Translations under genes and position numbers: made by a program | Part shown: in pieces, positions 1-64,000 of the stretch | How the letters are laid out: every line of letters starts with the position of its first letter | How positions within the stretch are numbered: position 1 is the first letter of the stretch | Notes under the pieces: model-generated | The model's input: only the letters and a program-made list of their open reading frames with translations | What the model was told of the DNA's origin: nothing | Databases searched by the model: none | From: Alteromonas abrolhosensis | GTDB lineage: Bacteria; Pseudomonadota; Gammaproteobacteria; Enterobacterales; Alteromonadaceae | NCBI RefSeq assembly: GCF_001953635.1 | Contig: NZ_MEJH01000004.1 | Location: 1-64,000, forward strand | Direction: 5' to 3' | DNA length: 64,000 nt

Positions 1-197
1 AGAAACTTAGGTGTTCCATCCGTCCAATTTAGACGACCATGCTTACGAAGCCAAACTAAAACCGTTGAACACCCCTGAATTCCGTAGTGGTCTTGTGCTT
101 GTTTATATGTGAATTCGCCTTTTTCAACTTGGTCTACAACAGCCAATTTAAAAGCGAGGGAATAATCGCGTTGAGTTCTTTTGCTATTTGATTTCAT
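1..197 (-). CDS. IS3-family transposase OrfA (helix-turn-helix), partial at window edge
   Basis: The minus strand opens with ATG at 197 and reads MKSNSKRTQRDYSLAFKLAV and onward to the window edge without a stop (about 65 residues). The basic start followed by a helix-turn-helix containing YKQAQDHYGIQGCSTVLVWLRKHG is typical of OrfA of IS3-type elements, which binds the element's terminal repeats. OrfB, with the DDE catalytic domain, would lie to the left of the window. The gene is cut by the window, so nothing can be said about whether the element is intact. Confidence 0.8.
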   Translation of the reverse strand, partial: MKSNSKRTQRDYSLAFKLAVVDQVEKGEFTYKQAQDHYGIQGCSTVLVWLRKHGRLNWTDGTPKF

Positions 198-223
198 TAC
201 ACTCTCCAAATTAAGTTTGAAAA

Positions 224-249
224 GTGTCAACGCTATTTAGGATGGGTCA
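224..249 (-). mobile_element. Probable terminal repeat (OrfA-side end) of the IS3-type element
   Basis: Read on the minus strand, the sequence starts at 249 with TGACCCATCCTAAATAGCG and runs to the region just upstream of orfA. It begins with TG, as IS3-family ends do. It lies about 50 bases before the OrfA start, the usual distance. The opposite end and any target duplication are outside the window, so the boundary at 249 is inferred. Confidence 0.5.
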
Positions 250-258
250 GTTCTAGCT

Positions 259-288
259 AAAAAGCCTCCTTCGGGAGGCTTTTTTTTG
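259..288. terminator. Bidirectional intrinsic terminator
   Basis: AAAAGCCTCC-TTCG-GGAGGCTTTT is a perfect stem with a stable TTCG loop and a T run on either strand. On the minus strand it lies about 145 bases beyond the tmcA stop. On the plus strand it would end any transcript arriving from the left. Confidence 0.85.
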
Positions 289-432
289 CCTGCATATCTG
301 CAAACGTTAATCTTAACGGGGGCCAAGGCGTCGCAAAATAAAAAGCAACATTGCTAAGTACTTTGTACTGAGCTGAGACTTAATGACTTTTAAGCATTTC
401 TATTCGCTGTATTCCCTGTATACACATCAGTG

Positions 433-2694
433 TTAGTCAAAAGCTGGTCGTAGGGCGTTTCTAATCCACATAGTCGCTTCTTTCAGGCCGGATACTTTGT
501 GACCTTCATTTGTCAGCGTATTGCAGATGTATTTGATATCCATATCAGCATGACTTAATACCTCTTTTAAAAAGTACTGTGCATTAATAATTTCAACCAT
601 AGTTTTTAAAGTTGATTGTGCTGTACAGCTCTGTTTATCTATGTGGCTGTTATCGCATCTAGGCTGGTTAGTTATTTCGTGGCCCGCTATTTTACTCAGT
701 ATTGGCCACACATCCTCTAAGGTTCGTGTTCCTTGCGTAAAGTGCAACAGCTTGTTTTCGTAGGTAGTGAGAACGGTGTCAGGATACGTTTCAAGAGAAG
801 TGTTGAGCTTGAAGCTCTCGTTCAGCGCTACTAACGCAGACACTAATTGTTTTGCTTTTTTGGTGTGCGGTAGTACTGCCAAAGCGCTGGTTTCACCACT
901 GGCTTTATTCGGCTTACGCCCATAATCAACAATTTCAAAACCATTTCGTGTCCAAAAGTTGTCTAGCCGTTGTGTGGTTCCATAGGAAGTACAGATTGCA
1001 TCAACACTTTGCTTTTGGGCTTCCTTGTTTACTTTCTTCAGTAAAAGACTACCAATGCCTTTGTCTTGTACCTTGGTATTCACAGCAATTCGGTTAATTC
1101 TCCAGTAAGCAAAGGTAGCGACTTTCGCTTCGGCAGATAGCAGAGTGAGTCGTTGTGCCCCCAGATGTCCTTTAGGGCGACGCTTTCCTGAGGCGATCCC
1201 AAATGCCGTATCCCGCAGATACTCACCGCCTTCTATATTTATAATGGCTGCTGCAATAACATAGCCACTCAGTTTTAGTATTGCGACAAGCACATCCGGG
1301 CTGTCCATTAATCGCATGAAATCATCTGGAGTGGTTTGATAATGTGCAAGTGCAAGTAGTGACATTATCTGCTGAAGTTCGAGTTCTTCGAGACTTGCAA
1401 ACGTGCTGATGAAAAAATGGTATTTCTCTGTCGTTTTACCGTTACTTATCGCTTCGATTTTTCCTTGTGTAAAACAAGATTCATCATCTTCAAATAAGCA
1501 CACGTTATTAAAAAAAGCTTCAATGGGATCATGTTCGAACCATCGTAACGGCGTTGATAGTCTTAGATGAATAGCTGATGGCGGTAAACTAGGGATGAGT
1601 TTGTGAATAAAGCCACTGCCTGAGCCTTCATAACCCAAAAGCGTAGTACTGAGCACCCACTGCTTGTGGTTGGCTATGATTCTGAATACATCCGGGAGGG
1701 GGATTGAAGCCGCTTCATCAACAATTACAACGTCATACTTTTCATCTTCTGTGGTATATAACGAGGCACTGTCAGGGGGCACCCATTTTACAATGCCTAA
1801 TGTCGTTGTCTCATTCTTATCACCAAGGCTTAGTTGGCTTTGAATGTTAGCGGTGGATGGTTGTTGTGTTTTGACACCGGCTATTTCGTGCTGTTGAATA
1901 CGTGAAAGCACGTTCTTCACATTATCGAAGCGATCACTGGTTAATAGTACATTTTTACCCTGTCTGATTAGGCTTTCAATGAATATACCTAATAATGATG
2001 ACTTGCCTCTGCCTCTTGGGGCGGTAATCAGCGCGTTTAGTTTATTAAGTGAGTGTGCTTGAAATAAACGACCGTATGCCTGCTCTTGCTCTTCTGATTT
2101 AAATAGTGAGCCTCTGTAGACGTTTGATGTTAAGCCTTGCCTAATACGGTACATAGCCGTATCTGGAAGCGTGGTTTTTTCTTCAGTGTGAAATGCCACG
2201 TAGTCGTTGTTGCGCAGGTGCTTTATAAAACGTTCGAGGTATCGACTCTGTGTAAGCGTAAACCCCTCCGACAGGAACGAGACCGAAATATTGTTAACCC
2301 ATTTACTCAATGCAGGGCAAATAAGTATTAAACAACCACTGCGTTTAACGATACCCGCCACTGCCATCACGTCGCCAGGTTTGAACGAATCGCGACAGTC
2401 TAATGTGGCAATGTCACATTCGCTCCCCAGTACTTGTTTACGGTTCTTTCCTTTAAGTGTATCGCCAGTGAAATTCGCAACGCTTATAGATGAAACTTCA
2501 TCTACAAAGGCTTGAACGTTACGTATGGCAGCTTCACAAAAATCGTCATTGCCAGATACAACAAGCATTCTCCGGTGAAGTGGGTAAGTCACGTATGATA
2601 GGTGTGAAGCGTGAGAGCTTCTTTTGCGGCCATTTTCGCCGCTATTTTCAAAGTAGGGGGCTAATAGCCATTCGCGTAATTGAGTTAGCGCCAT
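433..2694 (-). CDS. tmcA: tRNA(Met) cytidine acetyltransferase TmcA
   Basis: TmcA makes N4-acetylcytidine at the wobble base of elongator tRNA-Met, using acetyl-CoA and ATP hydrolysis. The 753-residue product shows an ATPase/helicase module with Walker A APRGRGKSS (about 225-233) and Walker B VIVDEAAS (about 323-330), plus the family motif TTLLGYEGSGSGF. A GNAT domain follows, with the acetyl-CoA loop VQDKGIGSLLL, and then a C-terminal tRNA-binding tail. It is somewhat longer than the E. coli enzyme, mainly through N- and C-terminal extensions. The ATG at 2694 lies back to back with the thioesterase gene, so the 59-base gap must hold both promoters. Confidence 0.93.
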   Translation of the reverse strand: MALTQLREWLLAPYFENSGENGRKRSSHASHLSYVTYPLHRRMLVVSGNDDFCEAAIRNVQAFVDEVSSISVANFTGDTLKGKNRKQVLGSECDIATLDCRDSFKPGDVMAVAGIVKRSGCLILICPALSKWVNNISVSFLSEGFTLTQSRYLERFIKHLRNNDYVAFHTEEKTTLPDTAMYRIRQGLTSNVYRGSLFKSEEQEQAYGRLFQAHSLNKLNALITAPRGRGKSSLLGIFIESLIRQGKNVLLTSDRFDNVKNVLSRIQQHEIAGVKTQQPSTANIQSQLSLGDKNETTTLGIVKWVPPDSASLYTTEDEKYDVVIVDEAASIPLPDVFRIIANHKQWVLSTTLLGYEGSGSGFIHKLIPSLPPSAIHLRLSTPLRWFEHDPIEAFFNNVCLFEDDESCFTQGKIEAISNGKTTEKYHFFISTFASLEELELQQIMSLLALAHYQTTPDDFMRLMDSPDVLVAILKLSGYVIAAAIINIEGGEYLRDTAFGIASGKRRPKGHLGAQRLTLLSAEAKVATFAYWRINRIAVNTKVQDKGIGSLLLKKVNKEAQKQSVDAICTSYGTTQRLDNFWTRNGFEIVDYGRKPNKASGETSALAVLPHTKKAKQLVSALVALNESFKLNTSLETYPDTVLTTYENKLLHFTQGTRTLEDVWPILSKIAGHEITNQPRCDNSHIDKQSCTAQSTLKTMVEIINAQYFLKEVLSHADMDIKYICNTLTNEGHKVSGLKEATMWIRNALRPAFD

Positions 2695-2753
2695 GAATCA
2701 GTTTTTTCGGTATAATCTAACGCTATAGTAGCGATTTATTAAGAGGAATTCGA

Positions 2754-3179
2754 ATGCGCTTTCTTTCTCGGCGTCTAGTTATGCCAAACGACCTTAATTA
2801 CGCCAATTCTTTGTTCGGTGGCCGCGCGTTAGAATGGATAGACGAAGAAGCTGCAATTTGGGCTATTTGTCAGTTAGAGACTAATTGCTTGGTAACTAAG
2901 CATATTGGTGAAATTAGTTTCGAATCACCGGCTATGCAGGGTGATATCGTAGAGTTTGGTTTAGAAACTAAAGCTGTGGGCCGCACGTCTATTACCGTAA
3001 GCTGCTTGGTACGCAACAAAGCAACCAAGAAAACCATCTGTTTTGCAGACGATATCGTTTTTGTAAAAGTTGACCCTGATACGCGTCAACCAACGGCACA
3101 CGGCAAAACGTTAGAAGGTTTAAAAGCACAAACTGACGATGAAGTACGTCGCCTAAATATGAATATTGATGCTGAATAG
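2754..3179 (+). CDS. Acyl-CoA thioesterase, hotdog fold (YciA-like)
   Basis: A 141-residue single-hotdog protein that probably hydrolyses acyl-CoA to free acid and CoA in the cytosol. The N-terminal signature PNDLNYANSLFGGRALEWID, with the long hotdog helix, and the strand VTKHIGEISFESPAMQGDIVEFG are characteristic of the YciA/acyl-CoA hydrolase group. A good ribosome-binding site (AAGAGGA) precedes ATG 2754. Divergent from tmcA; no functional link is evident. Substrate chain length cannot be read from the sequence. Confidence 0.85.
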   Translation: MRFLSRRLVMPNDLNYANSLFGGRALEWIDEEAAIWAICQLETNCLVTKHIGEISFESPAMQGDIVEFGLETKAVGRTSITVSCLVRNKATKKTICFADDIVFVKVDPDTRQPTAHGKTLEGLKAQTDDEVRRLNMNIDAE

Positions 3180-3310
3180 CCGAAAGCTTTCAACGCCTTA
3201 TATCATATATAAAACCTTACGTTAGCTTAACGTCTTATCTGCTTGACGGCGTGTATCGAACTGGTAGACTCCGTCGCAGAAGTTGAGTTTGCTAGTTTTA
3301 GCAGCGCAAC

Positions 3311-3402
3311 ACTATACCAAGGGGTGTCCGTTTTCGGTCTGAGATCCACATTCGTGGGAACCCTTAAACCTGATCCGGATAATACCGGCGTAGGGATGGT
3401 TC
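3311..3402 (+). promoter_or_regulatory. TPP riboswitch (THI element)
   Basis: The conserved THI-box blocks appear in order. GGGGTGTCC starts at 3321, then CTGAGAT at 3339. ACCCTTAAACCTGATCCGG starts at about 3360. ATAATACCGGCGTAGGGA ends near 3396. These form the two-helix thiamine pyrophosphate sensor. It lies 67-160 bases upstream of a TonB receptor gene that heads a thiamine-uptake operon, matching known use of this riboswitch to repress transport genes when TPP is plentiful. Confidence 0.95.
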
Positions 3403-3434
3403 ACAATATAGCCTTATCACCTGCCGTTAGACCC

Positions 3435-3467
3435 GGATCTTTTTTCTTAAATAAGAATAAGAGATCC
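3435..3467 (+). promoter_or_regulatory. Candidate expression-platform hairpin that hides the receptor's ribosome-binding site
   Basis: GGATCT (3435-3440) can pair with AGATCC (3462-3467), and TTCTT (3444-3448) with AAGAA (3453-3457). This places the purine-rich AAGAGA just before ATG 3469 inside a helix. That suggests translational control downstream of the TPP aptamer. The pairing is read by eye and no folding energy was calculated. An alternative is termination near the TTTTTT at 3440-3445. Confidence 0.45.
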
Positions 3468-3468
3468 C

Positions 3469-5559
3469 ATGTATAAAACACTTTTCACACTTTCACTGCT
3501 TGCTAGTTCCGTTGCGGCCTATGCGCAACAAACCAATGTAAGTAACACTTCAGATAGCACGCCATCAGATATTGAGCGAGTCGTTGTATCGGGTGATTTT
3601 CGTCAAACTACACTCGACCAGTTAAGTGCTAGCGCGACCATTTTAGATCAAGAGCGTCTTCGCAGTAGACAGCCGAGCCATATCGACAGTGTGCTAAACA
3701 GTATTCCAAACGTAAACTTTGCAGCTGGTGCGTCTCGCGGCCGCTTCGTGCAAATTCGCGGTATTGGAGAGCGCAGTCAGTTCGCCGAGCCTATCAATCC
3801 TTCTGTAAGCTTTATCGTCGATGAATTTGATTTTTCAGGCCTTGCTGCGGCAGGTCTTATTTTTGATACTAAACAACTAGAGGTATATCGCGGACCTCAG
3901 GCTACCTTATACGGCACTGGTGCATTGGCCGGTGCGGTTAAACTTTCCAGTAATGACGTGGGTAGCGACGCCCCAGACTACGTTGAAGCCCGCATTGGGA
4001 ACAAAGAGAGTTACCGTGTTGAAGGCGCCACTGGTGATGATATCAACACGGATTGGGGTTATCGTGTTGCGCTGGTTCATAATCGTAGTGATGGCTTTGT
4101 AGAGAATACGTTCTTAAATAGAAGCGATACCGCGAAGATCGATGAAACCGCACTGCGCTTTGCCGTTGAAGGCAGCGTAGATGAGCGAACCACACTTGCA
4201 CTTACTTATCGCTGGTACGATATCGATAACGGTTACGATGCATTCTCGCTAGACAATGACAACAAAACGCTGTCTGATGAACCAGGATTTGACGAACACC
4301 AAACCCACGCTGTTAGCGCGCGCTCTACAACCAATACAGCAGCGGGCGACCTTATTCTAATTGCCACCCATGCTTCTCACAATATTGCTTATGGCTACGA
4401 TGAAGACTGGACATTCACAGGGTTTCACCCGTGGGGGTATACGTCTTTTGACGCCTATTATCGCGATGTAGAAACGCAGACCGGAGAGATGCGTTTCGTG
4501 TCGTCTGACAGTGCCGCACTTTTTGATGGTATGACTGACTGGACAATAGGCGTATTTTATAAAAGCACGGAAGAAAAGCTGCTACGTCAGTACACGTATT
4601 TGGATAGTGACTTTGCCAGTGAATACACGCCTACGACGACCGCTATCTATGCTCAGACTGAAAGTCGTTTGAACGAAAATTTAGTACTTGTAGCAGGGTT
4701 AAGAGTCGAAAACTACGATTTTGATTACGCTGATAACAACCAGCTCACTCGCGCGTTCGACACCACCATGGTAGGCGGAAAAGTCGCGCTTCAGTATACA
4801 CAGGGCGATCACTTCTATTACGGCAGTATTTCACGCGGATATAAAGGGGCAGGCTTTAACCCCGACAGCCGCGTGAATGACAATCAGCGATTCTTCGACG
4901 AAGAGTATAACTGGAACTACGAAGTAGGCGTTAAGGGCCCATTACTTACGCCTGACCTAATTGCTCGCGCTGCAATTTTCTATATGGATAGAAAAGATAC
5001 CCAGGTGAGCGATTTTGACGTTATCACTCGTGATGACGGTACGGCAGGGTTCGTAGATATTATTGATAATGCTGATTTAGGAACAAACAAAGGAGCCGAG
5101 CTGGAGCTTAGCTGGATTGCTAGTGATGCATGGCAGCTTGATGCAAGTGTTGGTTACCTAAGCGCTACCTTTGAAGGGTATACGCTTGCAGACGGTACTG
5201 AAGTGTCTGAGCAAAGACAGGCTCAATCACCTAAGTGGACCGCAAACCTGTATAGTGAGTACGCACTTACAGATAACGTGCTTTGGCGTGTAGATGTAGA
5301 TTACAAAAGCGAATACCGTTTTTCTGACGGCCATGATGTAACCTCGCCAAGTACTACGCTGGTTAATTCGGAGATTGTGGTGTTACACGGTGATTGGCAG
5401 ACATCACTGTGGGTACAAAATGCGTTTGATCGTGAGTACTACACCCGTGGGTTCGGTGGTTTCAGCAACGACCCTCGCGATGAGTATGCCTTCGATGAGC
5501 CATATTACCAAATAGGTAACGGTCGTCAGTTTGGCGTTACGGTAAAGTACGCGTTTTAA
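3469..5559 (+). CDS. TonB-dependent outer-membrane receptor under TPP riboswitch control (probable thiamine receptor)
   Basis: A 696-residue TonB-dependent receptor that should import a scarce nutrient across the outer membrane. It has a signal peptide (MYKTLFTLSLLASSVAAYAQ), a TonB box-like IERVVVSGD, a plug domain with QIRGIGERSQ and EVYRGPQATLYGTGALAGAV, and a 22-strand barrel ending in the aromatic VKYAF. The substrate is inferred from the TPP riboswitch and from the downstream thiamine genes: thiamine or a phosphate or precursor of it. The barrel itself does not reveal the ligand. First gene of a four-gene operon. Confidence 0.9.
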   Translation: MYKTLFTLSLLASSVAAYAQQTNVSNTSDSTPSDIERVVVSGDFRQTTLDQLSASATILDQERLRSRQPSHIDSVLNSIPNVNFAAGASRGRFVQIRGIGERSQFAEPINPSVSFIVDEFDFSGLAAAGLIFDTKQLEVYRGPQATLYGTGALAGAVKLSSNDVGSDAPDYVEARIGNKESYRVEGATGDDINTDWGYRVALVHNRSDGFVENTFLNRSDTAKIDETALRFAVEGSVDERTTLALTYRWYDIDNGYDAFSLDNDNKTLSDEPGFDEHQTHAVSARSTTNTAAGDLILIATHASHNIAYGYDEDWTFTGFHPWGYTSFDAYYRDVETQTGEMRFVSSDSAALFDGMTDWTIGVFYKSTEEKLLRQYTYLDSDFASEYTPTTTAIYAQTESRLNENLVLVAGLRVENYDFDYADNNQLTRAFDTTMVGGKVALQYTQGDHFYYGSISRGYKGAGFNPDSRVNDNQRFFDEEYNWNYEVGVKGPLLTPDLIARAAIFYMDRKDTQVSDFDVITRDDGTAGFVDIIDNADLGTNKGAELELSWIASDAWQLDASVGYLSATFEGYTLADGTEVSEQRQAQSPKWTANLYSEYALTDNVLWRVDVDYKSEYRFSDGHDVTSPSTTLVNSEIVVLHGDWQTSLWVQNAFDREYYTRGFGGFSNDPRDEYAFDEPYYQIGNGRQFGVTVKYAF

Positions 5560-5576
5560 AATAAAAGGAAACAGAC

Positions 5577-5840
5577 ATGCAAGTTATGGTTGAACTGTCG
5601 TTGTACCCATTGGTTAACGAATACATTCCACCTATTCAAGATTTCATTGATAGGTTAAATAGCTACAGTGATATCACAGTGTCAACAAGTTCAACCAGCA
5701 CGCAGGTTACAGGTGACTATGGTGTGGTTATGAAAGTACTTGGTGAAGAAATGCAAAGGACCCATGAAGAGGTGGGGCAGGCTATTTTCGTAGCCAAGTT
5801 CTTAAACTTCGATGCCATGCAATCTAGAAAATCATCTTAA
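5577..5840 (+). CDS. Thiamin-binding / YkoF-type small protein (MTH1187 family)
   Basis: An 87-residue protein of the small ferredoxin-like fold family (Pfam Thiamin_BP/YkoF, MTH1187-like). It begins MQVMVELSLYPL and contains the characteristic second half, TQVTGDYGVVMKVLGEEMQ. Members bind thiamine or its pyrimidine part; here the protein probably acts in the cytoplasm or periplasm during salvage (no signal peptide is visible, so cytoplasm is more likely). It follows the receptor by 17 bases with ribosome-binding site AAGGAAA. Its TAA shares one base with the next ATG (TAATG), indicating translational coupling. Confidence 0.8.
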   Translation: MQVMVELSLYPLVNEYIPPIQDFIDRLNSYSDITVSTSSTSTQVTGDYGVVMKVLGEEMQRTHEEVGQAIFVAKFLNFDAMQSRKSS

Positions 5841-6484
5841 TGGCTAACTTTTTTTCTGAGTTCACTTCTCAAATTGCCGCTACTTCACTGTTAGAGTGGG
5901 TAGCGGTTGTCCTCGCTATTGCCTATGTGCTGTTAGCCGCAAAACAGAACAGCTGGTGTTGGCTGTGCGCCTTTGTAAGTACCGCAATTTACACCTGGCT
6001 ATTTTGGCAGGTGACTTTGCCATTTCAGTCTGCGCTTAACTTCTTTTATATGATAATGGCGGGATACGGTTATTATCAGTGGTCGAAAGGGGCGGAAGAC
6101 GGCGATGTTAAGCCAGTGCTTCATTGGCCGCTGTGGGCTCATTTGCTCATTGTGCCGAGTATGTTATTGCTCGCTTGGGTTCTGTCTGAGGTGGCAGGCT
6201 CACAGTTCAATAGTGAGTACCTACTATTAGATGCGAGTATCAATTTATTGAGCGTAGTCACAACATTTATGGTGGCGCATAAAATCCTGCAAAACTGGGT
6301 TTATTGGTTTTTCATCAATTTAGCGTCCGCCTATTTATACCTGCAAGTGGGTTATGCATTATCTGCTTGCCTGTTCTTAGGCTACGTTGGTTTTGCGGTA
6401 TTTGGGTATTACCAGTGGCTAGTACAATATAAAAAACAAGGTGAACAGGTTGGATATCATCGCCACGCTGCAAAAGGCGCTTAA
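5840..6484 (+). CDS. pnuT: PnuC-family inner-membrane transporter, thiamine type (PnuT-like)
   Basis: A 214-residue polytopic protein with about seven membrane segments and the PnuC-family tryptophan-rich motifs WCWLCAFVSTAIYTWLFWQ (about 35-54) and WVYWFFINLASAYLYLQVGY (about 153-172). PnuC proteins facilitate diffusion of vitamins that a kinase then traps. Homologues beside TPP riboswitches (PnuT) carry thiamine. It is placed between the thiamin-binding protein and the kinase, overlapping both neighbours, which supports thiamine over nicotinamide riboside. Confidence 0.87.
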   Translation: MANFFSEFTSQIAATSLLEWVAVVLAIAYVLLAAKQNSWCWLCAFVSTAIYTWLFWQVTLPFQSALNFFYMIMAGYGYYQWSKGAEDGDVKPVLHWPLWAHLLIVPSMLLLAWVLSEVAGSQFNSEYLLLDASINLLSVVTTFMVAHKILQNWVYWFFINLASAYLYLQVGYALSACLFLGYVGFAVFGYYQWLVQYKKQGEQVGYHRHAAKGA

Positions 6485-7292
6485 TCTTAGCGACAGTGCG
6501 AAAATTTCGTCACACCCTGCTGGAGCGGTAAATCACGTTTATCGCGTTCAACAGCTCGCAGATAGTGAGTTACCCTTGATAGCAAATAACCTTCAAAGTA
6601 GTGGGCAACCAAAGTCGGATCACAACCCTGTCGATTTGGCCGTTAAATGGATGGGTAATGATGACTTTAGCGGTGTAAATCGTGCTCATCAGTTTGCATT
6701 GCAGCAACAGCTTTATAGGTTGGGAGTAGCGCCGCAACCCATATGGCTAAGCGATGATGAAACCATCTGGGTTGAGCAGTGGCTAGAGCACAGTGACAGT
6801 GCGACGCTTTCAATGCTTGAGCTGGCCAACACCCTCGCTCGTATTCATTCTTTGCCCATTACCGCTAGGCCATTAGATTTAGCATCAAGATGGCAGCATT
6901 ATATTAATGTTGCACAGCTCGATATAAGCAGTGAGCTTTATCTAAAAGCCCAATCAATGCGGAAACAAGTAATAAAAAGTGAACAAGACGATGACGACTA
7001 TGTGTTATGTCATAATGACTTGCTAACTAATCACGTATTACTGAGCGCAGATAACTCACTCAAAATTATTGATTGGGAATATGCCGCCATGGGAAACCGC
7101 TACTTCGATTTAGCAAGTTGCTGCCTTATCAATAAACTTGAACATAATGAAAGTAGAGAGCTGGTTAGGCATTACACCACGATTTTGAATATCGATGAGC
7201 ACGACGCGATAGCGAAATTTGATCTGCACACCGAGATTGTCGCTATCACTAATGACCTGTGGTTTGCTGCGCTTAATGCCAATAGAGTTTAA
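6441..7292 (+). CDS. Aminoglycoside/choline-kinase-fold phosphotransferase, probable thiamine kinase
   Basis: A 283-residue APH-fold kinase, predicted to phosphorylate imported thiamine so that it stays in the cell. The catalytic loop HNDLLTNHVL (His191, Asp193, Asn197) and the metal-binding IIDWEYA (Asp211) are intact. The gene overlaps pnuT by 44 bases. The given start is GTG 6441. A TTG at 6450 has the better-placed ribosome-binding site (AAGGTGA, 6438-6444) and would give a product three residues shorter starting MDIIATLQKAL. The kinase role comes from operon context; other APH-fold substrates (choline, amino sugars) cannot be excluded from sequence alone. Confidence 0.82.
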   Translation: MNRLDIIATLQKALNLSDSAKISSHPAGAVNHVYRVQQLADSELPLIANNLQSSGQPKSDHNPVDLAVKWMGNDDFSGVNRAHQFALQQQLYRLGVAPQPIWLSDDETIWVEQWLEHSDSATLSMLELANTLARIHSLPITARPLDLASRWQHYINVAQLDISSELYLKAQSMRKQVIKSEQDDDDYVLCHNDLLTNHVLLSADNSLKIIDWEYAAMGNRYFDLASCCLINKLEHNESRELVRHYTTILNIDEHDAIAKFDLHTEIVAITNDLWFAALNANRV

Positions 7293-7463
7293 TTGTCGTA
7301 AACTGCTCCGCATTTAAAAGTGACGCAGCATAGAAGTCAGTTTAAAAGCGGGCAATAAGACAGAACACAGGTGATGGATAAAGCCTATTTGGTGTTATTC
7401 GATTGAAAAAACAGCGCATTGCGTGTTAATTAAGCATGCAGTGCATGGTAGTGATAAAAAGGC

Positions 7464-7491
7464 TTTACCTTTTTAATGTCATCCGTATAAT
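7464..7491 (+). promoter_or_regulatory. Sigma70-type promoter for tRNA-Trp
   Basis: TTTACC (7464-7469) and a perfect TATAAT (7486-7491) are separated by 16 bases. A GC-rich stretch GCACAGCGCGC follows before the tRNA at 7504, as is usual for stable-RNA promoters subject to stringent control. Confidence 0.7.
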
Positions 7492-7503
7492 GCACAGCGC
7501 GCT

Positions 7504-7580
7504 AGGGGTGTAGTTCGAATTGGTAGAACAGCGGTCTCCAAAACCGATGGTTGGGGGTTCGAGTCCCTCCACCCCTGCCA
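7504..7580 (+). tRNA. tRNA-Trp (anticodon CCA)
   Basis: Acceptor AGGGGTG pairs with CACCCCT, and the 3' GCCA is encoded. The D arm is GTTC-GAATTGGTA-GAAC. The anticodon loop CTCCAAA gives CCA. The T arm is GGGGG-TTCGAGT-CCCTC. The anticodon stem has one G-A mismatch at its outer pair (GCGGT/ACCGA). It stands alone rather than in a tRNA cluster. Confidence 0.95.
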
Positions 7581-7887
7581 CTTTCTCTTCTTGTGAACGT
7601 TTACGTTCAAATCCTAAATCGTTTCTTTGTTAAATTCTTCTTCAATTTTCTTGGTTTCTGTTGCTAGTGCTTAATTTGCTGCAGCTGTTTCATTTCTTCT
7701 TATACCAAGAGCTAGGCATTGTAAATTCGCAAATAATGCTTAAGACTCAACCCTTATGAATTAGCGCTTGAGCATTAAAGAGCAAGTACAATCCAAGCAA
7801 AAGAACGCGATAGTTATTCAACCAAGCCTGCAACTTTAGTAAACTAAACAAATATAATGAACTATTCACGTTAGGTGTTTTTACGCA
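7581..7887. other. Intergenic stretch between tRNA-Trp and the holD-like gene
   Basis: About 300 bases, AT-rich and T-rich just after the tRNA (several TTCTTC-type runs). No convincing ORF, perfect hairpin or repeat was seen. It presumably holds the tRNA transcript end and the promoter of the holD-rimI pair; no single promoter stands out. Confidence 0.5.
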
Positions 7888-8616
7888 ATGTCTCTTACTT
7901 CATATCAGCAGGCGGTTTTACAGGAAATGGGGATCCCGGTTTGGATCACCAAAGACGCCTACACTGAGCTAAAGCAGGAAGACCGAGCGAAACAAAACAA
8001 CGCCAATGCAGGACAACGCAACGTCGGCAGTACAAATAGTTCATCGACACAGTTACCCTACAGCCAAAACGCTCAAACCAATAGGCCGCCTTCAACGCCA
8101 ATATCTCAAGAAGAAAAGCAATCACGTCTTGCTCAGTTGCGGGCAAATGTTGGCAGTAGCGCGAAAGATAAGGCTAAGCCTAAAGACGGCGGGGCAGCAA
8201 AACTTTCCACGCTTGGCGCGTCGCACAATGAAAGGAAAGTAGGGCAAACCGAAACAGGTGCTTCACAGTCACACAACATTTCGCCGTCTTTCGATAATGC
8301 GGTTACCTCGCAAGAGTCTTTAACAAAGTCTATTGCCGCAAAAGGGCCGGTATCGCCTGAAGGTATCCCGTTAAGTGCCGAACAGAAAGCAAAATCACAG
8401 CAATGGCTGAAGGACTTACAGCTAGCCTGTGTTCAGCTGGGTATACCGTCACAGTGGGCTAGCACCATAATGATTGGCCGTACGCTATCAGTAACCGAAA
8501 CGGCCATTATATTGCCAGCCACACCGCTTAAACTCACAACTGTGCAAAAACGGGAGCTGTGGGCGCAGCTTATCAGCGCAGCACGCGCATTAAACCACTC
8601 CGCTAACGGCCAGTAG
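7888..8616 (+). CDS. holD: DNA polymerase III psi subunit HolD-like protein
   Basis: A 242-residue protein whose start, SYQQAVLQEMGIPVW, matches the HolD N-terminal helix that binds the chi subunit. Its C-terminal third (LQLACVQLGIPSQW ... KRELWAQLISAARAL) resembles the folded psi domain. It sits 8 bases before rimI, the same holD-rimI order as in E. coli, which supports the call. The protein is much longer than the roughly 137-residue E. coli psi because of a polar Gln/Ser/Asn/Lys-rich middle (about 30-160) that looks disordered. Expected role: linking the clamp loader to chi and SSB. Confidence 0.75.
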   Translation: MSLTSYQQAVLQEMGIPVWITKDAYTELKQEDRAKQNNANAGQRNVGSTNSSSTQLPYSQNAQTNRPPSTPISQEEKQSRLAQLRANVGSSAKDKAKPKDGGAAKLSTLGASHNERKVGQTETGASQSHNISPSFDNAVTSQESLTKSIAAKGPVSPEGIPLSAEQKAKSQQWLKDLQLACVQLGIPSQWASTIMIGRTLSVTETAIILPATPLKLTTVQKRELWAQLISAARALNHSANGQ

Positions 8617-8624
8617 TCGCGTCG

Positions 8625-9122
8625 ATGAAGTTAACAATCGTACCGCCACAAGGCTTTAACGAGCACATTGAACTTGCGCATGCTATCCATCAAGAGGCAC
8701 AAGTGTCGCCTTGGAAACTAAGTACCTTCGCAGACTGTTTCACCAAACCCTATTACGGGGTGTTCGCCTTTGATAATGCTAAGATTATTGGCTATGCCAT
8801 TATGCTTGAAGTCGTTGATGAAGCCACGCTGATGGATATTGCGGTAGACAGTGGCGCTAGAGGCAAGGGTGTAGGTCGCGCTTTAGTTGATTTTGTCATT
8901 GAGACATCGGTGAAAAATGCAATGCGTGAAATGTGGCTAGAAGTGCGTGAAACTAACCATACTGCTATTGCGCTTTACGAGAGCTCTGGGTTTGAGCATA
9001 TAGAAACCCGCAAAAACTATTACCCCGTAAAAAGTAATGATGACGGGAATGACAAGAGTAATGGAAACAGCGCACAAAAAGAAAACGCTAAAATCATGAA
9101 GTGGACAAACCCAGCCTTCTAA
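8625..9122 (+). CDS. rimI: Ribosomal protein S18-alanine N-acetyltransferase RimI
   Basis: A 165-residue GNAT enzyme that acetylates the N-terminal alanine of ribosomal protein S18. The acetyl-CoA loop is RGKGVGRAL (about 79-87), followed by EVRETNHTAIALYESSGF, a block strongly conserved in RimI. A polar tail of about 25 residues (NDDGNDKSNGNSAQKEN) extends past the usual end. It is translated with the holD-like gene upstream (8-base gap). Confidence 0.9.
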   Translation: MKLTIVPPQGFNEHIELAHAIHQEAQVSPWKLSTFADCFTKPYYGVFAFDNAKIIGYAIMLEVVDEATLMDIAVDSGARGKGVGRALVDFVIETSVKNAMREMWLEVRETNHTAIALYESSGFEHIETRKNYYPVKSNDDGNDKSNGNSAQKENAKIMKWTNPAF

Positions 9123-9309
9123 TATTCCCGTATAGCAAAGTTTCCACTGAGTTTTAAAAAGTTGACCATTTGGTCGATAAATTTGCGTGTTTGCACGGTC
9201 AGGAAGGTTTTAATCCCTTGCTAATTCACTTATATTTGCGCCCTTAAAATTCTCCGCCTACATTCAGCTTACCGGGCGGTAGAAACTTCTCTTAGCGCAG
9301 TTCGTGTAA

Positions 9310-10263
9310 TTGGATTTTTTAAAACGCATGTCTTCATCATCGGTGGCGGAAAAAGAGCAATCAAAAGGCATTAAAATGCTTTTGGTTGCGGTGTTGTGTT
9401 TAGGACTTAACTGGCCAGGCATGAAATTAGGGCTTGAGATTGTAGGGCCTGTATGGATGGTGTGCTTGCGCTTCTTGTTAAGCCTTCCGGTACTCGCGCT
9501 GTTTGTACTTATCACCAAAAAACGTTTACCGGTGCTCAATCGTAAAGATCGCTCCGTGGTGTTTGTCGTTGCCTTTTTCCAGTTTATCCTATCAATGGGG
9601 CTTATTACTGTCTCACTGCAGTTTATTCCCGCTGGCACGGCGAGTATTCTTATCTACACCACACCGCTTTGGATGCTGCTTATCGACACCCTATGGTATC
9701 GGCAACGCCCGCCTTCTAAGCGATTAATTCTAACCGGTATATCTACCATTGGCTGTGCAATGATTTTATTTGCTTCGGGACAACCGGGCGCATGGCTACC
9801 GCTCTTTGGTATGTTGCTGGCATCTGCATTGTGGGCGGTCGCTATTCGAAGAGTGTCTTTTCACAAGTGGAAGGGAAGCGTCATTGAAGCTGTCTTCTGG
9901 CAGTTTACCATTGCAGGTTTCGCCATGCTTGCCATTGCACTGATGGTTGAGCCTACACCTAATTTTGGGGCTTACGATATAAGCGATTGGTTGTTACTGA
10001 CGTATATTGGCCCAGTGGCAACAGGTCTCGGTTTTGGCCTCATGGTAGCGGCGGGGCCTAAATTACCCCCAGATAAGATTGTTCTTATTAGTACACTCAC
10101 ACCGATAGTAGGATATGTAAGCTCGGTGGTATTGCTCAAAGAAACGCTACTGCCTATGGTTATGGCCGGCGCAATATTAATGATAGCAGCGCTTATCGTT
10201 AATGGCCTTCCCCAAAGCACACTTAAAAAGATATTAGGTAAAGGCCACTCGAAACAAAGGTAA
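9310..10263 (+). CDS. EamA/DMT-family inner-membrane transporter
   Basis: A drug/metabolite transporter with ten predicted membrane segments arranged as two EamA repeats (about 20-150 and 165-300). The first repeat contains GLNWPGMKLGLEIVGPVWMV and the second ends VVLLKETLLPMVMAGAILM. Members export amino acids, nucleosides or other metabolites; the substrate is not predictable here. The frame opens with TTG 9310, but ATG 9328 (MSSSSVAEKEQ) is an equally plausible start, and neither has a clear ribosome-binding site. It is convergent with the LysR gene and separated from it by one base. Confidence 0.85.
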   Translation: MDFLKRMSSSSVAEKEQSKGIKMLLVAVLCLGLNWPGMKLGLEIVGPVWMVCLRFLLSLPVLALFVLITKKRLPVLNRKDRSVVFVVAFFQFILSMGLITVSLQFIPAGTASILIYTTPLWMLLIDTLWYRQRPPSKRLILTGISTIGCAMILFASGQPGAWLPLFGMLLASALWAVAIRRVSFHKWKGSVIEAVFWQFTIAGFAMLAIALMVEPTPNFGAYDISDWLLLTYIGPVATGLGFGLMVAAGPKLPPDKIVLISTLTPIVGYVSSVVLLKETLLPMVMAGAILMIAALIVNGLPQSTLKKILGKGHSKQR

Positions 10264-10264
10264 G

Positions 10265-11161
10265 TTAAAGAGTTAGTCGAGGCTGTATAAAATCTAAAAA
10301 CGCAGAGATACGAGACGATACTGCACTATTTTTGTAATACACCGCTTGTACCGACTCTCTGCGGTTTGGACTGACGATATCGTCGCGAAATAGCTCTACC
10401 AGCGAACCTGCACTGATATCTTTGTGTACCATAAAGTGAGAAAGTAACGCGATACCTTGACCTGCCAAGCACAGCTGGCGAATAGTTTCGCCGCTTGAGG
10501 CACGAAGACTGTACTGCAAGTTAATATCTTGTTTGAGCGGCCATTTATTTAGACTTGGTGAGTCGCTAAAGCCAATCAGTTTATGTTTGTTTAGCGTGCT
10601 AATTCCACCTTCGTCTTCAGAGATGGGATATTTTTCAAGATACTGTGGGCTTGCCACAATATGCAGCTTACTTTTTCCTAAACGTCTGGCGTGCAAGTTA
10701 GAGTCGCTTAAATCACCAATACGTATTGCGATATCGGTTTTATGTTCCAACAGGTCGATAATGCTGTCGTGACTGGTGATATCGAGTGTTATGTCAGGAA
10801 ATGCTTCTCGAAATTCACCCACTAACGGCGCTAGCTGGTGAAATACAAACGGGCTCGCAGCATCGACCCGAAGTTTTCCAGAAGGGGCGCGCTTTAATAG
10901 CCGCAATGCTTCTTCACCTTTTTCTAATATATTTAGCCCGTCTCTGGCATATTGAAGGAAAAGCTCACCTTCTTCTGTTAGTTCCAACCGTCTGGTAGTG
11001 CGATTCAATAAGGTTACATCTAAGCCATCTTCAAGACGGGTAACCGCTCTACTAACTTTTGCAACCTGCTGATTGAGTAGATTGGCAGCACTAGAAAAAC
11101 TACCTGTATCCACAACGGTTAGGAACGCTTCTAAATCTTCAGTTCTTGATGAGACTGGCAT
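10265..11161 (-). CDS. LysR-family transcriptional regulator
   Basis: A 298-residue LysR regulator. The N-terminal winged helix (about 5-64) contains GSFSSAANLLNQQVAKVSRA and LLNRTTRRLELTEEGE. The C-terminal periplasmic-binding-like effector domain runs from about 92 to 295. It is divergent from the MFS/LLM/aldo-keto reductase operon, the usual arrangement for a LysR protein controlling its neighbours. A small palindrome, ATATTT-TC-AAATAT, at 11172-11185 just upstream of its start could be its own operator. Confidence 0.9.
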   Translation of the reverse strand: MPVSSRTEDLEAFLTVVDTGSFSSAANLLNQQVAKVSRAVTRLEDGLDVTLLNRTTRRLELTEEGELFLQYARDGLNILEKGEEALRLLKRAPSGKLRVDAASPFVFHQLAPLVGEFREAFPDITLDITSHDSIIDLLEHKTDIAIRIGDLSDSNLHARRLGKSKLHIVASPQYLEKYPISEDEGGISTLNKHKLIGFSDSPSLNKWPLKQDINLQYSLRASSGETIRQLCLAGQGIALLSHFMVHKDISAGSLVELFRDDIVSPNRRESVQAVYYKNSAVSSRISAFLDFIQPRLTL

Positions 11162-11353
11162 CGCACACCTTATATTTTCAAATATCGCAAAAGTATTTTG
11201 TCATTAGTGCTGTTTTTTGCAAATAAATTTATCGTCAAACTGTACGCACTTTATTAATGGCTTTCAAAAAGCGGTGTAGTTGTTCGTTCTAGAAGCCAAT
11301 GGTGGCGTTGTTAATCAAGCCATCTCGTTAATTACTTTTTGAGGATAATTGAA

Positions 11354-12553
11354 ATGCCTATTGCATTATTTGCGTTAACGTTAAGTGCGTTTGCTATTGG
11401 CACAACAGAGTTCGTGATAGTGGGGCTTGTCCCCACCATTGCTACCGATCTTGGTGTTACGTTACCGAGCGCAGGCTTACTTGTGAGCTTGTACGCCGTT
11501 GGTGTTGCCGTTGGCGCACCGGTTCTTACCGCCCTTACGGGAAAGTGGAATAGAAAGCATGTTCTACTTAGCTTAATGGCGCTATTTGTGGCTGGTAATA
11601 TTCTTGCTTGGCAAGCGCCTAGCTACGAGAGCTTAATTTTAGCTCGCATTTTGACAGGCTTAGCGCACGGTGTGTTCTTTTCCATAGGATCAACTATTGC
11701 TACAGGGCTAGTGGCGAAAGAAAAAGAAGCCAGTGCTATTGCCATAATGTTTACGGGCTTAACCGTAGCCTTGGTTACTGGCGTACCTTTGGGTACCTGG
11801 ATTGGTCAAAACTTCGGTTGGAGAGCAACCTTCCTTGTGGTTTCCGCCCTTGGCACACTTGCGCTAATAGGCAGTGCGTTGCTGGTACCGAACAATCTTA
11901 AACAAAGTAAACCTGCCACCTTGAGTGAACAAATGAAGGTGTTGGTTCAGCCTCGTCTGGTATTAGTGTATCTAATGACGATATTGGGCTATGGCGGCAC
12001 ATTTACGGCATTCACCTATCTCGCTCCTATATTGCAGGAAGAGGCGGGGTTTGCGCCCTCAGCCATCAGCTTAATTATGCTGGTTTACGGTGTATCTGTC
12101 GCGGTGGGCAATATCTATGGCGGCAAGCTTGCTGACAAAAAAGGCCCAATCCGCGCGCTAACAATCATCTTTTCAGCCCTTGCAGTCATCTTGTTTGCCC
12201 TGACGTTTACCATGGGCAGTAAAGTTGCCGCAGTGATCACCGTTTTAGTGTGGGGCGCCTTTGCCTTTGGCAATGTTCCAGGACTTCAGGTGTACGTTGT
12301 TCAATTAGCAGAGAAGTTTACCCCTAATGCTGTTGATGTGGCGTCAGGTTTAAATATTGCGGCATTCAACATTGGCATAGCTGTGGGCTCAATTCTGGGT
12401 GGTGCAATTGTAGATGGTATGCAGTTATCTGATACCGCGTGGATTGGTGCAATTATTTCTGTTGCAGCGTTACTTGTTACACGTTACAGCGGCTACTTAG
12501 ACAAGCGCGCACTCAGTACTGCGAATACGGCGAATAACACAACGAGCGCGTAG
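11354..12553 (+). CDS. MFS efflux transporter, AraJ/YdhP-like (DHA1 type)
   Basis: A 399-residue 12-helix major facilitator. Its start, MPIALFALTLSAFAIGTTEF, is the conserved helix 1 of the AraJ/YdhP/sugar-efflux-like group. The antiporter motif is GVPLGTWIGQNFGWRATF. The start is set at ATG 11354 because GAGGATAA precedes it at the right distance; an upstream TTG at 11339 lacks a site. First gene of an operon with an LLM-type oxidoreductase (gap 10 bases) and an aldo-keto reductase. The operon context suggests a detoxification module controlled by the divergent LysR gene. Confidence 0.88.
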   Translation: MPIALFALTLSAFAIGTTEFVIVGLVPTIATDLGVTLPSAGLLVSLYAVGVAVGAPVLTALTGKWNRKHVLLSLMALFVAGNILAWQAPSYESLILARILTGLAHGVFFSIGSTIATGLVAKEKEASAIAIMFTGLTVALVTGVPLGTWIGQNFGWRATFLVVSALGTLALIGSALLVPNNLKQSKPATLSEQMKVLVQPRLVLVYLMTILGYGGTFTAFTYLAPILQEEAGFAPSAISLIMLVYGVSVAVGNIYGGKLADKKGPIRALTIIFSALAVILFALTFTMGSKVAAVITVLVWGAFAFGNVPGLQVYVVQLAEKFTPNAVDVASGLNIAAFNIGIAVGSILGGAIVDGMQLSDTAWIGAIISVAALLVTRYSGYLDKRALSTANTANNTTSA

Positions 12554-12563
12554 GGAGGTCATA

Positions 12564-13472
12564 ATGACGACAAATACCTTTGATAAGCTTGCGCAACACA
12601 CGTTCTCAGTAGGTGTAGAGCTTCCGCTAGATAACGACTGGGCGCATTTCGACGCCACAAAAGGTACGCCATTCGGCGTACCTGATATGACCGAGCATCA
12701 CAGCCGTATTCAACTAGCCGACAAACTAGGGTTTAAAGCAGCGTGGGTACGAGATGTACCGGTTTATGATCCTAGCTTTGGGGACGCCGCTCAGGTTTTC
12801 GAAACCTTCACTTACCTGGGCTATTTAGCGGGTATCACAGACAATATTCTATTAGGCACAGCCGCTATTGTTTTGCCTCTTAGGCAGCCATGGCTTGTTA
12901 AAAAGGCGGCAGCAACGGTGCAGCAGCTAAGTAACGACCGCCTTATACTCGGTGTAGCCAGTGGGGATAGACCGGTTGAGTATCCGTTGTTCGATGTCGA
13001 TTTTGACAGTCGCGGCGAGCACTTCAGGCAGTCACTTGAAATTGTAAAGCACGGTGAGAATTCCCTTAAGCCTGGCATGTCGCTGTTACCGCGTTCAACA
13101 ACGCCGCCATTGTACGTTGCAGGGCTCGCTCAGCAAAGCCCTCAGTGGGTTGGAGAAAATATGGACGGTTGGCTGGCGTATCCAGGTACACCGAACGAGC
13201 ATGTAAAGCGCGTAGAACTATGGAGAAGTGTCGCGGGCAATAAGCCTTACGTTAGTTTTATTCATCTCAATTTGGTTGAAGACCATGAAGCGCCCATAAA
13301 ACGCCACCGATTCGGGGTTGAAACTGGTGTAAATGGGCTTATCAAAGAACTCAATGCAATGAAAGAAGCGGGGGTTGATCATATTGGCCTGCACTTCAGA
13401 CGTAATACGCAACCAGTAGAAGACGCGATGCAGCGCATTGCTGACTACGTATTACCTCACTTTCATAAATAA
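12564..13472 (+). CDS. Luciferase-like monooxygenase (LLM) class flavin oxidoreductase
   Basis: A 302-residue bacterial-luciferase-like TIM-barrel protein that uses FMN or F420-type flavin chemistry; the substrate is unknown. Supporting stretches are GFKAAWVRDVPVYDPSFGD, YLGYLAGITDNILLGTAAIV and the flavin-phosphate-binding ILGVASGDRP. The ribosome-binding site GGAGGTCATA precedes ATG 12564, and the gene follows the MFS gene by 10 bases. It is probably co-transcribed with the flanking MFS and aldo-keto reductase genes. Confidence 0.85.
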   Translation: MTTNTFDKLAQHTFSVGVELPLDNDWAHFDATKGTPFGVPDMTEHHSRIQLADKLGFKAAWVRDVPVYDPSFGDAAQVFETFTYLGYLAGITDNILLGTAAIVLPLRQPWLVKKAAATVQQLSNDRLILGVASGDRPVEYPLFDVDFDSRGEHFRQSLEIVKHGENSLKPGMSLLPRSTTPPLYVAGLAQQSPQWVGENMDGWLAYPGTPNEHVKRVELWRSVAGNKPYVSFIHLNLVEDHEAPIKRHRFGVETGVNGLIKELNAMKEAGVDHIGLHFRRNTQPVEDAMQRIADYVLPHFHK

Positions 13473-13493
13473 CGGAACCAACAAGGAGGCATC

Positions 13494-14330
13494 ATGCCGA
13501 ATGTAAAGCAGTCACAATCTAAAATTCCTTCGCTAGGTGTAGGCACGTTTCGCTTAAAAGACGATGAAGCCTATAACAGCGTGACAATGGCACTTGAAGT
13601 GGGTTTCCGTCATATTGATACGGCGCAAATTTACGGCAATGAAGAAGCGGTAGGTCGCGCTATTAAAGACGCTATTGCAAACAACCTTGTTGCACGTGAA
13701 GACCTTTACGTCACCACCAAGGTGTGGAATGACAAGCTGAATAAAGCAAGCTTTGTGGATAGCGTAAAAGAGAGTTTGGAAAAGCTTCAACTGTCGTATG
13801 TTGACCTGCTACTTATTCATTGGCCGTCACCGGAAAACGGCGAAAGCATGGAAGAGTACCTAGGTGAATTGCTGCGCGTTAAGGAGCTGGGACTCACAAA
13901 AGAAATTGGTATTTCTAACTTTACCGTGGCACAAATTGAAGAAGCGGTGAGTATCTTGGGTGAGGGCGTTATTTCCACGAATCAGGTAGAGGTACACCCT
14001 TATCTTACTAATGAAAAAGTGCGTGCAGCGTGTGAGAAACACGGTATCACAGTAACAGGATATATGCCGTTTGCTGTTGGCAAAGTGCTAAAAGACGAGA
14101 CCATCATTGCAATTGCAGATAAGCACGGCGTGAGCACTGCTGAGGTAGTGGTAGCCTGGGAGCTGGCCCATGGTTTAGTCACTATTCCATCGTCGACTAA
14201 GCGCAAGAATCTGGAAACCAATTTCAAAGCGCTTGAACTTACCTTAGGCGCTGACGATATCGCAAAGATTGACGCGCTAGATTGTGGCGACCGTCAAGCT
14301 AACCCAGATTTTTCACCTGCGTGGGACTAA
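13494..14330 (+). CDS. Aldo/keto reductase, 2,5-diketo-gluconate reductase-like (DkgB type)
   Basis: A 278-residue NADPH-dependent aldo-keto reductase barrel. The catalytic tetrad is visible: Asp42 and Tyr47 in HIDTAQIYGNEEAVG, Lys76 in TTKVW, His109 in LLIHWPSP. Cofactor motifs include IPSSTKRKNLETN near the C-terminus. Such enzymes reduce small aldehydes (for example methylglyoxal) and keto sugars. Last gene of the LysR-divergent operon, 21 bases after the LLM gene, with AAGGAGG before the ATG. Confidence 0.92.
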   Translation: MPNVKQSQSKIPSLGVGTFRLKDDEAYNSVTMALEVGFRHIDTAQIYGNEEAVGRAIKDAIANNLVAREDLYVTTKVWNDKLNKASFVDSVKESLEKLQLSYVDLLLIHWPSPENGESMEEYLGELLRVKELGLTKEIGISNFTVAQIEEAVSILGEGVISTNQVEVHPYLTNEKVRAACEKHGITVTGYMPFAVGKVLKDETIIAIADKHGVSTAEVVVAWELAHGLVTIPSSTKRKNLETNFKALELTLGADDIAKIDALDCGDRQANPDFSPAWD

Positions 14331-14339
14331 TTTAATGTT

Positions 14340-14375
14340 GCCAAGCGCCAACTGGCGCTGGCTTCGTTTTTACCC
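14340..14375. terminator. Terminator between convergent dkgB-like and DUF2955 genes
   Basis: GCCAAGCGCC-AACT-GGCGCTGGC forms a GC-rich stem with a single bulged A, followed by TTCGTTTTTA on the plus strand. It lies 10 bases after the aldo-keto reductase stop and just before the end of the convergent gene at 14380. Confidence 0.7.
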
Positions 14376-14379
14376 GCAA

Positions 14380-15411
14380 TCAAGTAAACGTGTGGTGTCG
14401 TGTAGGCTGGAATTTGTTAAGTAGACTGTGTACTACAAAAATAACGCACAGGCTAAGTGCAATAGCTACTACTACCGATGAAAAGCGATACAGCGCACTA
14501 TAAATAATATCCTGTTGTGGAGAGAGTGACTGGCCGTACAAAATGCCAAATGTGGTAAGTACACCAAAGCCAGTGCCAGCACCACCACCGCTAAGCACAT
14601 GCTGGCGGCTGATGAAAAATACCAATATCCATAAGCTGAAACTTGCGAAAAACAACGTGTCACTGTAGTTGAGCAAAATGAGCTGGGCGAGCAGGGCCAG
14701 ATTACACCCAATTAGCGTGCCCAGCGCTCGCTGCCAGCCACTCAATGTGGCTCCTTTCCAACACAGTGGAAAAAGAATCAATACACTTGCTGCTTGTGCT
14801 GATATCGAATCTACTAAGTCGAAGGTTTGAAATACAGCAAACGATAGCGTGGCGACAGTGGTGCATAATATGACTTCGTGGCGAATGCTTGCTTTATCTT
14901 TTGCCGCTTTGGGTAAAGGCGTGCGCGGCTCCTCATCGGGAAAAACAATATGCAAAGCGAATGCAATTATCAATGCCAACAGAATTGCACCGATGTTTGA
15001 TATCACTAATGCGTAGATATCTATTCCATCGCTGCTGTAGCTGGCAAAGTGTAGCTGCAGCGAAAGTCCTACAAGGGAAAACGCACCGAATAAATACAGC
15101 GTACCTTTACTCATTTGCCAAAACAGAAAAGCGAAAGTGATGGCGATTAGCGGCGTGATCAGCAATGGGTGGCTTCCGAACAAGCCGTATACCACTAAAA
15201 CAGCCGCCGCCGGAAAGATGGTTGCGGCAAGAAATTGTCGAATAATGTGACCATTTAAAACGGCTACCAGTCCAAGCAACAAAATAGGGTACAAGGTAAA
15301 AAATATCGGATTAGGCCAATCCAGCGCTTTCGATATAGCGAAGCCCAACGTGGCGCCGGAGGCGATCCTAAGCATCTGCTGGACATCATTTTTACTTAGC
15401 TGTGAATCCAT
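14380..15411 (-). CDS. DUF2955/FUSC-like inner-membrane efflux protein (AaeB-like)
   Basis: A 343-residue membrane protein with about ten hydrophobic segments in two halves around a charged middle (DEEPRTPLPKAAKDKASIRH), typical of DUF2955 and related aromatic-acid exporters of the AaeB type. It is encoded 30 bases after a HlyD-type periplasmic adaptor and a MarR regulator, so the two membrane proteins likely form a two-part efflux pump for a small toxic compound. The substrate is unknown. Confidence 0.82.
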   Translation of the reverse strand: MDSQLSKNDVQQMLRIASGATLGFAISKALDWPNPIFFTLYPILLLGLVAVLNGHIIRQFLAATIFPAAAVLVVYGLFGSHPLLITPLIAITFAFLFWQMSKGTLYLFGAFSLVGLSLQLHFASYSSDGIDIYALVISNIGAILLALIIAFALHIVFPDEEPRTPLPKAAKDKASIRHEVILCTTVATLSFAVFQTFDLVDSISAQAASVLILFPLCWKGATLSGWQRALGTLIGCNLALLAQLILLNYSDTLFFASFSLWILVFFISRQHVLSGGGAGTGFGVLTTFGILYGQSLSPQQDIIYSALYRFSSVVVAIALSLCVIFVVHSLLNKFQPTRHHTFT

Positions 15412-15441
15412 AATTTAAGTCTAATAAACCATAATCAAAGT

Positions 15442-16515
15442 CTAATAAATGAAGTGCAGCAGGCTTATAAAGTGAATTTGAATGTTCGCTGCCATACTTT
15501 CAATAGAATTGTCTGGAACTATCTGCACGGTAGCGCGAGCGCCACTGGTGAGGTGGTTTAACGATATGTCTTGTTCTTCAAGCTTAATGTGGACACGTTG
15601 GCGCTGCGCATCTCGTACCCATCGATTCGACTTTTCAACGCTTGCAAGGGTACCGTTGGCGGCGAGTTGGCCGTCGCTTACACCAGCTTCAAATTCTTCC
15701 ACTTTAGCTTCAAATACTTTGCCCGGTAGTGCATCAAAAACGACGTTAGCCCGAATGCCTTCTTTTACATTGGCGAGTGATTTCTCTCGAAAATCTGCAA
15801 CCACATCTAGTGTGTTATCGACAACTGAGGCAAGGGGCGTACTTTGTTTAGCATAAGTGCCTTGAGTTACCTGCATGTTTGCCATTATGCCGTCATGCGG
15901 TGCTTTAATTTTGGTATAGGCTAAGTTCAACTCTGCCCGTTTAACCGCATTTACCGCTTCTAGATATTTTAGGTTTTTGTCACCTTGCTTACCTCTTGCA
16001 ACAACTTGCTGGTTTAGGTCGGCTTCAAGCGCACTAATTTCAGCTTCAGCGCTTTTAAGTTGCGCGTACGCTTTGTCCACGTTTTGTTGAGATACCGCTC
16101 TAGTTTGAACTAAGGAATTAAGTCGTTGAAATTCACTGTTGCGTTCGTCGTAAACCGCCGATGCAGCCTCTATTTTGGCTCTAATCGCTTCCGCTTTTGC
16201 ATCTATCTGAGCGTTCTCTAACTCCACATTTGCCAAATCAATTTGCGCCTTTTCTAGCGCAATTAGGTAAGGTGTCTCATCTATAACAAATAAAACCTGC
16301 CCTTCCTTGACGGTTTGGTTATTTTTGACAAGCACCTCGTTTATCGGCCCATTTATCTGAGGAGAGATTTGTGTGACCTGATGATAGACTCTCGCCTGTG
16401 GTGTCATTGGCATGCGTATATCTGCAATAATAAAGTAGATAAAACAGATGGCAAAAGCGACTAAAGCCAGCTTTATGTACCTAGCAAATTCCTGATCTGG
16501 GGTTCGTTGACTCAC
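15442..16515 (-). CDS. HlyD/EmrA-type membrane-fusion (adaptor) protein
   Basis: A 357-residue adaptor with one N-terminal membrane segment (about 13-30). A biotinyl-lipoyl-like domain includes INGPINEVLVKNNQTVKEGQ. A long coiled-coil hairpin spans about 78-190, with a beta-barrel after LAYTKIKAPHDGIMANMQV. It should connect the DUF2955 pump to the outer face. It starts with GTG 16515, which overlaps the MarR stop (GTGA), indicating translational coupling. Confidence 0.9.
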   Translation of the reverse strand: MSQRTPDQEFARYIKLALVAFAICFIYFIIADIRMPMTPQARVYHQVTQISPQINGPINEVLVKNNQTVKEGQVLFVIDETPYLIALEKAQIDLANVELENAQIDAKAEAIRAKIEAASAVYDERNSEFQRLNSLVQTRAVSQQNVDKAYAQLKSAEAEISALEADLNQQVVARGKQGDKNLKYLEAVNAVKRAELNLAYTKIKAPHDGIMANMQVTQGTYAKQSTPLASVVDNTLDVVADFREKSLANVKEGIRANVVFDALPGKVFEAKVEEFEAGVSDGQLAANGTLASVEKSNRWVRDAQRQRVHIKLEEQDISLNHLTSGARATVQIVPDNSIESMAANIQIHFISLLHFIY

Positions 16516-16967
16516 TTAAGTGACTCCAATAATTTTGCTGCATTAACTTCAATTTTTTGAACACATTTAGCCATAATGCGTAACTCTTCTTCAGATACTC
16601 CTGCGTACACTTCATCTCGCAGCGCCATCAATGTACTTTCGATATCATTCATTCGACCTTTGCCCATATCTGTGAAGTAAAGTAAGCGACTTCGTTTGTC
16701 GTTAGTATCTGTAACGCGTTTGATTAACCCGGTAGTTTCGAGCTGTTTAATTGTGCGAGTTAAGCTAGGCATTTCTATTTCCAAGCTTTCTGCCACCATC
16801 TGTTGCGTACAGCCCTCACCAAGTAACGACATATGAATCATTACGCGCCATCTAGACTCTGTAAGGTCGAGATGAGCGACCGATTCAGTGACAGTTCTTC
16901 TGCACTTTTGCGCAGTGCGGGCAAAAAGCGCAATAAGTTGAAGTGGCATAGGTTCTGAAAATGACAT
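16512..16967 (-). CDS. MarR-family transcriptional regulator of the efflux operon
   Basis: A 151-residue winged-helix regulator. LDLTESRWRVMIHMSLLGEG, EMPSLTRTIKQLETTGLIKR and the wing TDTNDKRSRLLYFTDMGK are typical of MarR/SlyA proteins. First gene of the operon with the HlyD and DUF2955 genes. A double palindromic operator lies 20-62 bases upstream, so autorepression relieved by a small ligand is likely. Confidence 0.9.
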   Translation of the reverse strand: MSFSEPMPLQLIALFARTAQKCRRTVTESVAHLDLTESRWRVMIHMSLLGEGCTQQMVAESLEIEMPSLTRTIKQLETTGLIKRVTDTNDKRSRLLYFTDMGKGRMNDIESTLMALRDEVYAGVSEEELRIMAKCVQKIEVNAAKLLESLK

Positions 16968-16980
16968 GTAAAAACCGTTG

Positions 16981-17029
16981 ATTTACTTAGCATGCTAACT
17001 ATTTTATTTGTTTAGCATGCTAAGTAAAT
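16981..17029. promoter_or_regulatory. Double palindromic operator upstream of marR
   Basis: TTAGCATGCTAA, a perfect 12-base palindrome, occurs at 16987-16998 and again at 17012-17023 (25 bases start to start). The two copies also sit in a perfect larger inverted repeat: ATTTACTTAGCATGCTAA (16981-16998) and its reverse complement at 17012-17029. Palindromes of this size are typical MarR dimer sites. The AT-rich spacer (ACTATTTTATTTGT) probably contains the promoter. Confidence 0.85.
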
Positions 17030-17200
17030 GCCATTGAGATGAGAAAGAGAACTTATAAGCTGAGGGGCGTGTGGAGAATAATTTTAGTGCCTCGGTAAGG
17101 CTAAATATCTGAAAAGTTAAGCCTTGTGGACTATGGGATTGGACAACCCATCAGACGCGTAACTAGGTGAAGTAAAAGAAATGCAGATATATAAGAAATA

Positions 17201-17233
17201 AAAAAGCCGTTTACGAAGAGTAAACGGCTTTTT
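17201..17233. terminator. Bidirectional terminator after the TonB receptor
   Basis: AAAAAGCCGTTTAC-GAAGA-GTAAACGGCTTTTT is a perfect 14-base-pair stem with T runs on both strands. It lies 27 bases beyond the stop of the minus-strand receptor gene. Confidence 0.9.
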
Positions 17234-17259
17234 GCTTAGGTCCAAAGGGAGATTAAGAT

Positions 17260-20244
17260 TTAGAATTTACCTCGGAATGAAGCAAACCAGTTTGTGCTAG
17301 TGTCATAAACTGTTGGGTACGTGTTACCGTTACCAAGAGCTGGGCCTGCACCAGAGTAAACTGGAGGTTGCTCACCAAGAAGGTTAAGAACACCTAATGT
17401 GAACTCTAAATTGTCATTCATGAAGTATGTAGCAGAGATATCAAGGTAGTTGATAGCTTTGAATCCAGTTTCAAGTGTATCACCATCATCATCATTATCA
17501 GTTGTACCGAAGTGTCTCCATGTCGCGGTAATATCAATATCTAGGTTGGTATTCCACGTTGCCATAAATCTATGACGATACTCAGGGTTAGGTGCGCCAC
17601 ACGCGTTACCGAAGAAGCCAGCACACTCAACAGTGTCACCACCAGGGAACGGTACAGTGCTCAATTCGTCTAGCATAGTTGCAGCATAGTCGAATCTTAC
17701 ATCACCAAGCTCAGTATCAAAGTTGTAACCTATCTGAACGTCTAGACCTGATGTTTTAAGCGTAGCAATGTTCAGGTTAGTTTGTTGGAAGCCAACACCA
17801 AACGTACCTGCAGCCAATGAACCAGCTGAAGAACGCGTGATCAGGTTACAGAACGTTGGGTCACCTGTTTCAAGACAGTTGTCGAAGATAGTTTGAGCTG
17901 GGATACCAGAAGCAATCGCATCTTCTACTTCAATATCAAAGTAATCCACGCTAATTGAGAGACCTTCGATACTCGCAGGTGTAATAACAACACCAAAGGT
18001 TACTGTATCTGCAGTTTCAGGAGATAGTTGTGGGTTACCACCAGTAAGTGACTGAGTCTGACCAGAGATAACATCAAGAATGTTACCGTATTGAGCAGCT
18101 GTTACACCGGTTCTCGCACAAGTTTCAAGTGAAGCGATAGGGTTGCTACCAGCACATGGATCGTATAGCTGCTCACCATTTGCATCTACACCCGCTGGAC
18201 TTAGGTTAGGTAGTCCTGTGTTTTGACCAGTAAATAGGTCGATTACGTTTGGAGCACGAACCGCGCGTTGGAACTGCGCACGTAGTTTAACATCGTCTAC
18301 TGGTGTCCAAGCTAACTGATAGCCGTAGGCATTCGTGTCGAAGCTGTTTGATGTGCCGTTACCGTCAGCGTCATAGTCAGAGAAACGATACTGTGCGCTA
18401 AATACCAACTCTTCTGCGAATTCTGCACCAGAAACAAGTGGAACTTGAACTTCCGTAAAGAATTCACGAACTTCGATTTTACCTGCAACAGCAAGCGTTG
18501 CACCGCCTACACCTGTGAAACCACCGCCTTGAACTTGGCTAATTTCGTCAGGTGAAGATGCTAGCTCATCTTTGCGATACTCAATACCGAACAACACGCC
18601 GATACCGTCATCAGCAGTAGGGATCTTAATGCCGTAGTCGCCCAGGTTAGCCTGAATGTCTGCACCGAATACTTTCTGTGAAGTTTCACCGTTTACAATA
18701 CCAATGCCTTGGATGAAATCTAACTGCTCTTGTGTAACAGAGCTTTCACCGCCAGGGCGTTGGAAGATGTTGTAAGGCACACAGCCGCCAGACTGGTCAA
18801 GACATACTACGTTGCCATTTTCATCTGTGGTCGCCAACAGCGCTTGCTGTAGGTTAGCTACCACGAAGTCATTCGTTGCTGAACTCTGGTCGCGAGTTTC
18901 TGAAATTTGACCAAATACGTTCCACGCCCAAATATCGTCAATGAAGCCATTCAAGCCACCAACGAAGCGCCATGCACTGTTTTCAAGACGTGAGTTACGC
19001 GAACCACCTTCAACGTTACGGTGAGAAGCAGTAATACCACTAACAATTACATCGTTAGCAATATCGTCAGCCGAACAACCAAAAATGTCAGTAAACGCGA
19101 TACCGCTATTGCCTTGAATATAAGGGTTTCCACAGTTGATATCATACGCACCGATACCGAATGAAGCACTTGGAGCAATCTGAGCGTCACTGGTGTTGTT
19201 TATGTATGAAAAATCTGCGTAAGCTTCTAAATCTTCAGCAAGTTCATAGTCGCCTTTCGCATAGAAATGGTAACGTTCAGAAGGGCGCTGGAAGAAGTTA
19301 GTTGCACCGAAGTTATAGGTTTGAGTAGGACCGCCAGCGTAAGGGATGATATTGCCGTTTTCTTCTTGGAACGCGAAGCCGCCAGGGCCACCAAATAGAC
19401 GGAAGTTCGCTGAACCTACGCAACCGAAACCTTCAAAGCTTGATGCACCGTTACTTTGGCCAAGTGTACATGCTGAGAAAACTCTATCAGCCTGAACAAT
19501 TTCTTGACGGTCTTCATAAGAAGCGTAAATGGTTACATTGCCTTTGCCGTCAGCAGATGACGCGCCAAACATGGTATAGATTAGCGTTTCGTCGCCGTCC
19601 ATTGTTGAACCAGGAACAGGCTGCTCCGCTGCGTTTAGAACGCCTTCATACAGACCATTATCGTTATCAGCATAGTTAGTGCTGAACTGACCACCAAACT
19701 CAACGCCTTCGAAGTCGTCGCGAAGGATGAAGTTTGCAACACCGCCGACAGCGTCAGAACCGTATACCGCTGATGCACCACCTGTAAGGATATCCACTCG
19801 CTCCAACATTTGTGTTGGAACTAAGTCAACGTTAGCAGCACTGGTTCCCGACGAGCCGTATGGGAGACGTTTGCCGTCGATTAGTACAAGTGTTCTATTT
19901 GCTCCTAAACCACGAAGGTTTAGTGTTGCAGTGCCAGTTGAGCCATTTGAAACCTCTGATGCCTGACCAGCGAATACCTGCGGAAGCACGTTAACGAAAT
20001 CTTCTACACGTAGGTTACCACGTGCCGCTGCTTCAGCTCCTGATACGCTCAGAACAGGGGTAGCTGCTGCAACATTGGGGTTTGAAAGTAGACGCGAACC
20101 AGTGACTTCGATTTTCTCGACTGGTTCTTCCTCTGATTCGACCTCATCTTGGGCGTAGATACTACCAGAAAATGCCAACGATGCGGCAGCGCCAAACGCG
20201 CAAGCCAGTCTTACCGACTTGGCCAGTTTGTGGTTTGTAAACAT
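17260..20244 (-). CDS. Large TonB-dependent outer-membrane receptor
   Basis: A 994-residue receptor of the large type common in marine Alteromonadales. It has a signal peptide ending SGSIYAQDE, a TonB box-like VEKIEVTGSRL (about 42-52), a plug with NVLPQVFAGQAS and LNLRGLGANRTLVLIDGKR, and the YGSDAVGGVANF barrel entry. A long barrel ends SFRGKF. Several paired cysteines lie in the extracellular loops. The substrate is not identifiable: such receptors take up siderophores, oligosaccharides or oligopeptides. A strong ribosome-binding site (GGGAG) precedes the ATG. It is monocistronic, bounded by a terminator at 17201-17233. Confidence 0.9.
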   Translation of the reverse strand: MFTNHKLAKSVRLACAFGAAASLAFSGSIYAQDEVESEEEPVEKIEVTGSRLLSNPNVAAATPVLSVSGAEAAARGNLRVEDFVNVLPQVFAGQASEVSNGSTGTATLNLRGLGANRTLVLIDGKRLPYGSSGTSAANVDLVPTQMLERVDILTGGASAVYGSDAVGGVANFILRDDFEGVEFGGQFSTNYADNDNGLYEGVLNAAEQPVPGSTMDGDETLIYTMFGASSADGKGNVTIYASYEDRQEIVQADRVFSACTLGQSNGASSFEGFGCVGSANFRLFGGPGGFAFQEENGNIIPYAGGPTQTYNFGATNFFQRPSERYHFYAKGDYELAEDLEAYADFSYINNTSDAQIAPSASFGIGAYDINCGNPYIQGNSGIAFTDIFGCSADDIANDVIVSGITASHRNVEGGSRNSRLENSAWRFVGGLNGFIDDIWAWNVFGQISETRDQSSATNDFVVANLQQALLATTDENGNVVCLDQSGGCVPYNIFQRPGGESSVTQEQLDFIQGIGIVNGETSQKVFGADIQANLGDYGIKIPTADDGIGVLFGIEYRKDELASSPDEISQVQGGGFTGVGGATLAVAGKIEVREFFTEVQVPLVSGAEFAEELVFSAQYRFSDYDADGNGTSNSFDTNAYGYQLAWTPVDDVKLRAQFQRAVRAPNVIDLFTGQNTGLPNLSPAGVDANGEQLYDPCAGSNPIASLETCARTGVTAAQYGNILDVISGQTQSLTGGNPQLSPETADTVTFGVVITPASIEGLSISVDYFDIEVEDAIASGIPAQTIFDNCLETGDPTFCNLITRSSAGSLAAGTFGVGFQQTNLNIATLKTSGLDVQIGYNFDTELGDVRFDYAATMLDELSTVPFPGGDTVECAGFFGNACGAPNPEYRHRFMATWNTNLDIDITATWRHFGTTDNDDDGDTLETGFKAINYLDISATYFMNDNLEFTLGVLNLLGEQPPVYSGAGPALGNGNTYPTVYDTSTNWFASFRGKF

Positions 20245-21401
20245 TGTAGTCTCCCTAGACTTTGTTTTTTGCTTTAATTATTTTTTAGTGTGTTTTTTAA
20301 ACACTTATTATGTATTGCACAACTTTTGTATATAATCAACAGCATATGTGTTTAAAAAGTGAGAAACGGGTTTTTTTAACGAATTTTTATTGTGATTTTA
20401 GATAATCTTTAATTTTAGTTCTTTTTTTGTTCTCTTTTTGTTTTAATTTTGTTCAGAGATATGCGGGGGAAATTTGGGAGATTCGATTTTTTGTTCGCAA
20501 AAAACGGTTGGTGTAAATCTAGATTTTTATACTTTAGTAGTATTTTATTTCTCTGTTTTGCGTAGTAATGTTAATTCAATAGATAAAAAATTGTTTAATA
20601 ATATTAAAGGGTTAGTTTTACAGTCGTACGGGATAATGTGAGAGAGTTGATAGGGCAAGGGTTCTCCTCTGTACCGAGAAAAGCACCGAGAAAGTATCGA
20701 AAAAAGCACCGAGAAACTTCACTACTTCTATCTCAAGTAGGAATCTATAACAGCGAATAACACTGCGTTTTTCTGAAAAAGCCAAGTTTTGGTAAAGCAC
20801 CGATAGTTTGCTCATACTTAACTACCCACTACGTTCATTTTTGAAGGGTGATACGAGGTCTTCCAACTCACTCTACAGTGTTGAATTATTAACCAGTCGC
20901 TATGCTGCGTCCCTTTCTAAAAGTTAAGTCCTTTACAAAGTCAATAAGACGCTATATCCGATCTGACCCATTTAGCGCTTGATTACCACGCCCAGTTACT
21001 CGTTAGACTGAGGAACAATCTTCTCATTTAGAGAGTTCGACCGTAAGAACGTAGGTAGCTTCCTTTTGCGTTCACTTTTCCTTTCACCAAACATTTTCCA
21101 GTTTCGTGCAGTTCGCCGCGCTAAACTCTGTATTACCTTATTTTTATCTCATAGCTGAAGCGTAAAAGTTGGGAAAAGGCCATGGGTCGATGTTGTTACG
21201 ATTATAAGTGTTAGAGAGTGTGTAATTTCGCTCTACTGTTACGTGCAGTAAAATGCTAAAATCCGCGCAATTAATTACCAAGCCGTATCAAGCGTTTTAC
21301 CGCAATACTAAATTTGCGCGGAAAAGCATTGCTTATCCGTTACAAAACGCGCCTGTAAGTAATTGGTTTACAGGGATAATAGATAACGAAGATAAGTATT
21401 G
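20245..21401. other. Gene-poor stretch of about 1.16 kb between the TonB receptor and prfC
   Basis: The first 375 bases are very AT-rich with T tracts on the plus strand and hold the receptor's leader and promoter. They also include two GTGTTTAAAAA boxes near 20295 and 20347. An imperfect 19-base direct repeat, CGAGAAAAGCACCGAGAAA (20675-20693 and 20698-20716), lies in the middle. No ORF here has credible codon use or a ribosome-binding site; a 65-codon minus-strand frame at 20618-20815 is low-complexity and unsupported. The last 200 bases should hold the prfC promoter. Confidence 0.5.
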
Positions 21402-22991
21402 ATGTCAGATAAGAAGCTTCTAGAAGAGATTAAAAAGCGACGTACGTTCGCGATCATATCGCACCCGGATGCGGGTAAAACCACGATTACTGAAAAAGTA
21501 TTGTTATTCGGACGCGCCCTACAAACTGCAGGTACCGTTAAAGGTAAAAAGTCAGGTCAGCATGCTAAATCTGACTGGATGGAAATGGAAAAGGAGCGTG
21601 GGATCTCGGTAACCACCTCGGTCATGCAGTTTCCATATAACGATCACTTAGTAAACCTACTGGATACCCCAGGGCACGAAGACTTCTCTGAAGATACTTA
21701 TCGTACACTGACGGCGGTAGACTCATGCCTTATGGTTATCGACGCCGCAAAAGGTGTAGAAGACAGAACCCGAAAGCTAATGGAAGTTACCCGTCTGCGC
21801 GATACGCCGATTGTGACTTTCATGAACAAGCTTGACCGCGATATTCGCGACCCTATGGAACTGCTTGATGAAGTAGAAACCGAGCTTGATATTCTGTGTG
21901 CACCAATCACGTGGCCAATTGGCTGTGGTAAGAGCTTTAAAGGTGTATATCACCTTCATCGCGACGAAACTATTTTGTATCAAAGCGGCCAGGGGCACAC
22001 TATCCAAGACGTGCGCATCATCAAAGGGTTAGATAATCCTGAGTTAGATACCGCAGTAGGAAGTGACCTCGCTGAAACCTTACGTGACGAGCTTGAGCTT
22101 GTGCGCGGTGCATCTAACGAATTTGAACAAGAGCTTTTCTTGGAAGGCCAGCTTACGCCAGTATTTTTCGGTACAGCATTAGGTAACTTCGGTGTTGATC
22201 ATATGCTTGACGGTTTGGTTGAGTGGGCTCCTGCGCCACTTGGCCGCGAAACCGAAGAAGGGACTATCGAAAGTACGGATGGTAAGTTCAGTGGCTTCGT
22301 ATTTAAAATTCAGGCCAACATGGACCCGAAACACCGTGACCGCATAGCATTCTGTCGTATTGTGTCGGGCAAGTACGAGAAAGGCATGAAAATGCGCAAC
22401 AGCCGTTTAGGTAAAGATGTGCGTATTTCTGATGCATTAACTTTCTTGGCTGGTGACCGTTCACTGCTAGAAGAAGCCTATGCAGGCGATATCATCGGCT
22501 TGCACAACCACGGTACCATTCGCATAGGTGACACCTTCACGTCAGGCGATAACTACCGCTTTACGGGTATTCCAAACTTTGCGCCTGAGCTATTTAAACG
22601 TATCCGCTTGAAAGATCCCCTCAAGCAAAAGCAGCTGCTTAAAGGCCTTATTCAGCTTTCTGAGGAAGGGGCGGTACAGGTGTTTAGACCCCTTGCCAAC
22701 AACGATTTGATTGTGGGCGCAGTAGGTGTGCTTCAGTTTGACGTGGTAGTCGCTCGCTTGAAAGCCGAATACAACGTAGACGCGCTTTATGAGCACATTA
22801 ACGTGAGCACAGCCCGCTGGGTTTACTCTGACAACGAAAAGAAGCTTGATGAATTCCGTCGTAAAGGTGAGCAAAACCTTGCACTAGATGGCGGTGATAA
22901 CCTGACGTACATCGCACCTACTATGGTGAATTTACAGCTAGCTCAAGAGCGCTACCCTGATATCCAGTTCAAAAACACGCGCGAAAACTAA
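21402..22991 (+). CDS. prfC: Peptide chain release factor 3 (GTPase)
   Basis: RF3 removes RF1 or RF2 from the ribosome after termination, using GTP. The 529-residue product has G1 SHPDAGKTT (about 20-28), G3 [17 protein letters not shown]4 MNKLDRD, and the RF3-specific C-terminal stretch [10 protein letters not shown]. Length and start ([20 protein letters not shown]) match the family. ATG 21402 is preferred to the TTG immediately before it. Confidence 0.97.
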
Positions 22992-23024
22992 GCTAATAAA
23001 GATTAAACAAAGACACAATATATT

Positions 23025-24755
23025 ATGAATATACATGCACTATTAGTTAACCGTTTCACTGAAGCTCTACAAGAAATGGGCGTAGAAAATGCGCCTGTGC
23101 CAGTTTCGCGCAGCGCTCGACCTGAATTTGGTGAGTATCAGTTTAACGGCGCTATGGCGCTAGCCAAGCAGTTAAAGCAAAAGCCGCGCGATATTGCAGA
23201 GAAAATTGTTGAGACTGTAAAGCTCGACGATATTGCCAGCAAGCTAGAAGTGGCGGGCCCTGGTTTTATCAACGTTCATTTAAGTGACGAATGGCTGTCT
23301 AATCAGTGTGAGTTGTCACTAACCGACCCACGTCTAGGCATTGCTAAGTCAAAAGAGCAAAACATTGTTGTTGACTATTCATCGCCTAATTTGGCCAAAG
23401 AAATGCACGTGGGTCATCTGCGTACTACCATCATCGGTGATGCAGTGGTTAAAGTGCTTGAGTTCTTGGGCCACAACGTTATTCGTCAAAATCACATGGG
23501 CGACTGGGGCACACAGTTCGGCATGTTGCTTGCGCACCTTTCAGACAAGCTACAAGAAGAAGTGGCTGAAACAGCGCTCTCTGATCTTGAAGACTTTTAC
23601 CGCGAAGCCAAAGTACGCTTTGACGAAGAAGAAGGTTTTGCCGACCGCGCCCGTGAATACGTAGTTAAGCTACAAGGTGGCGATGCTCAATGTCTGGCGC
23701 TGTGGGAAAAGTTCATTGACGTGTCTATTGCTCACTCTGAAGAAGTGTACGACAAGCTTAACGTAAGCCTTACCCGAAAAGATATTATGGGTGAGTCGGC
23801 TTACAATGACGACTTGGCCAACGTAATCAGCGACCTTAAAGCGAAAGGCCTTGCAGTAGAAGACCAAGGTGCGCAGGTGGTGTTTATACCTGAGCTTGCT
23901 GATAAAGAAGGTAATCCTGCGGTTTACATCGTTCAAAAGTCTGGCGGCGGCTATTTATACGCAACGACAGACCTTGCGGCAATGCGGTATCGCAGCGGCA
24001 AGTTAAACGCTGACCGTACGCTTATTCTCACTGACGCGCGTCAAGCGCTGCACTTCAAGCAAACTGAAATTGTGGGCCGTAAAGCAGGCTTCATGAAAGA
24101 AGAGCAAACTTACGAGCATTGCCCGTTTGGTATGATGCTAGGCAGTGACGGTAAGCCATTTAAAACGCGTACTGGGGGCACGGTTAAACTGGTTGAATTG
24201 CTTGATGAAGCCGTTGAGCGTGCGGGTAAACTTATCGCTGAGCGCGACAACGATTTAAGCGAAGACGAGCTTAAAGAAGTCGCTAACAAGGTGGGTATTG
24301 GCGCTGTGAAATACGCTGACCTATCTAAAAACCGCACAACTGATTACATGTTTAACTGGGATTCCATGCTAAGTTTTGAAGGTAACACCGCGCCTTACCT
24401 TCAGTATGCCTATACCCGTGTGAAAAGCTTGTTCAGAAAAGCGGGTGTGGATATGGCGACCATGCCAGTAGATATCAATATTGCTGAGAAACAAGAGCAC
24501 GCGCTTGCTGTTCTGTTAATGCAGTTTGAAGAGGTAATTGGTACGGTATCTCGTGAAGCCACGCCTCATGTGCTGTGCACATACCTATATGATGTGGCTT
24601 CAGCATTTATGTCATTCTACGAAGCGTGCCCGATGTTAAAAGACGGTATTGAGCCAGCTGTACGCGATAGCCGTCTAGCGTTGTCAGCTCTGGTTGCCAA
24701 GACGCTAGAGCAAGGATTAACCCTACTTGGCATCGAAACACTAGAAAAAATGTAG
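23025..24755 (+). CDS. argS: Arginyl-tRNA synthetase
   Basis: A 576-residue class I synthetase that charges tRNA-Arg. The HIGH-type motif is HVGHLRTT (about 128-135), after the N-terminal tRNA-recognition (Add-1) domain. The KMSKS-equivalent loop GKPFKTRTGGTVKL is present, as in most bacterial ArgS. The DALR anticodon-binding domain closes the protein. It lies 33 bases after prfC and ends before a strong terminator. Confidence 0.97.
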   Translation: MNIHALLVNRFTEALQEMGVENAPVPVSRSARPEFGEYQFNGAMALAKQLKQKPRDIAEKIVETVKLDDIASKLEVAGPGFINVHLSDEWLSNQCELSLTDPRLGIAKSKEQNIVVDYSSPNLAKEMHVGHLRTTIIGDAVVKVLEFLGHNVIRQNHMGDWGTQFGMLLAHLSDKLQEEVAETALSDLEDFYREAKVRFDEEEGFADRAREYVVKLQGGDAQCLALWEKFIDVSIAHSEEVYDKLNVSLTRKDIMGESAYNDDLANVISDLKAKGLAVEDQGAQVVFIPELADKEGNPAVYIVQKSGGGYLYATTDLAAMRYRSGKLNADRTLILTDARQALHFKQTEIVGRKAGFMKEEQTYEHCPFGMMLGSDGKPFKTRTGGTVKLVELLDEAVERAGKLIAERDNDLSEDELKEVANKVGIGAVKYADLSKNRTTDYMFNWDSMLSFEGNTAPYLQYAYTRVKSLFRKAGVDMATMPVDINIAEKQEHALAVLLMQFEEVIGTVSREATPHVLCTYLYDVASAFMSFYEACPMLKDGIEPAVRDSRLALSALVAKTLEQGLTLLGIETLEKM

Positions 24756-24785
24756 TGTTCGCGGTACAACATATATAGCGTTATC

Positions 24786-24818
24786 AAAAAGGCTGACACT
24801 GATTGTCAGCCTTTTTTT
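24786..24818 (+). terminator. Intrinsic terminator after argS
   Basis: AAAAAGGCTGACA-CTGAT-TGTCAGCCTTTTTTT forms a perfect stem with a T run, 31 bases after the argS stop. Confidence 0.93.
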
Positions 24819-24957
24819 ATGGAAAACACAAACGTCTTGAGCCAGAGAGTGTGAGTGTTAGTGAAAATTTTTATCTTTCGGTCAGAAGCGATAGAGCGAT
24901 AGACCCTTTTAACTAAGACGATCAAAAAACAATTTAAATTAACGACAGGAAACTCAA

Positions 24958-25524
24958 ATGACTAAGATCCTTGCATTTGCAGGTAGTACCCGCAAAGGTT
25001 CATTCAACCAAGCTATTATGAAGGTTGCCGCTGAGGGCGCACGTGAGGCTGGCGCAGAGGTTACCGTGATTGACCTGGCTGATTATCAAATGCCGTTGTT
25101 TAACGAAGATGAGGAAGCCGAATTTGGTATGCCTGAAAAAGCGCAGGAGTTCAAAGAACTACTTATAAGCCATGATGGTTTTCTTATTGCCTCACCAGAA
25201 TACAACTCAAGCTACCCAGCACTGCTCAAAAACGCCATTGACTGGGCATCGCGTATGGGGGAAGGAGAAAAGCCATTGCAAGCATATCGTGGTAAAGTGG
25301 CAGGTATTATGGCTGCTTCAGCTGGTGGGCTAGGCGGTATGCGTGTGCTGGTGGTACTAAGAATGTTACTTGAAAACCTAGGCACTATGGTTCTGCCAAA
25401 CCAAAAAGCAATCGCAAAAGTAAATACTCTTATGGAAGACGGCGTAATTACGGATGAAAAGACCATTAAACAACTTAAAAACTTGGGTAAAGAAACTGCT
25501 GAGCTGGCAGACAAACTGTCTTAG
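24958..25524 (+). CDS. NADPH-dependent FMN reductase (ChrR/azoreductase-like)
   Basis: A 188-residue flavodoxin-fold reductase. The FMN-phosphate loop is GSTRKGSFNQ (about 8-17) and the flavin-contact motif is SPEYNSSYPALLKNAIDW (about 80-97). Enzymes of this family reduce quinones, chromate or azo compounds with NAD(P)H and protect against redox stress. The ribosome-binding site is AGGAAA. It stands alone between the argS terminator and a hairpin at 25543-25568. Confidence 0.9.
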   Translation: MTKILAFAGSTRKGSFNQAIMKVAAEGAREAGAEVTVIDLADYQMPLFNEDEEAEFGMPEKAQEFKELLISHDGFLIASPEYNSSYPALLKNAIDWASRMGEGEKPLQAYRGKVAGIMAASAGGLGGMRVLVVLRMLLENLGTMVLPNQKAIAKVNTLMEDGVITDEKTIKQLKNLGKETAELADKLS

Positions 25525-25823
25525 TTGTGAGTAAAGTCGCTAGAGTAACCCTTCGGGTGCTCTAGCTTAGCAGCCAATAATATCGTTTCCATGCAGTCTT
25601 ATGACCGACATGCTTCAATGTCACTTCAATTTAAATAGAACGACTCGCACATAAGAAGCAACGCACTTCATCTTGCTAACAGCTCCTCAAGTCAAATAAG
25701 ACAATCAACTCTAATTCTTTCAAAATTTTAAAACCCACCCCATGTCCAGTCGTTATGGGTTTGGTGATGGGGTAGTGTAGCTAGGTGCATTCGCACATTA
25801 CTTATTTATAAAGGAGCTTAATT
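25525..25823. other. Upstream region of the double-glycine peptide cassette
   Basis: It starts with a hairpin, GCTAGAG-TAACCCTTCGGGTG-CTCTAGC (about 25539-25566), that may end the FMN reductase transcript (no T run). Near 25733-25776 it contains AACCCACCCCAT and ATGGGTTTGGTGATGGGGT, which can pair imperfectly. GTGC-ATTC-GCAC is a small hairpin near 25787. AAGGAGC at 25811-25817 is the ribosome-binding site of the first peptide. No unambiguous -35/-10 pair was assigned. Confidence 0.5.
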
Positions 25824-25994
25824 ATGGAAGAGCTAAGTTTGAATGAACTTAACGAAGTGTCAGGTGCGGGTTTAGTCGGCGATATAATGTATGGGATTGG
25901 TTATGGTGCCGGATACGCAGGGGGGTACTTTTACAGTAACGTGATGACATCAAACCAGTGGTTAGATGACGTTGCAGAACTCGTATTGCGATAA
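25824..25994 (+). CDS. Double-glycine-leader peptide 1 (candidate class II bacteriocin/microcin precursor)
   Basis: A 56-residue peptide that starts MEELSLNELNEVSGAG, a bacteriocin-type leader (E-L-x-x-V-S-G-G/A). Cleavage after Gly14-Ala15 would release a 41-residue peptide beginning GLVGDIMYG. The mature part is rich in Gly and Tyr with overlapping GxxxG motifs (Gly24-28, 26-30, 30-34), then a more polar tail with SNQWLDDVAELVLR. A strong ribosome-binding site (AAGGAG) lies 7 bases before the ATG. A second similar peptide gene follows after 10 bases. The leader family is established; antibacterial or signalling activity is inference. Confidence 0.75.
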   Translation: MEELSLNELNEVSGAGLVGDIMYGIGYGAGYAGGYFYSNVMTSNQWLDDVAELVLR

Positions 25995-26004
25995 GGAGAC
26001 AATT

Positions 26005-26160
26005 ATGGAGGAGTTAAACCAAGAAGAGCTAAGCCTGAGTAGTGGTGGCTATTGGAATCATGTATTGACCTACATGACACTATTAGACCTTGCTCATGAT
26101 ATCGGCAGGGGTCTTGGAGATGGGTTTTACGATGGCGTTCACTCGCCCCAAATTCCTTAG
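26005..26160 (+). CDS. Double-glycine-leader peptide 2 (candidate partner peptide)
   Basis: A 51-residue peptide with leader MEELNQEELSLSSGG. Cleavage after Gly14-Gly15 would give a 36-residue peptide YWNHVLTYMTLLDLAHD... that contains GxxxG motifs (Gly34-38, 36-40, 40-44) in DIGRGLGDGFYDG. The ATG at 26005 is chosen over an in-frame codon at 25966 because AAGGAGA sits 5 bases upstream and the leader then matches that of peptide 1. The start lies 10 bases after the stop of peptide 1, so the two are certainly in one transcript. Two adjacent peptides with GxxxG motifs resemble class IIb two-peptide bacteriocins. Confidence 0.75.
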   Translation: MEELNQEELSLSSGGYWNHVLTYMTLLDLAHDIGRGLGDGFYDGVHSPQIP

Positions 26161-26169
26161 TTCAGTCTG

Positions 26170-26193
26170 AGCAGACATTGGTCTGCTTTTTCT
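26170..26193 (+). terminator. Terminator or attenuator after the peptide pair
   Basis: AGCAGAC-ATTG-GTCTGCT followed by TTTTCT makes a compact hairpin 10 bases after the stop of peptide 2. It separates the two peptides from the small membrane protein and could reduce expression of the latter relative to the peptides. Confidence 0.75.
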
Positions 26194-26207
26194 ACTTCTT
26201 ATTTAAA

Positions 26208-26429
26208 ATGTTTAAAAAGACCATAATTATGAATGCAGCAAAATATAGCCAAATAGCATTTTGGTTTCTTGTGATAATAAATGTCATCTCCCTTTTAGAA
26301 AGCGTACTTCTAACTAATGGCTTTCCCATTCTGAAACAGCCGGAGTTTCAAAATTTACTTCTTCTCGCGGTTCTACATAAGTTATGGAAGAACAAAGGTA
26401 CAACGCAAAATAATGCCGATTCCAGCTAA
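26208..26429 (+). CDS. Small two-helix membrane protein (candidate immunity protein)
   Basis: A 73-residue protein from ATG 26208, or 66 residues from ATG 26229 (MNAAKYSQIAFWFLVIIN). Two hydrophobic stretches are visible: IAFWFLVIINVISLLESVLL and a shorter FQNLLLLAVLHKLW. The tail is polar. No strong ribosome-binding site is seen before either start. Small hydrophobic proteins directly after class II bacteriocin genes often confer self-immunity, and position is the main reason for this suggestion. It shows no recognisable domain. Confidence 0.55.
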   Translation: MFKKTIIMNAAKYSQIAFWFLVIINVISLLESVLLTNGFPILKQPEFQNLLLLAVLHKLWKNKGTTQNNADSS

Positions 26430-26619
26430 TTGAATATTATAATTATGTAGCGAGTTTAATGTTTTTTGTCGCTTGGTTTTGTTAGTTTAGAGAAGTGAAT
26501 ACTCGTCACTTACCCATTCAGCTAAAAGTACAATTGTTATTCATAAGTTTTGAGCTATTATTCTGACATACATACAAAAAGTATTCGATGAAACTCACTA
26601 TTTAGGTTCTCATTTATTG

Positions 26620-29600
26620 ATGTTAGCGCAGACCCGAGTAACCCCCTTTTTATCGACTCACTTATTACAAGTGACGTTAATATTTTTCTCGTTATTTATT
26701 TCTTCCGCACTTGCCCAACCCGTCGTAACAACGCCTTCCTTTAGAGCACTCTCTACCGAGAATGGGCTAAGTCAAAACACAGTTAACGATATGCTTATCG
26801 ATAAAGAGGGGTTGCTGTGGATAGCGACAGAAGCTGGCTTAAACAGATTCGATGGGAATCAAAACAAGCAATATGTAGGGCAAGACAATGAGTTTGCTGA
26901 TGATGGCATTTACTCGTTGTTCGAAGATCAAAGGGGTGACTTATGGGTAAGTACTTACAGTAGTGGTATTTATCGCATCAATCGACAAACGGGCAAGTCG
27001 AAAAGATTAATTAACGTTCCTTACAAAGATCAACCTTCATGGTACCAATATGCTTCCCATTTTATCTCCGCGCCTGGAAACATCATATATGTAGCCCTCG
27101 ACCATCTAATTATCAAATTCGATTTAGTTACAGAGAAAAAAGAAACCGTTTTTGACCTTCTTTCCTCGGATAGTGAGCTTTCAAATGACGATGTTATCCG
27201 ATACACCTATTTAACCCGCGACGTTTTATTCGTTGCCACTTCTGTAGGGCTTTATGCTAAAAACCTACAAACGGGCGATATTAAGAAAATTGACCACGTT
27301 AGTTCTGACAGTGCCAATGTAAATAATATCAATACCAAGCTTATCCTGGTTGATGAGCATCAGAGGTTTTGGCTGGGCACGGTTGAAGGTCTTTATCAAT
27401 TTGATTTTGCTGGTTTAATAAATTTCGTGAAGCACGACAGCGATGTTCCAACAGCAAAACAAGTCGTAAAATCTTTGAACATATGGGATCTCGAATTAAT
27501 AGAAAACTCCCTTTATTACATGCCCACTGACCAAGGGTTGTATACCATTGATTTGTCATCTAACGAGCTAACACATTTATTTAGACCATCAGACTCGCGG
27601 TTACAAATAACAGACGATGACTTGTACAAAGTGGAAATAACATCAGATGAGCAGGTGTGGCTTTCTACTGGCACATCGGGGGTATTGCTATGGTCACCTC
27701 AGTCTACGCTATTTAAAAACGTCATGGGCGATGGAAAAAGTAGTGAAAAGTTGAGTAATAATATTGTCTATAGCTTATATGAGACCGATGACGAAAATTT
27801 ATGGTTAGGGACTAACAATGGTCTGAATTTGTATCATGCAGATACTGGGAAAGTAGAGCAGTTTTTAGTGACCGACGATGATAAAGCCGTTATTTCTTCG
27901 GGCTCAATATTTACGATTAGACCCGCCGAAAAAGACCGGGTTTGGTTGCTTACTTACGGTAGCATTGTAAAGTTTGATACGGAAAATAAACGCCCTGTAC
28001 CTTATCCTTTAGGTAGCCAGCAAGACAAACTATTAAATTCAGACAAGGCATACGACTTAATTCGCACATCAAAAGAAAATTATATCGTTGCCTCAGATGG
28101 CAAGTTTTGGAATTTTGATGACAAGAAAGGGCAAGTATCCCTTTCCGAAACACTTTCTTCAAACCTGGAATACGACCAGTTTTATACGTTTTTACCTGAT
28201 CATGGGGCGCAGGATGGTTCAATACTACTGTCTATGATTGGGGAACTATGGCGATATAACGCGTCAAGCGGAAGCCTAGAAAAACTGCACCAAGCGAGAA
28301 AGTCTCAATCGGAATATGCAATCCATCCTACCGATACTATTTTGGATGATAACGGTATTTTGTGGATTACTTATCCCGGTCATGGGTTATACGGAATCGA
28401 TGCAAAAACCAATGAGCAAAAATACTTTTTTGACACGAGTAACTTATTGCCGACTAACCTTGTTGTTAGTTTAGAGAAAGATCGAAATGGTGATATCTGG
28501 ATTGGGAGCCACCAAGGCATCCTCAAGCTCGATCCGAAGGCCATTAAATTATCGCAATATAGCGCTACAGAAGGTTTGTCCACTAGTGAGTTCAGCTGGG
28601 GGGCAAAAGTAGGTTTGAGCGATGGAAAAATAGCGTTCGGTTCACAAAAAGGTTTCACTATTTTGCAACCAGAGCGCTTTAATGACCAAGACAATGTGAC
28701 AACCTCGACATTTATTACTGATGCAAGCTTGCTCAGTCAGCCGTTAGAGCTTGGTATTGGCAGCATTAATGACAGTTCATTATTATTAGAGTATGACGAT
28801 GTTGGGCTGACTATTCACTATTCCGATATGCGTTTTAAAAAGACATCGGCTTCCTACTATCAGTATGAATTAAAGGGAGATGTTTCTGTTGTATACCCCC
28901 CTACAAAGTCTACCGAAGTCACATTCCCTCAGTTAGAGCCTGGTGAATACGAATTTAGTGTGGGTCGAATTGACCCCGTTAGTAACGTTTACGGGCCGCG
29001 CGCAAATTTGAAAATCAAGGTGGCATATCCAATTTATGCATCGCCTTTGGCGTATTCTATTTATTTTCTTGTTTTCCTTGTGTCGACCTTAATTATCTAC
29101 ACACGACGCAAGAAAAACAGCGAAGCACTTCGCGCTGCACATTCAGAGGCACTAAAACATAAAAACAGATTGTCTATGGCGCTAACTGCGAGCAATACCA
29201 AAGTTTGGGCATGGTATGAGGACTCAGACAAAATTACTCAAGAGCGTATTGTGGATGACCTAGGTTACTCAGAGACGGGAACAAGATTGTCGTTCAGAGA
29301 GCATATATCTCTCGTTCATAAACACGATATTACTGCGTTCTTAGAACAATGGGAGAAAGCGGTCAGCGGACAGTCTAAAGGTATTGATATCAGCTATCGA
29401 ATGAAAGCGAAAGACGGTCATTATGAGTGGTTTAGAGATGTGGGCTCTTTAGTTTTTAACAATCAAACAGATAGCAGTAAAAGGTTAGTCGGTACCTACT
29501 CCAATATAACTGAGTCGGTGAATGCTGAATTCAAAGCAAGACTATTCGGTGAAGCATTTCAGTATACTCGAGACTGGGTTGTTATCTTCGATAACAATTT

Positions 29601-31221
29601 TCAGGCTATCGTTGTCAATCAATCTTTCAAAGACGCGCTAGGCATTAACAAAGACGCAAACCTAATAGAAGAGCTAGACCTGTTATATCGTGGCCAGAAA
29701 CAGCAGCTCGAAGAAGCGTATACGGAAATGCGTAAGCTCGGTCCTAATGAACACTGGAGTGGCGAGGCCTATATAAACAGTTTCACAAACCAGCGCTACG
29801 CGGTAAGTATAAGGGTGACCGCAGTTTCGAGTGAGCGAAATGGCCAAGAAATTGATCGCTACCTGGTGATACTGTCGGATATAACGCAGCAAAAAGACGC
29901 ACAAAACGCACTTGTTCAGTTGGCAAACTACGACAGTTTAACAGGTCTACCTAATCGAACTCTTCTGCTTGACCGCCTGCAGCACGCTTTCTATCAAGCT
30001 GCACCACAACAAAACAGAATAGGGTTATTCTTCATCGATTTAGACCGTTTCAAACAAGTTAACGATAGCCTTGGGCACGAGGCCGGTGATGAACTCCTAG
30101 TAACGGTTAGCAAACGTCTCGAAAAGTTAATCAGAAAGTCTGACACGGTAGCGAGACTTGGCGGTGATGAATTTGTGGTTCTTCTCGAAGGTGTTGGTAG
30201 TGTGCAGGACCTTGGTCATATTGCCAATGATATTATACAAGCCTTGGGGCAACCTATTACGCTCTCCAACCAAGAAGTGAGCGTATCGGCGAGTATTGGT
30301 ATTTCACTATATCCAGATGATGCGCAACTTCCAGCAGAATTACTAAAGAATGCCGATATTGCCATGTACCATGCTAAAGAAGCCGGCAGCAATAATTTTC
30401 AGTTCTTTACCGAGCACATGAATGAGCAGGCGCGTTCAAAACTTCAATTAGAAAATAAATTGAAACATGCCTGCATCAATAAATCTTTTTCAAACTACTA
30501 TCAGCCTATTGTGTGTTGCGCGACAGGTACTATTGAAGGCTTTGAAGTATTGATGAGATGGAAAGACGGTGAAGAAATGATCTCACCCGATATTTTCATT
30601 CCAGTTGCGGAAAACATCGGCATGATAGCCGAAATGACGACGCAACTTATTGAGCGAGCTTTACCTGTTCATAAGCAACTGTACGCAGATAATAGTCGCG
30701 CTTACTTATCGATTAATTTAAGCGCAAAACACCTCATAAATGAGTATTCTTTAAGGGATATAGTGGCGCTGTTGCAATCAAATGGTGTTCCACCAGAAAA
30801 CATTCGATTTGAAATTACAGAGAGCGCATTGATGGAAGATTATGACAGTGCCATGCATGTCATAGGAGCGCTAAAATCTAAAGGGTTTATCATAGCACTG
30901 GACGACTTTGGTACTGGGTACTCGTCGTTAAAATATTTAAAAGATTTCCCGATTGACGTATTAAAAATAGATAAGAGCTTTGTTCAGGGTATTGGCCTTA
31001 ATAGTGGCAATGAAGCAATTATTCTAGCGACATTACGTATGGCTGAGAGTCTGAATATTGAATGTGTGGCGGAAGGGATTGAGACCTTGGAGCAGGTCGA
31101 ATTCTTTCAACGAAACGGCTGCAGGTATTTGCAGGGCTTTTATTTCTCTAAACCTGTCGCCGCTGACAAGCTATCAGGCTTAATAAACGCAATGAAAACG
31201 AACGGCAAGTCGCTAAACTAA
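26620..31221 (+). CDS. Propeller-sensor PAS-GGDEF-EAL c-di-GMP enzyme
   Basis: A 1533-residue membrane sensor that should make and/or degrade cyclic di-GMP. In order: signal peptide (about 1-33, ending SSALAQ); two blocks of two-component-regulator propeller repeats (LWIATEAGLNRFDG and similar); a Y_Y_Y domain; a membrane helix (about 807-828); and two PAS domains (about 850-1100). GGDEF follows (about 1181) with an intact RxxD inhibitory site five residues earlier (RKSD-TVARL-GGDEF). The EAL domain carries EVLMR, FEITES, DDFGTGYSS and LKIDKSF, all consistent with activity. ATG 26620 is preferred over the preceding TTG. The signal sensed is unknown, perhaps a polysaccharide breakdown product. 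Confidence 0.92.
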   Translation: MLAQTRVTPFLSTHLLQVTLIFFSLFISSALAQPVVTTPSFRALSTENGLSQNTVNDMLIDKEGLLWIATEAGLNRFDGNQNKQYVGQDNEFADDGIYSLFEDQRGDLWVSTYSSGIYRINRQTGKSKRLINVPYKDQPSWYQYASHFISAPGNIIYVALDHLIIKFDLVTEKKETVFDLLSSDSELSNDDVIRYTYLTRDVLFVATSVGLYAKNLQTGDIKKIDHVSSDSANVNNINTKLILVDEHQRFWLGTVEGLYQFDFAGLINFVKHDSDVPTAKQVVKSLNIWDLELIENSLYYMPTDQGLYTIDLSSNELTHLFRPSDSRLQITDDDLYKVEITSDEQVWLSTGTSGVLLWSPQSTLFKNVMGDGKSSEKLSNNIVYSLYETDDENLWLGTNNGLNLYHADTGKVEQFLVTDDDKAVISSGSIFTIRPAEKDRVWLLTYGSIVKFDTENKRPVPYPLGSQQDKLLNSDKAYDLIRTSKENYIVASDGKFWNFDDKKGQVSLSETLSSNLEYDQFYTFLPDHGAQDGSILLSMIGELWRYNASSGSLEKLHQARKSQSEYAIHPTDTILDDNGILWITYPGHGLYGIDAKTNEQKYFFDTSNLLPTNLVVSLEKDRNGDIWIGSHQGILKLDPKAIKLSQYSATEGLSTSEFSWGAKVGLSDGKIAFGSQKGFTILQPERFNDQDNVTTSTFITDASLLSQPLELGIGSINDSSLLLEYDDVGLTIHYSDMRFKKTSASYYQYELKGDVSVVYPPTKSTEVTFPQLEPGEYEFSVGRIDPVSNVYGPRANLKIKVAYPIYASPLAYSIYFLVFLVSTLIIYTRRKKNSEALRAAHSEALKHKNRLSMALTASNTKVWAWYEDSDKITQERIVDDLGYSETGTRLSFREHISLVHKHDITAFLEQWEKAVSGQSKGIDISYRMKAKDGHYEWFRDVGSLVFNNQTDSSKRLVGTYSNITESVNAEFKARLFGEAFQYTRDWVVIFDNNFQAIVVNQSFKDALGINKDANLIEELDLLYRGQKQQLEEAYTEMRKLGPNEHWSGEAYINSFTNQRYAVSIRVTAVSSERNGQEIDRYLVILSDITQQKDAQNALVQLANYDSLTGLPNRTLLLDRLQHAFYQAAPQQNRIGLFFIDLDRFKQVNDSLGHEAGDELLVTVSKRLEKLIRKSDTVARLGGDEFVVLLEGVGSVQDLGHIANDIIQALGQPITLSNQEVSVSASIGISLYPDDAQLPAELLKNADIAMYHAKEAGSNNFQFFTEHMNEQARSKLQLENKLKHACINKSFSNYYQPIVCCATGTIEGFEVLMRWKDGEEMISPDIFIPVAENIGMIAEMTTQLIERALPVHKQLYADNSRAYLSINLSAKHLINEYSLRDIVALLQSNGVPPENIRFEITESALMEDYDSAMHVIGALKSKGFIIALDDFGTGYSSLKYLKDFPIDVLKIDKSFVQGIGLNSGNEAIILATLRMAESLNIECVAEGIETLEQVEFFQRNGCRYLQGFYFSKPVAADKLSGLINAMKTNGKSLN

Positions 31222-31263
31222 TAGCGACTTGCTAGCGCCGCGCTACATGTATACTCAGGTGTT

Positions 31264-32439
31264 TTATTTCAATCCGCGCTGAGTTTCTAAGTAGCTGGCA
31301 AAGCTGCCAAGCCAGTGGCTGCCCATATAGTGCATATCACCGAAGACAGCGTTCAGTCCCGCCTCACGATGTGCACTTAATGCTTTCTCTAGTACAGGTA
31401 AGCGTTTGTCATGTTCAGGTAAAGCCTGCATTATACCTTCTATCATCCACGCTCGGCTGATGTTAAGCCCGTCTAAGTGAGCGAGTTTACCATCTGTTTT
31501 GTCAGTCACTGTAGCGGGAGCGAGCCAATTTGATGCTTTTGCTGAAAGGCCGGGAAAGAACGCTGAAAGCCATTGGCTATAGTCCTTTTTAGACATTACT
31601 CGGCGCATTAAGTCAGCTTCGGCCAAACACGGTGATAGGAAATCTTGACCAGAGGGTTCGTAAGCAAGAGGACATTGTTTATCTGCCAGATAATAGTCTT
31701 TCACTCTAGATGTTAACAGTGCTTCAAATTCCTTGTTCCCTGCAGTTTTCGCCCAATCTAACATCAATCCAAAAGCAAAGGCGGTTTGGCTGTGTTCACC
31801 TGTTCGGATTGGGTAAGCTAATTTAGGCAGCCAGGCGCTTATTCTGGCGACAATTTCTTCCTCGAGAGGAAGCAACGTATTTAGCCATCTCTTTGCTTCA
31901 GGAAGAGAAGACTGACGCAGTTCAGCGGTTAGCTGCAAGAACCAAGCAAGACCATAGGGGCGTTCAAATGAGGCATTATTTTCGCGCTTGAGGCTTACCA
32001 ATTCGCCTTGGATGTTTTTGGGCGTAAAGCTAGCATTGAGCTTTTCGATAATCTCATCTTTGTCCACCGCGCCTTGCGTTGTGTTTAACATTCTTACTAA
32101 AAGCCAATGGCCATGAACCGACGAGTGCCAGTCTAAACAACCATAAAAAGCTGGGTAGAGTTGACTTGGCGCCTTAACGTCATCGCCATTATTCATCATG
32201 TGTTTTACTACATTGGGAAACTCTTGATGAATACAATGAAGCGCGAGATTAGCAAAAACGCTTTCGTAATTGTTGTTAGGAACGCCAGCGTTGGCGGTCG
32301 CGTCTGCTATTTGGTTAATACTAGCGCTGCTCGTGTTCGCAGTTTCAATAGTCGACGTAACACTCGCACAGACAGTATGGGTAGCAAGCGTGGTGGCTAA
32401 TGCAGCTGTGCAGTTAATAAGGGTCTTTATTTTGAGCAT
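31264..32439 (-). CDS. DUF2891 family protein with signal peptide
   Basis: A 391-residue protein from ATG 32439 (MLKIKTLINCTAALATTLA, a signal peptide ending THTVCA). The frame stays open 38 codons further upstream, but the signal peptide fixes the likely start. The body matches DUF2891, with CLDWHSSVHGHW and the terminal GDMHYMGSHWLGSFASYL conserved. The aromatic and His-rich alpha/alpha-barrel look suggests a glycoside-processing or related enzyme, but no activity is established for the family. The gene lies downstream of the cysteine-synthase-like gene on the same strand. Confidence 0.8.
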   Translation of the reverse strand: MLKIKTLINCTAALATTLATHTVCASVTSTIETANTSSASINQIADATANAGVPNNNYESVFANLALHCIHQEFPNVVKHMMNNGDDVKAPSQLYPAFYGCLDWHSSVHGHWLLVRMLNTTQGAVDKDEIIEKLNASFTPKNIQGELVSLKRENNASFERPYGLAWFLQLTAELRQSSLPEAKRWLNTLLPLEEEIVARISAWLPKLAYPIRTGEHSQTAFAFGLMLDWAKTAGNKEFEALLTSRVKDYYLADKQCPLAYEPSGQDFLSPCLAEADLMRRVMSKKDYSQWLSAFFPGLSAKASNWLAPATVTDKTDGKLAHLDGLNISRAWMIEGIMQALPEHDKRLPVLEKALSAHREAGLNAVFGDMHYMGSHWLGSFASYLETQRGLK

Positions 32440-32562
32440 AAGATTGCGAGCTTTATCAATGAGAAGTATACCGCCAATGTATAGTGATAAACGCTTTGAA
32501 TAAAGTGCTGTGCGATACATCACGCGCCAGCACTTTAAAATGCGAAAAAGCAACGATATAAC

Positions 32563-33612
32563 TTACGCACCTGCTCCAATGCTTTCTAGTTTGGTGATGT
32601 ATTCACTAAGTGGTCCAATGGTCTTTTCCACCCAGCCAGTATTATAGTAAGTATCAACATACCTTTCTCCACTGTCGCACATAAGCGTTACAATGGATCC
32701 CACTTCACCACGTTCTTTCATTTGTGAGGCAATACTTAATGCCCCCCAAAGATTGGTGCCGGTAGAGGGGCCGGCTTTTATTCCCACGGTGTTGTTTAGC
32801 CAGTGCATAGTTGCAACACTGGCTGCATCGGGAACCGCAATCATGTCGTCTATCACATCGTGTTGAAAAGACGCTTCCACTTTAGGGCGACCAATTCCTT
32901 CTATACGGCTTCCGCGGGCAGCGGTAAGTGTGTGGTCTTTACGTTTGAAGCTTTCAAAAAAGACACTGAACTCTGGATCTACTACCACTAGCTGAGAGGA
33001 GAGGCCTTTATAACGTATATAGCGCCCAATGGTAGCTGATGTTCCGCCTGTCCCTGCACTCATTACTATAGTGTGAGGAATGGGGTGGGGCTCTGCTTTC
33101 ATTTGTTCGAAAATACTTTCAGCAATATTGTTGTTTCCTCGCCAGTCTGTGGCACGTTCGGCGAAGAGAAACTGATCCATAAAATAGCCATTTAATTCGT
33201 TAGCTACCTTGGTTGCTTCGCTGTGCATTTGTGTAGGGCAGTCTACAAAATGACAACGTCCACCGTATCGTTCAATAAGGGCTATTTTACTTTGGGCGGT
33301 AGATTTGGGCATCACCGCAACAAACGGCACGCCAATCATTCTTGCAAAGTAAGCTTCAGATACGGCAGTACTGCCTGAAGAGGCTTCAACGACCGTGGTT
33401 CCTTCTACAATTTTTCCATTGCAAAGAGCATAAAGAAAAAGGGAACGAGCTAAGCGGTGTTTTAGGCTGCCTGTTGGATGAGTGCTTTCATCTTTAAGAT
33501 AGATATCAATATCTTTAAATGCGATCTGCTCTAACTTTATTAAGTGCGTATCAGCTGAGCGCTGATAATCTGCATTGATAATATTGATCGCTTTTGAAAC
33601 CCAGCTTTTCAT
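32563..33612 (-). CDS. PLP-dependent cysteine synthase/cysteine desulfhydrase family protein (Cds1-like)
   Basis: A 349-residue fold-type II PLP enzyme. The PLP lysine is in [19 protein letters not shown] (Lys51), the substrate loop is [11 protein letters not shown] and the phosphate-binding loop is [31 protein letters not shown] resembles the actinobacterial L-cysteine desulfhydrase Cds1 group more than CysK. The reaction is therefore either cysteine synthesis from an O-activated serine or release of sulfide from cysteine. It is probably transcribed with the DUF2891 gene, 123 bases downstream. Confidence 0.85.
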
Positions 33613-33963
33613 AACTCATCTCTCTTTCATTCAAAGTGTGCCACCTTGAAAAGGGTATCTAAAAATTAAATATTCCGCGAAGTGCGCGTACCGGAATTCG
33701 TATTCAGCAGAAATAGAATATCAGCGAAGCGCGAGAATTTAATTCTATAATTTTAATGATTGTGTTGTTTTGTGGTTATAAATTTCTTTTTGTTGTTACT
33801 TAGTAAAATTTTTTTGCGTAGCTTTGTGGCTTCGTAACTTCGTAGCTTCGTAACTGTGTGAGCACTAGTGCCTTGTTGTAACAACATCTCGATTAAACAA
33901 AAAGTTCAGATATATCGTTAATGTTGCTATCTTTGCATATCGCTTTTACTCACAGGTAACAAT
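33613..33963. other. Intergenic stretch with octamer tandem repeats
   Basis: Between divergent genes. Around 33668-33745 are two related GC-rich boxes (CGCGAAGTGCGCG and CAGCGAAGCGCGAG) within AT-rich DNA. At 33821-33860 a run of five octamers appears (GCTTTGTG GCTTCGTA ACTTCGTA GCTTCGTA ACTGTGTG). No ORF is credible. Promoters for both flanking genes should lie here. Confidence 0.55.
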
Positions 33964-35178
33964 ATGAAAAATAGAGCGCTTTTCCTTGCAATGGTTCTTT
34001 TCCCCGCATTGCTTGTATCTACACTGGCTAGTGCGCAAGAAGAACACATACTTAAAGTTGCTACGTTCAATGTAAGTATGGAAGCCACTAACTATAAAGC
34101 GTTGGGCATGGAGCCCAGTGATAAAGTCCTTCAGCACGTTCTTTCTACGGGAGAGCACAGCCAGGTTAAAAATATTGCCGAAATCATTCAACGCGTTAAC
34201 CCCGATATCTTAATGTTGAACGAATTTGACTACATTGCAGATAAGCGTCAGGGAGTAGACGCATTTGTTAAAAATTACCTGAACGTATCTCAGCGAGGCC
34301 TTGAGCCTGTGGATTACCCATATACGTATGTGGCCACAGTCAACACAGGGGAGCCCACGACATTCGACTTAGATAACAATGGCAAAACAGAAGGTTTTGG
34401 TGGCGATGCATATGGTTTTGGGCTTTATCCCGGGCAATATGGCATGGCGCTGTTGTCAAAATTCCCTATTGATGTTGATGGTATTCGTACCTTTCAGAAA
34501 TTTAAGTGGCATCACATGCCACACGCACAGGTTCCTATCATTCCAGATGAAAGCGGAAGTAGCGACCAAGGAAAACCTTGGTACGATGTAGATGAGTGGG
34601 CCGCACTTAGGTTGAGTTCAAAGTCTCACTGGGATGTTCCCGTAAAAGTGCGGGATAAAACCGTACACATACTTGCTATGCACCCAACTCCGCCTAACTT
34701 CGATGGGAGTGAGGACCGCAATGGCAAGCGCAACTTTGACGAAATTAGGCTTATGGCTGATTACCTTTCTCCGGATAAAGGTGCATACATTTACGCTGAT
34801 AATGGTGAGAAAGTCAGCTTATCCGAGAACTCACGATTCGTACTTGTTGGCGATTTTAATGCTGCAGATATAGGTGAAAAATATCGCGAAGGTGTAATTG
34901 AACAGCTAACCGAACATCCATTGGTCAACAACGACATTATTCCGATAAGTGCAGGTGGGGCGAGCGCGTCAGGTGTAGAGTTTAGCGACCGCTTTACCGC
35001 CTATTGGGGGGCTAGAGCTGATTATGTTTTGCCATCTCGATATGGCTTTGAAGTGCGCGATGCTGGGGTATTCTGGCCTGCGAAAACAAGTGAGCTCTAT
35101 AGATTGGTTAAAGACCGTGAAGCCAGCTCTGATCACAGATTGGTGTGGGTTAGCTTGTCGATATCGACAGACAATTAA
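33964..35178 (+). CDS. Secreted endonuclease/exonuclease/phosphatase (EEP) family protein
   Basis: A 404-residue exported protein with signal peptide MKNRALFLAMVLFPALLVSTLASAQ. EEP motifs follow: KVATFNVSME (first Asn), ILMLNEFD (metal-binding Glu), MHPTPPNFDG, VLVGDFNAAD and the C-terminal SSDHRLVWVSL (catalytic Asp-His). An insert DLDNNGKTEGFGGDAYGFG resembles a Ca-binding DxDxxG loop. It is likely a periplasmic or secreted phosphohydrolase or nuclease; whether the substrate is nucleic acid, phospholipid or another phosphoester is unknown. Confidence 0.85.
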   Translation: MKNRALFLAMVLFPALLVSTLASAQEEHILKVATFNVSMEATNYKALGMEPSDKVLQHVLSTGEHSQVKNIAEIIQRVNPDILMLNEFDYIADKRQGVDAFVKNYLNVSQRGLEPVDYPYTYVATVNTGEPTTFDLDNNGKTEGFGGDAYGFGLYPGQYGMALLSKFPIDVDGIRTFQKFKWHHMPHAQVPIIPDESGSSDQGKPWYDVDEWAALRLSSKSHWDVPVKVRDKTVHILAMHPTPPNFDGSEDRNGKRNFDEIRLMADYLSPDKGAYIYADNGEKVSLSENSRFVLVGDFNAADIGEKYREGVIEQLTEHPLVNNDIIPISAGGASASGVEFSDRFTAYWGARADYVLPSRYGFEVRDAGVFWPAKTSELYRLVKDREASSDHRLVWVSLSISTDN

Positions 35179-35254
35179 AAACCACAATTTTTGTGTTAGT
35201 TAAAAGATAGAGGTAATATCGCTAACGTCTATCCAATAATATACAGAGAAGCCA

Positions 35255-38140
35255 TTGAAGTTTGTGTCTCTCATTTTTGCCCTTTGTTTGCTGTGGGCGA
35301 TTCCCATAGATGGCTTCTCGGCAGAGTCTTCTCAGCTCATGCCGCTCAACCGGTATTTCCCTCAGTCGTGGGGAACAAAAGACGGGCTCCCTCACAATAG
35401 TATTCACGCATTAGCACAAACGTCCAATGGGTATCTATGGGCAGGTACATGGGAAGGTGTTGCTCGGTTTAATGGTCATCAGTTCACCGTTTTTACCCGC
35501 GGCGAGCAAACAGGGCTACCAGACTCCGGCATACGAAGCTTGTACTATAATAAGCCTCGCGATGAGCTGCTTGTGGCTGGAAACCGAGGGGGCGTAGCGT
35601 CGCTTATCGAAGAGCAATGGCATGCTCAATCGCCGCTTTCTTCAATGGTTAATCATGCGTATAGAGACAGCCATGATGTGTTGTGGTTTGCGCTAGAAGA
35701 CACGGGTGTTGCAATGAGAATGCCTGACGGCACTCAAAAAGAGTACATTGTTACTTCAAGCGCCTATCGCATAATCGAAGACGGGAATGGGGTAATTTGG
35801 ATTGCAACAAATCAAGGTTTATTCAAATACATAAACGACAAATTTCAACCAGCTGTTCCAAACCATAAGGTACTCTCTGGGCCGTCGTTTACTCTGGCGC
35901 TAGATAGCGAACAGCGTGTCTTAGTTGGCACAGAGCACGGTGTTTGGCAGCAAAGAAACGGCACTTTTGTTCTACTTCACACCTCACTTGCCGATAAATC
36001 TATTAGCAGCATTTTACTTGATCATCAAAATAGCATTTGGGTAGGAACTATAAACCACGGCCTTTACCGGCTAAGTAATTTAGGCCTAGAAAAGCTGGAT
36101 GCGACAGCAGGCCTTCCCAACAATCGCGTTTTTTCACTGCTTGAAGATTTGGAGAAAAATATCTGGATTGGCACTAATGGTGGCTTGTTTAGATTACGTC
36201 GTGCGCTGTTTACGACATTTTCGCAAAATCAGGGAATGAGCGGGGATTTTTTGCGAACCGTTTTGCAAACCTCTGACGGCAAACTTCTATCGGGTGGAAG
36301 TGCTGGATTAGATATTTTTTTCAATGATGCATTTTCCGCTGCATCACTTAACACGGGTGAAGCGTTTTCTGTACTCAGCTTGGCAGAGGTCGATGAAGAT
36401 GTAACGTTAGTTGGCACCTACACAAAAGGTGTGCTGCGATATGAAAATGATCAACTTATTCCTTACCTAAATAGACATCTTGGACTGCCAAGTAATGAAG
36501 TCAGAGCCATTCTTTTAGCTAGCGACAACAGTATTTGGTATGCCACGGCGCAAGGGGTAGTGAAACAAACGCCGGATGGAATGCTAATCCATTTTAATGA
36601 AAAAAATGGGCTGCCAGCCCACTTTTCCATGGGATTGGCAGAAGACCGTGAAGGACGAATTTGGATTGCTACTGGAATTGGGCTCGCCTATATCCAACAG
36701 GATGTTGTGCACACTGTTTCATTTCCTGAATATTCAGATGCGCAGCACGCGTTCAGCTTCAGCGTGGTGGAATATGGTACGTGGATTACTACCGACCGAG
36801 GCCTTGCATATTTTGATAACGCTACTCAGTCACTTAGTGTAGTAGAGAAATCGCATGGGCTTCCCGTAGACAAGCTTTTTTCAATCGGTATAGATCATAA
36901 TCGCGGAGTATGGCTAAGTTCAAACCAAGGGGTAATCCTGACTTCGCTAGAAAGTCTAGAGAAGTGTTTGACGCTTCCAGGTACGTTACTGGAATACGAA
37001 CACTTCAAGGAAGAAAATGGCCTAGCCAGTATTCAGATAAATGGTGGGTCCCAACCATCTCAGTTTGTAGATAAAGACGGTAACGTTTGGCTTCCCACTG
37101 CAAAGGGGCTGGCTACAGTAACGCCTGCAAACCTTGCCATGTTGAGTGAATTTCCTATTCCGGTAAACATAGAATCCGTATTGCTGGACGGCCATGTACA
37201 GCAATTAGACAAGGGTAAAAAGGAGCTAGAAGTCTCGCCGTTAACAACGCGAGTTGCGTTTCAATACGCAGGGTTGGGTTTCGCCATGCCTTCGCGTATA
37301 GAGTATCAGGCTATGTTAGTAGGATATGATCAAGATTGGGTTAATCGTCATCAATTTAGAATGACTGAATACACTAATTTAGCGCCTGGCCGTTATCAGT
37401 TCAAAGTTCGAGCCCGATACGCCGGAGGACATTGGCAAGAGATAACGTCGCCATTTCCCATTCGTGTTCTGCCCAGTGTTTATCAGACATTTGGTTTCAA
37501 GCTCTTTATATTTCTTTTCTTTTGTTCAGTTATCTATGTGCTTTATAAAGTGCGCTTTCATCATTTGAAAAAATCAGAAATGATTCTAAAGCAGAGGGTG
37601 GATGAGCAAACCAAGTCATTAGAAATACAAACTAAGCGGTTCGAGTTTCAAGCAACTCATGATGATCTAACCGGCATTGCGAACCGGCGAGCATTCGACC
37701 GCTGGCTTTTACAGTATTTCGACGATGCCAAAATGAGACAGGCACCTTTATGCCTAGCCGTTATCGATATCGACCATTTCAAGCAAGTGAATGACCAGTA
37801 CTCTCATCTAGTAGGAGATAAAGTCATTACCGAAGTGGCCCGAATATTAAAACGTGAAGTCCCTCATTACGCTAAATGTGCGCGCTGGGGCGGCGAAGAG
37901 TTTACTGTTTTACTCCCCGATTATGACTTGGCAAATGCGAAGACAGTCATGGAAAATGTTCGAAAAATCGTGGCAGCGCATGATTTCAGTTTAATAGCGT
38001 CAACGCTAAAGGTCACAATCAGTATTGGCCTTGCGAGCGTGGATGGTGCTAAAGATCATGACAGAATGTTAACCCATGCAGACCAAGCACTTTATACTGC
38101 AAAAGAAAATGGCCGCAACCAAGTGACCATTTTCGAGTGA
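35255..38140 (+). CDS. Propeller-sensor diguanylate cyclase (GGEEF)
   Basis: A 961-residue membrane sensor that should synthesise cyclic di-GMP. It has a signal peptide (KFVSLIFALCLLWAIPIDGFSA) and two seven-bladed sets of regulator-propeller repeats (WGTKDGLPHNSIHALAQ, GYLWAGTWEGVARFNG and others). A Y_Y_Y domain (YQAMLVGYDQDWVNR), a membrane helix (about 747-768), a short coiled coil and a GGDEF domain with active-site GGEEF (about 878) follow. The RxxD inhibitory site is absent (PHYA in its place). The start is TTG 35255, because it keeps the Lys of the signal peptide; GTG 35264 is an alternative. Confidence 0.9.
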   Translation: MKFVSLIFALCLLWAIPIDGFSAESSQLMPLNRYFPQSWGTKDGLPHNSIHALAQTSNGYLWAGTWEGVARFNGHQFTVFTRGEQTGLPDSGIRSLYYNKPRDELLVAGNRGGVASLIEEQWHAQSPLSSMVNHAYRDSHDVLWFALEDTGVAMRMPDGTQKEYIVTSSAYRIIEDGNGVIWIATNQGLFKYINDKFQPAVPNHKVLSGPSFTLALDSEQRVLVGTEHGVWQQRNGTFVLLHTSLADKSISSILLDHQNSIWVGTINHGLYRLSNLGLEKLDATAGLPNNRVFSLLEDLEKNIWIGTNGGLFRLRRALFTTFSQNQGMSGDFLRTVLQTSDGKLLSGGSAGLDIFFNDAFSAASLNTGEAFSVLSLAEVDEDVTLVGTYTKGVLRYENDQLIPYLNRHLGLPSNEVRAILLASDNSIWYATAQGVVKQTPDGMLIHFNEKNGLPAHFSMGLAEDREGRIWIATGIGLAYIQQDVVHTVSFPEYSDAQHAFSFSVVEYGTWITTDRGLAYFDNATQSLSVVEKSHGLPVDKLFSIGIDHNRGVWLSSNQGVILTSLESLEKCLTLPGTLLEYEHFKEENGLASIQINGGSQPSQFVDKDGNVWLPTAKGLATVTPANLAMLSEFPIPVNIESVLLDGHVQQLDKGKKELEVSPLTTRVAFQYAGLGFAMPSRIEYQAMLVGYDQDWVNRHQFRMTEYTNLAPGRYQFKVRARYAGGHWQEITSPFPIRVLPSVYQTFGFKLFIFLFFCSVIYVLYKVRFHHLKKSEMILKQRVDEQTKSLEIQTKRFEFQATHDDLTGIANRRAFDRWLLQYFDDAKMRQAPLCLAVIDIDHFKQVNDQYSHLVGDKVITEVARILKREVPHYAKCARWGGEEFTVLLPDYDLANAKTVMENVRKIVAAHDFSLIASTLKVTISIGLASVDGAKDHDRMLTHADQALYTAKENGRNQVTIFE

Positions 38141-38232
38141 CCGATAAGCTAGATCGTTGATACTTAGTAAGACCTCTTTGAACCGACTTTTATCGTGTAG
38201 TGTTGGCGTAACGAGTTGCTCAGCCGGTCTTC

Positions 38233-39081
38233 TCAGCCTTCTAGTGAAGCTTCTTCAAACAACGTAAAGTAAGCCACCACAGCAAGATTAGCAACAAACC
38301 AAAGGTCTTTGATAACGAACTGACCTAGGCGGTTGACGATAGTCGTGCTATTAAAGGTATCCGGCACAGTGAACAAAAACGTTTGTGTCATCAGAAAAAC
38401 GGATAAACACGCCATTCCGCTCGTAATAATCAATGGCTTGTTCTTAGAATAGATACCCGCACCCAGTAGCAGTGCAAAGAGGACATCAAACCCACCAATT
38501 ACATTCGATGCCCCTTGAACGCTAAACACAGCGTATAGCCACGACATAAATGGAGATGTTTCAACTAGCCCGACAATCGCGTGGGCTTCAAACTCGAAAA
38601 ACTTCATACCTCCTATCCATAGTAAGACCATGGCTACAGGCGCAAAGTTGAGGTATGTCAGTTGCTTGTGCGAAAATTTTTCGCGATAAAACAAGAATAG
38701 AAAAAGCGGTAAAACCGCGAAGTATTTTATAATGCCTTGACCGCTGCTAATAATCGGAAAGCCTCCTAAATCCGCCATCCATCTCGTTGGTGACAACAAT
38801 GTCAGCAACGGAATGGCAGTAACGAAAATAGCATATAGCGTTATTGCTTTTGCTGAAACAAGGTTAAAGCGTGCTGCAATGGTCATTAACGCTAACAACA
38901 TCAATGCAGTACCAGACAATGCACCAAGCATGCTCTCACTTGCTATAGAGCCCATTGAGTAGAAATTAAATGTAGCGACGAGCGCATTAGGGTTAGCACC
39001 CAGTAAAAATGTTAAGCCAAGAACGGCAAAGCTAAAAGTGAGCAATGCGGTTACCACGTTTTTGGTTTGAGTTAGTGTCAT
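38233..39081 (-). CDS. DUF417 (YkgB/RclC-like) inner-membrane protein, extended form
   Basis: A 282-residue membrane protein. The C-terminal half, with LLWIGGMKFFEFEAHAIVGL and VETSPFMSWLYAVFSVQGAS, is the DUF417 domain found in RclC of E. coli, a protein induced by reactive chlorine. The N-terminal 120 residues add about four membrane segments not found in the roughly 190-residue E. coli protein. Function is unknown beyond a link of some members to oxidative stress. It is monocistronic. Confidence 0.75.
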   Translation of the reverse strand: MTLTQTKNVVTALLTFSFAVLGLTFLLGANPNALVATFNFYSMGSIASESMLGALSGTALMLLALMTIAARFNLVSAKAITLYAIFVTAIPLLTLLSPTRWMADLGGFPIISSGQGIIKYFAVLPLFLFLFYREKFSHKQLTYLNFAPVAMVLLWIGGMKFFEFEAHAIVGLVETSPFMSWLYAVFSVQGASNVIGGFDVLFALLLGAGIYSKNKPLIITSGMACLSVFLMTQTFLFTVPDTFNSTTIVNRLGQFVIKDLWFVANLAVVAYFTLFEEASLEG

Positions 39082-39309
39082 AAAGCGTCCGTAGATACTG
39101 CAAGTTGTGAGAAGTGTAGGTAGAGACCCGCTATGGCATGGTTAAAATTTCAAAGATATTAAAAACTTTAGGTATCGGGCAGAGCATGCATAACAATTTA
39201 TCGACAGAATAAGAACTTATCTAATAATAGTGGTCTTAAGTAGCGAGGGTCTTAAATACCATGGCCTTTGAGTCGTAGCGGCCAAAAAGTAAAATAAGCA
39301 GAGAGAAAA

Positions 39310-39768
39310 ATGAAACAAACAAGCAGTAGAGTACATAAGCGTTTTGGAATCTGGTTAGTAGCAGGCGTGTGTGCAGCCTTGTCTGCTTGTGGCTCTCAGC
39401 CCCCAGAACCTATTAATGAGCCAATCGCGAGTGTTGAAGACGTTGAAAAATTAGAGCAAGTTGTTGATACCTCTTTGCCTTTGGTACAGCAGGCCTATTC
39501 CATTGAGTCTGAAAAAGTGTGCGACAAACACGGTGGTAACTGGAAGAAAGTAGGCCGGCAGCAGGCGCATGCTTGTGTTCTACCAGCAAGCGATGCTGGT
39601 AACGCGTGTAATGACAGCAGCGAGTGCGAAGTGGCTTGTGTTACGGCGAACAATAATATGGAAGCGGGAGAAAAGGCGCGCGGCGTGTGTTTAGAAAGTA
39701 CGGACTTATTCGGCTGCAGAGCCTATGTGTCTAACGGCGTTGTGGAGCATACCTTGTGTGTTGACTAA
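39310..39768 (+). CDS. Cysteine-rich lipoprotein
   Basis: A 152-residue lipoprotein with lipobox LSAC at about residue 27 after a basic signal peptide. The mature part has eight further cysteines in the last 85 residues (KVCDKHGG, HACVLP, NACNDSSECEVACVT, GVCLES, FGCRAY, TLCVD), enough for four disulfides in the periplasm. CDKHGGNWKKVG recalls small Cys-rich domains seen in marine Gammaproteobacteria. Function unknown. The ribosome-binding site is AGAGAGAAA. Single gene. Confidence 0.75.
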   Translation: MKQTSSRVHKRFGIWLVAGVCAALSACGSQPPEPINEPIASVEDVEKLEQVVDTSLPLVQQAYSIESEKVCDKHGGNWKKVGRQQAHACVLPASDAGNACNDSSECEVACVTANNNMEAGEKARGVCLESTDLFGCRAYVSNGVVEHTLCVD

Positions 39769-39836
39769 GAGGTTGTTTAGCAAACGAATGTTGAATGAAG
39801 CGCACGCCATCGGCAATGTGCTTCAAAACAACGCGG

Positions 39837-40283
39837 TTAATTAACGTTAGGGAATTCGATTCTGTCCAGTTCGCTCGCCGTTTCATTGCACTCGCCTAAT
39901 AGGTGAAGCCTATCTTCGGTTTGGTGTGTATCTATTTCTAGAAAGCCCGTTTGGCAGTAACCGGTCTCATCCAGTTTTTCATCAAGAGATGTGTAGAGTT
40001 GCTCAGTCATTCTATCGCTGCTATGTGACGAGCCTTCCCGACTTTCCTGTCCTTGGCGACCGCCACGACCACTTCGTTCGACTCCCTGACCACGGCCGCC
40101 TTTACCGCCACCTTTGGCACCGTCACGATGCTGCATTAAAGGAATGCTAAAGGCGAAGAGCTTGGTACCGTCTTGCTTGATCTTCGTTTCAAACAATATT
40201 TCGTCCATGTCTAAAGGTGGTGGCCTATGAGCGCACGCACTGACAATTAAAGAGGCCGTTATTACTAATAGTGTTTTATTCAT
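39837..40283 (-). CDS. Small lipoprotein with a Gly/Arg-rich segment
   Basis: A 148-residue lipoprotein (lipobox VSAC at about residue 17). The short N-terminal domain (PPPLDMDEILFETKIKQDG) is followed by a Gly/Arg/Lys-rich stretch at about 54-82 (GAKGGGKGGRGQG, RSGRGGRQGQ) and an acidic C-terminal domain containing two cysteines. The Gly/Arg part is likely unstructured. Function unknown. No operon partner: the neighbours are convergent or divergent. Confidence 0.7.
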   Translation of the reverse strand: MNKTLLVITASLIVSACAHRPPPLDMDEILFETKIKQDGTKLFAFSIPLMQHRDGAKGGGKGGRGQGVERSGRGGRQGQESREGSSHSSDRMTEQLYTSLDEKLDETGYCQTGFLEIDTHQTEDRLHLLGECNETASELDRIEFPNVN

Positions 40284-40485
40284 TTTAATTAACGCTTATT
40301 TGAACCACGTCACTTTGAGATTCAAACGCCTCTTTAGTTGCAGAATCCAGTGTAAGTTTTAAGTAAAGTGTGGATTTGTTTTTTAAGGTTTAGCATTCTC
40401 GCGGTGCGCTTATTGTGCAACACTTGCGTATTCATATTTTAAATCACTTGCATCCGCAATTTGCTTATTTACAGGGATAGGTTCC

Positions 40486-40923
40486 ATGCTTTCCAACATC
40501 ATTCGCTTCGCGAGAAACATCGTCGTGTCGTTAATTGCAATCTTTGTGTGTTTTGGTGTGCTCGACTTCTTGTGGCTTGGCGTTATTGCGGATGGCTGGT
40601 ATCAAAGTGAAATGGCTCCTCTGCTTAGAAGTCAATTTATCACGTGGCCTTGGGTGGTTTTTTACCTTATGTATGGATGTGTGGTGTTTGTACTTACTGT
40701 GGTGGCGAACAGAGATAAGTCGTTACTTTATGCTGGGATCGATGGCGCGCTTCTAGGGTTGGCCAGTTATGGCGCATATAATTTAACCGCGTACAGCATT
40801 ATTGAAGGTTTTACTTTGTTTATTATGTTGATTGACTGGGCGTGGGGCACGTGCCTAACCAGCGCAAGCGCCATGGCCGGCTGGTTAGGGTTTCAACTGG
40901 TTAAGGGAAAGAGTAGCGAATAA
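40486..40923 (+). CDS. DUF2177 family membrane protein
   Basis: A 145-residue protein with four predicted membrane helices. The DUF2177 signatures LDFLWLGVIADGWYQSE, GALLGLASYGAYNLTAYSI and IDWAWGTCLTSASA are visible. Function is unknown for the family. Its last 23 bases overlap the 3' end of the convergent desaturase gene. Confidence 0.85.
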   Translation: MLSNIIRFARNIVVSLIAIFVCFGVLDFLWLGVIADGWYQSEMAPLLRSQFITWPWVVFYLMYGCVVFVLTVVANRDKSLLYAGIDGALLGLASYGAYNLTAYSIIEGFTLFIMLIDWAWGTCLTSASAMAGWLGFQLVKGKSSE

Positions 40924-42055
40924 TGCGTTTTAAAACGCTGGCGTATTGTTTTAAAAAGCTGCCAGTGTTGTAGTGCATGCCGTGTTCTTCGAATACGGCT
41001 TTTACCTTGGGGGCCATCTCTCGGTAGCGTCTGGCTGGGATATCTGGAAACAGGTGGTGCTCAATTTGAAAGCTTAAATGCCCAGTAAGCACGTGAAACA
41101 GGTTTCCGCCTTTTATGTTCGACGAGCCCAGCGCTTGTCGGTAGTACCATTGCCCTCGGGTTTCATTAATACAATCTTCTTGTTTAAACGTTTCCACGTC
41201 GCCAGTGAAATGGCCGCAAAAGATAATGGTAGATGTCCATAAATTGCGTAGCAAATTGGCGATAAGGTTGCCGGTAAATACCCATAAAAATAACGGCCCA
41301 GCTAACAAAGGAAATAGTACATAATCTTTTACTAACTGACGTGCGCCTTTACTAAAAAAGCGTTTCTTAAGTTCATTATGGGTAACTTGGTTCTTACGGT
41401 TGTCCTTCTTTTTTCCAAAAAAGACCCGCTCAGCGGCCATTTCGTGATACGACACACCCCACTGAAATAAAACACTAAGTACGATGTAAGTCGCAAACTG
41501 CCATAGGTTTTTTATACGCCATCTAAAATCGTTAGATAGGCGAAGCAAGCCGTAGCCAAAATCTCTGTCTTTCCCAATAATATTGGTATACGTGTGATGC
41601 TCATAATTGTGAACGCGATTCCAGCTCGAACCATCGCAGGCGATATCCCACTCATAGCCTTTCGAATTAATGTGTTTGTCGTTCATCCAATCGTACTGGC
41701 CGTGCATCACGTTGTGGCCTATTTCCATATTATCGAGAATTTTTGCTGTAGCTAAACTCAATACACCGGCAACCCAGAGCAGTGGTTGAATGAACCCCAA
41801 CATTAAAAGTATCCGTCCGCTCCACTCGCAAATTCGCTGAATAAAAATAATACGTCGGATATAGGCCGCATCTTCAGCACCCACTTTCTGTTTAATATCG
41901 GCTTTAATTTCATCAAGCTGAGTAGCAAGTAACTCGTAGTTCGGTTTCTTTTTGGTGCTCGTTGATCGAGTTGATTTAGTTTCACTCATCGGCAATTGCG
42001 CTTGCTCGATGGCTTCTTTAGGCAGTTGTTTGTTTGCTGCAATGCTGGTGTTCAT
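40901..42055 (-). CDS. Membrane fatty-acid desaturase
   Basis: A 384-residue di-iron desaturase. The three histidine boxes are present: HNVMH (114-118), HNYEHH (149-154) and QIEHHLF (about 334-340). The last is of the QxxHH type seen in linoleoyl-CoA/delta-6-like and other front-end or acyl-CoA desaturases. There is no fused cytochrome b5 domain, so electrons must come from a partner, most likely the ferredoxin reductase whose stop overlaps this ATG (ATGA). Expected role: membrane-lipid unsaturation, for example during cold adaptation. Regiospecificity cannot be assigned. Confidence 0.9.
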   Translation of the reverse strand: MNTSIAANKQLPKEAIEQAQLPMSETKSTRSTSTKKKPNYELLATQLDEIKADIKQKVGAEDAAYIRRIIFIQRICEWSGRILLMLGFIQPLLWVAGVLSLATAKILDNMEIGHNVMHGQYDWMNDKHINSKGYEWDIACDGSSWNRVHNYEHHTYTNIIGKDRDFGYGLLRLSNDFRWRIKNLWQFATYIVLSVLFQWGVSYHEMAAERVFFGKKKDNRKNQVTHNELKKRFFSKGARQLVKDYVLFPLLAGPLFLWVFTGNLIANLLRNLWTSTIIFCGHFTGDVETFKQEDCINETRGQWYYRQALGSSNIKGGNLFHVLTGHLSFQIEHHLFPDIPARRYREMAPKVKAVFEEHGMHYNTGSFLKQYASVLKRIIRYSFP

Positions 42056-43167
42056 AGTTGGATCTCCAAATCAGTAACGGCTTGTGATACACACAGCTGA
42101 ATAAGTTGCTCTGCGCTATCTGAAAGCTCACCCGTGCGGGTATCTCTCACTACGCCCCGTTTCTTAACACATTGGCATTGATGACAAATTCCCATGCCAC
42201 AGCCATAAGTCACAGGTTGTTCTGCTTGCTGAAGTTGTATAAGTAGGGTTTGCTGATTGTCGATAGCCAAAGATTGGCCATTGTGAACCAAAGAAAAGGT
42301 TTCGTTTTCGGTAAGGCTGGTGTTGCTCACCACAGGAAGCGCAGCGAAGTGCTCGCTCGAAACAGGCACGTTGATTGTTTTTGCATAACTTTCAACCTGC
42401 TCGAGCATGGCATGTGGACCACACACTAACCACTGTGCATTGGCAAAGTTACACAAATGAGCTTCTACGTCTCCATCTTTTTGTTTGCTCAAAATATCAT
42501 AGGTGAAGTGCTCACAGCGCTGACTTAACGCTGATATTTCATTGAGTAATACATGCTCGCCTGGCTTAGCAAAATAAAGTAAGTGCACCGGTGTATGGTT
42601 TAGCTGCGCGTTGTTGACGGCATCGTCAAGCATGGCAATGAAAGGAGTTATACCCGAGCCGCCCGCTATCATAAGTAGGGGCTTTTCAACCTTCGGCCAG
42701 ATAAATTCCCCCATAGGGGCTGAGATATTTACCCATTGATTAGGCCCACAAGAGTGAAGGTAAGGTGTTAGCGCACCCTGAGCTTTAACTTTTGTCACCA
42801 GACGGATGTGCTTTGTTCGTTGGTGGGTGTTGGAGCCACTAGCTATTGTAAATATGCGGGTAGTGAGTCTTCCATTAACCTCTATAGTCAAAGCAACATG
42901 TTGCCCGGCGATATGCGTAGGCCAAGATTTCTCTGGTCTAAGTAGCACCTCTAGCATATCCGTGTTTAAGCTTTTTAATGTCACAACTTTGGCTCTGAAA
43001 TAACCATCACGCCACGCGGGTTTAATTTGCTGCATCAGCACTTCCCAGTAGCCCCGCCAAGAACCATGATGGAGTAAGCGATCAGCTAATTTATCGAGTA
43101 ATTGTTTCAATGTAGAAATCACACCTTTATTTCGTCGGAATACTTTCAATACAAATAGGATGAACAC
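42052..43167 (-). CDS. Ferredoxin-type oxidoreductase (FAD, NAD(P)H, 2Fe-2S) partner of the desaturase
   Basis: A 371-residue three-domain reductase. It has an FAD-binding barrel with TTRIFTIASG, an NAD(P)H domain with MIAGGSGITPFIAML, and a C-terminal 2Fe-2S ferredoxin with CGMGICHQCQC. It passes electrons from NAD(P)H to the di-iron desaturase encoded immediately downstream with a 4-base overlap. The frame opens at GTG 43167; a GTG at 43122 (V16) is an alternative start, and neither has an obvious ribosome-binding site. Confidence 0.88.
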   Translation of the reverse strand: MFILFVLKVFRRNKGVISTLKQLLDKLADRLLHHGSWRGYWEVLMQQIKPAWRDGYFRAKVVTLKSLNTDMLEVLLRPEKSWPTHIAGQHVALTIEVNGRLTTRIFTIASGSNTHQRTKHIRLVTKVKAQGALTPYLHSCGPNQWVNISAPMGEFIWPKVEKPLLMIAGGSGITPFIAMLDDAVNNAQLNHTPVHLLYFAKPGEHVLLNEISALSQRCEHFTYDILSKQKDGDVEAHLCNFANAQWLVCGPHAMLEQVESYAKTINVPVSSEHFAALPVVSNTSLTENETFSLVHNGQSLAIDNQQTLLIQLQQAEQPVTYGCGMGICHQCQCVKKRGVVRDTRTGELSDSAEQLIQLCVSQAVTDLEIQL

Positions 43168-43489
43168 ATTTAAGCGTACATGTGTACGCTAGTTCAGCGC
43201 ACAAGTGTAAGCTTAATTTTTTCAACGTCAAGCAAACTAACCGAGACAGGCATAAAAAAGCTAAACGAGACAGGCACCAAAAATGCTGTAATAGAGCGAA
43301 AACCCAGGGGTAATTAATGAGACAGGCATCACAAAAGCTACAAAAGAGAGGGGAAGGAATAATGTAAGGAATAACGTGACAGGCAATGATCTGCTGCTCT
43401 GAAACTCTCAAATCTGTACCTCTGTACACTTTTTTTCCAATGAATAGCGATTCACTATCTTGAAGAGTCAATCAAGTTAGAAAAACGCT
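43168..43489. repeat. Upstream GACAGGCA repeat cluster of the RAYT gene
   Basis: Four direct copies of a (GA)GACAGGCA box lie at about 43243-43252, 43267-43276, 43319-43328 and 43376-43385 (the last GTGACAGGCA), in the same orientation as the transposase gene that follows. Similar boxes recur downstream of the gene. They look like the REP-type substrates of RAYT enzymes. The stretch has no other convincing coding potential. Confidence 0.6.
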
Positions 43490-44467
43490 ATGCCTAAAGC
43501 CAGAAAGTCGCAGATTAGTTTAAATGATACGCCTTATTATCACTGTGTTTCACGCTGTGTTCGCCGTGCTTATTTATGTGGTGAAGAAAATGGCAAAAGC
43601 TTTGAACATCGACGTAAGTGGGTAGAAGACAGAATTCACTTTCTGAGTACCGTATTCACTATTGATGTTTGTGCTTACGCAGTAATGAGCAATCACACTC
43701 ACTTAGTGCTGCATGTATCTAAAAATCAAGCAGAATCACTCAGTACGGAAGACATCATCCAGCGCTGGCACTGCCTATTCAAGGGAACCTTACTTACACG
43801 GCTATATTTGTCCCCTATGTCGAGGAAAGATTTAAGCGAAATGCAAATCGAATCTGTACGATTGACTGCAGAAGTGTGGCGCAAACGACTATTTGATATC
43901 AGTTGGTTTATGCGCGCACTGAATGAGTATATCGCTCGAGCTGCTAATAAAGAGGACGACTGTACAGGCCATTTCTGGGAGGGCCGATTTAAATCACAAG
44001 CGTTATTAGATGAATCTGCTCTTGCTGCATGCATGGCATATGTCGATTTAAATCCAGTGAGAGCAAAATTGGCAAAAACTCCTGAAGAATCTGGCTACAC
44101 TAGTATTAAATATAGAGTTCAGGCGGCTAAAGCGGGGAAAAAACCAAAAAGACTGATGCCTTTCATGGCGAAGCCTAACCAAGAGATAACGAGTAGTTTA
44201 CCTTTTACCTTTGTAGATTATCTTCAGCTTATAGATGCATCAAGTCGAACTCTTCAGCCAAATAAACGGGGTAGTGTTGAGCAGGACTTGCCTCCAATTC
44301 TTACACGCTTAAATATCGAATTAGAGCAATGGTTAAATTTAACCACTCAGTTTGAAAGACGCTTTAAGCACGCTGCTGGAAGGCTTATAAACCTCGAGCG
44401 ATATGCTCTTAATCAAAACTTAAAAAGGGTTCATGGTCGCCAAAACGCTTTAAGATTGTTAGGCTGA
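43490..44467 (+). CDS. REP-associated tyrosine transposase (RAYT, IS200-like Y1 HUH family)
   Basis: A 325-residue protein of the TnpA_REP group. The HUH metal motif is His69-Thr-His71 (SNHTHLVLH), the likely nucleophile is Tyr147 in ALNEYIARAAN, and the signatures GHFWEGRFKSQALLDE and AYVDLNPVRAKL are conserved. RAYTs nick and join single-stranded REP hairpins and are thought to spread REP repeats. The gene is flanked on both sides by GACAGGCA/TGCCTGTC-type boxes. The C-terminal 100 residues beyond the Y1 domain are basic. No ribosome-binding site is evident, so expression may be low. Confidence 0.9.
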   Translation: MPKARKSQISLNDTPYYHCVSRCVRRAYLCGEENGKSFEHRRKWVEDRIHFLSTVFTIDVCAYAVMSNHTHLVLHVSKNQAESLSTEDIIQRWHCLFKGTLLTRLYLSPMSRKDLSEMQIESVRLTAEVWRKRLFDISWFMRALNEYIARAANKEDDCTGHFWEGRFKSQALLDESALAACMAYVDLNPVRAKLAKTPEESGYTSIKYRVQAAKAGKKPKRLMPFMAKPNQEITSSLPFTFVDYLQLIDASSRTLQPNKRGSVEQDLPPILTRLNIELEQWLNLTTQFERRFKHAAGRLINLERYALNQNLKRVHGRQNALRLLG

Positions 44468-44571
44468 ACTCGTTACAAACCACTCATAGCCAATTTTCAT
44501 GTACCTAAAACTGTCCAACAGTTTATCTAGTTTGCTGTTTACTGATATATCGTAAGCTTACAATTTGCTCG

Positions 44572-44579
44572 GACAGGCA
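44572..44579 (+). repeat. Downstream GACAGGCA box of the RAYT gene
   Basis: A single GACAGGCA in the same orientation as the upstream cluster, 105 bases after the transposase stop. With the reversed copy at 44663-44670 (TGCCTGTC) it forms an inverted pair spaced by about 80 bases. Confidence 0.5.
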
Positions 44580-44662
44580 TCAGCTATCATCAACTGTAAT
44601 TTCATGGACATTAAGAGTCCAACATCTTTTCATCTTCTAGTTGCACACTAAAGAATTGTTTA

Positions 44663-44712
44663 TGCCTGTCACCTTAGTGAAGTGTCTGTCACTTTAGTGG
44701 AGTGTCTGTCTC
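44663..44712. repeat. Inverted TGCCTGTC box and 20-base tandem repeat
   Basis: TGCCTGTC (44663-44670) runs into two tandem 20-base units, TGTCACCTTAGTGAAGTGTC (44667-44686) and TGTCACTTTAGTGGAGTGTC (44687-44706). A partial third unit, TGTCTC, follows. The units differ at two positions. Related to the boxes upstream of the RAYT gene but inverted. Confidence 0.75.
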
Positions 44713-44715
44713 ATT

Positions 44716-44934
44716 TTACTGATCGCGATTTCGATACAGCCAAGTTAAAATTCCGCTGCCCGCTATCAACATTGAGCTGGCAAGCCATAATTTAGAAATG
44801 GGCGTGCCGTTGGGGCATTGCAAGGCCATCGTTGCCCCTGCTAAATTCTGACAGTCTATGAGTTGGCCTATAGCCAAAACAAAAAGCCCGAGAAGTACGC
44901 CGGTAACGGCATAAGACAAATTATTGAACGACAT
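44716..44934 (-). CDS. Small two-helix membrane protein, unknown function
   Basis: A 72-residue protein starting MSFNNLSYAVTGVLLGLFVL. It has two membrane helices joined by a loop with two cysteines (DCQNLAGATMALQCPNG) and ends WLYRNRDQ. The start at 44934 is chosen because TTAGGA lies 5 bases before it; the frame is open 33 codons further upstream without such a site. Function not recognised. The stop lies right beside the tandem repeats of the RAYT region. Confidence 0.55.
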   Translation of the reverse strand: MSFNNLSYAVTGVLLGLFVLAIGQLIDCQNLAGATMALQCPNGTPISKLWLASSMLIAGSGILTWLYRNRDQ

Positions 44935-45245
44935 ACTTTTCCTAAAAGATTTTCCAAAAAATTCGCACAATAAACGCACGCGATAATAAGCAATAATGCT
45001 CCAAATTAGTGCAACTGAAGGCTGCCTTTTCAAACATTTACTCTATTCGTATGGGCTAAGACAGCGTACCCAATAGCATGTGCGTGCCGTTGAACGGCGA
45101 AAATGCTCGTTTCAACGAAGTGACCTAAAATCCGTACCAAAACCCACACGAATTCAGTGTCGCAATATTTGCGCCAACCCCTATCAAAATTCCTTCAAAT
45201 TCGGTACTATCCGCGGTCTTAAATTTTTAACGAAATAAGCGGACT
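44935..45245. other. Intergenic stretch upstream of prfB
   Basis: About 310 bases between the divergent small membrane-protein gene and prfB. No perfect repeat, hairpin or ORF with a ribosome-binding site was recognised. It should hold the prfB-lysS promoter. Confidence 0.4.
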
Positions 45246-46344
45246 ATGTTTGAAATAAACCCCGTTATGAATGCGATAAAAGATATCCGCGAGCGCACTG
45301 AAGCGCTTAGGGGGTATCTTTGACTTTGATGCAAAGTCAGAGCGTTTAGAAGAAGTTAGCCGAGAGTTAGAAAGTCCTGACGTTTGGAATGAGCCAGACA
45401 GAGCACAGGCACTTGGCAAAGAAAAAGTGGCCCTGGAGCAAATCGTAGAGACGATCCACAAGCTCGATCAGGGAACTGAAGACGTTGAAGGTCTCGTTGA
45501 ATTGGCCGTTGAAGCCGAAGATGAAGATACCTTCGTTGAGGCCCAAAGTGAACTTAAAGGCTTAATTGAGCAGCTAGAAGTGCTTGAGTTCCGCCGCATG
45601 TTTTCTGGCCCTAACGATGAAAACGACTGCTATATTGATATTCAGTCGGGCTCTGGTGGTACAGAAGCACAAGATTGGGCCAATATGCTACTGCGCATGT
45701 ATTTGCGTTGGGGCGAAGCGCACGGTTTCAAAACGGAACTTATTGAAGTGTCGGAAGGCGAAGTCGCGGGCATTAAAAGTGCTACGTTGCGCGTTCAGGG
45801 CGAATATGCGTTTGGCTGGCTACGCACAGAAACAGGGGTGCACCGCTTGGTACGTAAATCGCCGTTTGACTCGGGTAATCGCCGTCATACGTCGTTTTCA
45901 TCTGCGTTCGTATATCCTGAAATTGATGACGACATCGATATTGAAATCAACCCGTCTGATTTACGTATAGACACCTATCGCGCATCGGGCGCGGGTGGCC
46001 AGCACGTAAACAGAACAGATTCAGCGGTACGTATTACCCATGAACCTACGGGCATTGTGGTGCAGTGTCAGAACGACCGCTCGCAGCACAAAAACAAAGA
46101 TCAGGCGATGAAGCAGTTAAAAGCCAAACTTTATGAGTTTGAACTGCAAAAACAAAACGCCGAAAAACAAGCGATGGAAGACAGCAAGTCTGATATCGGC
46201 TGGGGAAGCCAAATACGCTCTTACGTTTTGGACGACTCTCGCATTAAAGATTTGCGCACTGGCGTGGAAACACGCAACACTCAAGCCGTGCTGGATGGCG
46301 ACTTGGACAAATTTATTGAAGCCAGCCTGAAATCTGGGCTGTAA
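45246..46344 (+). CDS. prfB: Peptide chain release factor 2, with programmed +1 frameshift
   Basis: RF2 releases the finished protein at UGA and UAA codons. The 365-residue product needs a +1 shift at codon 26. The sequence AGGGGGTATCTTTGAC (45309-45324) has the internal Shine-Dalgarno AGGGGG, the slippery CTT and an in-frame TGA at 45321-45323, so the message is join(45246..45320, 45322..46344). This autoregulates RF2 supply. The codon-recognition motif SPF (KSPFDSGNR) and catalytic GGQ ([15 protein letters not shown]) are intact. lysS follows after 23 bases, the same order as in E. coli. Confidence 0.97.
45310..45323 (+). promoter_or_regulatory. RF2 recoding site
   Basis: AGGGGG-TAT-CTT-TGA: the Shine-Dalgarno-like hexamer three bases before the CTT slip codon and the TGA stop followed by C form the classic prfB frameshift signal. 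When RF2 is low, the Leu-tRNA slips from CTT to TTT and translation continues. Confidence 0.97.
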
Positions 46345-46367
46345 ACCGAACAACGAAGTGAAAGGTT

Positions 46368-47936
46368 ATGACTGACCAACAAACAGACGATAACAAATTG
46401 ATTGCAGAGCGCCGTGCAAAGCTAAGCGCTATTCGCGAGCAGTGCCGTGCAAACGGTTTCCCAAACAGCTTCCGTCGCGAAAACTATGCGGATGAGCTTC
46501 AAGCTAAGTTCGGTGAATTCGACAAAGAAACGCTACAAGAGCAGGGTAACAAAGTAAGCATCGCTGGCCGTATCATGGCAAAGCGTGGCCCTTTCATGCT
46601 GCTCCAAGATATGACTGGCCGTATCCAGGCATACGCAGATAAAGACACGCAAAAAGCCCTTAAAGCAAAATATGGTGCACTAGATATTGGTGACATTATT
46701 GGCGTGGCGGGTGACCTGCATAAGTCAGGTAAAGGCGACCTTTACGTGAACATGGAGCAATACGAATTGCTAACCAAAGCACTTCGTCCATTGCCAGAAA
46801 AATTCCACGGCTTGAGCGACCAAGAAACGAAATATCGCCAGCGCTACGTAGATTTGATCACAAGTGAACAAACGCGCAAAACGTTCATGATCCGTAGCAA
46901 GATCGTAAACGGAATTCGTAACTATCTGACTAAGCGTGACTATTTAGAAGTAGAAACGCCAATGCTACAGGTTATTCCTGGTGGCGCGACGGCGAAGCCG
47001 TTTGTAACTCACCACAATGCGCTAGATATCGATATGTACTTACGTATTGCGCCAGAGCTTTACCTTAAGCGCCTAGTGGTTGGTGGTTTTGAGCGTGTGT
47101 TCGAAATTAACCGTAACTTCCGTAACGAAGGCTTATCAACCCGTCACAATCCAGAGTTTACTATGCTTGAATTCTACCAAGCGTATGCAGACTACAATGA
47201 CCTGATGAACCTTACTGAAGATATGCTGCGCACGCTGGCAGAAGATATTCTTGGTACAAGCATCATTAAAAACACAACTAAAGACGCTGAAGGTAACGTA
47301 ACGTCTGAAGTTGAATACGATTTTGGTAAGCCGTTTGACCGCTTAAGCATGGGCGAAGCTATTCTTAAATATTGGCCAGAAGCTAACGAGGAAGCTATCC
47401 GCGACCCAGAGGCGAACCTTGACGCGCTTAAAGCAATGGCAAAACAGCTTCACATCAAAGAGCCTGAAGTTGACGGCATTTGGGGCGCTGGTAAGTACCT
47501 TTGCGAAATCTTCGAAGCAACAGCGGAAGAGAAACTTATCCAACCTACGTTTATTACAGAATATCCGTGGGAAGTATCGCCGCTTGCGCGCCGTAACGAC
47601 AACAACCCATTCATTACCGACCGTTTCGAGTTCTTCGTAGGTGGACGTGAATTAGCGAATGGCTTTAGCGAGCTTAACGACCCAGAAGATCAGGCGGAAC
47701 GTTTTGCGAAGCAGGTTGAAGAGAAAGACGCTGGCGACGATGAAGCCATGCACTTTGACGATGATTACATTCGCGCTCTTGAATATGGTTTGCCACCAAC
47801 AGCGGGTGAAGGTATCGGGATTGACCGCCTAGCTATGCTATTTACTGATAGCTCAACGATTAAAGACGTTATCTTGTTCCCACACATGAAGCCTCAAGCG
47901 CCAAAAGACGCACAAGAAGCGGGCGAACAAGAGTAA
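46368..47936 (+). CDS. lysS: Lysyl-tRNA synthetase, class II
   Basis: A 522-residue class II synthetase that charges tRNA-Lys. The OB-fold anticodon domain covers about 60-150. Motif 2, [18 protein letters not shown], and motif 3, [12 protein letters not shown], are intact. It is transcribed with prfB (23-base gap, weak AAGTGAAAGG site). Confidence 0.97.
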
Positions 47937-47997
47937 AAAGTAAGAGTAATAAAAAAGAGCGTCGACCTGCTTATGTATAAGTAAGTCTGCGCTTTGC

Positions 47998-48939
47998 TTA
48001 ATGGCTGAGCGCCTTAACACGCTCTACTAAAAGGGTATTCTCGGGAACGGGAATACCCTTTTTCTTTGCCATATCTACAATATAACCATTGATGGCGTCT
48101 ATTTCTGTTTGCCTACCGTGGGCCACATCCTGATGCATGCTTGAATAGTTTTCTCCGGTCGCTTTGGCTACAGACAACACGTTTTCATGAACTGATTTTG
48201 CATCAAAATCTAGCCCGTAAGCATCCGCAACCTGGGTGAATTCATTGCAAATTGCGATACGGCTTTGTTCAAATTCAGGATTGGCAATGTGCTTATTTTG
48301 AATATTGTGAAGCGCCGTCAATGGGTTAATCACGGCATTAACGGAAAGCTTTGCCCACAATGCTTTTAAAATATTACTTTGGTATTGCACGGGAGGAAGT
48401 GCGTTATCTAGCGTCGTAATTGCGCTAGCTAGCTGTGGCGCTATTTGTGAAAGGGCGTCTAATGTTTGAGGTGATGGCTTATCTACATCAGGCGCGCCAA
48501 TTTGCGTTGCGCCAACGCCAGTATACTTCACATGAAAATCGCCGCTCGACGTACTCACTTTAAACGCGCCGTGACTCGTTGTGGCAAGAAGCAGCGGATA
48601 ATCGCCGCCTAGTAGGTCTCTTGCGACCTCAAGCCCGCCCATACCGTTGTGAAGTAGCACAACGGTAGGTTGTTGTGTAAGGTAGGGAAGCCATTGCAAT
48701 AGGGCGGCTTTAAGTTGATATACTTTAAGGGGGAATATCAGCACATCACTTTTAGGTAACACGACAGGTGAAGGTTTGGCAGGTTTTAGCGCAGTGGTTT
48801 GGCCGTTTTGCCTATGTGCGCAAGACGGCATGGTTTTCATGTCTCTGGGGTAGCAGTCATACGGCACGCCGTTTTTCTGGGCGCTCGCAGCAATTAGGCT
48901 TCCTATGGCACCGCCGCCAACTATATGTAGTTTACCCAT
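47998..48939 (-). CDS. panE: 2-dehydropantoate 2-reductase (ketopantoate reductase)
   Basis: A 313-residue NADPH-dependent reductase that makes pantoate for coenzyme A synthesis. The Rossmann loop is GGGAIGSLIAA at the N-terminus, and the catalytic-lysine region is NILKALWAKLSVNAVINPLTAL. ATG 48939 is chosen over GTG 48945 because AGGTG lies just upstream. It follows the pseudouridine synthase gene on the same strand with a 56-base gap that contains a 14-base direct repeat. The family also contains paralogues of other function, so panE is likely but not certain. Confidence 0.85.
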   Translation of the reverse strand: MGKLHIVGGGAIGSLIAASAQKNGVPYDCYPRDMKTMPSCAHRQNGQTTALKPAKPSPVVLPKSDVLIFPLKVYQLKAALLQWLPYLTQQPTVVLLHNGMGGLEVARDLLGGDYPLLLATTSHGAFKVSTSSGDFHVKYTGVGATQIGAPDVDKPSPQTLDALSQIAPQLASAITTLDNALPPVQYQSNILKALWAKLSVNAVINPLTALHNIQNKHIANPEFEQSRIAICNEFTQVADAYGLDFDAKSVHENVLSVAKATGENYSSMHQDVAHGRQTEIDAINGYIVDMAKKKGIPVPENTLLVERVKALSH

Positions 48940-48995
48940 TAGCACCTATTAAACACTCAAAGTAGCTTCTATTTTATTATGACTATTAGCACCTA

Positions 48996-49769
48996 TTAGG
49001 CCGTTCGCGTTTTCCCCTGGCACGCCGGAAAAAAGCGTGCGGGCAGGGAAGGCCATGGATAGGTTTCTGGTGCATTAAGCCCGTTGTACCAAGTCTGCAC
49101 ATCGGCTTCTTTAATTACTTCACCTGTATCAAAATGTGCAGTTACTGCTAATTCACCAGAAGATAAAGGAAGGTGCAAATGCCATGCATGAAGATACAGC
49201 CTGTCTGATGCCTCACCGCCATAAAGTGTATCACCTAGAATAGGTGCGCCGATGCTTTTAAGCGCAACACGAATTTGATGGGTTTTCCCCGAGTGAGGCT
49301 TTACGACAAAGCCCCGCGTACCGGGCTTGGCGGCGTTACTGAAAAACTGAGTAATAGCTGGATTTTCTGAGGTTTTTAGCAAAATCCGCTGGCCGCCTCG
49401 ACGATTTTTCATATCGCCCATTATCATGCCTTGTTTCTTTTTAGGCTTGTGATCGCTTAGCGCCAAGTAGTATTTGCTCACACGTCGTGATGAAAAAAGC
49501 TCGCCAATTTCACTGGCCACTGCTGCATTTTTAGCAAGACACAAACAGCCTGATGTGCCTGTATCTAAGCGATGGCAAAGATGCAATTCTGTAACGGCTA
49601 ACTGCTTCTTTAATCGTGTGACAATACCATCTATTTTTTCAGATTTGCCGCTTATTTCAGTATTAACGTTGGCGCCGATCTCATCGACAGCGTCGTGCAT
49701 AGCAATGCCAACAGGCTTGTTTACAACAATGAGATCAGCATTTTCAAAAAGAATAGGGATTGGCTGCAC
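48996..49769 (-). CDS. RluA-family RNA pseudouridine synthase
   Basis: A 257-residue pseudouridine synthase with the catalytic aspartate in CHRLDTGTSGCLCLAKN and the RluA motifs KPHSGKTHQIRVALKSIG and GDTLYGG. The start, PIPILFENADLIVVNKP, is typical. No S4 domain is present, as in the TruC/RluA-like short forms. The RNA target is not predictable. It begins with GTG 49769 overlapping the stop of the upstream Hpt gene by one base (TAGTG). Confidence 0.88.
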   Translation of the reverse strand: MQPIPILFENADLIVVNKPVGIAMHDAVDEIGANVNTEISGKSEKIDGIVTRLKKQLAVTELHLCHRLDTGTSGCLCLAKNAAVASEIGELFSSRRVSKYYLALSDHKPKKKQGMIMGDMKNRRGGQRILLKTSENPAITQFFSNAAKPGTRGFVVKPHSGKTHQIRVALKSIGAPILGDTLYGGEASDRLYLHAWHLHLPLSSGELAVTAHFDTGEVIKEADVQTWYNGLNAPETYPWPSLPARFFPACQGKTRTA

Positions 49770-50335
49770 TAGCTATTTTCTAACTCAGAGATGGCTTCTT
49801 CATAATCAAGTTCGTCAACTGCATCAATAATGGCTGCCCGTTTGTCTTGAGGCAAGCCTAAGGCATCTAGCCATTCATCCAGTTTGTCCTGAGCGATAAA
49901 TTCGCTGGCTTTCAGTGCTGCCATTAATTGCTTGCGGGCTTGCCCTGCCGCTGCACCATTTGCAGGTGTCGAGGCAGAAGGAGCGACTTCAGGCTCTTTA
50001 ATTAATGTGTCTACAGCAGCAATAGTTTCGTCTAATACAGCGATAAAAGCCGGGTATTCTTCCGCTACTCGCTTGTCGTTCCTAAAGCCACTTTCTATAG
50101 GCTTGCTCGCGTTGTGTAAGGCGAATAAACCTAAATTTCCTGTTACCCCTTTGAGAGTGTGAACAAGAGAGTAGGCTTCATTAAAGTCACCCTTAGCAAC
50201 ATGCGCTTGTAAGTCAGCGTCAAGAGAACGGTATTCGTCCGTAAACTTACCTAGTAGGGTGAACAACAGTTTTTTATTACCACTTAACTGTGACATTCCG
50301 AAATCAATATCGAGCACTGTTGTTGACTGATCCAT
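49769..50335 (-). CDS. Hpt (histidine phosphotransfer) domain protein
   Basis: A 188-residue protein whose N-terminal 100 residues form an Hpt domain with the phospho-accepting histidine in LVHTLKGVTGNLGLFAL (about residue 59). A Pro/Ala-rich linker (EVAPSASTPANGAAAG) leads to a small C-terminal helical domain. It relays phosphate in a multistep two-component path. The partner kinase and regulator are not in the window. It is translationally coupled to the pseudouridine synthase gene. Confidence 0.85.
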   Translation of the reverse strand: MDQSTTVLDIDFGMSQLSGNKKLLFTLLGKFTDEYRSLDADLQAHVAKGDFNEAYSLVHTLKGVTGNLGLFALHNASKPIESGFRNDKRVAEEYPAFIAVLDETIAAVDTLIKEPEVAPSASTPANGAAAGQARKQLMAALKASEFIAQDKLDEWLDALGLPQDKRAAIIDAVDELDYEEAISELENS

Positions 50336-50630
50336 GCAACTATCCTTTTAACCGCTTTTTTATTCCAAATGGAAACCATTTGTCAGCTCATTCGTACTAC
50401 TTACCGAATTAAACTGGCTAAAACCTTTTTTACAAAAGACTATGAAGTGTAAGTGTATTTCAGAAATACACAAATTAATACAATCATAGCAAAGTCGAAA
50501 CAAGTAAAGCGTTAAAAAGTCTGGTAGTCTTCGAAAATTCGTATGCGTACCTAGGGGGGGAAGCTCTGCTTTAGCCCATTGAACATGAAGCGCAATGCGA
50601 AAAACGTGTCGTAATTTAAAAGGAATCATC

Positions 50631-53528
50631 ATGTCAGGAAAACTGGCCCTACGTACTCTCTGTATGACTTTGGGAGTGATAGTCGTATCAGCGTGCCAGC
50701 ACGCACCAGTGGAACAAAGCGAAAACAAAGCTGATGTACAAACAGAATTTCAAAAAGGTACGCTGAACTCAGTTTCTATTCCCTACGAAAAATACACCTT
50801 GGATAACGGACTTACCGTCATTCTGCACGAAGACCATTCTGATCCACTGGTTCACGTTGATGTTACCTATCACGTTGGTTCTGCGCGAGAAGAGGTAGGT
50901 AAATCAGGATTTGCTCACTTTTTTGAACACATGATGTTTCAAGGCTCAAAACACGTTGCCGATGAGCAACATTTCAAGGTGATTACAGAGTCGGGCGGTA
51001 ACTTAAACGGCACAACCAATACCGATCGCACAAACTATTTTGAAACCGTACCGGCTAACCAATTGGAGAAAGTCCTTTGGCTAGAGTCTGACAGAATGGG
51101 CTACCTGTTAGAAGCCGTAGACCAAACGAAGTTTGAAAACCAAAGAGAAACGGTTAAAAACGAGCGCGCCCAACGGGTGGATAACCAGCCTTATGGATTG
51201 CGTTTCGAGCTTAATGGTGAAGCGCTATACCCAGAAGGGCATCCATACTCGTGGATGACTATCGGCTATGTAGAAGATTTAGATAGGGTTGACGTCAATG
51301 ACCTAAAAGCCTTTTTTAAACGCTGGTATGGCCCGAACAATGCGGTCCTTACTATTGGTGGCGATATCGACGTAGCCAAAACCAAAGCGTGGGTGAATAA
51401 ATACTTTGGTGAAATCCCAACAGGCCCGAAAGTAGAAGAGCCCGAGCCTCAGCCAGTAACGTTAGACGAAACCCGTTATGTAACGTTAGAAGATAAAGTT
51501 CATCTTCCACTTCTGCAAATAACTTACCCTACTGTGTATGGTCGCCACGAAGACGAAGCGCCACTCGACGTGTTGGCCGATATTTTAGGCGGTGGAAAAA
51601 CCTCACTGTTTTACAAAAACCTAGTGAAAGAGGGCATGGCTGTGCAAGCTGTGGTGTCTCATCCTTGCCGCGAACTTGCCTGTGAATTCCAGCTACTCGC
51701 TTTGGCTAACCCTGCAAAAATTACCTCACTTTCTACTCTCCAGAACGTACTGAATGAAACCCTAAAAGAGTTTGAGACACGTGGTGTAACGGCAGATGAT
51801 TTAGCGCGTACAAAAGGACAAATTGAAGCGCGTACGGTATTTGGCTTACAAAGTGTGTCGGGCAAAGTGTCAGCCCTTGCCGCTAACGAAACCTTTTACC
51901 AAACGCCAGATTTGATTGCCGAAGATATTGCGCGCTACAACGCCGTAACTGCTGAAGACGTTATGCGTGTTTACAACAAATATATTAAAGATGCCAACAG
52001 CGTTGTGTTAAGCGTGGTGCCAAAAGGGCAGGTTCAGCTGGCTGCGGCGGAGCAAACCTTTGAACGGCCGGTGAGAAATATTGAAATCGATACGGTAGAA
52101 GTGTCTGATGACGAAGCCTTTTCCAGTGCCCTATCCACCAATACAGCCCCTAGCTTTGATAGAAATGTAATGCCGAAAGCCGGTGAAGCACCGGTTGTGG
52201 AAGTTCCTGATTATTGGGAATCTGAACTTGCTAACGGCATTGAAATACTTGGCGTAACCAGCACTGAAACGCCAACGGTAACGCTTACATTAGGCATGGA
52301 TGGAGGCATGTTGCTAGACCCTGAAGGTAAAGCGGGTACGGCTTACTTAACTGCGTTACTTATGAATGAAAGCACTAAGCATTACAGCAATGAAGAATTA
52401 GCCAGTGAACTTGCAAAACTGGGTAGCGCTATCCGATTTAGTACTGCAGGTAGATACTCACAAGTGTACGTTTCTACCTTAACCAAGCATTTAGATGAAA
52501 CCTTAGCGCTGCTAAAAGAAAAGTTGTTCAACCCTGCGTTCACTCAAGAAGATTTTGATCGTATGAAAGAGCGCGTTGTACAAGGCTTGCAGCAACAAGC
52601 GAAAACGCCGTCTAGTCTAGCTCGCCGCGCACGAGACCTCATTTTGTTTGGTGAAGAGAACCGCGTGAGCTTGCCGGATGAAGGCACGCTGCAGACAATG
52701 CAAAATATCACGTTAGAAGACGTTAAAACGTTCTATAAGAATTACTATTCGCCAGATAAAGCGAGTATTGTCGTTGTTGGTAACTTACCGAAAAAAGACA
52801 TGGTGAATACACTAGACTTTATTGGTCAGTGGAAGGGTAATACTTATGAATTTGCTGATTACAGCGACTTCCCCAAGTATGATGAAAACCAAATCTTCTT
52901 GGTAGATAGCCCAGAAGCGGTACAGTCGGTAGTATTTATTGTTGATAGAAGCTTACCTTTTGATGCGACAGGCGATCACTTTAAGTCTCGCCTTATGAAC
53001 TTCCCATTAGGGGGGGCATTTAATAGCCGCATTAATCTTAACCTTCGAGAAGATAAAGGCTTCACCTATGGAGCAAATAGTGGTTTCGTCGGTGGTAAAA
53101 CCCTTGGTTGGTTTGAAGCAAGTACCGACCTCACTGTTGCCAATACAGGTGAAGGTATTGCTGAAATTTTGAAAGAGATTAATCGCTACCGCACTGAAGG
53201 CGTAACCGAGGAAGAAATTGCATTCATGCGTAATGCCTTTACGCTAAGCGATGCACTTGAATTTGAAACACCTACCAGCAAAGCGCGCTTTTTAAGACAG
53301 CTGCTTAGCTATGGTCTTGATAAAGGCTATCGTAAAGAGCAAATTGATATTATCAACAATATCGATAAGGAAACGATGGATGCGTTGGCAAAGCAATATT
53401 TGAATCTCGACAAGATGCAAATTATTGTAGTAGGCGACAAAGCTAAAATTTTGCCTCAGTTAAACGCGCTATCAATGCCAATTATCGAGTTATCAGTAGA
53501 GAGTAATACCCGAGAAACGTTAAACTGA
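50631..53528 (+). CDS. M16-family zinc metallopeptidase lipoprotein (pitrilysin/insulinase type)
   Basis: A 965-residue lipoprotein from ATG 50631 (AGGAATC upstream), with lipobox VVSAC near residue 22. The N-terminal M16 domain has the inverted zinc motif HFFEH (about 99-103) with the downstream Glu in FENQRETVKNERA. The C-terminal half is a second, inactive M16 repeat with ESELANGIEILGV and DKGFTYGANSGFVG. It probably degrades peptides in the periplasm. Frames extend 12 codons upstream to 50595, but the lipoprotein signal fixes the start. Confidence 0.92.
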   Translation: MSGKLALRTLCMTLGVIVVSACQHAPVEQSENKADVQTEFQKGTLNSVSIPYEKYTLDNGLTVILHEDHSDPLVHVDVTYHVGSAREEVGKSGFAHFFEHMMFQGSKHVADEQHFKVITESGGNLNGTTNTDRTNYFETVPANQLEKVLWLESDRMGYLLEAVDQTKFENQRETVKNERAQRVDNQPYGLRFELNGEALYPEGHPYSWMTIGYVEDLDRVDVNDLKAFFKRWYGPNNAVLTIGGDIDVAKTKAWVNKYFGEIPTGPKVEEPEPQPVTLDETRYVTLEDKVHLPLLQITYPTVYGRHEDEAPLDVLADILGGGKTSLFYKNLVKEGMAVQAVVSHPCRELACEFQLLALANPAKITSLSTLQNVLNETLKEFETRGVTADDLARTKGQIEARTVFGLQSVSGKVSALAANETFYQTPDLIAEDIARYNAVTAEDVMRVYNKYIKDANSVVLSVVPKGQVQLAAAEQTFERPVRNIEIDTVEVSDDEAFSSALSTNTAPSFDRNVMPKAGEAPVVEVPDYWESELANGIEILGVTSTETPTVTLTLGMDGGMLLDPEGKAGTAYLTALLMNESTKHYSNEELASELAKLGSAIRFSTAGRYSQVYVSTLTKHLDETLALLKEKLFNPAFTQEDFDRMKERVVQGLQQQAKTPSSLARRARDLILFGEENRVSLPDEGTLQTMQNITLEDVKTFYKNYYSPDKASIVVVGNLPKKDMVNTLDFIGQWKGNTYEFADYSDFPKYDENQIFLVDSPEAVQSVVFIVDRSLPFDATGDHFKSRLMNFPLGGAFNSRINLNLREDKGFTYGANSGFVGGKTLGWFEASTDLTVANTGEGIAEILKEINRYRTEGVTEEEIAFMRNAFTLSDALEFETPTSKARFLRQLLSYGLDKGYRKEQIDIINNIDKETMDALAKQYLNLDKMQIIVVGDKAKILPQLNALSMPIIELSVESNTRETLN

Positions 53529-53553
53529 TAGATTGATTTTGTTGAATTTCCAC

Positions 53554-53580
53554 TATTGCCCCCCATAACAGGGGGCAATA
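53554..53580. promoter_or_regulatory. Hairpin between the M16 gene and gshA
   Basis: TATTGCCCCC-CATAACA-GGGGGCAATA, a perfect 10-base-pair stem, lies 26 bases after the peptidase stop and 21 before the gshA start. No T run follows on the plus strand, so it is either a weak terminator or a leader structure affecting gshA translation. Confidence 0.6.
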
Positions 53581-53601
53581 TTGACATAACGGACCACCAT
53601 T

Positions 53602-55200
53602 TTGACTGTAGACTCATCCCGTTTTGAAGCGCGCATTGCTGCGCTTAAGTCCCCCGAGTTTCTCGCTGCGCTAAAAGATATTAAGCGCGGTGTCGAGCGC
53701 GAAGCCCTTCGTATAAACCCGAACGGTACATTAGCGCAAACCCCTCATCCTAAGCCGCTGGGATCTGCGCTAACCCATGATTCAATCACCACCGATTTTT
53801 CTGAATCGTTGCTTGAGTTTATTACGCCTCCAGAGAACAGCGCTGCCAAAACGATTTCGCAGTTAAAAGATATCCATAAATTCGTTATTGATAATATAGG
53901 TGACGAGCAAATATGGCCGCTTAGTATGCCATGCTTTATTGAAGATGAAGCGCACATTCCCATCGCCTATTTTGGTGAGTCGAATGTGGGTAAGATGAAG
54001 CGCGTATATCGTATTGGCCTGAAAAACCGCTACGGCAGCATGATGCAGGCAATTGCCGGCGTGCATTTCAATTTCTCCCTTCCCGAATCGTTTTGGAAGC
54101 TATGGGCACAATTGAACGGGAAAGAACATTCTCAAGAGCAGACTTCAGCCGATTACTTTGGATTAATTCGCAATTACCGCAGACTGTGTTGGCTTATTCC
54201 TTATTTGTACGGTGCATCCCCCGCGTTGTGTGGGTCGTTTTTAAAAGGAAAGCAGCATGCATTACCTTTTAAAAAGGTAGGCAAAGGCACGGTGTATATG
54301 CCCTATGCCACATCACTTCGTATGAGCGATTTAGGCTATACAAGTGCAGAGCAATCGTCGCTTAAAATTTGTTATAACAAGTTAGACAACTATGTCACCT
54401 TGTTGCGCGAAGCAATGAATACGCCGTCCTCCCGTTTTAGTCAGTTTGCCGCAGGCGAAGAGGGTAATTACCAGCAGTTAAGTCGCAATATCATCCAAAT
54501 TGAGAATGAACTGTACTCGCCTATACGCCCTAAACAGCCAACTCAATCAATGGAAAAGCCTACAGATGCGCTGGTTCGACGCGGTATAAGCTACATCGAA
54601 GTGCGCGCTCTCGATGTTAATCCGTTTTCGGCAATAGGTATTTCACAGACTCAATTCGATTTCTTAGATGTATTCTTAGTTGCGTGCTTACTAATGCCAA
54701 GTGCAGAACTTGATGAAGCGCAGCTTAAAGAAGCTAAAGAGAATATGAACAAAGTGGTGTTAGAGGGGCGAAACCCTGATTTGCTATTAAAAAATGGCGG
54801 TCAAGATATTTCACTACCCAACTGGTGCGCTTCGCTGTTTAAGTCCTTCGAACAAGCGGCTGAATTACTCGACTTAGCCAATGATACGTCGCGTTATACG
54901 CAGGCGGTTAAGGAAGAAGCTGAAAAAGTGAATGACCCTGCGTTAACGCCTTCTGGAAAATTACTTGCTACCCTGTTAGAAAGTAATAAAGATAATGGTG
55001 TGTTGGGCTTAGAGCTGGCACAGGCTTATCAAGCTGAGATGAAGTCTTTTGAATATACGGATACCGATGCTGTCGGTTTTGCCGCCCAAGCTGACGCGTC
55101 GTTTGCTGCTCAAAAAGCAATTGAAGCTGCTGATGTTAAAGACTTTGATACATTTATTCGTGATTATTTCGCTGAAGCCCCAGCAAAAAAAAATGCCTGA
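53602..55200 (+). CDS. gshA: Glutamate-cysteine ligase (gamma-glutamylcysteine synthetase)
   Basis: First enzyme of glutathione synthesis, joining Glu and Cys with ATP. The 532-residue product shows the family blocks IKRGVEREALRINPNGTLA, TDFSESLLEFITPP, MQAIAGVHFNFSLPE and GISYIEVRALDVNPFS. Length is close to the E. coli enzyme (518). The start is TTG 53602 with GGA upstream; no ATG in frame would preserve the conserved N-terminus. Confidence 0.95.
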   Translation: MTVDSSRFEARIAALKSPEFLAALKDIKRGVEREALRINPNGTLAQTPHPKPLGSALTHDSITTDFSESLLEFITPPENSAAKTISQLKDIHKFVIDNIGDEQIWPLSMPCFIEDEAHIPIAYFGESNVGKMKRVYRIGLKNRYGSMMQAIAGVHFNFSLPESFWKLWAQLNGKEHSQEQTSADYFGLIRNYRRLCWLIPYLYGASPALCGSFLKGKQHALPFKKVGKGTVYMPYATSLRMSDLGYTSAEQSSLKICYNKLDNYVTLLREAMNTPSSRFSQFAAGEEGNYQQLSRNIIQIENELYSPIRPKQPTQSMEKPTDALVRRGISYIEVRALDVNPFSAIGISQTQFDFLDVFLVACLLMPSAELDEAQLKEAKENMNKVVLEGRNPDLLLKNGGQDISLPNWCASLFKSFEQAAELLDLANDTSRYTQAVKEEAEKVNDPALTPSGKLLATLLESNKDNGVLGLELAQAYQAEMKSFEYTDTDAVGFAAQADASFAAQKAIEAADVKDFDTFIRDYFAEAPAKKNA

Positions 55201-55213
55201 CATAGGTCAGGCA
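55185..55213 (-). terminator. Minus-strand terminator-like hairpin at the gshA 3' end
   Basis: TGCCTGAC-ATAG-GTCAGGCA (55194-55213) overlaps the gshA stop. On the minus strand the stem is followed by nine T residues (complement of 55185-55193). On the plus strand no T run follows. It therefore points toward ending a minus-strand transcript, though no minus-strand gene is evident. Confidence 0.5.
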
Positions 55214-55267
55214 TCGAAGGGTTCCAGGGAAACACACATTTTACTAGAACATTAGTTAAGACAAGCT

Positions 55268-55906
55268 ATGAACCAAAAGTTCAAAAAATTGGTTATTTTT
55301 TTATCAACTCTCATCGTTCTTTTTCCACTACTTATCGCTGGGTGTGCAACTACGCCTCCTAAAGACATCAGTAATTTGTGCGAAATATTCTACGAAAAGG
55401 ACGATTGGTATGATGCAGCTGCTGATGCCCGCGATAAGTGGGGCGTGCCCATCCATGTTCCAATGGCCATGATGTATCAGGAAAGTTCTTTTCGTCACGA
55501 TGCGCTTCCACCACGAGATTACGTCTTCTTCGGGCTTATACCTTGGGGACGCGTAAGTTCAGCTTATGGGTATTCACAAGCGAAAACACCTACATGGTCT
55601 GACTACATGAGAGAGACAGACAACAGTGGCGCGGACCGTGATGATTTCGAAGACGCCATCGACTTTATGGGCTGGTTTATTTATAAGTCACAAAAAGTGA
55701 ACGGTATTTCTAAATGGGATGCTTACGCGCAATACCTTAACTATCACGAAGGGTGGGGCGGGTACAAACGTAGAAGCTATGATAGAAAGCCGTGGCTAAA
55801 GAAAGTGGCGTCAAAGGTTAAAGCGCGGTCACTGCGCTACGCAACCCAACTCAAAACCTGCGAAGAGGATCTTCAAAAAGGTTGGTTTATGAAGTTATTT
55901 AGCTAA
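55268..55906 (+). CDS. Lipoprotein with lytic-transglycosylase-like (SLT) fold
   Basis: A 212-residue lipoprotein (lipobox LIAGC at about residue 26). The segment VPMAMMYQESSFRHDA has the catalytic-Glu pattern of SLT transglycosylases, and AYGYSQAKTPTWSDYM and YAQYLNYHEGWGGY match the later SLT motifs. It may cleave peptidoglycan in the periplasm. It follows gshA by 67 bases and is ended by the terminator at 55919-55946. Confidence 0.8.
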   Translation: MNQKFKKLVIFLSTLIVLFPLLIAGCATTPPKDISNLCEIFYEKDDWYDAAADARDKWGVPIHVPMAMMYQESSFRHDALPPRDYVFFGLIPWGRVSSAYGYSQAKTPTWSDYMRETDNSGADRDDFEDAIDFMGWFIYKSQKVNGISKWDAYAQYLNYHEGWGGYKRRSYDRKPWLKKVASKVKARSLRYATQLKTCEEDLQKGWFMKLFS

Positions 55907-55918
55907 GGCTTCTGGACG

Positions 55919-55946
55919 AAAAAGCGACGTTTTAGTCGCTTTTTTT
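55919..55946 (+). terminator. Terminator after the SLT-like lipoprotein
   Basis: AAAAAGCGAC-GTTTTA-GTCGCTTTTTTT, a perfect stem with a T run, begins 13 bases after the stop. Confidence 0.9.
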
Positions 55947-55990
55947 ATGCGTCTATAAAAATGGATGAAAAGAAGAATATAGTAGAGAAA

Positions 55991-56023
55991 AAAATGAGGG
56001 ATAGACGGGCGTCTATCCCTCAG
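55991..56023 (-). terminator. Orphan minus-strand terminator-like hairpin
   Basis: TGAGGGATAGACG-GG-CGTCTATCCCTCA (55996-56023) is a perfect 13-base inverted repeat. Read on the minus strand it is followed by TTTTTTCTC, so it would end a minus-strand transcript. No minus-strand gene lies just upstream: the next genes to the right are on the plus strand. A small RNA from about 56024-56197 is one explanation. Confidence 0.55.
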
Positions 56024-56197
56024 CGACGCTAAGCCAAGACCGTTTTTTACCCAACGTCGAACAGGCATTTACAAGATAGTGTAAATGAGAATTATTTGCA
56101 ATACCTTTTTGGTAATTAATTTGTTTTCTCAATATGGCTGTTCAATTAACACCGCAAAAATTCCATCTTGTCTTATACTTTTTAAGTGGAGGAGTAT

Positions 56198-56656
56198 ATG
56201 GATAAAGACAGGTTCAGTGCGCACGGAGAAGTTCACGCACACTATCAACCCACGCAAAAAATTCTGCATATAGACTTAGTAGGTCCGTTCAATCTTGAGT
56301 TTATGCAAAAATATGAGCGTGTGGTTGGAGCGCAAAGAAAAACAATCGACAGTCCGTGTTGGGGCAGTTTAGTGAATGTGCATGGTCTGGCGCTTGCGCC
56401 AATGCAGGCAACTAATGCGGGACAAGAGATTGTTAGCAAAGCGGTGGCCTTGGGGCTCGTTGCCACAGCAGTGGTACTCCACGAGGCAGAAGGTGTGGAA
56501 ATGCAGAAGAAGTTTTGGTCTCGCGTTTATGAGTCTTCAACACTCGCATTTGAATATTTTGATGACACGACTTTAGCAACACAATGGCTCAGTGAAAGAG
56601 TACTGGCTAGTGTGCAAGCCCGCAGCGTTGATCAGCTCAATAGTGCCAAACGATAG
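56198..56656 (+). CDS. Unknown protein, possibly STAS/SpoIIAA-like
   Basis: A 152-residue soluble protein with no signal peptide. HIDLVGPFNLEFMQKYERVV and PCWGSLVNVHGLALAPM, then a helix and TAVVLHEAEGVEMQKKFW, suggest an alternating alpha/beta STAS-like fold. This is inference, not a family match. A very strong ribosome-binding site (GGAGGAG, 56188-56194) fixes ATG 56198. A second small gene of similar build follows after 101 bases. Confidence 0.6.
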   Translation: MDKDRFSAHGEVHAHYQPTQKILHIDLVGPFNLEFMQKYERVVGAQRKTIDSPCWGSLVNVHGLALAPMQATNAGQEIVSKAVALGLVATAVVLHEAEGVEMQKKFWSRVYESSTLAFEYFDDTTLATQWLSERVLASVQARSVDQLNSAKR

Positions 56657-56757
56657 ATATAACGCGTATAAATAAGCAAGCTTGTTCTTCTATCGATATT
56701 GATCCTTGGTGAGCACATTACGCTACCAATTCTATGAAGGCATAACAGGAGGTAGCC

Positions 56758-57171
56758 ATGGTAGGAAGTCAGCACCAATATCGCTTTTTCAACGTAAACA
56801 ATGTCCTTTTCGACATACCAAGCAACGTTTATGAAGAGAGAACCGTTGAAGAGTGGTTTGTACACATTGTTAAAGAGGGGAGGAAGCTCGATGAATGGGT
56901 TATTTTCTCGATACCTGATAAGAGTCTTACTATTACCAACACTGCAGCGGCGCAACTTTGTTCACGTTTACCATTCTTAAAATCATATGGCTGTCTTGGC
57001 TTTCTGCTCCTAGCCACTCACACCAACGCCAAAATCTTTCATCACAGCTTGCGAGCAACCAGTCCTAATTTTGAAATTAAGATAAGTGAGTCTATGGAAG
57101 AGCTATGCAGAAGCGCCGAGCTGATGTTGGGGCGAGAAGGGAATTTGAATATTTTTAACCGCTACAAGTGA
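56758..57171 (+). CDS. Unknown small soluble protein
   Basis: A 137-residue protein that begins MVGSQHQYRFFNVNNVLFDI. It has alternating strands and helices and ends SMEELCRSAELMLGREG. No domain is recognised; the layout loosely resembles the STAS-like protein upstream (strand, helix with conserved aromatic, C-terminal amphipathic helix). A perfect ribosome-binding site AGGAGGT (56747-56753) indicates real and strong translation. Confidence 0.6.
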   Translation: MVGSQHQYRFFNVNNVLFDIPSNVYEERTVEEWFVHIVKEGRKLDEWVIFSIPDKSLTITNTAAAQLCSRLPFLKSYGCLGFLLLATHTNAKIFHHSLRATSPNFEIKISESMEELCRSAELMLGREGNLNIFNRYK

Positions 57172-57355
57172 CGCCATAATTATCAATAATAGTGAGTGCA
57201 TCGATAGCAATGGGACCTGAACAAATACATAGCAAAATTGACCTAGATCAATTCACTAAGAGGTCTGACATAAGCCGGAAACCTAGTTTGATCTGGATCA
57301 CAACTTCTACTCAACGCCTCTTCTACTATTCACTTAGTTGAAGAGGAGATTACTT

Positions 57356-57481
57356 ATGTTGTGGACTATGATGAAAGATCCCGTGGTATGGGGCTCACTG
57401 CTAGGAATAGGCATTATTGTAGCGATGATGATGTATTACACTTATTTGTTTATGCACAACAGTGCAGATGAAGACAAATAA
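57356..57481 (+). CDS. DUF3149 small single-pass membrane protein
   Basis: A 41-residue protein, MLWTMMKDPVVWGSLLGIG followed by a membrane helix and YTYLFMHNSADEDK. The pattern (aromatic start, DPVV.GS, one helix, YLFM) is that of DUF3149, a family of very short inner-membrane proteins. The ribosome-binding site AAGAGGAGA lies just upstream. Function unknown. It is convergent with smrB. Confidence 0.75.
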   Translation: MLWTMMKDPVVWGSLLGIGIIVAMMMYYTYLFMHNSADEDK

Positions 57482-57510
57482 ATCACCGTGTATGGCTGCT
57501 CATGCGCAAA

Positions 57511-58161
57511 TTAACGCTTTTTGTTTTGAAGCGGTATGTCGATGAGTACCAGTAGCGCTGCTTGTCCACCATATTCGAGTGGCGCTTGATGAAACGCACG
57601 TACGTGTGGGTGCTGAACTAAGTAATGGGGCAGGGCGGCTTTTAATACGCCCTGACCAAAGCCATGCATTACGCACACGCAATCTATCAGTTCTTTTCTT
57701 GCGGTGTGAATAAGTGCGGCAAGCTCGGCTTTCGCCATCTCGCGGGTAAGGCCATGTAAATCTAAGGTCATTTCTGGCGAGTAGTCGCCGCGGCGCAACT
57801 GCTTTAAAATATGCGTCGACTCACCTTCCTGACAAAAACGCATTGGCCCTTCCTGAGGCAGTGCTGCCTGATACATATCAGAAAAGTCGAAGCTTGCCGC
57901 TAATTGCTTGCTGTGTTTTAGGTGTTTACCTTTTACCTGCTGCGACTTCTTAAGTAATTCAACTTGCTTATCAGGCTCAACTTTATCCTGTGATAAAGGC
58001 GTCACTCCCTGCATAGCATCGGCAAATGAAAAGGTCTCTTCCTCGGTATTCGTAGACGTATTTCCATTACGGGCGCCCTCCTGTCTCGCCTGACTTTTAT
58101 GGCGTTTAGGTTCAGAAAGCTGCTTCTTTAAGGCTTTGAGTTCTTTTTTGAAGGTTTTCAT
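57511..58161 (-). CDS. smrB: Smr-domain endonuclease SmrB (ribosome rescue)
   Basis: SmrB cleaves mRNA between collided ribosomes. The 216-residue product has a Lys-rich, probably disordered N-terminal half and a C-terminal Smr domain (about 125-212). LRRGDYSPEMTLDLHGLT, VCVMHGFGQGVLK and the terminal HPHVRAFHQAPLEYGG match SmrB closely. ATG 58161 is used rather than the TTG codon just before it. It is divergent from prmB as in E. coli, where the two genes are also adjacent. Confidence 0.92.
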   Translation of the reverse strand: MKTFKKELKALKKQLSEPKRHKSQARQEGARNGNTSTNTEEETFSFADAMQGVTPLSQDKVEPDKQVELLKKSQQVKGKHLKHSKQLAASFDFSDMYQAALPQEGPMRFCQEGESTHILKQLRRGDYSPEMTLDLHGLTREMAKAELAALIHTARKELIDCVCVMHGFGQGVLKAALPHYLVQHPHVRAFHQAPLEYGGQAALLVLIDIPLQNKKR

Positions 58162-58313
58162 CAACGATAGCTTGGGTTAATACACTCGAGTTTAACGATT
58201 CAAAACGCCTAAATTATAACGAATAGAAAGATTCGGCACGTAGTTAATTATGTGAATCGGCATGAAGTTTGGGTATGATACCAGCTTTGAAATTTTTGAT
58301 GTACCCAAACGCC

Positions 58314-59249
58314 ATGACCGATAAGTTTTACCTTGAAGAAGCCATTGAAGATCTGCATACCCTGTTAGATATGACACGATGGGCAACCAGCCGTTTTAAC
58401 GATGCGGCCTTGTACTTTGGTCATGGTACTGACAATGCATGGGATGAAGCGACAAGCCTAGTTATGCAAGCCTTACATTTGCCTCATCCTATATTAGAGC
58501 AAGTTGGGGACAGTGTAATGACGTCTCGCTTAACGAAAAGCGAGCGAGAGAAAATTGCAGAGCTTGTTTTAAAGCGCGTGCAAACTCGCATGCCATTGCC
58601 TTATATCACAAATGAAGCCTGGTTCTGTGGTATGCCGTTCTACGTAGACAAGCGAGTGCTCATTCCTCGCTCTCCATTTGCTGAACTTATTCAAAAAGAG
58701 TTTGCGCCATTTGTAGAGTCGACGCCAAACACTATCCTCGATATGTGCACGGGCGGTGCGTGTATTGCTATTGCGCTTGCTCATGCATACCCAGAGGCGC
58801 AGGTGGATGCCGTTGATATCAGCACAGATGCATTGGAAGTAGCTGATATCAATATTCAGGAGCATGGTCTTAGCCACCGTGTTTATCCAATCCAGTCTGA
58901 CCTGTTTTCAAGTTTAGAAGGGCAGAAATACGACCTTATCGTGTCTAACCCACCTTATGTTGACGCCGAGGACATGGCTGACCTGCCTGAAGAGTATCAC
59001 CACGAGCCTGAGCTAGCCCTTGCCGCAGGTGAAGACGGTCTGGAACTGGTAGATATCATGCTTAAAGAGGCGCCAACTTACCTTAATGACGGTGGCTGGT
59101 TATTCGTTGAAGTTGGAAATAGCGAAGTGCACATGAGCGAAAGGTTCCCCGGATTAGAAGTAATTTGGCTTGAATTCGATAACGGTGGTTCAGGTATTTT
59201 CGCCGTACGCAAAGACACACTAGTACAGTATTTTAGTAGTAAGGATTAA
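58314..59249 (+). CDS. prmB: 50S ribosomal protein L3 glutamine methyltransferase PrmB
   Basis: PrmB methylates a glutamine of ribosomal protein L3. The 311-residue product starts MTDKFYLEEAIEDLHTL (an N-terminal extension to 58269 is open but not conserved). The SAM-binding loop is DMCTGGACIAIALAHA, and the substrate-Gln motif is SNPPYVDAEDM. aroC follows after 9 bases, so the two are co-transcribed. Confidence 0.95.
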   Translation: MTDKFYLEEAIEDLHTLLDMTRWATSRFNDAALYFGHGTDNAWDEATSLVMQALHLPHPILEQVGDSVMTSRLTKSEREKIAELVLKRVQTRMPLPYITNEAWFCGMPFYVDKRVLIPRSPFAELIQKEFAPFVESTPNTILDMCTGGACIAIALAHAYPEAQVDAVDISTDALEVADINIQEHGLSHRVYPIQSDLFSSLEGQKYDLIVSNPPYVDAEDMADLPEEYHHEPELALAAGEDGLELVDIMLKEAPTYLNDGGWLFVEVGNSEVHMSERFPGLEVIWLEFDNGGSGIFAVRKDTLVQYFSSKD

Positions 59250-59258
59250 TAGTTAATT

Positions 59259-60356
59259 ATGTCAGGTAACAGCTTCGGAAAACTTTTCACTGTAACCACG
59301 TTTGGTGAAAGCCACGGCATTGCAATTGGCGGTGTAGTAGACGGTTGCCCTCCAGGACTGGAGATCACTGAAGCGGATCTTCAGATTGATTTAGACAGAC
59401 GTAAGCCTGGCACTTCTCGCTATACTACGGCGCGAAGAGAAGACGATGAAGTACAAATTTTATCTGGCGTATTTGAAGGTAAAACTACTGGCACCAGTAT
59501 TGGTTTATTGATTAAAAATAAAGATCAGCGAAGCCAGGATTACGGCAATATCAAGGACCGCTTTCGTCCAGGCCACGCCGACTATACCTACGATCAAAAG
59601 TACGGAAGCCGTGACTACCGCGGTGGTGGGCGTTCGTCTGCACGTGAAACGGCTATTCGCGTAGCTGCAGGTGGTATTGCGAAAAAGTACCTTAAAGAAG
59701 TGCACGGTATTGAAGTGTTGGGCTATTTGTCTCAGCTTGGGCCGGTAACTATAGATAAGGTTGATCACAGCGTAACTAACACTAACCCGTTTTTCTGCCC
59801 AGACGAGTCTAAGCTTGACGCGCTGGACGAGTACATGCGAGACCTTAAAAAGTCTGGTGACAGTATTGGTGCGAAAGTGTCGGTTGTAGCGAAGAATGTG
59901 CCTGTAGGCCTAGGCGAGCCTGTTTTCGATAGACTAGATGCTGAAATCGCACACGCCATGATGGGTATTAACGCTGTAAAGGGCGTTGAAATTGGTGATG
60001 GGTTTGATGTTATTAATCAAAAAGGCAGTGAGCACCGAGACACGCTTACTCCAGAAGGGTTCACGTCTAATCATGCAGGTGGCGTGCTAGGCGGCATCTC
60101 TACAGGTCAGGATATTGAAGTACACATGGCGCTCAAGCCGACCTCAAGTATTTCGGTTCCCGGTAAAACTATCAATAAAGACAATGAGGAAATCGATATC
60201 GTCACCAAAGGTCGTCACGACCCGTGTGTGGGTATCCGTGCTGTACCTATTGCCGAAGCCATGCTGGCACTGGTATTGATGGATCATCTGCTGCGCCACC
60301 GCGCGCAAAATGCCGGTGTGCAGTCGACCACGAAACCAATTGCGGGTCAGGCATAG
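59259..60356 (+). CDS. aroC: Chorismate synthase
   Basis: The last common step of the aromatic pathway, converting EPSP to chorismate with reduced FMN as cofactor. The 365-residue product has [18 protein letters not shown] at the start, [30 protein letters not shown] and the C-terminal [17 protein letters not shown]. All known signatures are present and length is typical. Confidence 0.97.
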
Positions 60357-60459
60357 CAGTTTTTTTAATCGCAAGACCGCAATGCCAAGACTGCGACGCT
60401 AACGCGGATTAAAGATACACGCAGCATGAGCGCATGTTGCGCTAATTAATTTTATCATT

Positions 60460-60492
60460 CGCCACTGCCGGTTCTGCGCTAGTGGCGTTTTT
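60460..60492 (+). terminator. Terminator between aroC and the MFS gene
   Basis: CGCCACT (60460-60466) pairs with AGTGGCG (60481-60487), followed by TTTTTG. It ends the prmB-aroC transcript 104 bases after the aroC stop and sits only 18 bases before the next gene. Confidence 0.75.
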
Positions 60493-60509
60493 GCATATGG
60501 AGATGTGAA

Positions 60510-61727
60510 TTGTCACCAAATGGCCTAAACGATGCCAACAATACTGCGGCGAGCCCAGCAAGCAGCAAAACCGGCCTTTTTATTCTTGCTATCACCTACT
60601 GGCTTTACTTCGGTCAGCTTGGCGTGCTTGTGCCTTATTTAGGTATCTTCCTTGATGGGCGGGGATTTTCCTCTGCCGAAATCGGCGAACTCTTTGCGGT
60701 TATAACGCTAGCGCGTATTTTAGGGCCAGGCCTGTGGGCTGGCGTGGCCGATAAAACGGGTAATGCCATTGGCGTAATGCGTTTAGGCTGCTTGCTTACC
60801 GTACTGACTTTCAGTTCAGTGTTCTACTTCACCAGCTTTTGGGGGCTTACACTGGCTTTCGGATTAATGATGATGTTCTGGACCGCGGTGTTGCCTCAGC
60901 TTGAAGTTATCACGATGAATACGGTGGCGAAAACCAATGCCACGTATGGGCAGGTAAGGCTATGGGGGAGCGTTGGCTTTATTTGTTTGACGGTCGGTGT
61001 AGGAAAGGCCCTAGATGTTTTTTCTACCGATACGCCAGTGCACGCCAGTATTGGCGTACTCGCGTTACTGTTTATCAGTACCTTGTTTATACGTGCGCCC
61101 AAAGAAGCTGCGCCTGAATCCTCTACGACGGGCAGTATTTGGAAATACGCCAAACAAAAACCTTTCGCCATCTTTATTTTCGCTTCAGCGTGTTTGCAAA
61201 TTAGCTTTGGTGCGTATTACGGATTTTTCGCACTTTACATGCGCGACCTTGATTACAGCGGTCAACAAACTGGCATCTTTATCGCGCTTGGGGTACTTGC
61301 CGAGGTGGGGATATTTCTTATTGCCCGCAGGCTTATCAGTCAGTTTGGCGTGTGGAATTTATTGTTCGTGAGCATCGCGCTGACAGGGCTTCGCTGGTAT
61401 GTCATGGCGGCGTTCGCTGATACCTTTATGGTGATTGTGTTAAGTCAGCTTATTCATGCGTTAAGCTTTGGTTTAACGCATGCGGTATCGGTGCATTTTA
61501 TCCACCAGTTCCTGCCGAAGGCGTATCAAAGCCGAGGGCAAGCGGTATACATCAGTATAGCATTTGGATTAGGTGGCGCATTTGGCAACTACATGGCAGG
61601 GCAGCAGTGGCAGCAAGGCACTAACGCCTATGAAACGTTCGTTACCGCAGCCGTTTTTGCAGCAATAGGCGCACTGTCATTGTTACTGTGTTCCAGAAAA
61701 GAAATGGAAAGTGCAAAGGCGGCTTAA
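60510..61727 (+). CDS. MFS transporter of the phenylpropionate permease (HcaT-like) group
   Basis: A 405-residue 12-helix transporter. AITYWLYFGQLGVLVPYLG, GPGLWAGVADKTGNAIG and YGQVRLWGSVGFI match the phenylpropionate/nucleoside-type MFS group. The start is TTG 60510 with GGAG 8-11 bases upstream; no in-frame ATG lies nearby. The substrate cannot be fixed. It is convergent with spoVR. Confidence 0.87.
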   Translation: MSPNGLNDANNTAASPASSKTGLFILAITYWLYFGQLGVLVPYLGIFLDGRGFSSAEIGELFAVITLARILGPGLWAGVADKTGNAIGVMRLGCLLTVLTFSSVFYFTSFWGLTLAFGLMMMFWTAVLPQLEVITMNTVAKTNATYGQVRLWGSVGFICLTVGVGKALDVFSTDTPVHASIGVLALLFISTLFIRAPKEAAPESSTTGSIWKYAKQKPFAIFIFASACLQISFGAYYGFFALYMRDLDYSGQQTGIFIALGVLAEVGIFLIARRLISQFGVWNLLFVSIALTGLRWYVMAAFADTFMVIVLSQLIHALSFGLTHAVSVHFIHQFLPKAYQSRGQAVYISIAFGLGGAFGNYMAGQQWQQGTNAYETFVTAAVFAAIGALSLLLCSRKEMESAKAA

Positions 61728-61746
61728 AATCGTGTTCTGAGGGTTG

Positions 61747-61768
61747 ACCGCAGGCTCACGCCTGCGGT
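61747..61768. terminator. Shared hairpin at the convergent MFS/spoVR ends
   Basis: ACCGCAGGC-TCAC-GCCTGCGGT is a perfect 9-base-pair stem that overlaps the spoVR stop. It lacks a T run, so it may work as a weak bidirectional end or protect the 3' ends. Confidence 0.55.
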
Positions 61769-63303
61769 GCACGTTTACACACTGATATCACGTCAATACC
61801 ATCATCACCATTGTCTTGCTCTAAACGCACATCAAATTTCCACAGCCTGTGTAGGTGGCGCATGACTTCATCTTTTGAATCACCTAGCGGAATTCCTCGC
61901 TGAGGAATATAGCGAAGAGTAAGCGAACGGTCGCCTCTTACATCAACGTTATGTACCTGAATGTTGGGTTCTAAATTACTCAAATTGTATTGCGCAGACA
62001 GCTTCTCTTTAATAATTTGATAACCCATTTCGTCATGGATAGCGCTTACCGCAATAAAGGGCTTGGTGGTGTCATCTTCAAGGGCGAATAACTTAAAGTC
62101 GCGAATAACTTTAGGCGATAAAAACTGACTGATAAAACTTTCATCTTTAAAATTTTCCATGGCGAAATGCACGGTCTCAAGCCAGTCTTTTCCCGCAATA
62201 CTTGGAAGATATTTATAATCTTCTTCAGTGGGGGACTGACACACCCGTTTAATATCCATGAACATGGAAAAGCCTAAAGCATACGGATTGATGCCAGAGT
62301 AATAAGGGCTGTTGTACTCTGGCTGCATAACGACGCTTGAATGACTGTGCAAAAACTCCATCATGAAGCGGTCGCTGACCAAACCCTCGTCATACATCTC
62401 ATTTAGAATGTGGTAGTGCCAAAAACAGGCCCATCCTTCATTCATTACTTGAGTTTGTTTCTGCGGATAAAAATACTGCGATACTTTCCGTACAATACGC
62501 ACAATTTCACGTTGCCAGGGTTCAAGTAAAGGTGCGTTTTTTTCAATAAAATAAAGCAGGTTTTCTTGCGGCTCTTGCGGAAAACGAATTTTTTCTTTGT
62601 GTTTGCTATGCGGGCTATTTGGCAGGGTGCGCCAAAGCTCGTTCACTTGCGATTGCAGGTAGGCCTCGCGCTCTTCTTGTCTGTTTTTCTCTTCTTGTAA
62701 CGAAATTTTCTGCGGGCGTTTGTATCGGTCAACGCCGTAATTCATTAGCGCGTGGCACGAGTCGAGCATATTTTCGACTTCATCAAATCCATATTTTTGT
62801 TCGCATTTAGCAATGTAGTTTTTAGCAAAGACCAGGTAGTCGATGATAGAGCTGGCATCGGTCCAGGTTTTAAATAAGTAGTTGCCTTTGAAGAATGAGT
62901 TGTGACCGTAGCACGCATGTGCCATAACGAGCGCTTGCATGGTAATGGTGTTCTCTTCCATTAAATACGCAATGCAGGGGTCAGAGTTAATGACGATTTC
63001 GTAAGCCAGCCCCATTTGTCCACGACGGTATTGTTGCTCAGTTTGAATAAACTTTTTGCCAAAGCTCCAGTGCGTGTAGTTAAGCGGCATGCCGATGCTG
63101 GCGTAAGCATCCATCATCTGCTCTGCGGTGATCACCTCAATTTGATTGGGATAGGTGTCTAACTTAAATTTTTTGGCGATGCGATCGATATGTTGCTCAT
63201 ACTCTTCGATAAGTGGAAACGTCCAGTCGGGCCCATCGCTTAATAAGTGGCGTTTTGATGTTTCAGGCTTGCTGTTTCCTTTTGCCATAGCGTCGGTTGT
63301 CAT
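61756..63303 (-). CDS. SpoVR/YcgB family protein
   Basis: A 515-residue cytoplasmic protein of the SpoVR family, with DGPDWTFPLIEEYEQHIDRI, PLNYTHWSFGKKF and NEGWACFWHYHILNEMYDEG conserved. In enterobacteria ycgB belongs to the general-stress regulon, often with a PrkA kinase and YeaH; the biochemical role is unknown. ATG 63303 follows the yeaH stop by one base, with AAGGAG upstream, so the pair is one operon. An upstream in-frame extension into yeaH is not credible. Confidence 0.92.
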   Translation of the reverse strand: MTTDAMAKGNSKPETSKRHLLSDGPDWTFPLIEEYEQHIDRIAKKFKLDTYPNQIEVITAEQMMDAYASIGMPLNYTHWSFGKKFIQTEQQYRRGQMGLAYEIVINSDPCIAYLMEENTITMQALVMAHACYGHNSFFKGNYLFKTWTDASSIIDYLVFAKNYIAKCEQKYGFDEVENMLDSCHALMNYGVDRYKRPQKISLQEEKNRQEEREAYLQSQVNELWRTLPNSPHSKHKEKIRFPQEPQENLLYFIEKNAPLLEPWQREIVRIVRKVSQYFYPQKQTQVMNEGWACFWHYHILNEMYDEGLVSDRFMMEFLHSHSSVVMQPEYNSPYYSGINPYALGFSMFMDIKRVCQSPTEEDYKYLPSIAGKDWLETVHFAMENFKDESFISQFLSPKVIRDFKLFALEDDTTKPFIAVSAIHDEMGYQIIKEKLSAQYNLSNLEPNIQVHNVDVRGDRSLTLRYIPQRGIPLGDSKDEVMRHLHRLWKFDVRLEQDNGDDGIDVISVCKRAPQA

Positions 63304-63304
63304 A

Positions 63305-64000
63305 TTAGGCTCCTTGCTGCGCATCTTGTTCAGAGCGTTTGAATAGCTCTCTGAACACAGGGTAGATGTCGGCCTGTGTTTGTATGTGCCTACATACAAA
63401 GTTGTCGTGAGTGGCGGCAACTTTCTCGTATTCACGCCACAAACTTTGGTGCTGCCTCTCGGTTATTTCAATATAGGCATAGTAACGGGTTGCGGGCAGC
63501 AGTTTAGCGGTGAGCAAGTCACGACACTGCGGCGAGTCATCAGCCCAGTTATCGCCATCTGACGCTTGTGCAGCATAGATATTCCAATTTCCATCGCTGT
63601 AGCGCTCGCGGACAACTTCATCCATTAACTTCAATGCACTTGAAACAATAGTGCCGCCGGTTTCTTGAGAATAGAAAAACTCGTGCTCGTCCACTTCTTT
63701 CGCTTGCGTGTGATGACGAATGTACACAACGTCTACGTTTTCGTAGGTTCGCGTCAAAAAGAGATACAGCAAGATATAAAACCGTTTAGCCATATCTTTG
63801 GTGGCTTGGTCCATAGAGCCAGATACATCCATTAAACAAAACATTACGGCTTTGCTTGAGGGAAGCGGGCGCTTGTCATAGTTCTTAAAGCGCAAATCGA
63901 AAGTATCGATAAAAGGCACTCGGGCTATTTTGGCTTTAAGTGCTTCAATTTCTTCTTTTAATGCATTTATGGCTAACGTATTGTCGTGCTTGTCTACTAC
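63305..64000 (-). CDS. yeaH: YeaH/YhbH family protein (DUF444), 3' part
   Basis: The C-terminal 231 residues of a DUF444 protein. The von Willebrand-type MIDAS motif MDVSGSMDQ and the segments [15 protein letters not shown] and [14 protein letters not shown] are characteristic. In E. coli it is about 427 residues and is co-expressed with the PrkA-type kinase. The frame runs without a stop through the window edge, so the start is outside; a GTG at 63919 is internal, not the real start. It is followed directly by spoVR. Confidence 0.92.

Follow-up and report, generated by a model that had tools for sequence, protein, structure and literature searches.

Closest described systems

To our knowledge, two-peptide bacteriocins of class IIb are known from Gram-positive bacteria. 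In lactococcin G (alpha/beta) and enterocin 1071A/B, adjacent peptides with double-glycine (GG) leaders and GxxxG motifs are accompanied by a membrane immunity gene; the lagABC gene order is peptide, peptide, immunity, the same as that of the cassette described below. The Gram-positive class IIb peptides are cationic as a rule, which is not strictly defining, and an exporter gene within the cluster is typical. A class IIb system kills by both peptides together, at a roughly equimolar ratio. Class II microcins of the microcin V type, as described from Enterobacterales, are, as far as we know, single peptides. According to class II microcin mining, they come with a C39 peptidase ABC transporter (PCAT), an HlyD-type partner, and a small adjacent membrane immunity protein (PMC9746304, PMC10233263). 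TolC and a catalytic Cys/His/Asp triad in PCAT also belong to the general class II microcin pattern. In microcin naming, a 'class IIb microcin' is a siderophore-linked one, not a two-peptide system.

The nearest described Gram-negative cases that we met are the Cdz system of Caulobacter and the Nap peptides of Neisseria gonorrhoeae. CdzC and CdzD are described as secreted small glycine-zipper proteins of 86 and 84 aa, with a linked type I secretion system and a small membrane immunity protein, CdzI, that form aggregates on the cell surface (PMC5380434). The nap island, as its authors present it, encodes three cationic GG peptides with a role in autolysis and a putative immunity protein, NapI, that resembles a LagC domain, a hint of likeness to lactococcin G (PMC11798529). 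In the literature surveyed, mostly without full texts, we found no two-peptide bacteriocin reported from Alteromonas. The available part of an Alteromonas genome note mentions antiSMASH-predicted clusters 'such as bacteriocin' and gives no details (PMC5289672), and the available part of a deep-sea fish study, mostly of Pseudoalteromonas, names no two-peptide system (PMC10456417).

The locus analyzed here lies in a window of 64,000 nucleotides from Alteromonas abrolhosensis, part of one contig (C23) of a 4.43 Mb genome. We consider it quite likely to be an accessory three-gene cassette for a two-peptide (class IIb-like) bacteriocin, in which two peptide genes (pep1 and pep2) are followed by an immunity gene (orf3) and export occurs in trans. 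Like lactococcin G and enterocin 1071, it has two different, adjacent small peptides, double-glycine-type leaders, GxxxG motifs in both mature peptides, and a candidate membrane immunity gene. It differs from them in its Gram-negative host, in having no exporter gene in the cluster, and in its mature peptides, which are both acidic (net charge −3 each), an observation that speaks against our reading. At 66 aa, orf3 is also smaller than LagC, given as 110 aa (PMC6957408), and has no match in Pfam or NCBIfam. The class II microcins are larger than the cassette peptides; the likeness to them extends to the leader, through a weak match to the microcin V family model PF17508 (15.1 bits, short of the gathering score of 27). 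Cdz was compared with the cassette by description only.

Organization of the cassette

An earlier note on this DNA had placed two ORFs of 56 and 51 codons 10 bases apart, each behind a good ribosome-binding site. These coordinates proved exact, with the spacer at 25995–26004 and AAGGAG at both ribosome-binding sites; to the two ORFs are now added orf3 and a terminator-like hairpin (Table 1).

Table 1. Features of the cassette, with positions in the window
Feature	Position	Strand	Remarks
Conserved palindrome GTGCATTCGCAC	25785–25796	+	Ends 27 bases before the pep1 start
Ribosome-binding site of pep1, AAGGAG	25811–25816	+	Invariant in 5/5 orthologous upstream regions
pep1	25824–25994	+	56 codons/aa, ATG start; orthologs in four further Alteromonas genomes
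Ribosome-binding site of pep2, AAGGAG	25993–25998	+	Overlaps the pep1 stop codon
pep2	26005–26160	+	51 codons/aa, ATG start; lactococcin G-beta-like precursor
Intrinsic-terminator-like hairpin GAGCAGACATTGGTCTGCTT and T run	26169–26188	+	Between pep2 and orf3; predicted
orf3	26229–26429	+	66-aa hydrophobic protein, candidate immunity protein; conserved in the cassettes

Related double-glycine leaders had been proposed for both precursors, and both were recovered. By sequence, the pep1 leader, MEELSLNELNEVSGA, is of GA type with the cut before G, the pep2 leader, MEELNQEELSLSSGG, is of GG type with the cut before Y, and each type is kept in the orthologs. Both leaders have hydrophobic residues at −15, −12, and −7 relative to the cut, which is the PCAT substrate pattern; at −4, where most aligned leaders have a hydrophobic residue, the pep2 leader has Ser. 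On recomputation the predicted mature peptides had the expected lengths: 41 aa for pep1 (GLVGDIMYGIGYGAGYAGGYFYSNVMTSNQWLDDVAELVLR; average mass 4436.9 Da) and 36 aa for pep2 (YWNHVLTYMTLLDLAHDIGRGLGDGFYDGVHSPQIP; 4072.5 Da).

Each mature peptide contains three GxxxG motifs, as the earlier note had seen in both. The number in pep2 exceeds the expectation from composition (P = 0.004), and that in pep1, taken alone, is not significant (P = 0.098). One motif per type is invariant: G26-x3-G30 in all nine aligned rows of the pep1 type and G34-x3-G38 in all ten of the pep2 type. An invariant GYxxG is seen in the pep1 type, and the pep2 type has a GxGxYD close to its end. Across 12 non-redundant peptides of the pep1/pep2 family (family A), 31 GxxxG motifs were observed against 11.75 in shuffles; in another pair family (family B), just one of eight peptides contains the motif. 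The structure prediction for pep1 (pLDDT 70.6) was too low for a fold search. Matches of the cassette to solved structures were dismissed as chance, because their low E-values arose by adding up many weak repeats in designed repeat proteins.

In the protein encoded by orf3, one stretch is clearly hydrophobic and another less so, and a low-confidence model (pLDDT 66, too low for a fold search) places helices at residues 3–30 and 38–58. No clear Shine-Dalgarno sequence for orf3 was seen in the window, and an in-frame upstream ATG at 26208 is a possible alternative start. The product of orf3 is probably the immunity protein for pep1 and pep2. The hairpin with its T's is predicted between pep2 and orf3 in all five known cassettes, with bases altered, and its sequence is kept in a genome that has orf3 alone (G023, below). 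The region upstream of pep1 is conserved as well, and the palindrome in it is possibly an operator; it takes the form GTGCATTNGCAC in 5/5 orthologous upstream regions and GTGCACGTGCAC in G023. No sigma-70-type promoter match was found upstream of pep1, and no RNA family at the cassette locus.

Conservation and selection

The DNA of the pair matched five of 59 Alteromonas genomes, that of the window included. The other four, at 71–79% identity and one per species, are Alteromonas sp. KUL106, A. marina AD001, Alteromonas sp. IB21, and A. gracilis 9a2. All five cassettes occupy one chromosomal site, and in all five a third ORF, orf3, follows the pair. Conserved pairing in relatives, to which the earlier note had looked, thus holds for the orthologs, and non-orthologous pairs were found in Alteromonas and in other genera (below).

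Selection on the frames, a second point of the earlier note, was also borne out. Finite dN/dS ratios were 0.025–0.091 for pep1 (4/6 comparisons, the GTG-start pep1 of A. marina being left out), 0.047–0.21 for pep2 (8/10), 0.22–0.48 for orf3 (7/10), and 0.017–0.073 for the neighboring FMN reductase (10/10), values that are rough because dS was saturated in the remaining comparisons. Both peptide genes are under purifying selection. The faster change of orf3 might fit an immunity gene but proves nothing.

The chromosomal neighborhood is likewise conserved. Before the cassette, RF3 and argS (both named by eye) and the FMN reductase gene are present in all four named relatives; within 10 kb after it, a PALP gene and an endonuclease-like gene are found in all four, DUF2891 in three, and a Reg_prop-GGDEF-EAL gene in two. 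Neither pep1 nor pep2 matched any of 72,556 plasmid records, and a search of viral contigs, made with the pep2 profile only, gave no confirmed match; with the conserved neighborhood, these results led us to reject a mobile origin. A MAG of Atribacteria contributed an apparent fifth locus (41% over 32 residues) beside the four Alteromonas orthologs; we set it aside as probably a chance match. In the window itself, two large Reg_prop sensors (26617–31221 and 35255–38140), ending in GGDEF-EAL and GGDEF, respectively, lie about 4 kb apart.

Alleles at the site

The FMN reductase gene, present in 54 of the 59 Alteromonas genomes, marked the site, and the best 30 of the 54 loci were scanned. Among these 30 were the five known cassettes and one locus, in G023, with orf3 alone. 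Alignment showed the upstream region, palindrome, hairpin, and orf3 of G023 in place and pep1 and pep2 missing from within, with what appear to be the last codons of pep2 remaining before the hairpin. A search of G023 with the pair DNA found no match elsewhere in the genome. Its orf3 is conserved, being 82% identical to the protein of G044 over 66 residues (dN 0.017, dS 0.143 over 49 codons). G023 looks like an immune non-producer, a state that predicts orf3 without the peptide genes. Though it is a single genome, no other finding speaks as strongly as this allele for protection by orf3 against pep1 and pep2.

Because two further genomes, G054 (L180:2376–2832) and G013 (L182:2372–2830), carry a different, Cys-containing 73-aa GG peptide and a 55-aa ORF behind the FMN reductase gene, the site seemingly takes alternative modules. 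In G021 and G028, no GG peptide was found at the site, which holds the downstream neighbors only.

The distribution of alleles bears on two alternatives to the preferred reading; the likelihoods that we attach to these and later alternatives overlap with one another and with that of the preferred reading, and need not add up to certainty. The first is self-directed lysis of the producer population in stationary phase, with orf3 setting the threshold. The nap island offers the precedent, in that its GG peptides and LagC-like candidate immunity protein are reported to mediate autolysis (PMC11798529). We consider such a role very unlikely for a cassette that is accessory (5/59 genomes), whose peptides are acidic where the Nap peptides are cationic, and whose orf3 occurs alone in G023, as protection against neighbors predicts. 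The second alternative, that pep1 and pep2 are pheromones for cell–cell signaling, draws on the fact that GG-leader peptides can be pheromones and on weak matches to the BlpC pheromone model (12.8 and 13.1 of 70 bits). The neighbors scanned included FMN reductase, the Reg_prop-GGDEF-EAL protein, DUF2891, and PALP; no histidine kinase or peptide receptor was recognized among them, though the downstream Reg_prop sensor has no known ligand. The retention of orf3 without peptides in G023 fits immunity better. We consider a signaling role highly improbable. The earlier note had proposed an antibacterial or signaling couple. The couple is supported as a class IIb-like pair by its conserved pairing, purifying selection, and relatives that pass curated class IIb models; 'signaling' is without support because no receptor or regulator was recognized beside pep1 and pep2.

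Match to curated bacteriocin models

Approximately 30 distinct natural precursors were scanned against curated models, and the window's own peptides scored below all cut-offs in Pfam and NCBIfam. Against NF038034 (lactococcin G-beta/enterocin 1071B; cut-off 37 bits), the pep2 of the window scored 20.4 bits and its orthologs 24.4, 33.4, 29.6, and, in A. gracilis, 39.6. One of the five pep2 orthologs, that of A. gracilis, is thus a formal member, and the window copy is not. An explanation of this match by the leader alone was rejected: the mature parts on their own matched in all five (E = 9.4e-4, 0.056 for the window, 2.5e-5, 2e-4, and 2.4e-6), and none of six reversed-mature controls did. The match covers 17–23 residues of the mature peptide, and the likeness could reflect either common descent or the convergent evolution of a short helix with GxxxG. 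The lactococcin G-alpha model was matched by none of the five pep1 orthologs and weakly (19.2 of 37 bits) by one pep1-type peptide of another genus.

TIGR03949 (class IIb, lactobin A/cerein 7B; cut-off 21.5) was passed by at least four of the precursors (24.7, 25.2, 23.0, and 25.5), and two more matched. The match of one precursor, L080, needs the leader, because its mature part alone was unmatched. Without their leaders, the mature parts of the non-orthologous L079, L080, and L084 matched no bacteriocin model. The leader model TIGR01847, which the earlier note had suggested as a check, did not pick out the pair: pep1 scored 12.7 bits against a cut-off of 15.7, and pep2 had no match. Because it is a leader model, a pass is uninformative on the mature peptide; two reversed-mature controls passed, with 18.4 and 18.8 bits. 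Overall, the class IIb-like reading of pep1 and pep2 is largely supported.

Exporter

No ABC exporter was found beside the cassette among nine flanking proteins scanned, the rest being judged by eye. An HlyD-like adaptor at 15442–16515, about 9.3 kb away, adjoins a DUF2955/FUSC protein and not an ABC gene. A search of the genome for C39 domains gave matches on contigs C3, C28, and C13 and none on the cassette contig. The C3 match (G000:C3:112296–114569; 125 bits) is a PCAT in which, judged by eye, the Cys, His, and Asp are all present; an HlyD gene lies just upstream. The C28 protein, a C39-ABC protein (42 bits) beside a long repetitive ORF, seems by eye to be without the catalytic Cys, and the C13 match is a 309-aa protein. 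We infer that the C3 PCAT is the best exporter candidate, and that it would act in trans on pep1 and pep2.

In a comparison with five other genomes, among them G023, the C3 PCAT was 78–86% identical. Strong C39 matches were present in 57 of the 59 Alteromonas genomes, with or without the cassette, and in all ten genomes of other genera that have a peptide hit. Because PCAT is near-universal in Alteromonas, its presence says little and does not single out pep1 and pep2.

The PCAT gene on C3 belongs to a locus of its own (L086:8041–13242), beside an hslU-like gene (named by eye), that consists of HlyD, PCAT, a GG peptide, and an ATP-grasp protein and is conserved at L112–L116, L119, and L121. 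The GG peptide ends in (K)EPVYITxAIGEGGGxLPDIL(S/A), a motif present in 7 of 16 other loci, with a near variant in L125. The ATP-grasp protein on C3 scored 99.6 bits with the ribosomal peptide maturase model TIGR04187, below the cut-off of 350. The locus looks like one for an ATP-grasp RiPP.

Tandem GG-peptide pairs in the wider family

Profiles run against 295 genomes of the bacterial family led to pairs of like make in Alteromonas and in other genera. Matches at E ≤ 1 occurred in 89 of the 295, nearly all of them chance by length and frame, and at E ≤ 0.001 in ten; membership of family A was established within Alteromonadaceae. A mixed pep2 profile (A5) at E ≤ 0.01 matched 14 of the 394 genomes searched from the order and 6 of the 369 from the class, several of the weak matches being leader-only. 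A leader profile (A8) gave 220 hits, by per-genome counts, in the 59 Alteromonas genomes. Among the matches listed were at least 18 same-strand GG-leader pairs within 300 bp, in 16 of the 59 genomes, against 0.03 expected; A8 was built partly from pairs that it then finds, and 10 of the at least 18 are independent of the A8 rows (G004, G007:C7, G014, G015, G018, G026, G037, G044:C13, G049, and G050). The tandem pairs split into several unrelated-looking families.

A hydrophobic ORF of 42–293 aa starts 0–81 nt after the second peptide in all 20 pair loci examined (L002, which is the window, L075–L077, L079, L082, L083, L085, L089, L090, L128–L136, and L143), a count that includes orthologous copies (L130–L134 are one group, L135–L136 another) and four ORFs whose hydropathy maximum is only 1.49–1.59. 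The 20 leave out L003–L006, all four with orf3; L137; L078, which duplicates L079; and L084, whose partner is unclear. In family C, a membrane ORF follows 5/5 pairs, counted without requiring a ribosome-binding site. At one pair locus the following ORF is a CPBP/Rce1-like protein, and another CPBP gene comes after the lone pep1-type peptide of G153. Class IIb immunity proteins are described as ranging from 42 residues and one helix up to four helices, some of them in the Abi family (PMC6957408); the CPBP/Rce1-like ORF belongs to this family and counts for the pair layout.

Further loci show variations. The pep2-type frame of L077 (G007:C1:519936–520204) has an internal stop; a pep1-type gene adjoins it, together with a third gene, and the locus may be a cassette in decay. 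At L137 (G037:C1:1569000–1588000), several GG-leader hits surround one of the genome's two PCATs. L130–L134 and L135–L136 encode glycine-very-rich GG-peptide pairs of 68–81 aa followed by a hydrophobic ORF of 104–124 aa, with conserved cysteines in L130–L134.

These loci also inform two other alternatives. That pep1 and pep2 are independent one-peptide microcins sharing an operon, not one two-peptide toxin, gains from the single GG-peptide modules with a small membrane ORF that exist in the genus, even at the same site (G054 and G013), and from a pep1-type gene in G153 (L081) that lies near a PCAT without a detected partner. Against such independence, genes of the two types repeatedly turn up together, in both orders (L075 versus L076), each type has its invariant GxxxG, and one small third gene follows both; we think it unlikely.

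The other alternative, a surface-held, contact-dependent bacteriocin of the CdzC/CdzD kind, with glycine-zipper aggregates and a CdzI-like orf3, differs from the preferred reading less in kind than in mode of action and overlaps with it. The layout agrees with that of Cdz, in which small Gly-rich secreted proteins are encoded side by side and accompanied by a small immunity protein of the membrane, and predicted Cdz-like systems are reported to have leaders ending in G[GAS], to be widespread particularly in gammaproteobacteria, and to encode a neighboring pair of toxins in 14% of cases (PMC5380434). At 51 and 56 aa, however, the precursors fall below the 60–151 aa of the screen in that study, which also asks for a type I exporter within approximately 10 kb, and none was found beside the cassette among the flanking proteins scanned or judged by eye. 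The sequence match goes to class IIb models, though the Cdz authors report meeting class IIb proteins on further iteration (PMC5380434). Two Alteromonas pair families, C and D (L130–L136), fit Cdz better and are perhaps closer to Cdz-like toxins than pep1 and pep2 are. For the window's pair, we hold the Cdz-like mode to be quite unlikely.

Proposed mechanism and significance

Under the preferred reading of a two-peptide, class IIb-like bacteriocin, pep1 and pep2 would together form a microcin of two unmodified peptides. Their precursors would lose the double-glycine-type leaders during export by PCAT with its HlyD partner, both encoded elsewhere in the genome, on C3. Outside the cell, the peptides would pair as helices via their invariant GxxxG faces and permeabilize the inner membrane of closely related competitors. 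The producer would be protected by orf3 as a small inner-membrane immunity protein, which, behind a leaky terminator, would be expressed from the same promoter at a lower level.

Our claim to novelty is modest because Cdz and its predicted relatives (PMC5380434), the nap island (PMC11798529), and class II microcin mining (PMC9746304, PMC10233263), as far as these sources describe them, are close prior work. What we claim as new is an exporter-unlinked, acidic, lactococcin G-like variant with a candidate immunity-only allele. It places a pair resembling lactococcin G, together with its candidate immunity gene, in a Gram-negative genus of the sea. As its exporter is unlinked, screens that require one nearby would miss the cassette.

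The genotypes found at the site (full cassette, immunity only, and empty) suit the study of how producers and immune non-producers coexist in the sea. A broader reading, to which we give about even chances, is that Alteromonas has a plug-in weapon system with a shared exporter: the near-core PCAT, itself part of the conserved GG-peptide/ATP-grasp locus, would export many unlinked peptide–peptide–immunity cassettes, and at the site in the window producer species would coexist with an immune non-producer, with species that carry other modules, and with species whose site is empty. If this is true, the site would offer a natural series of producer, cheater, and sensitive genotypes in a marine Gram-negative genus.
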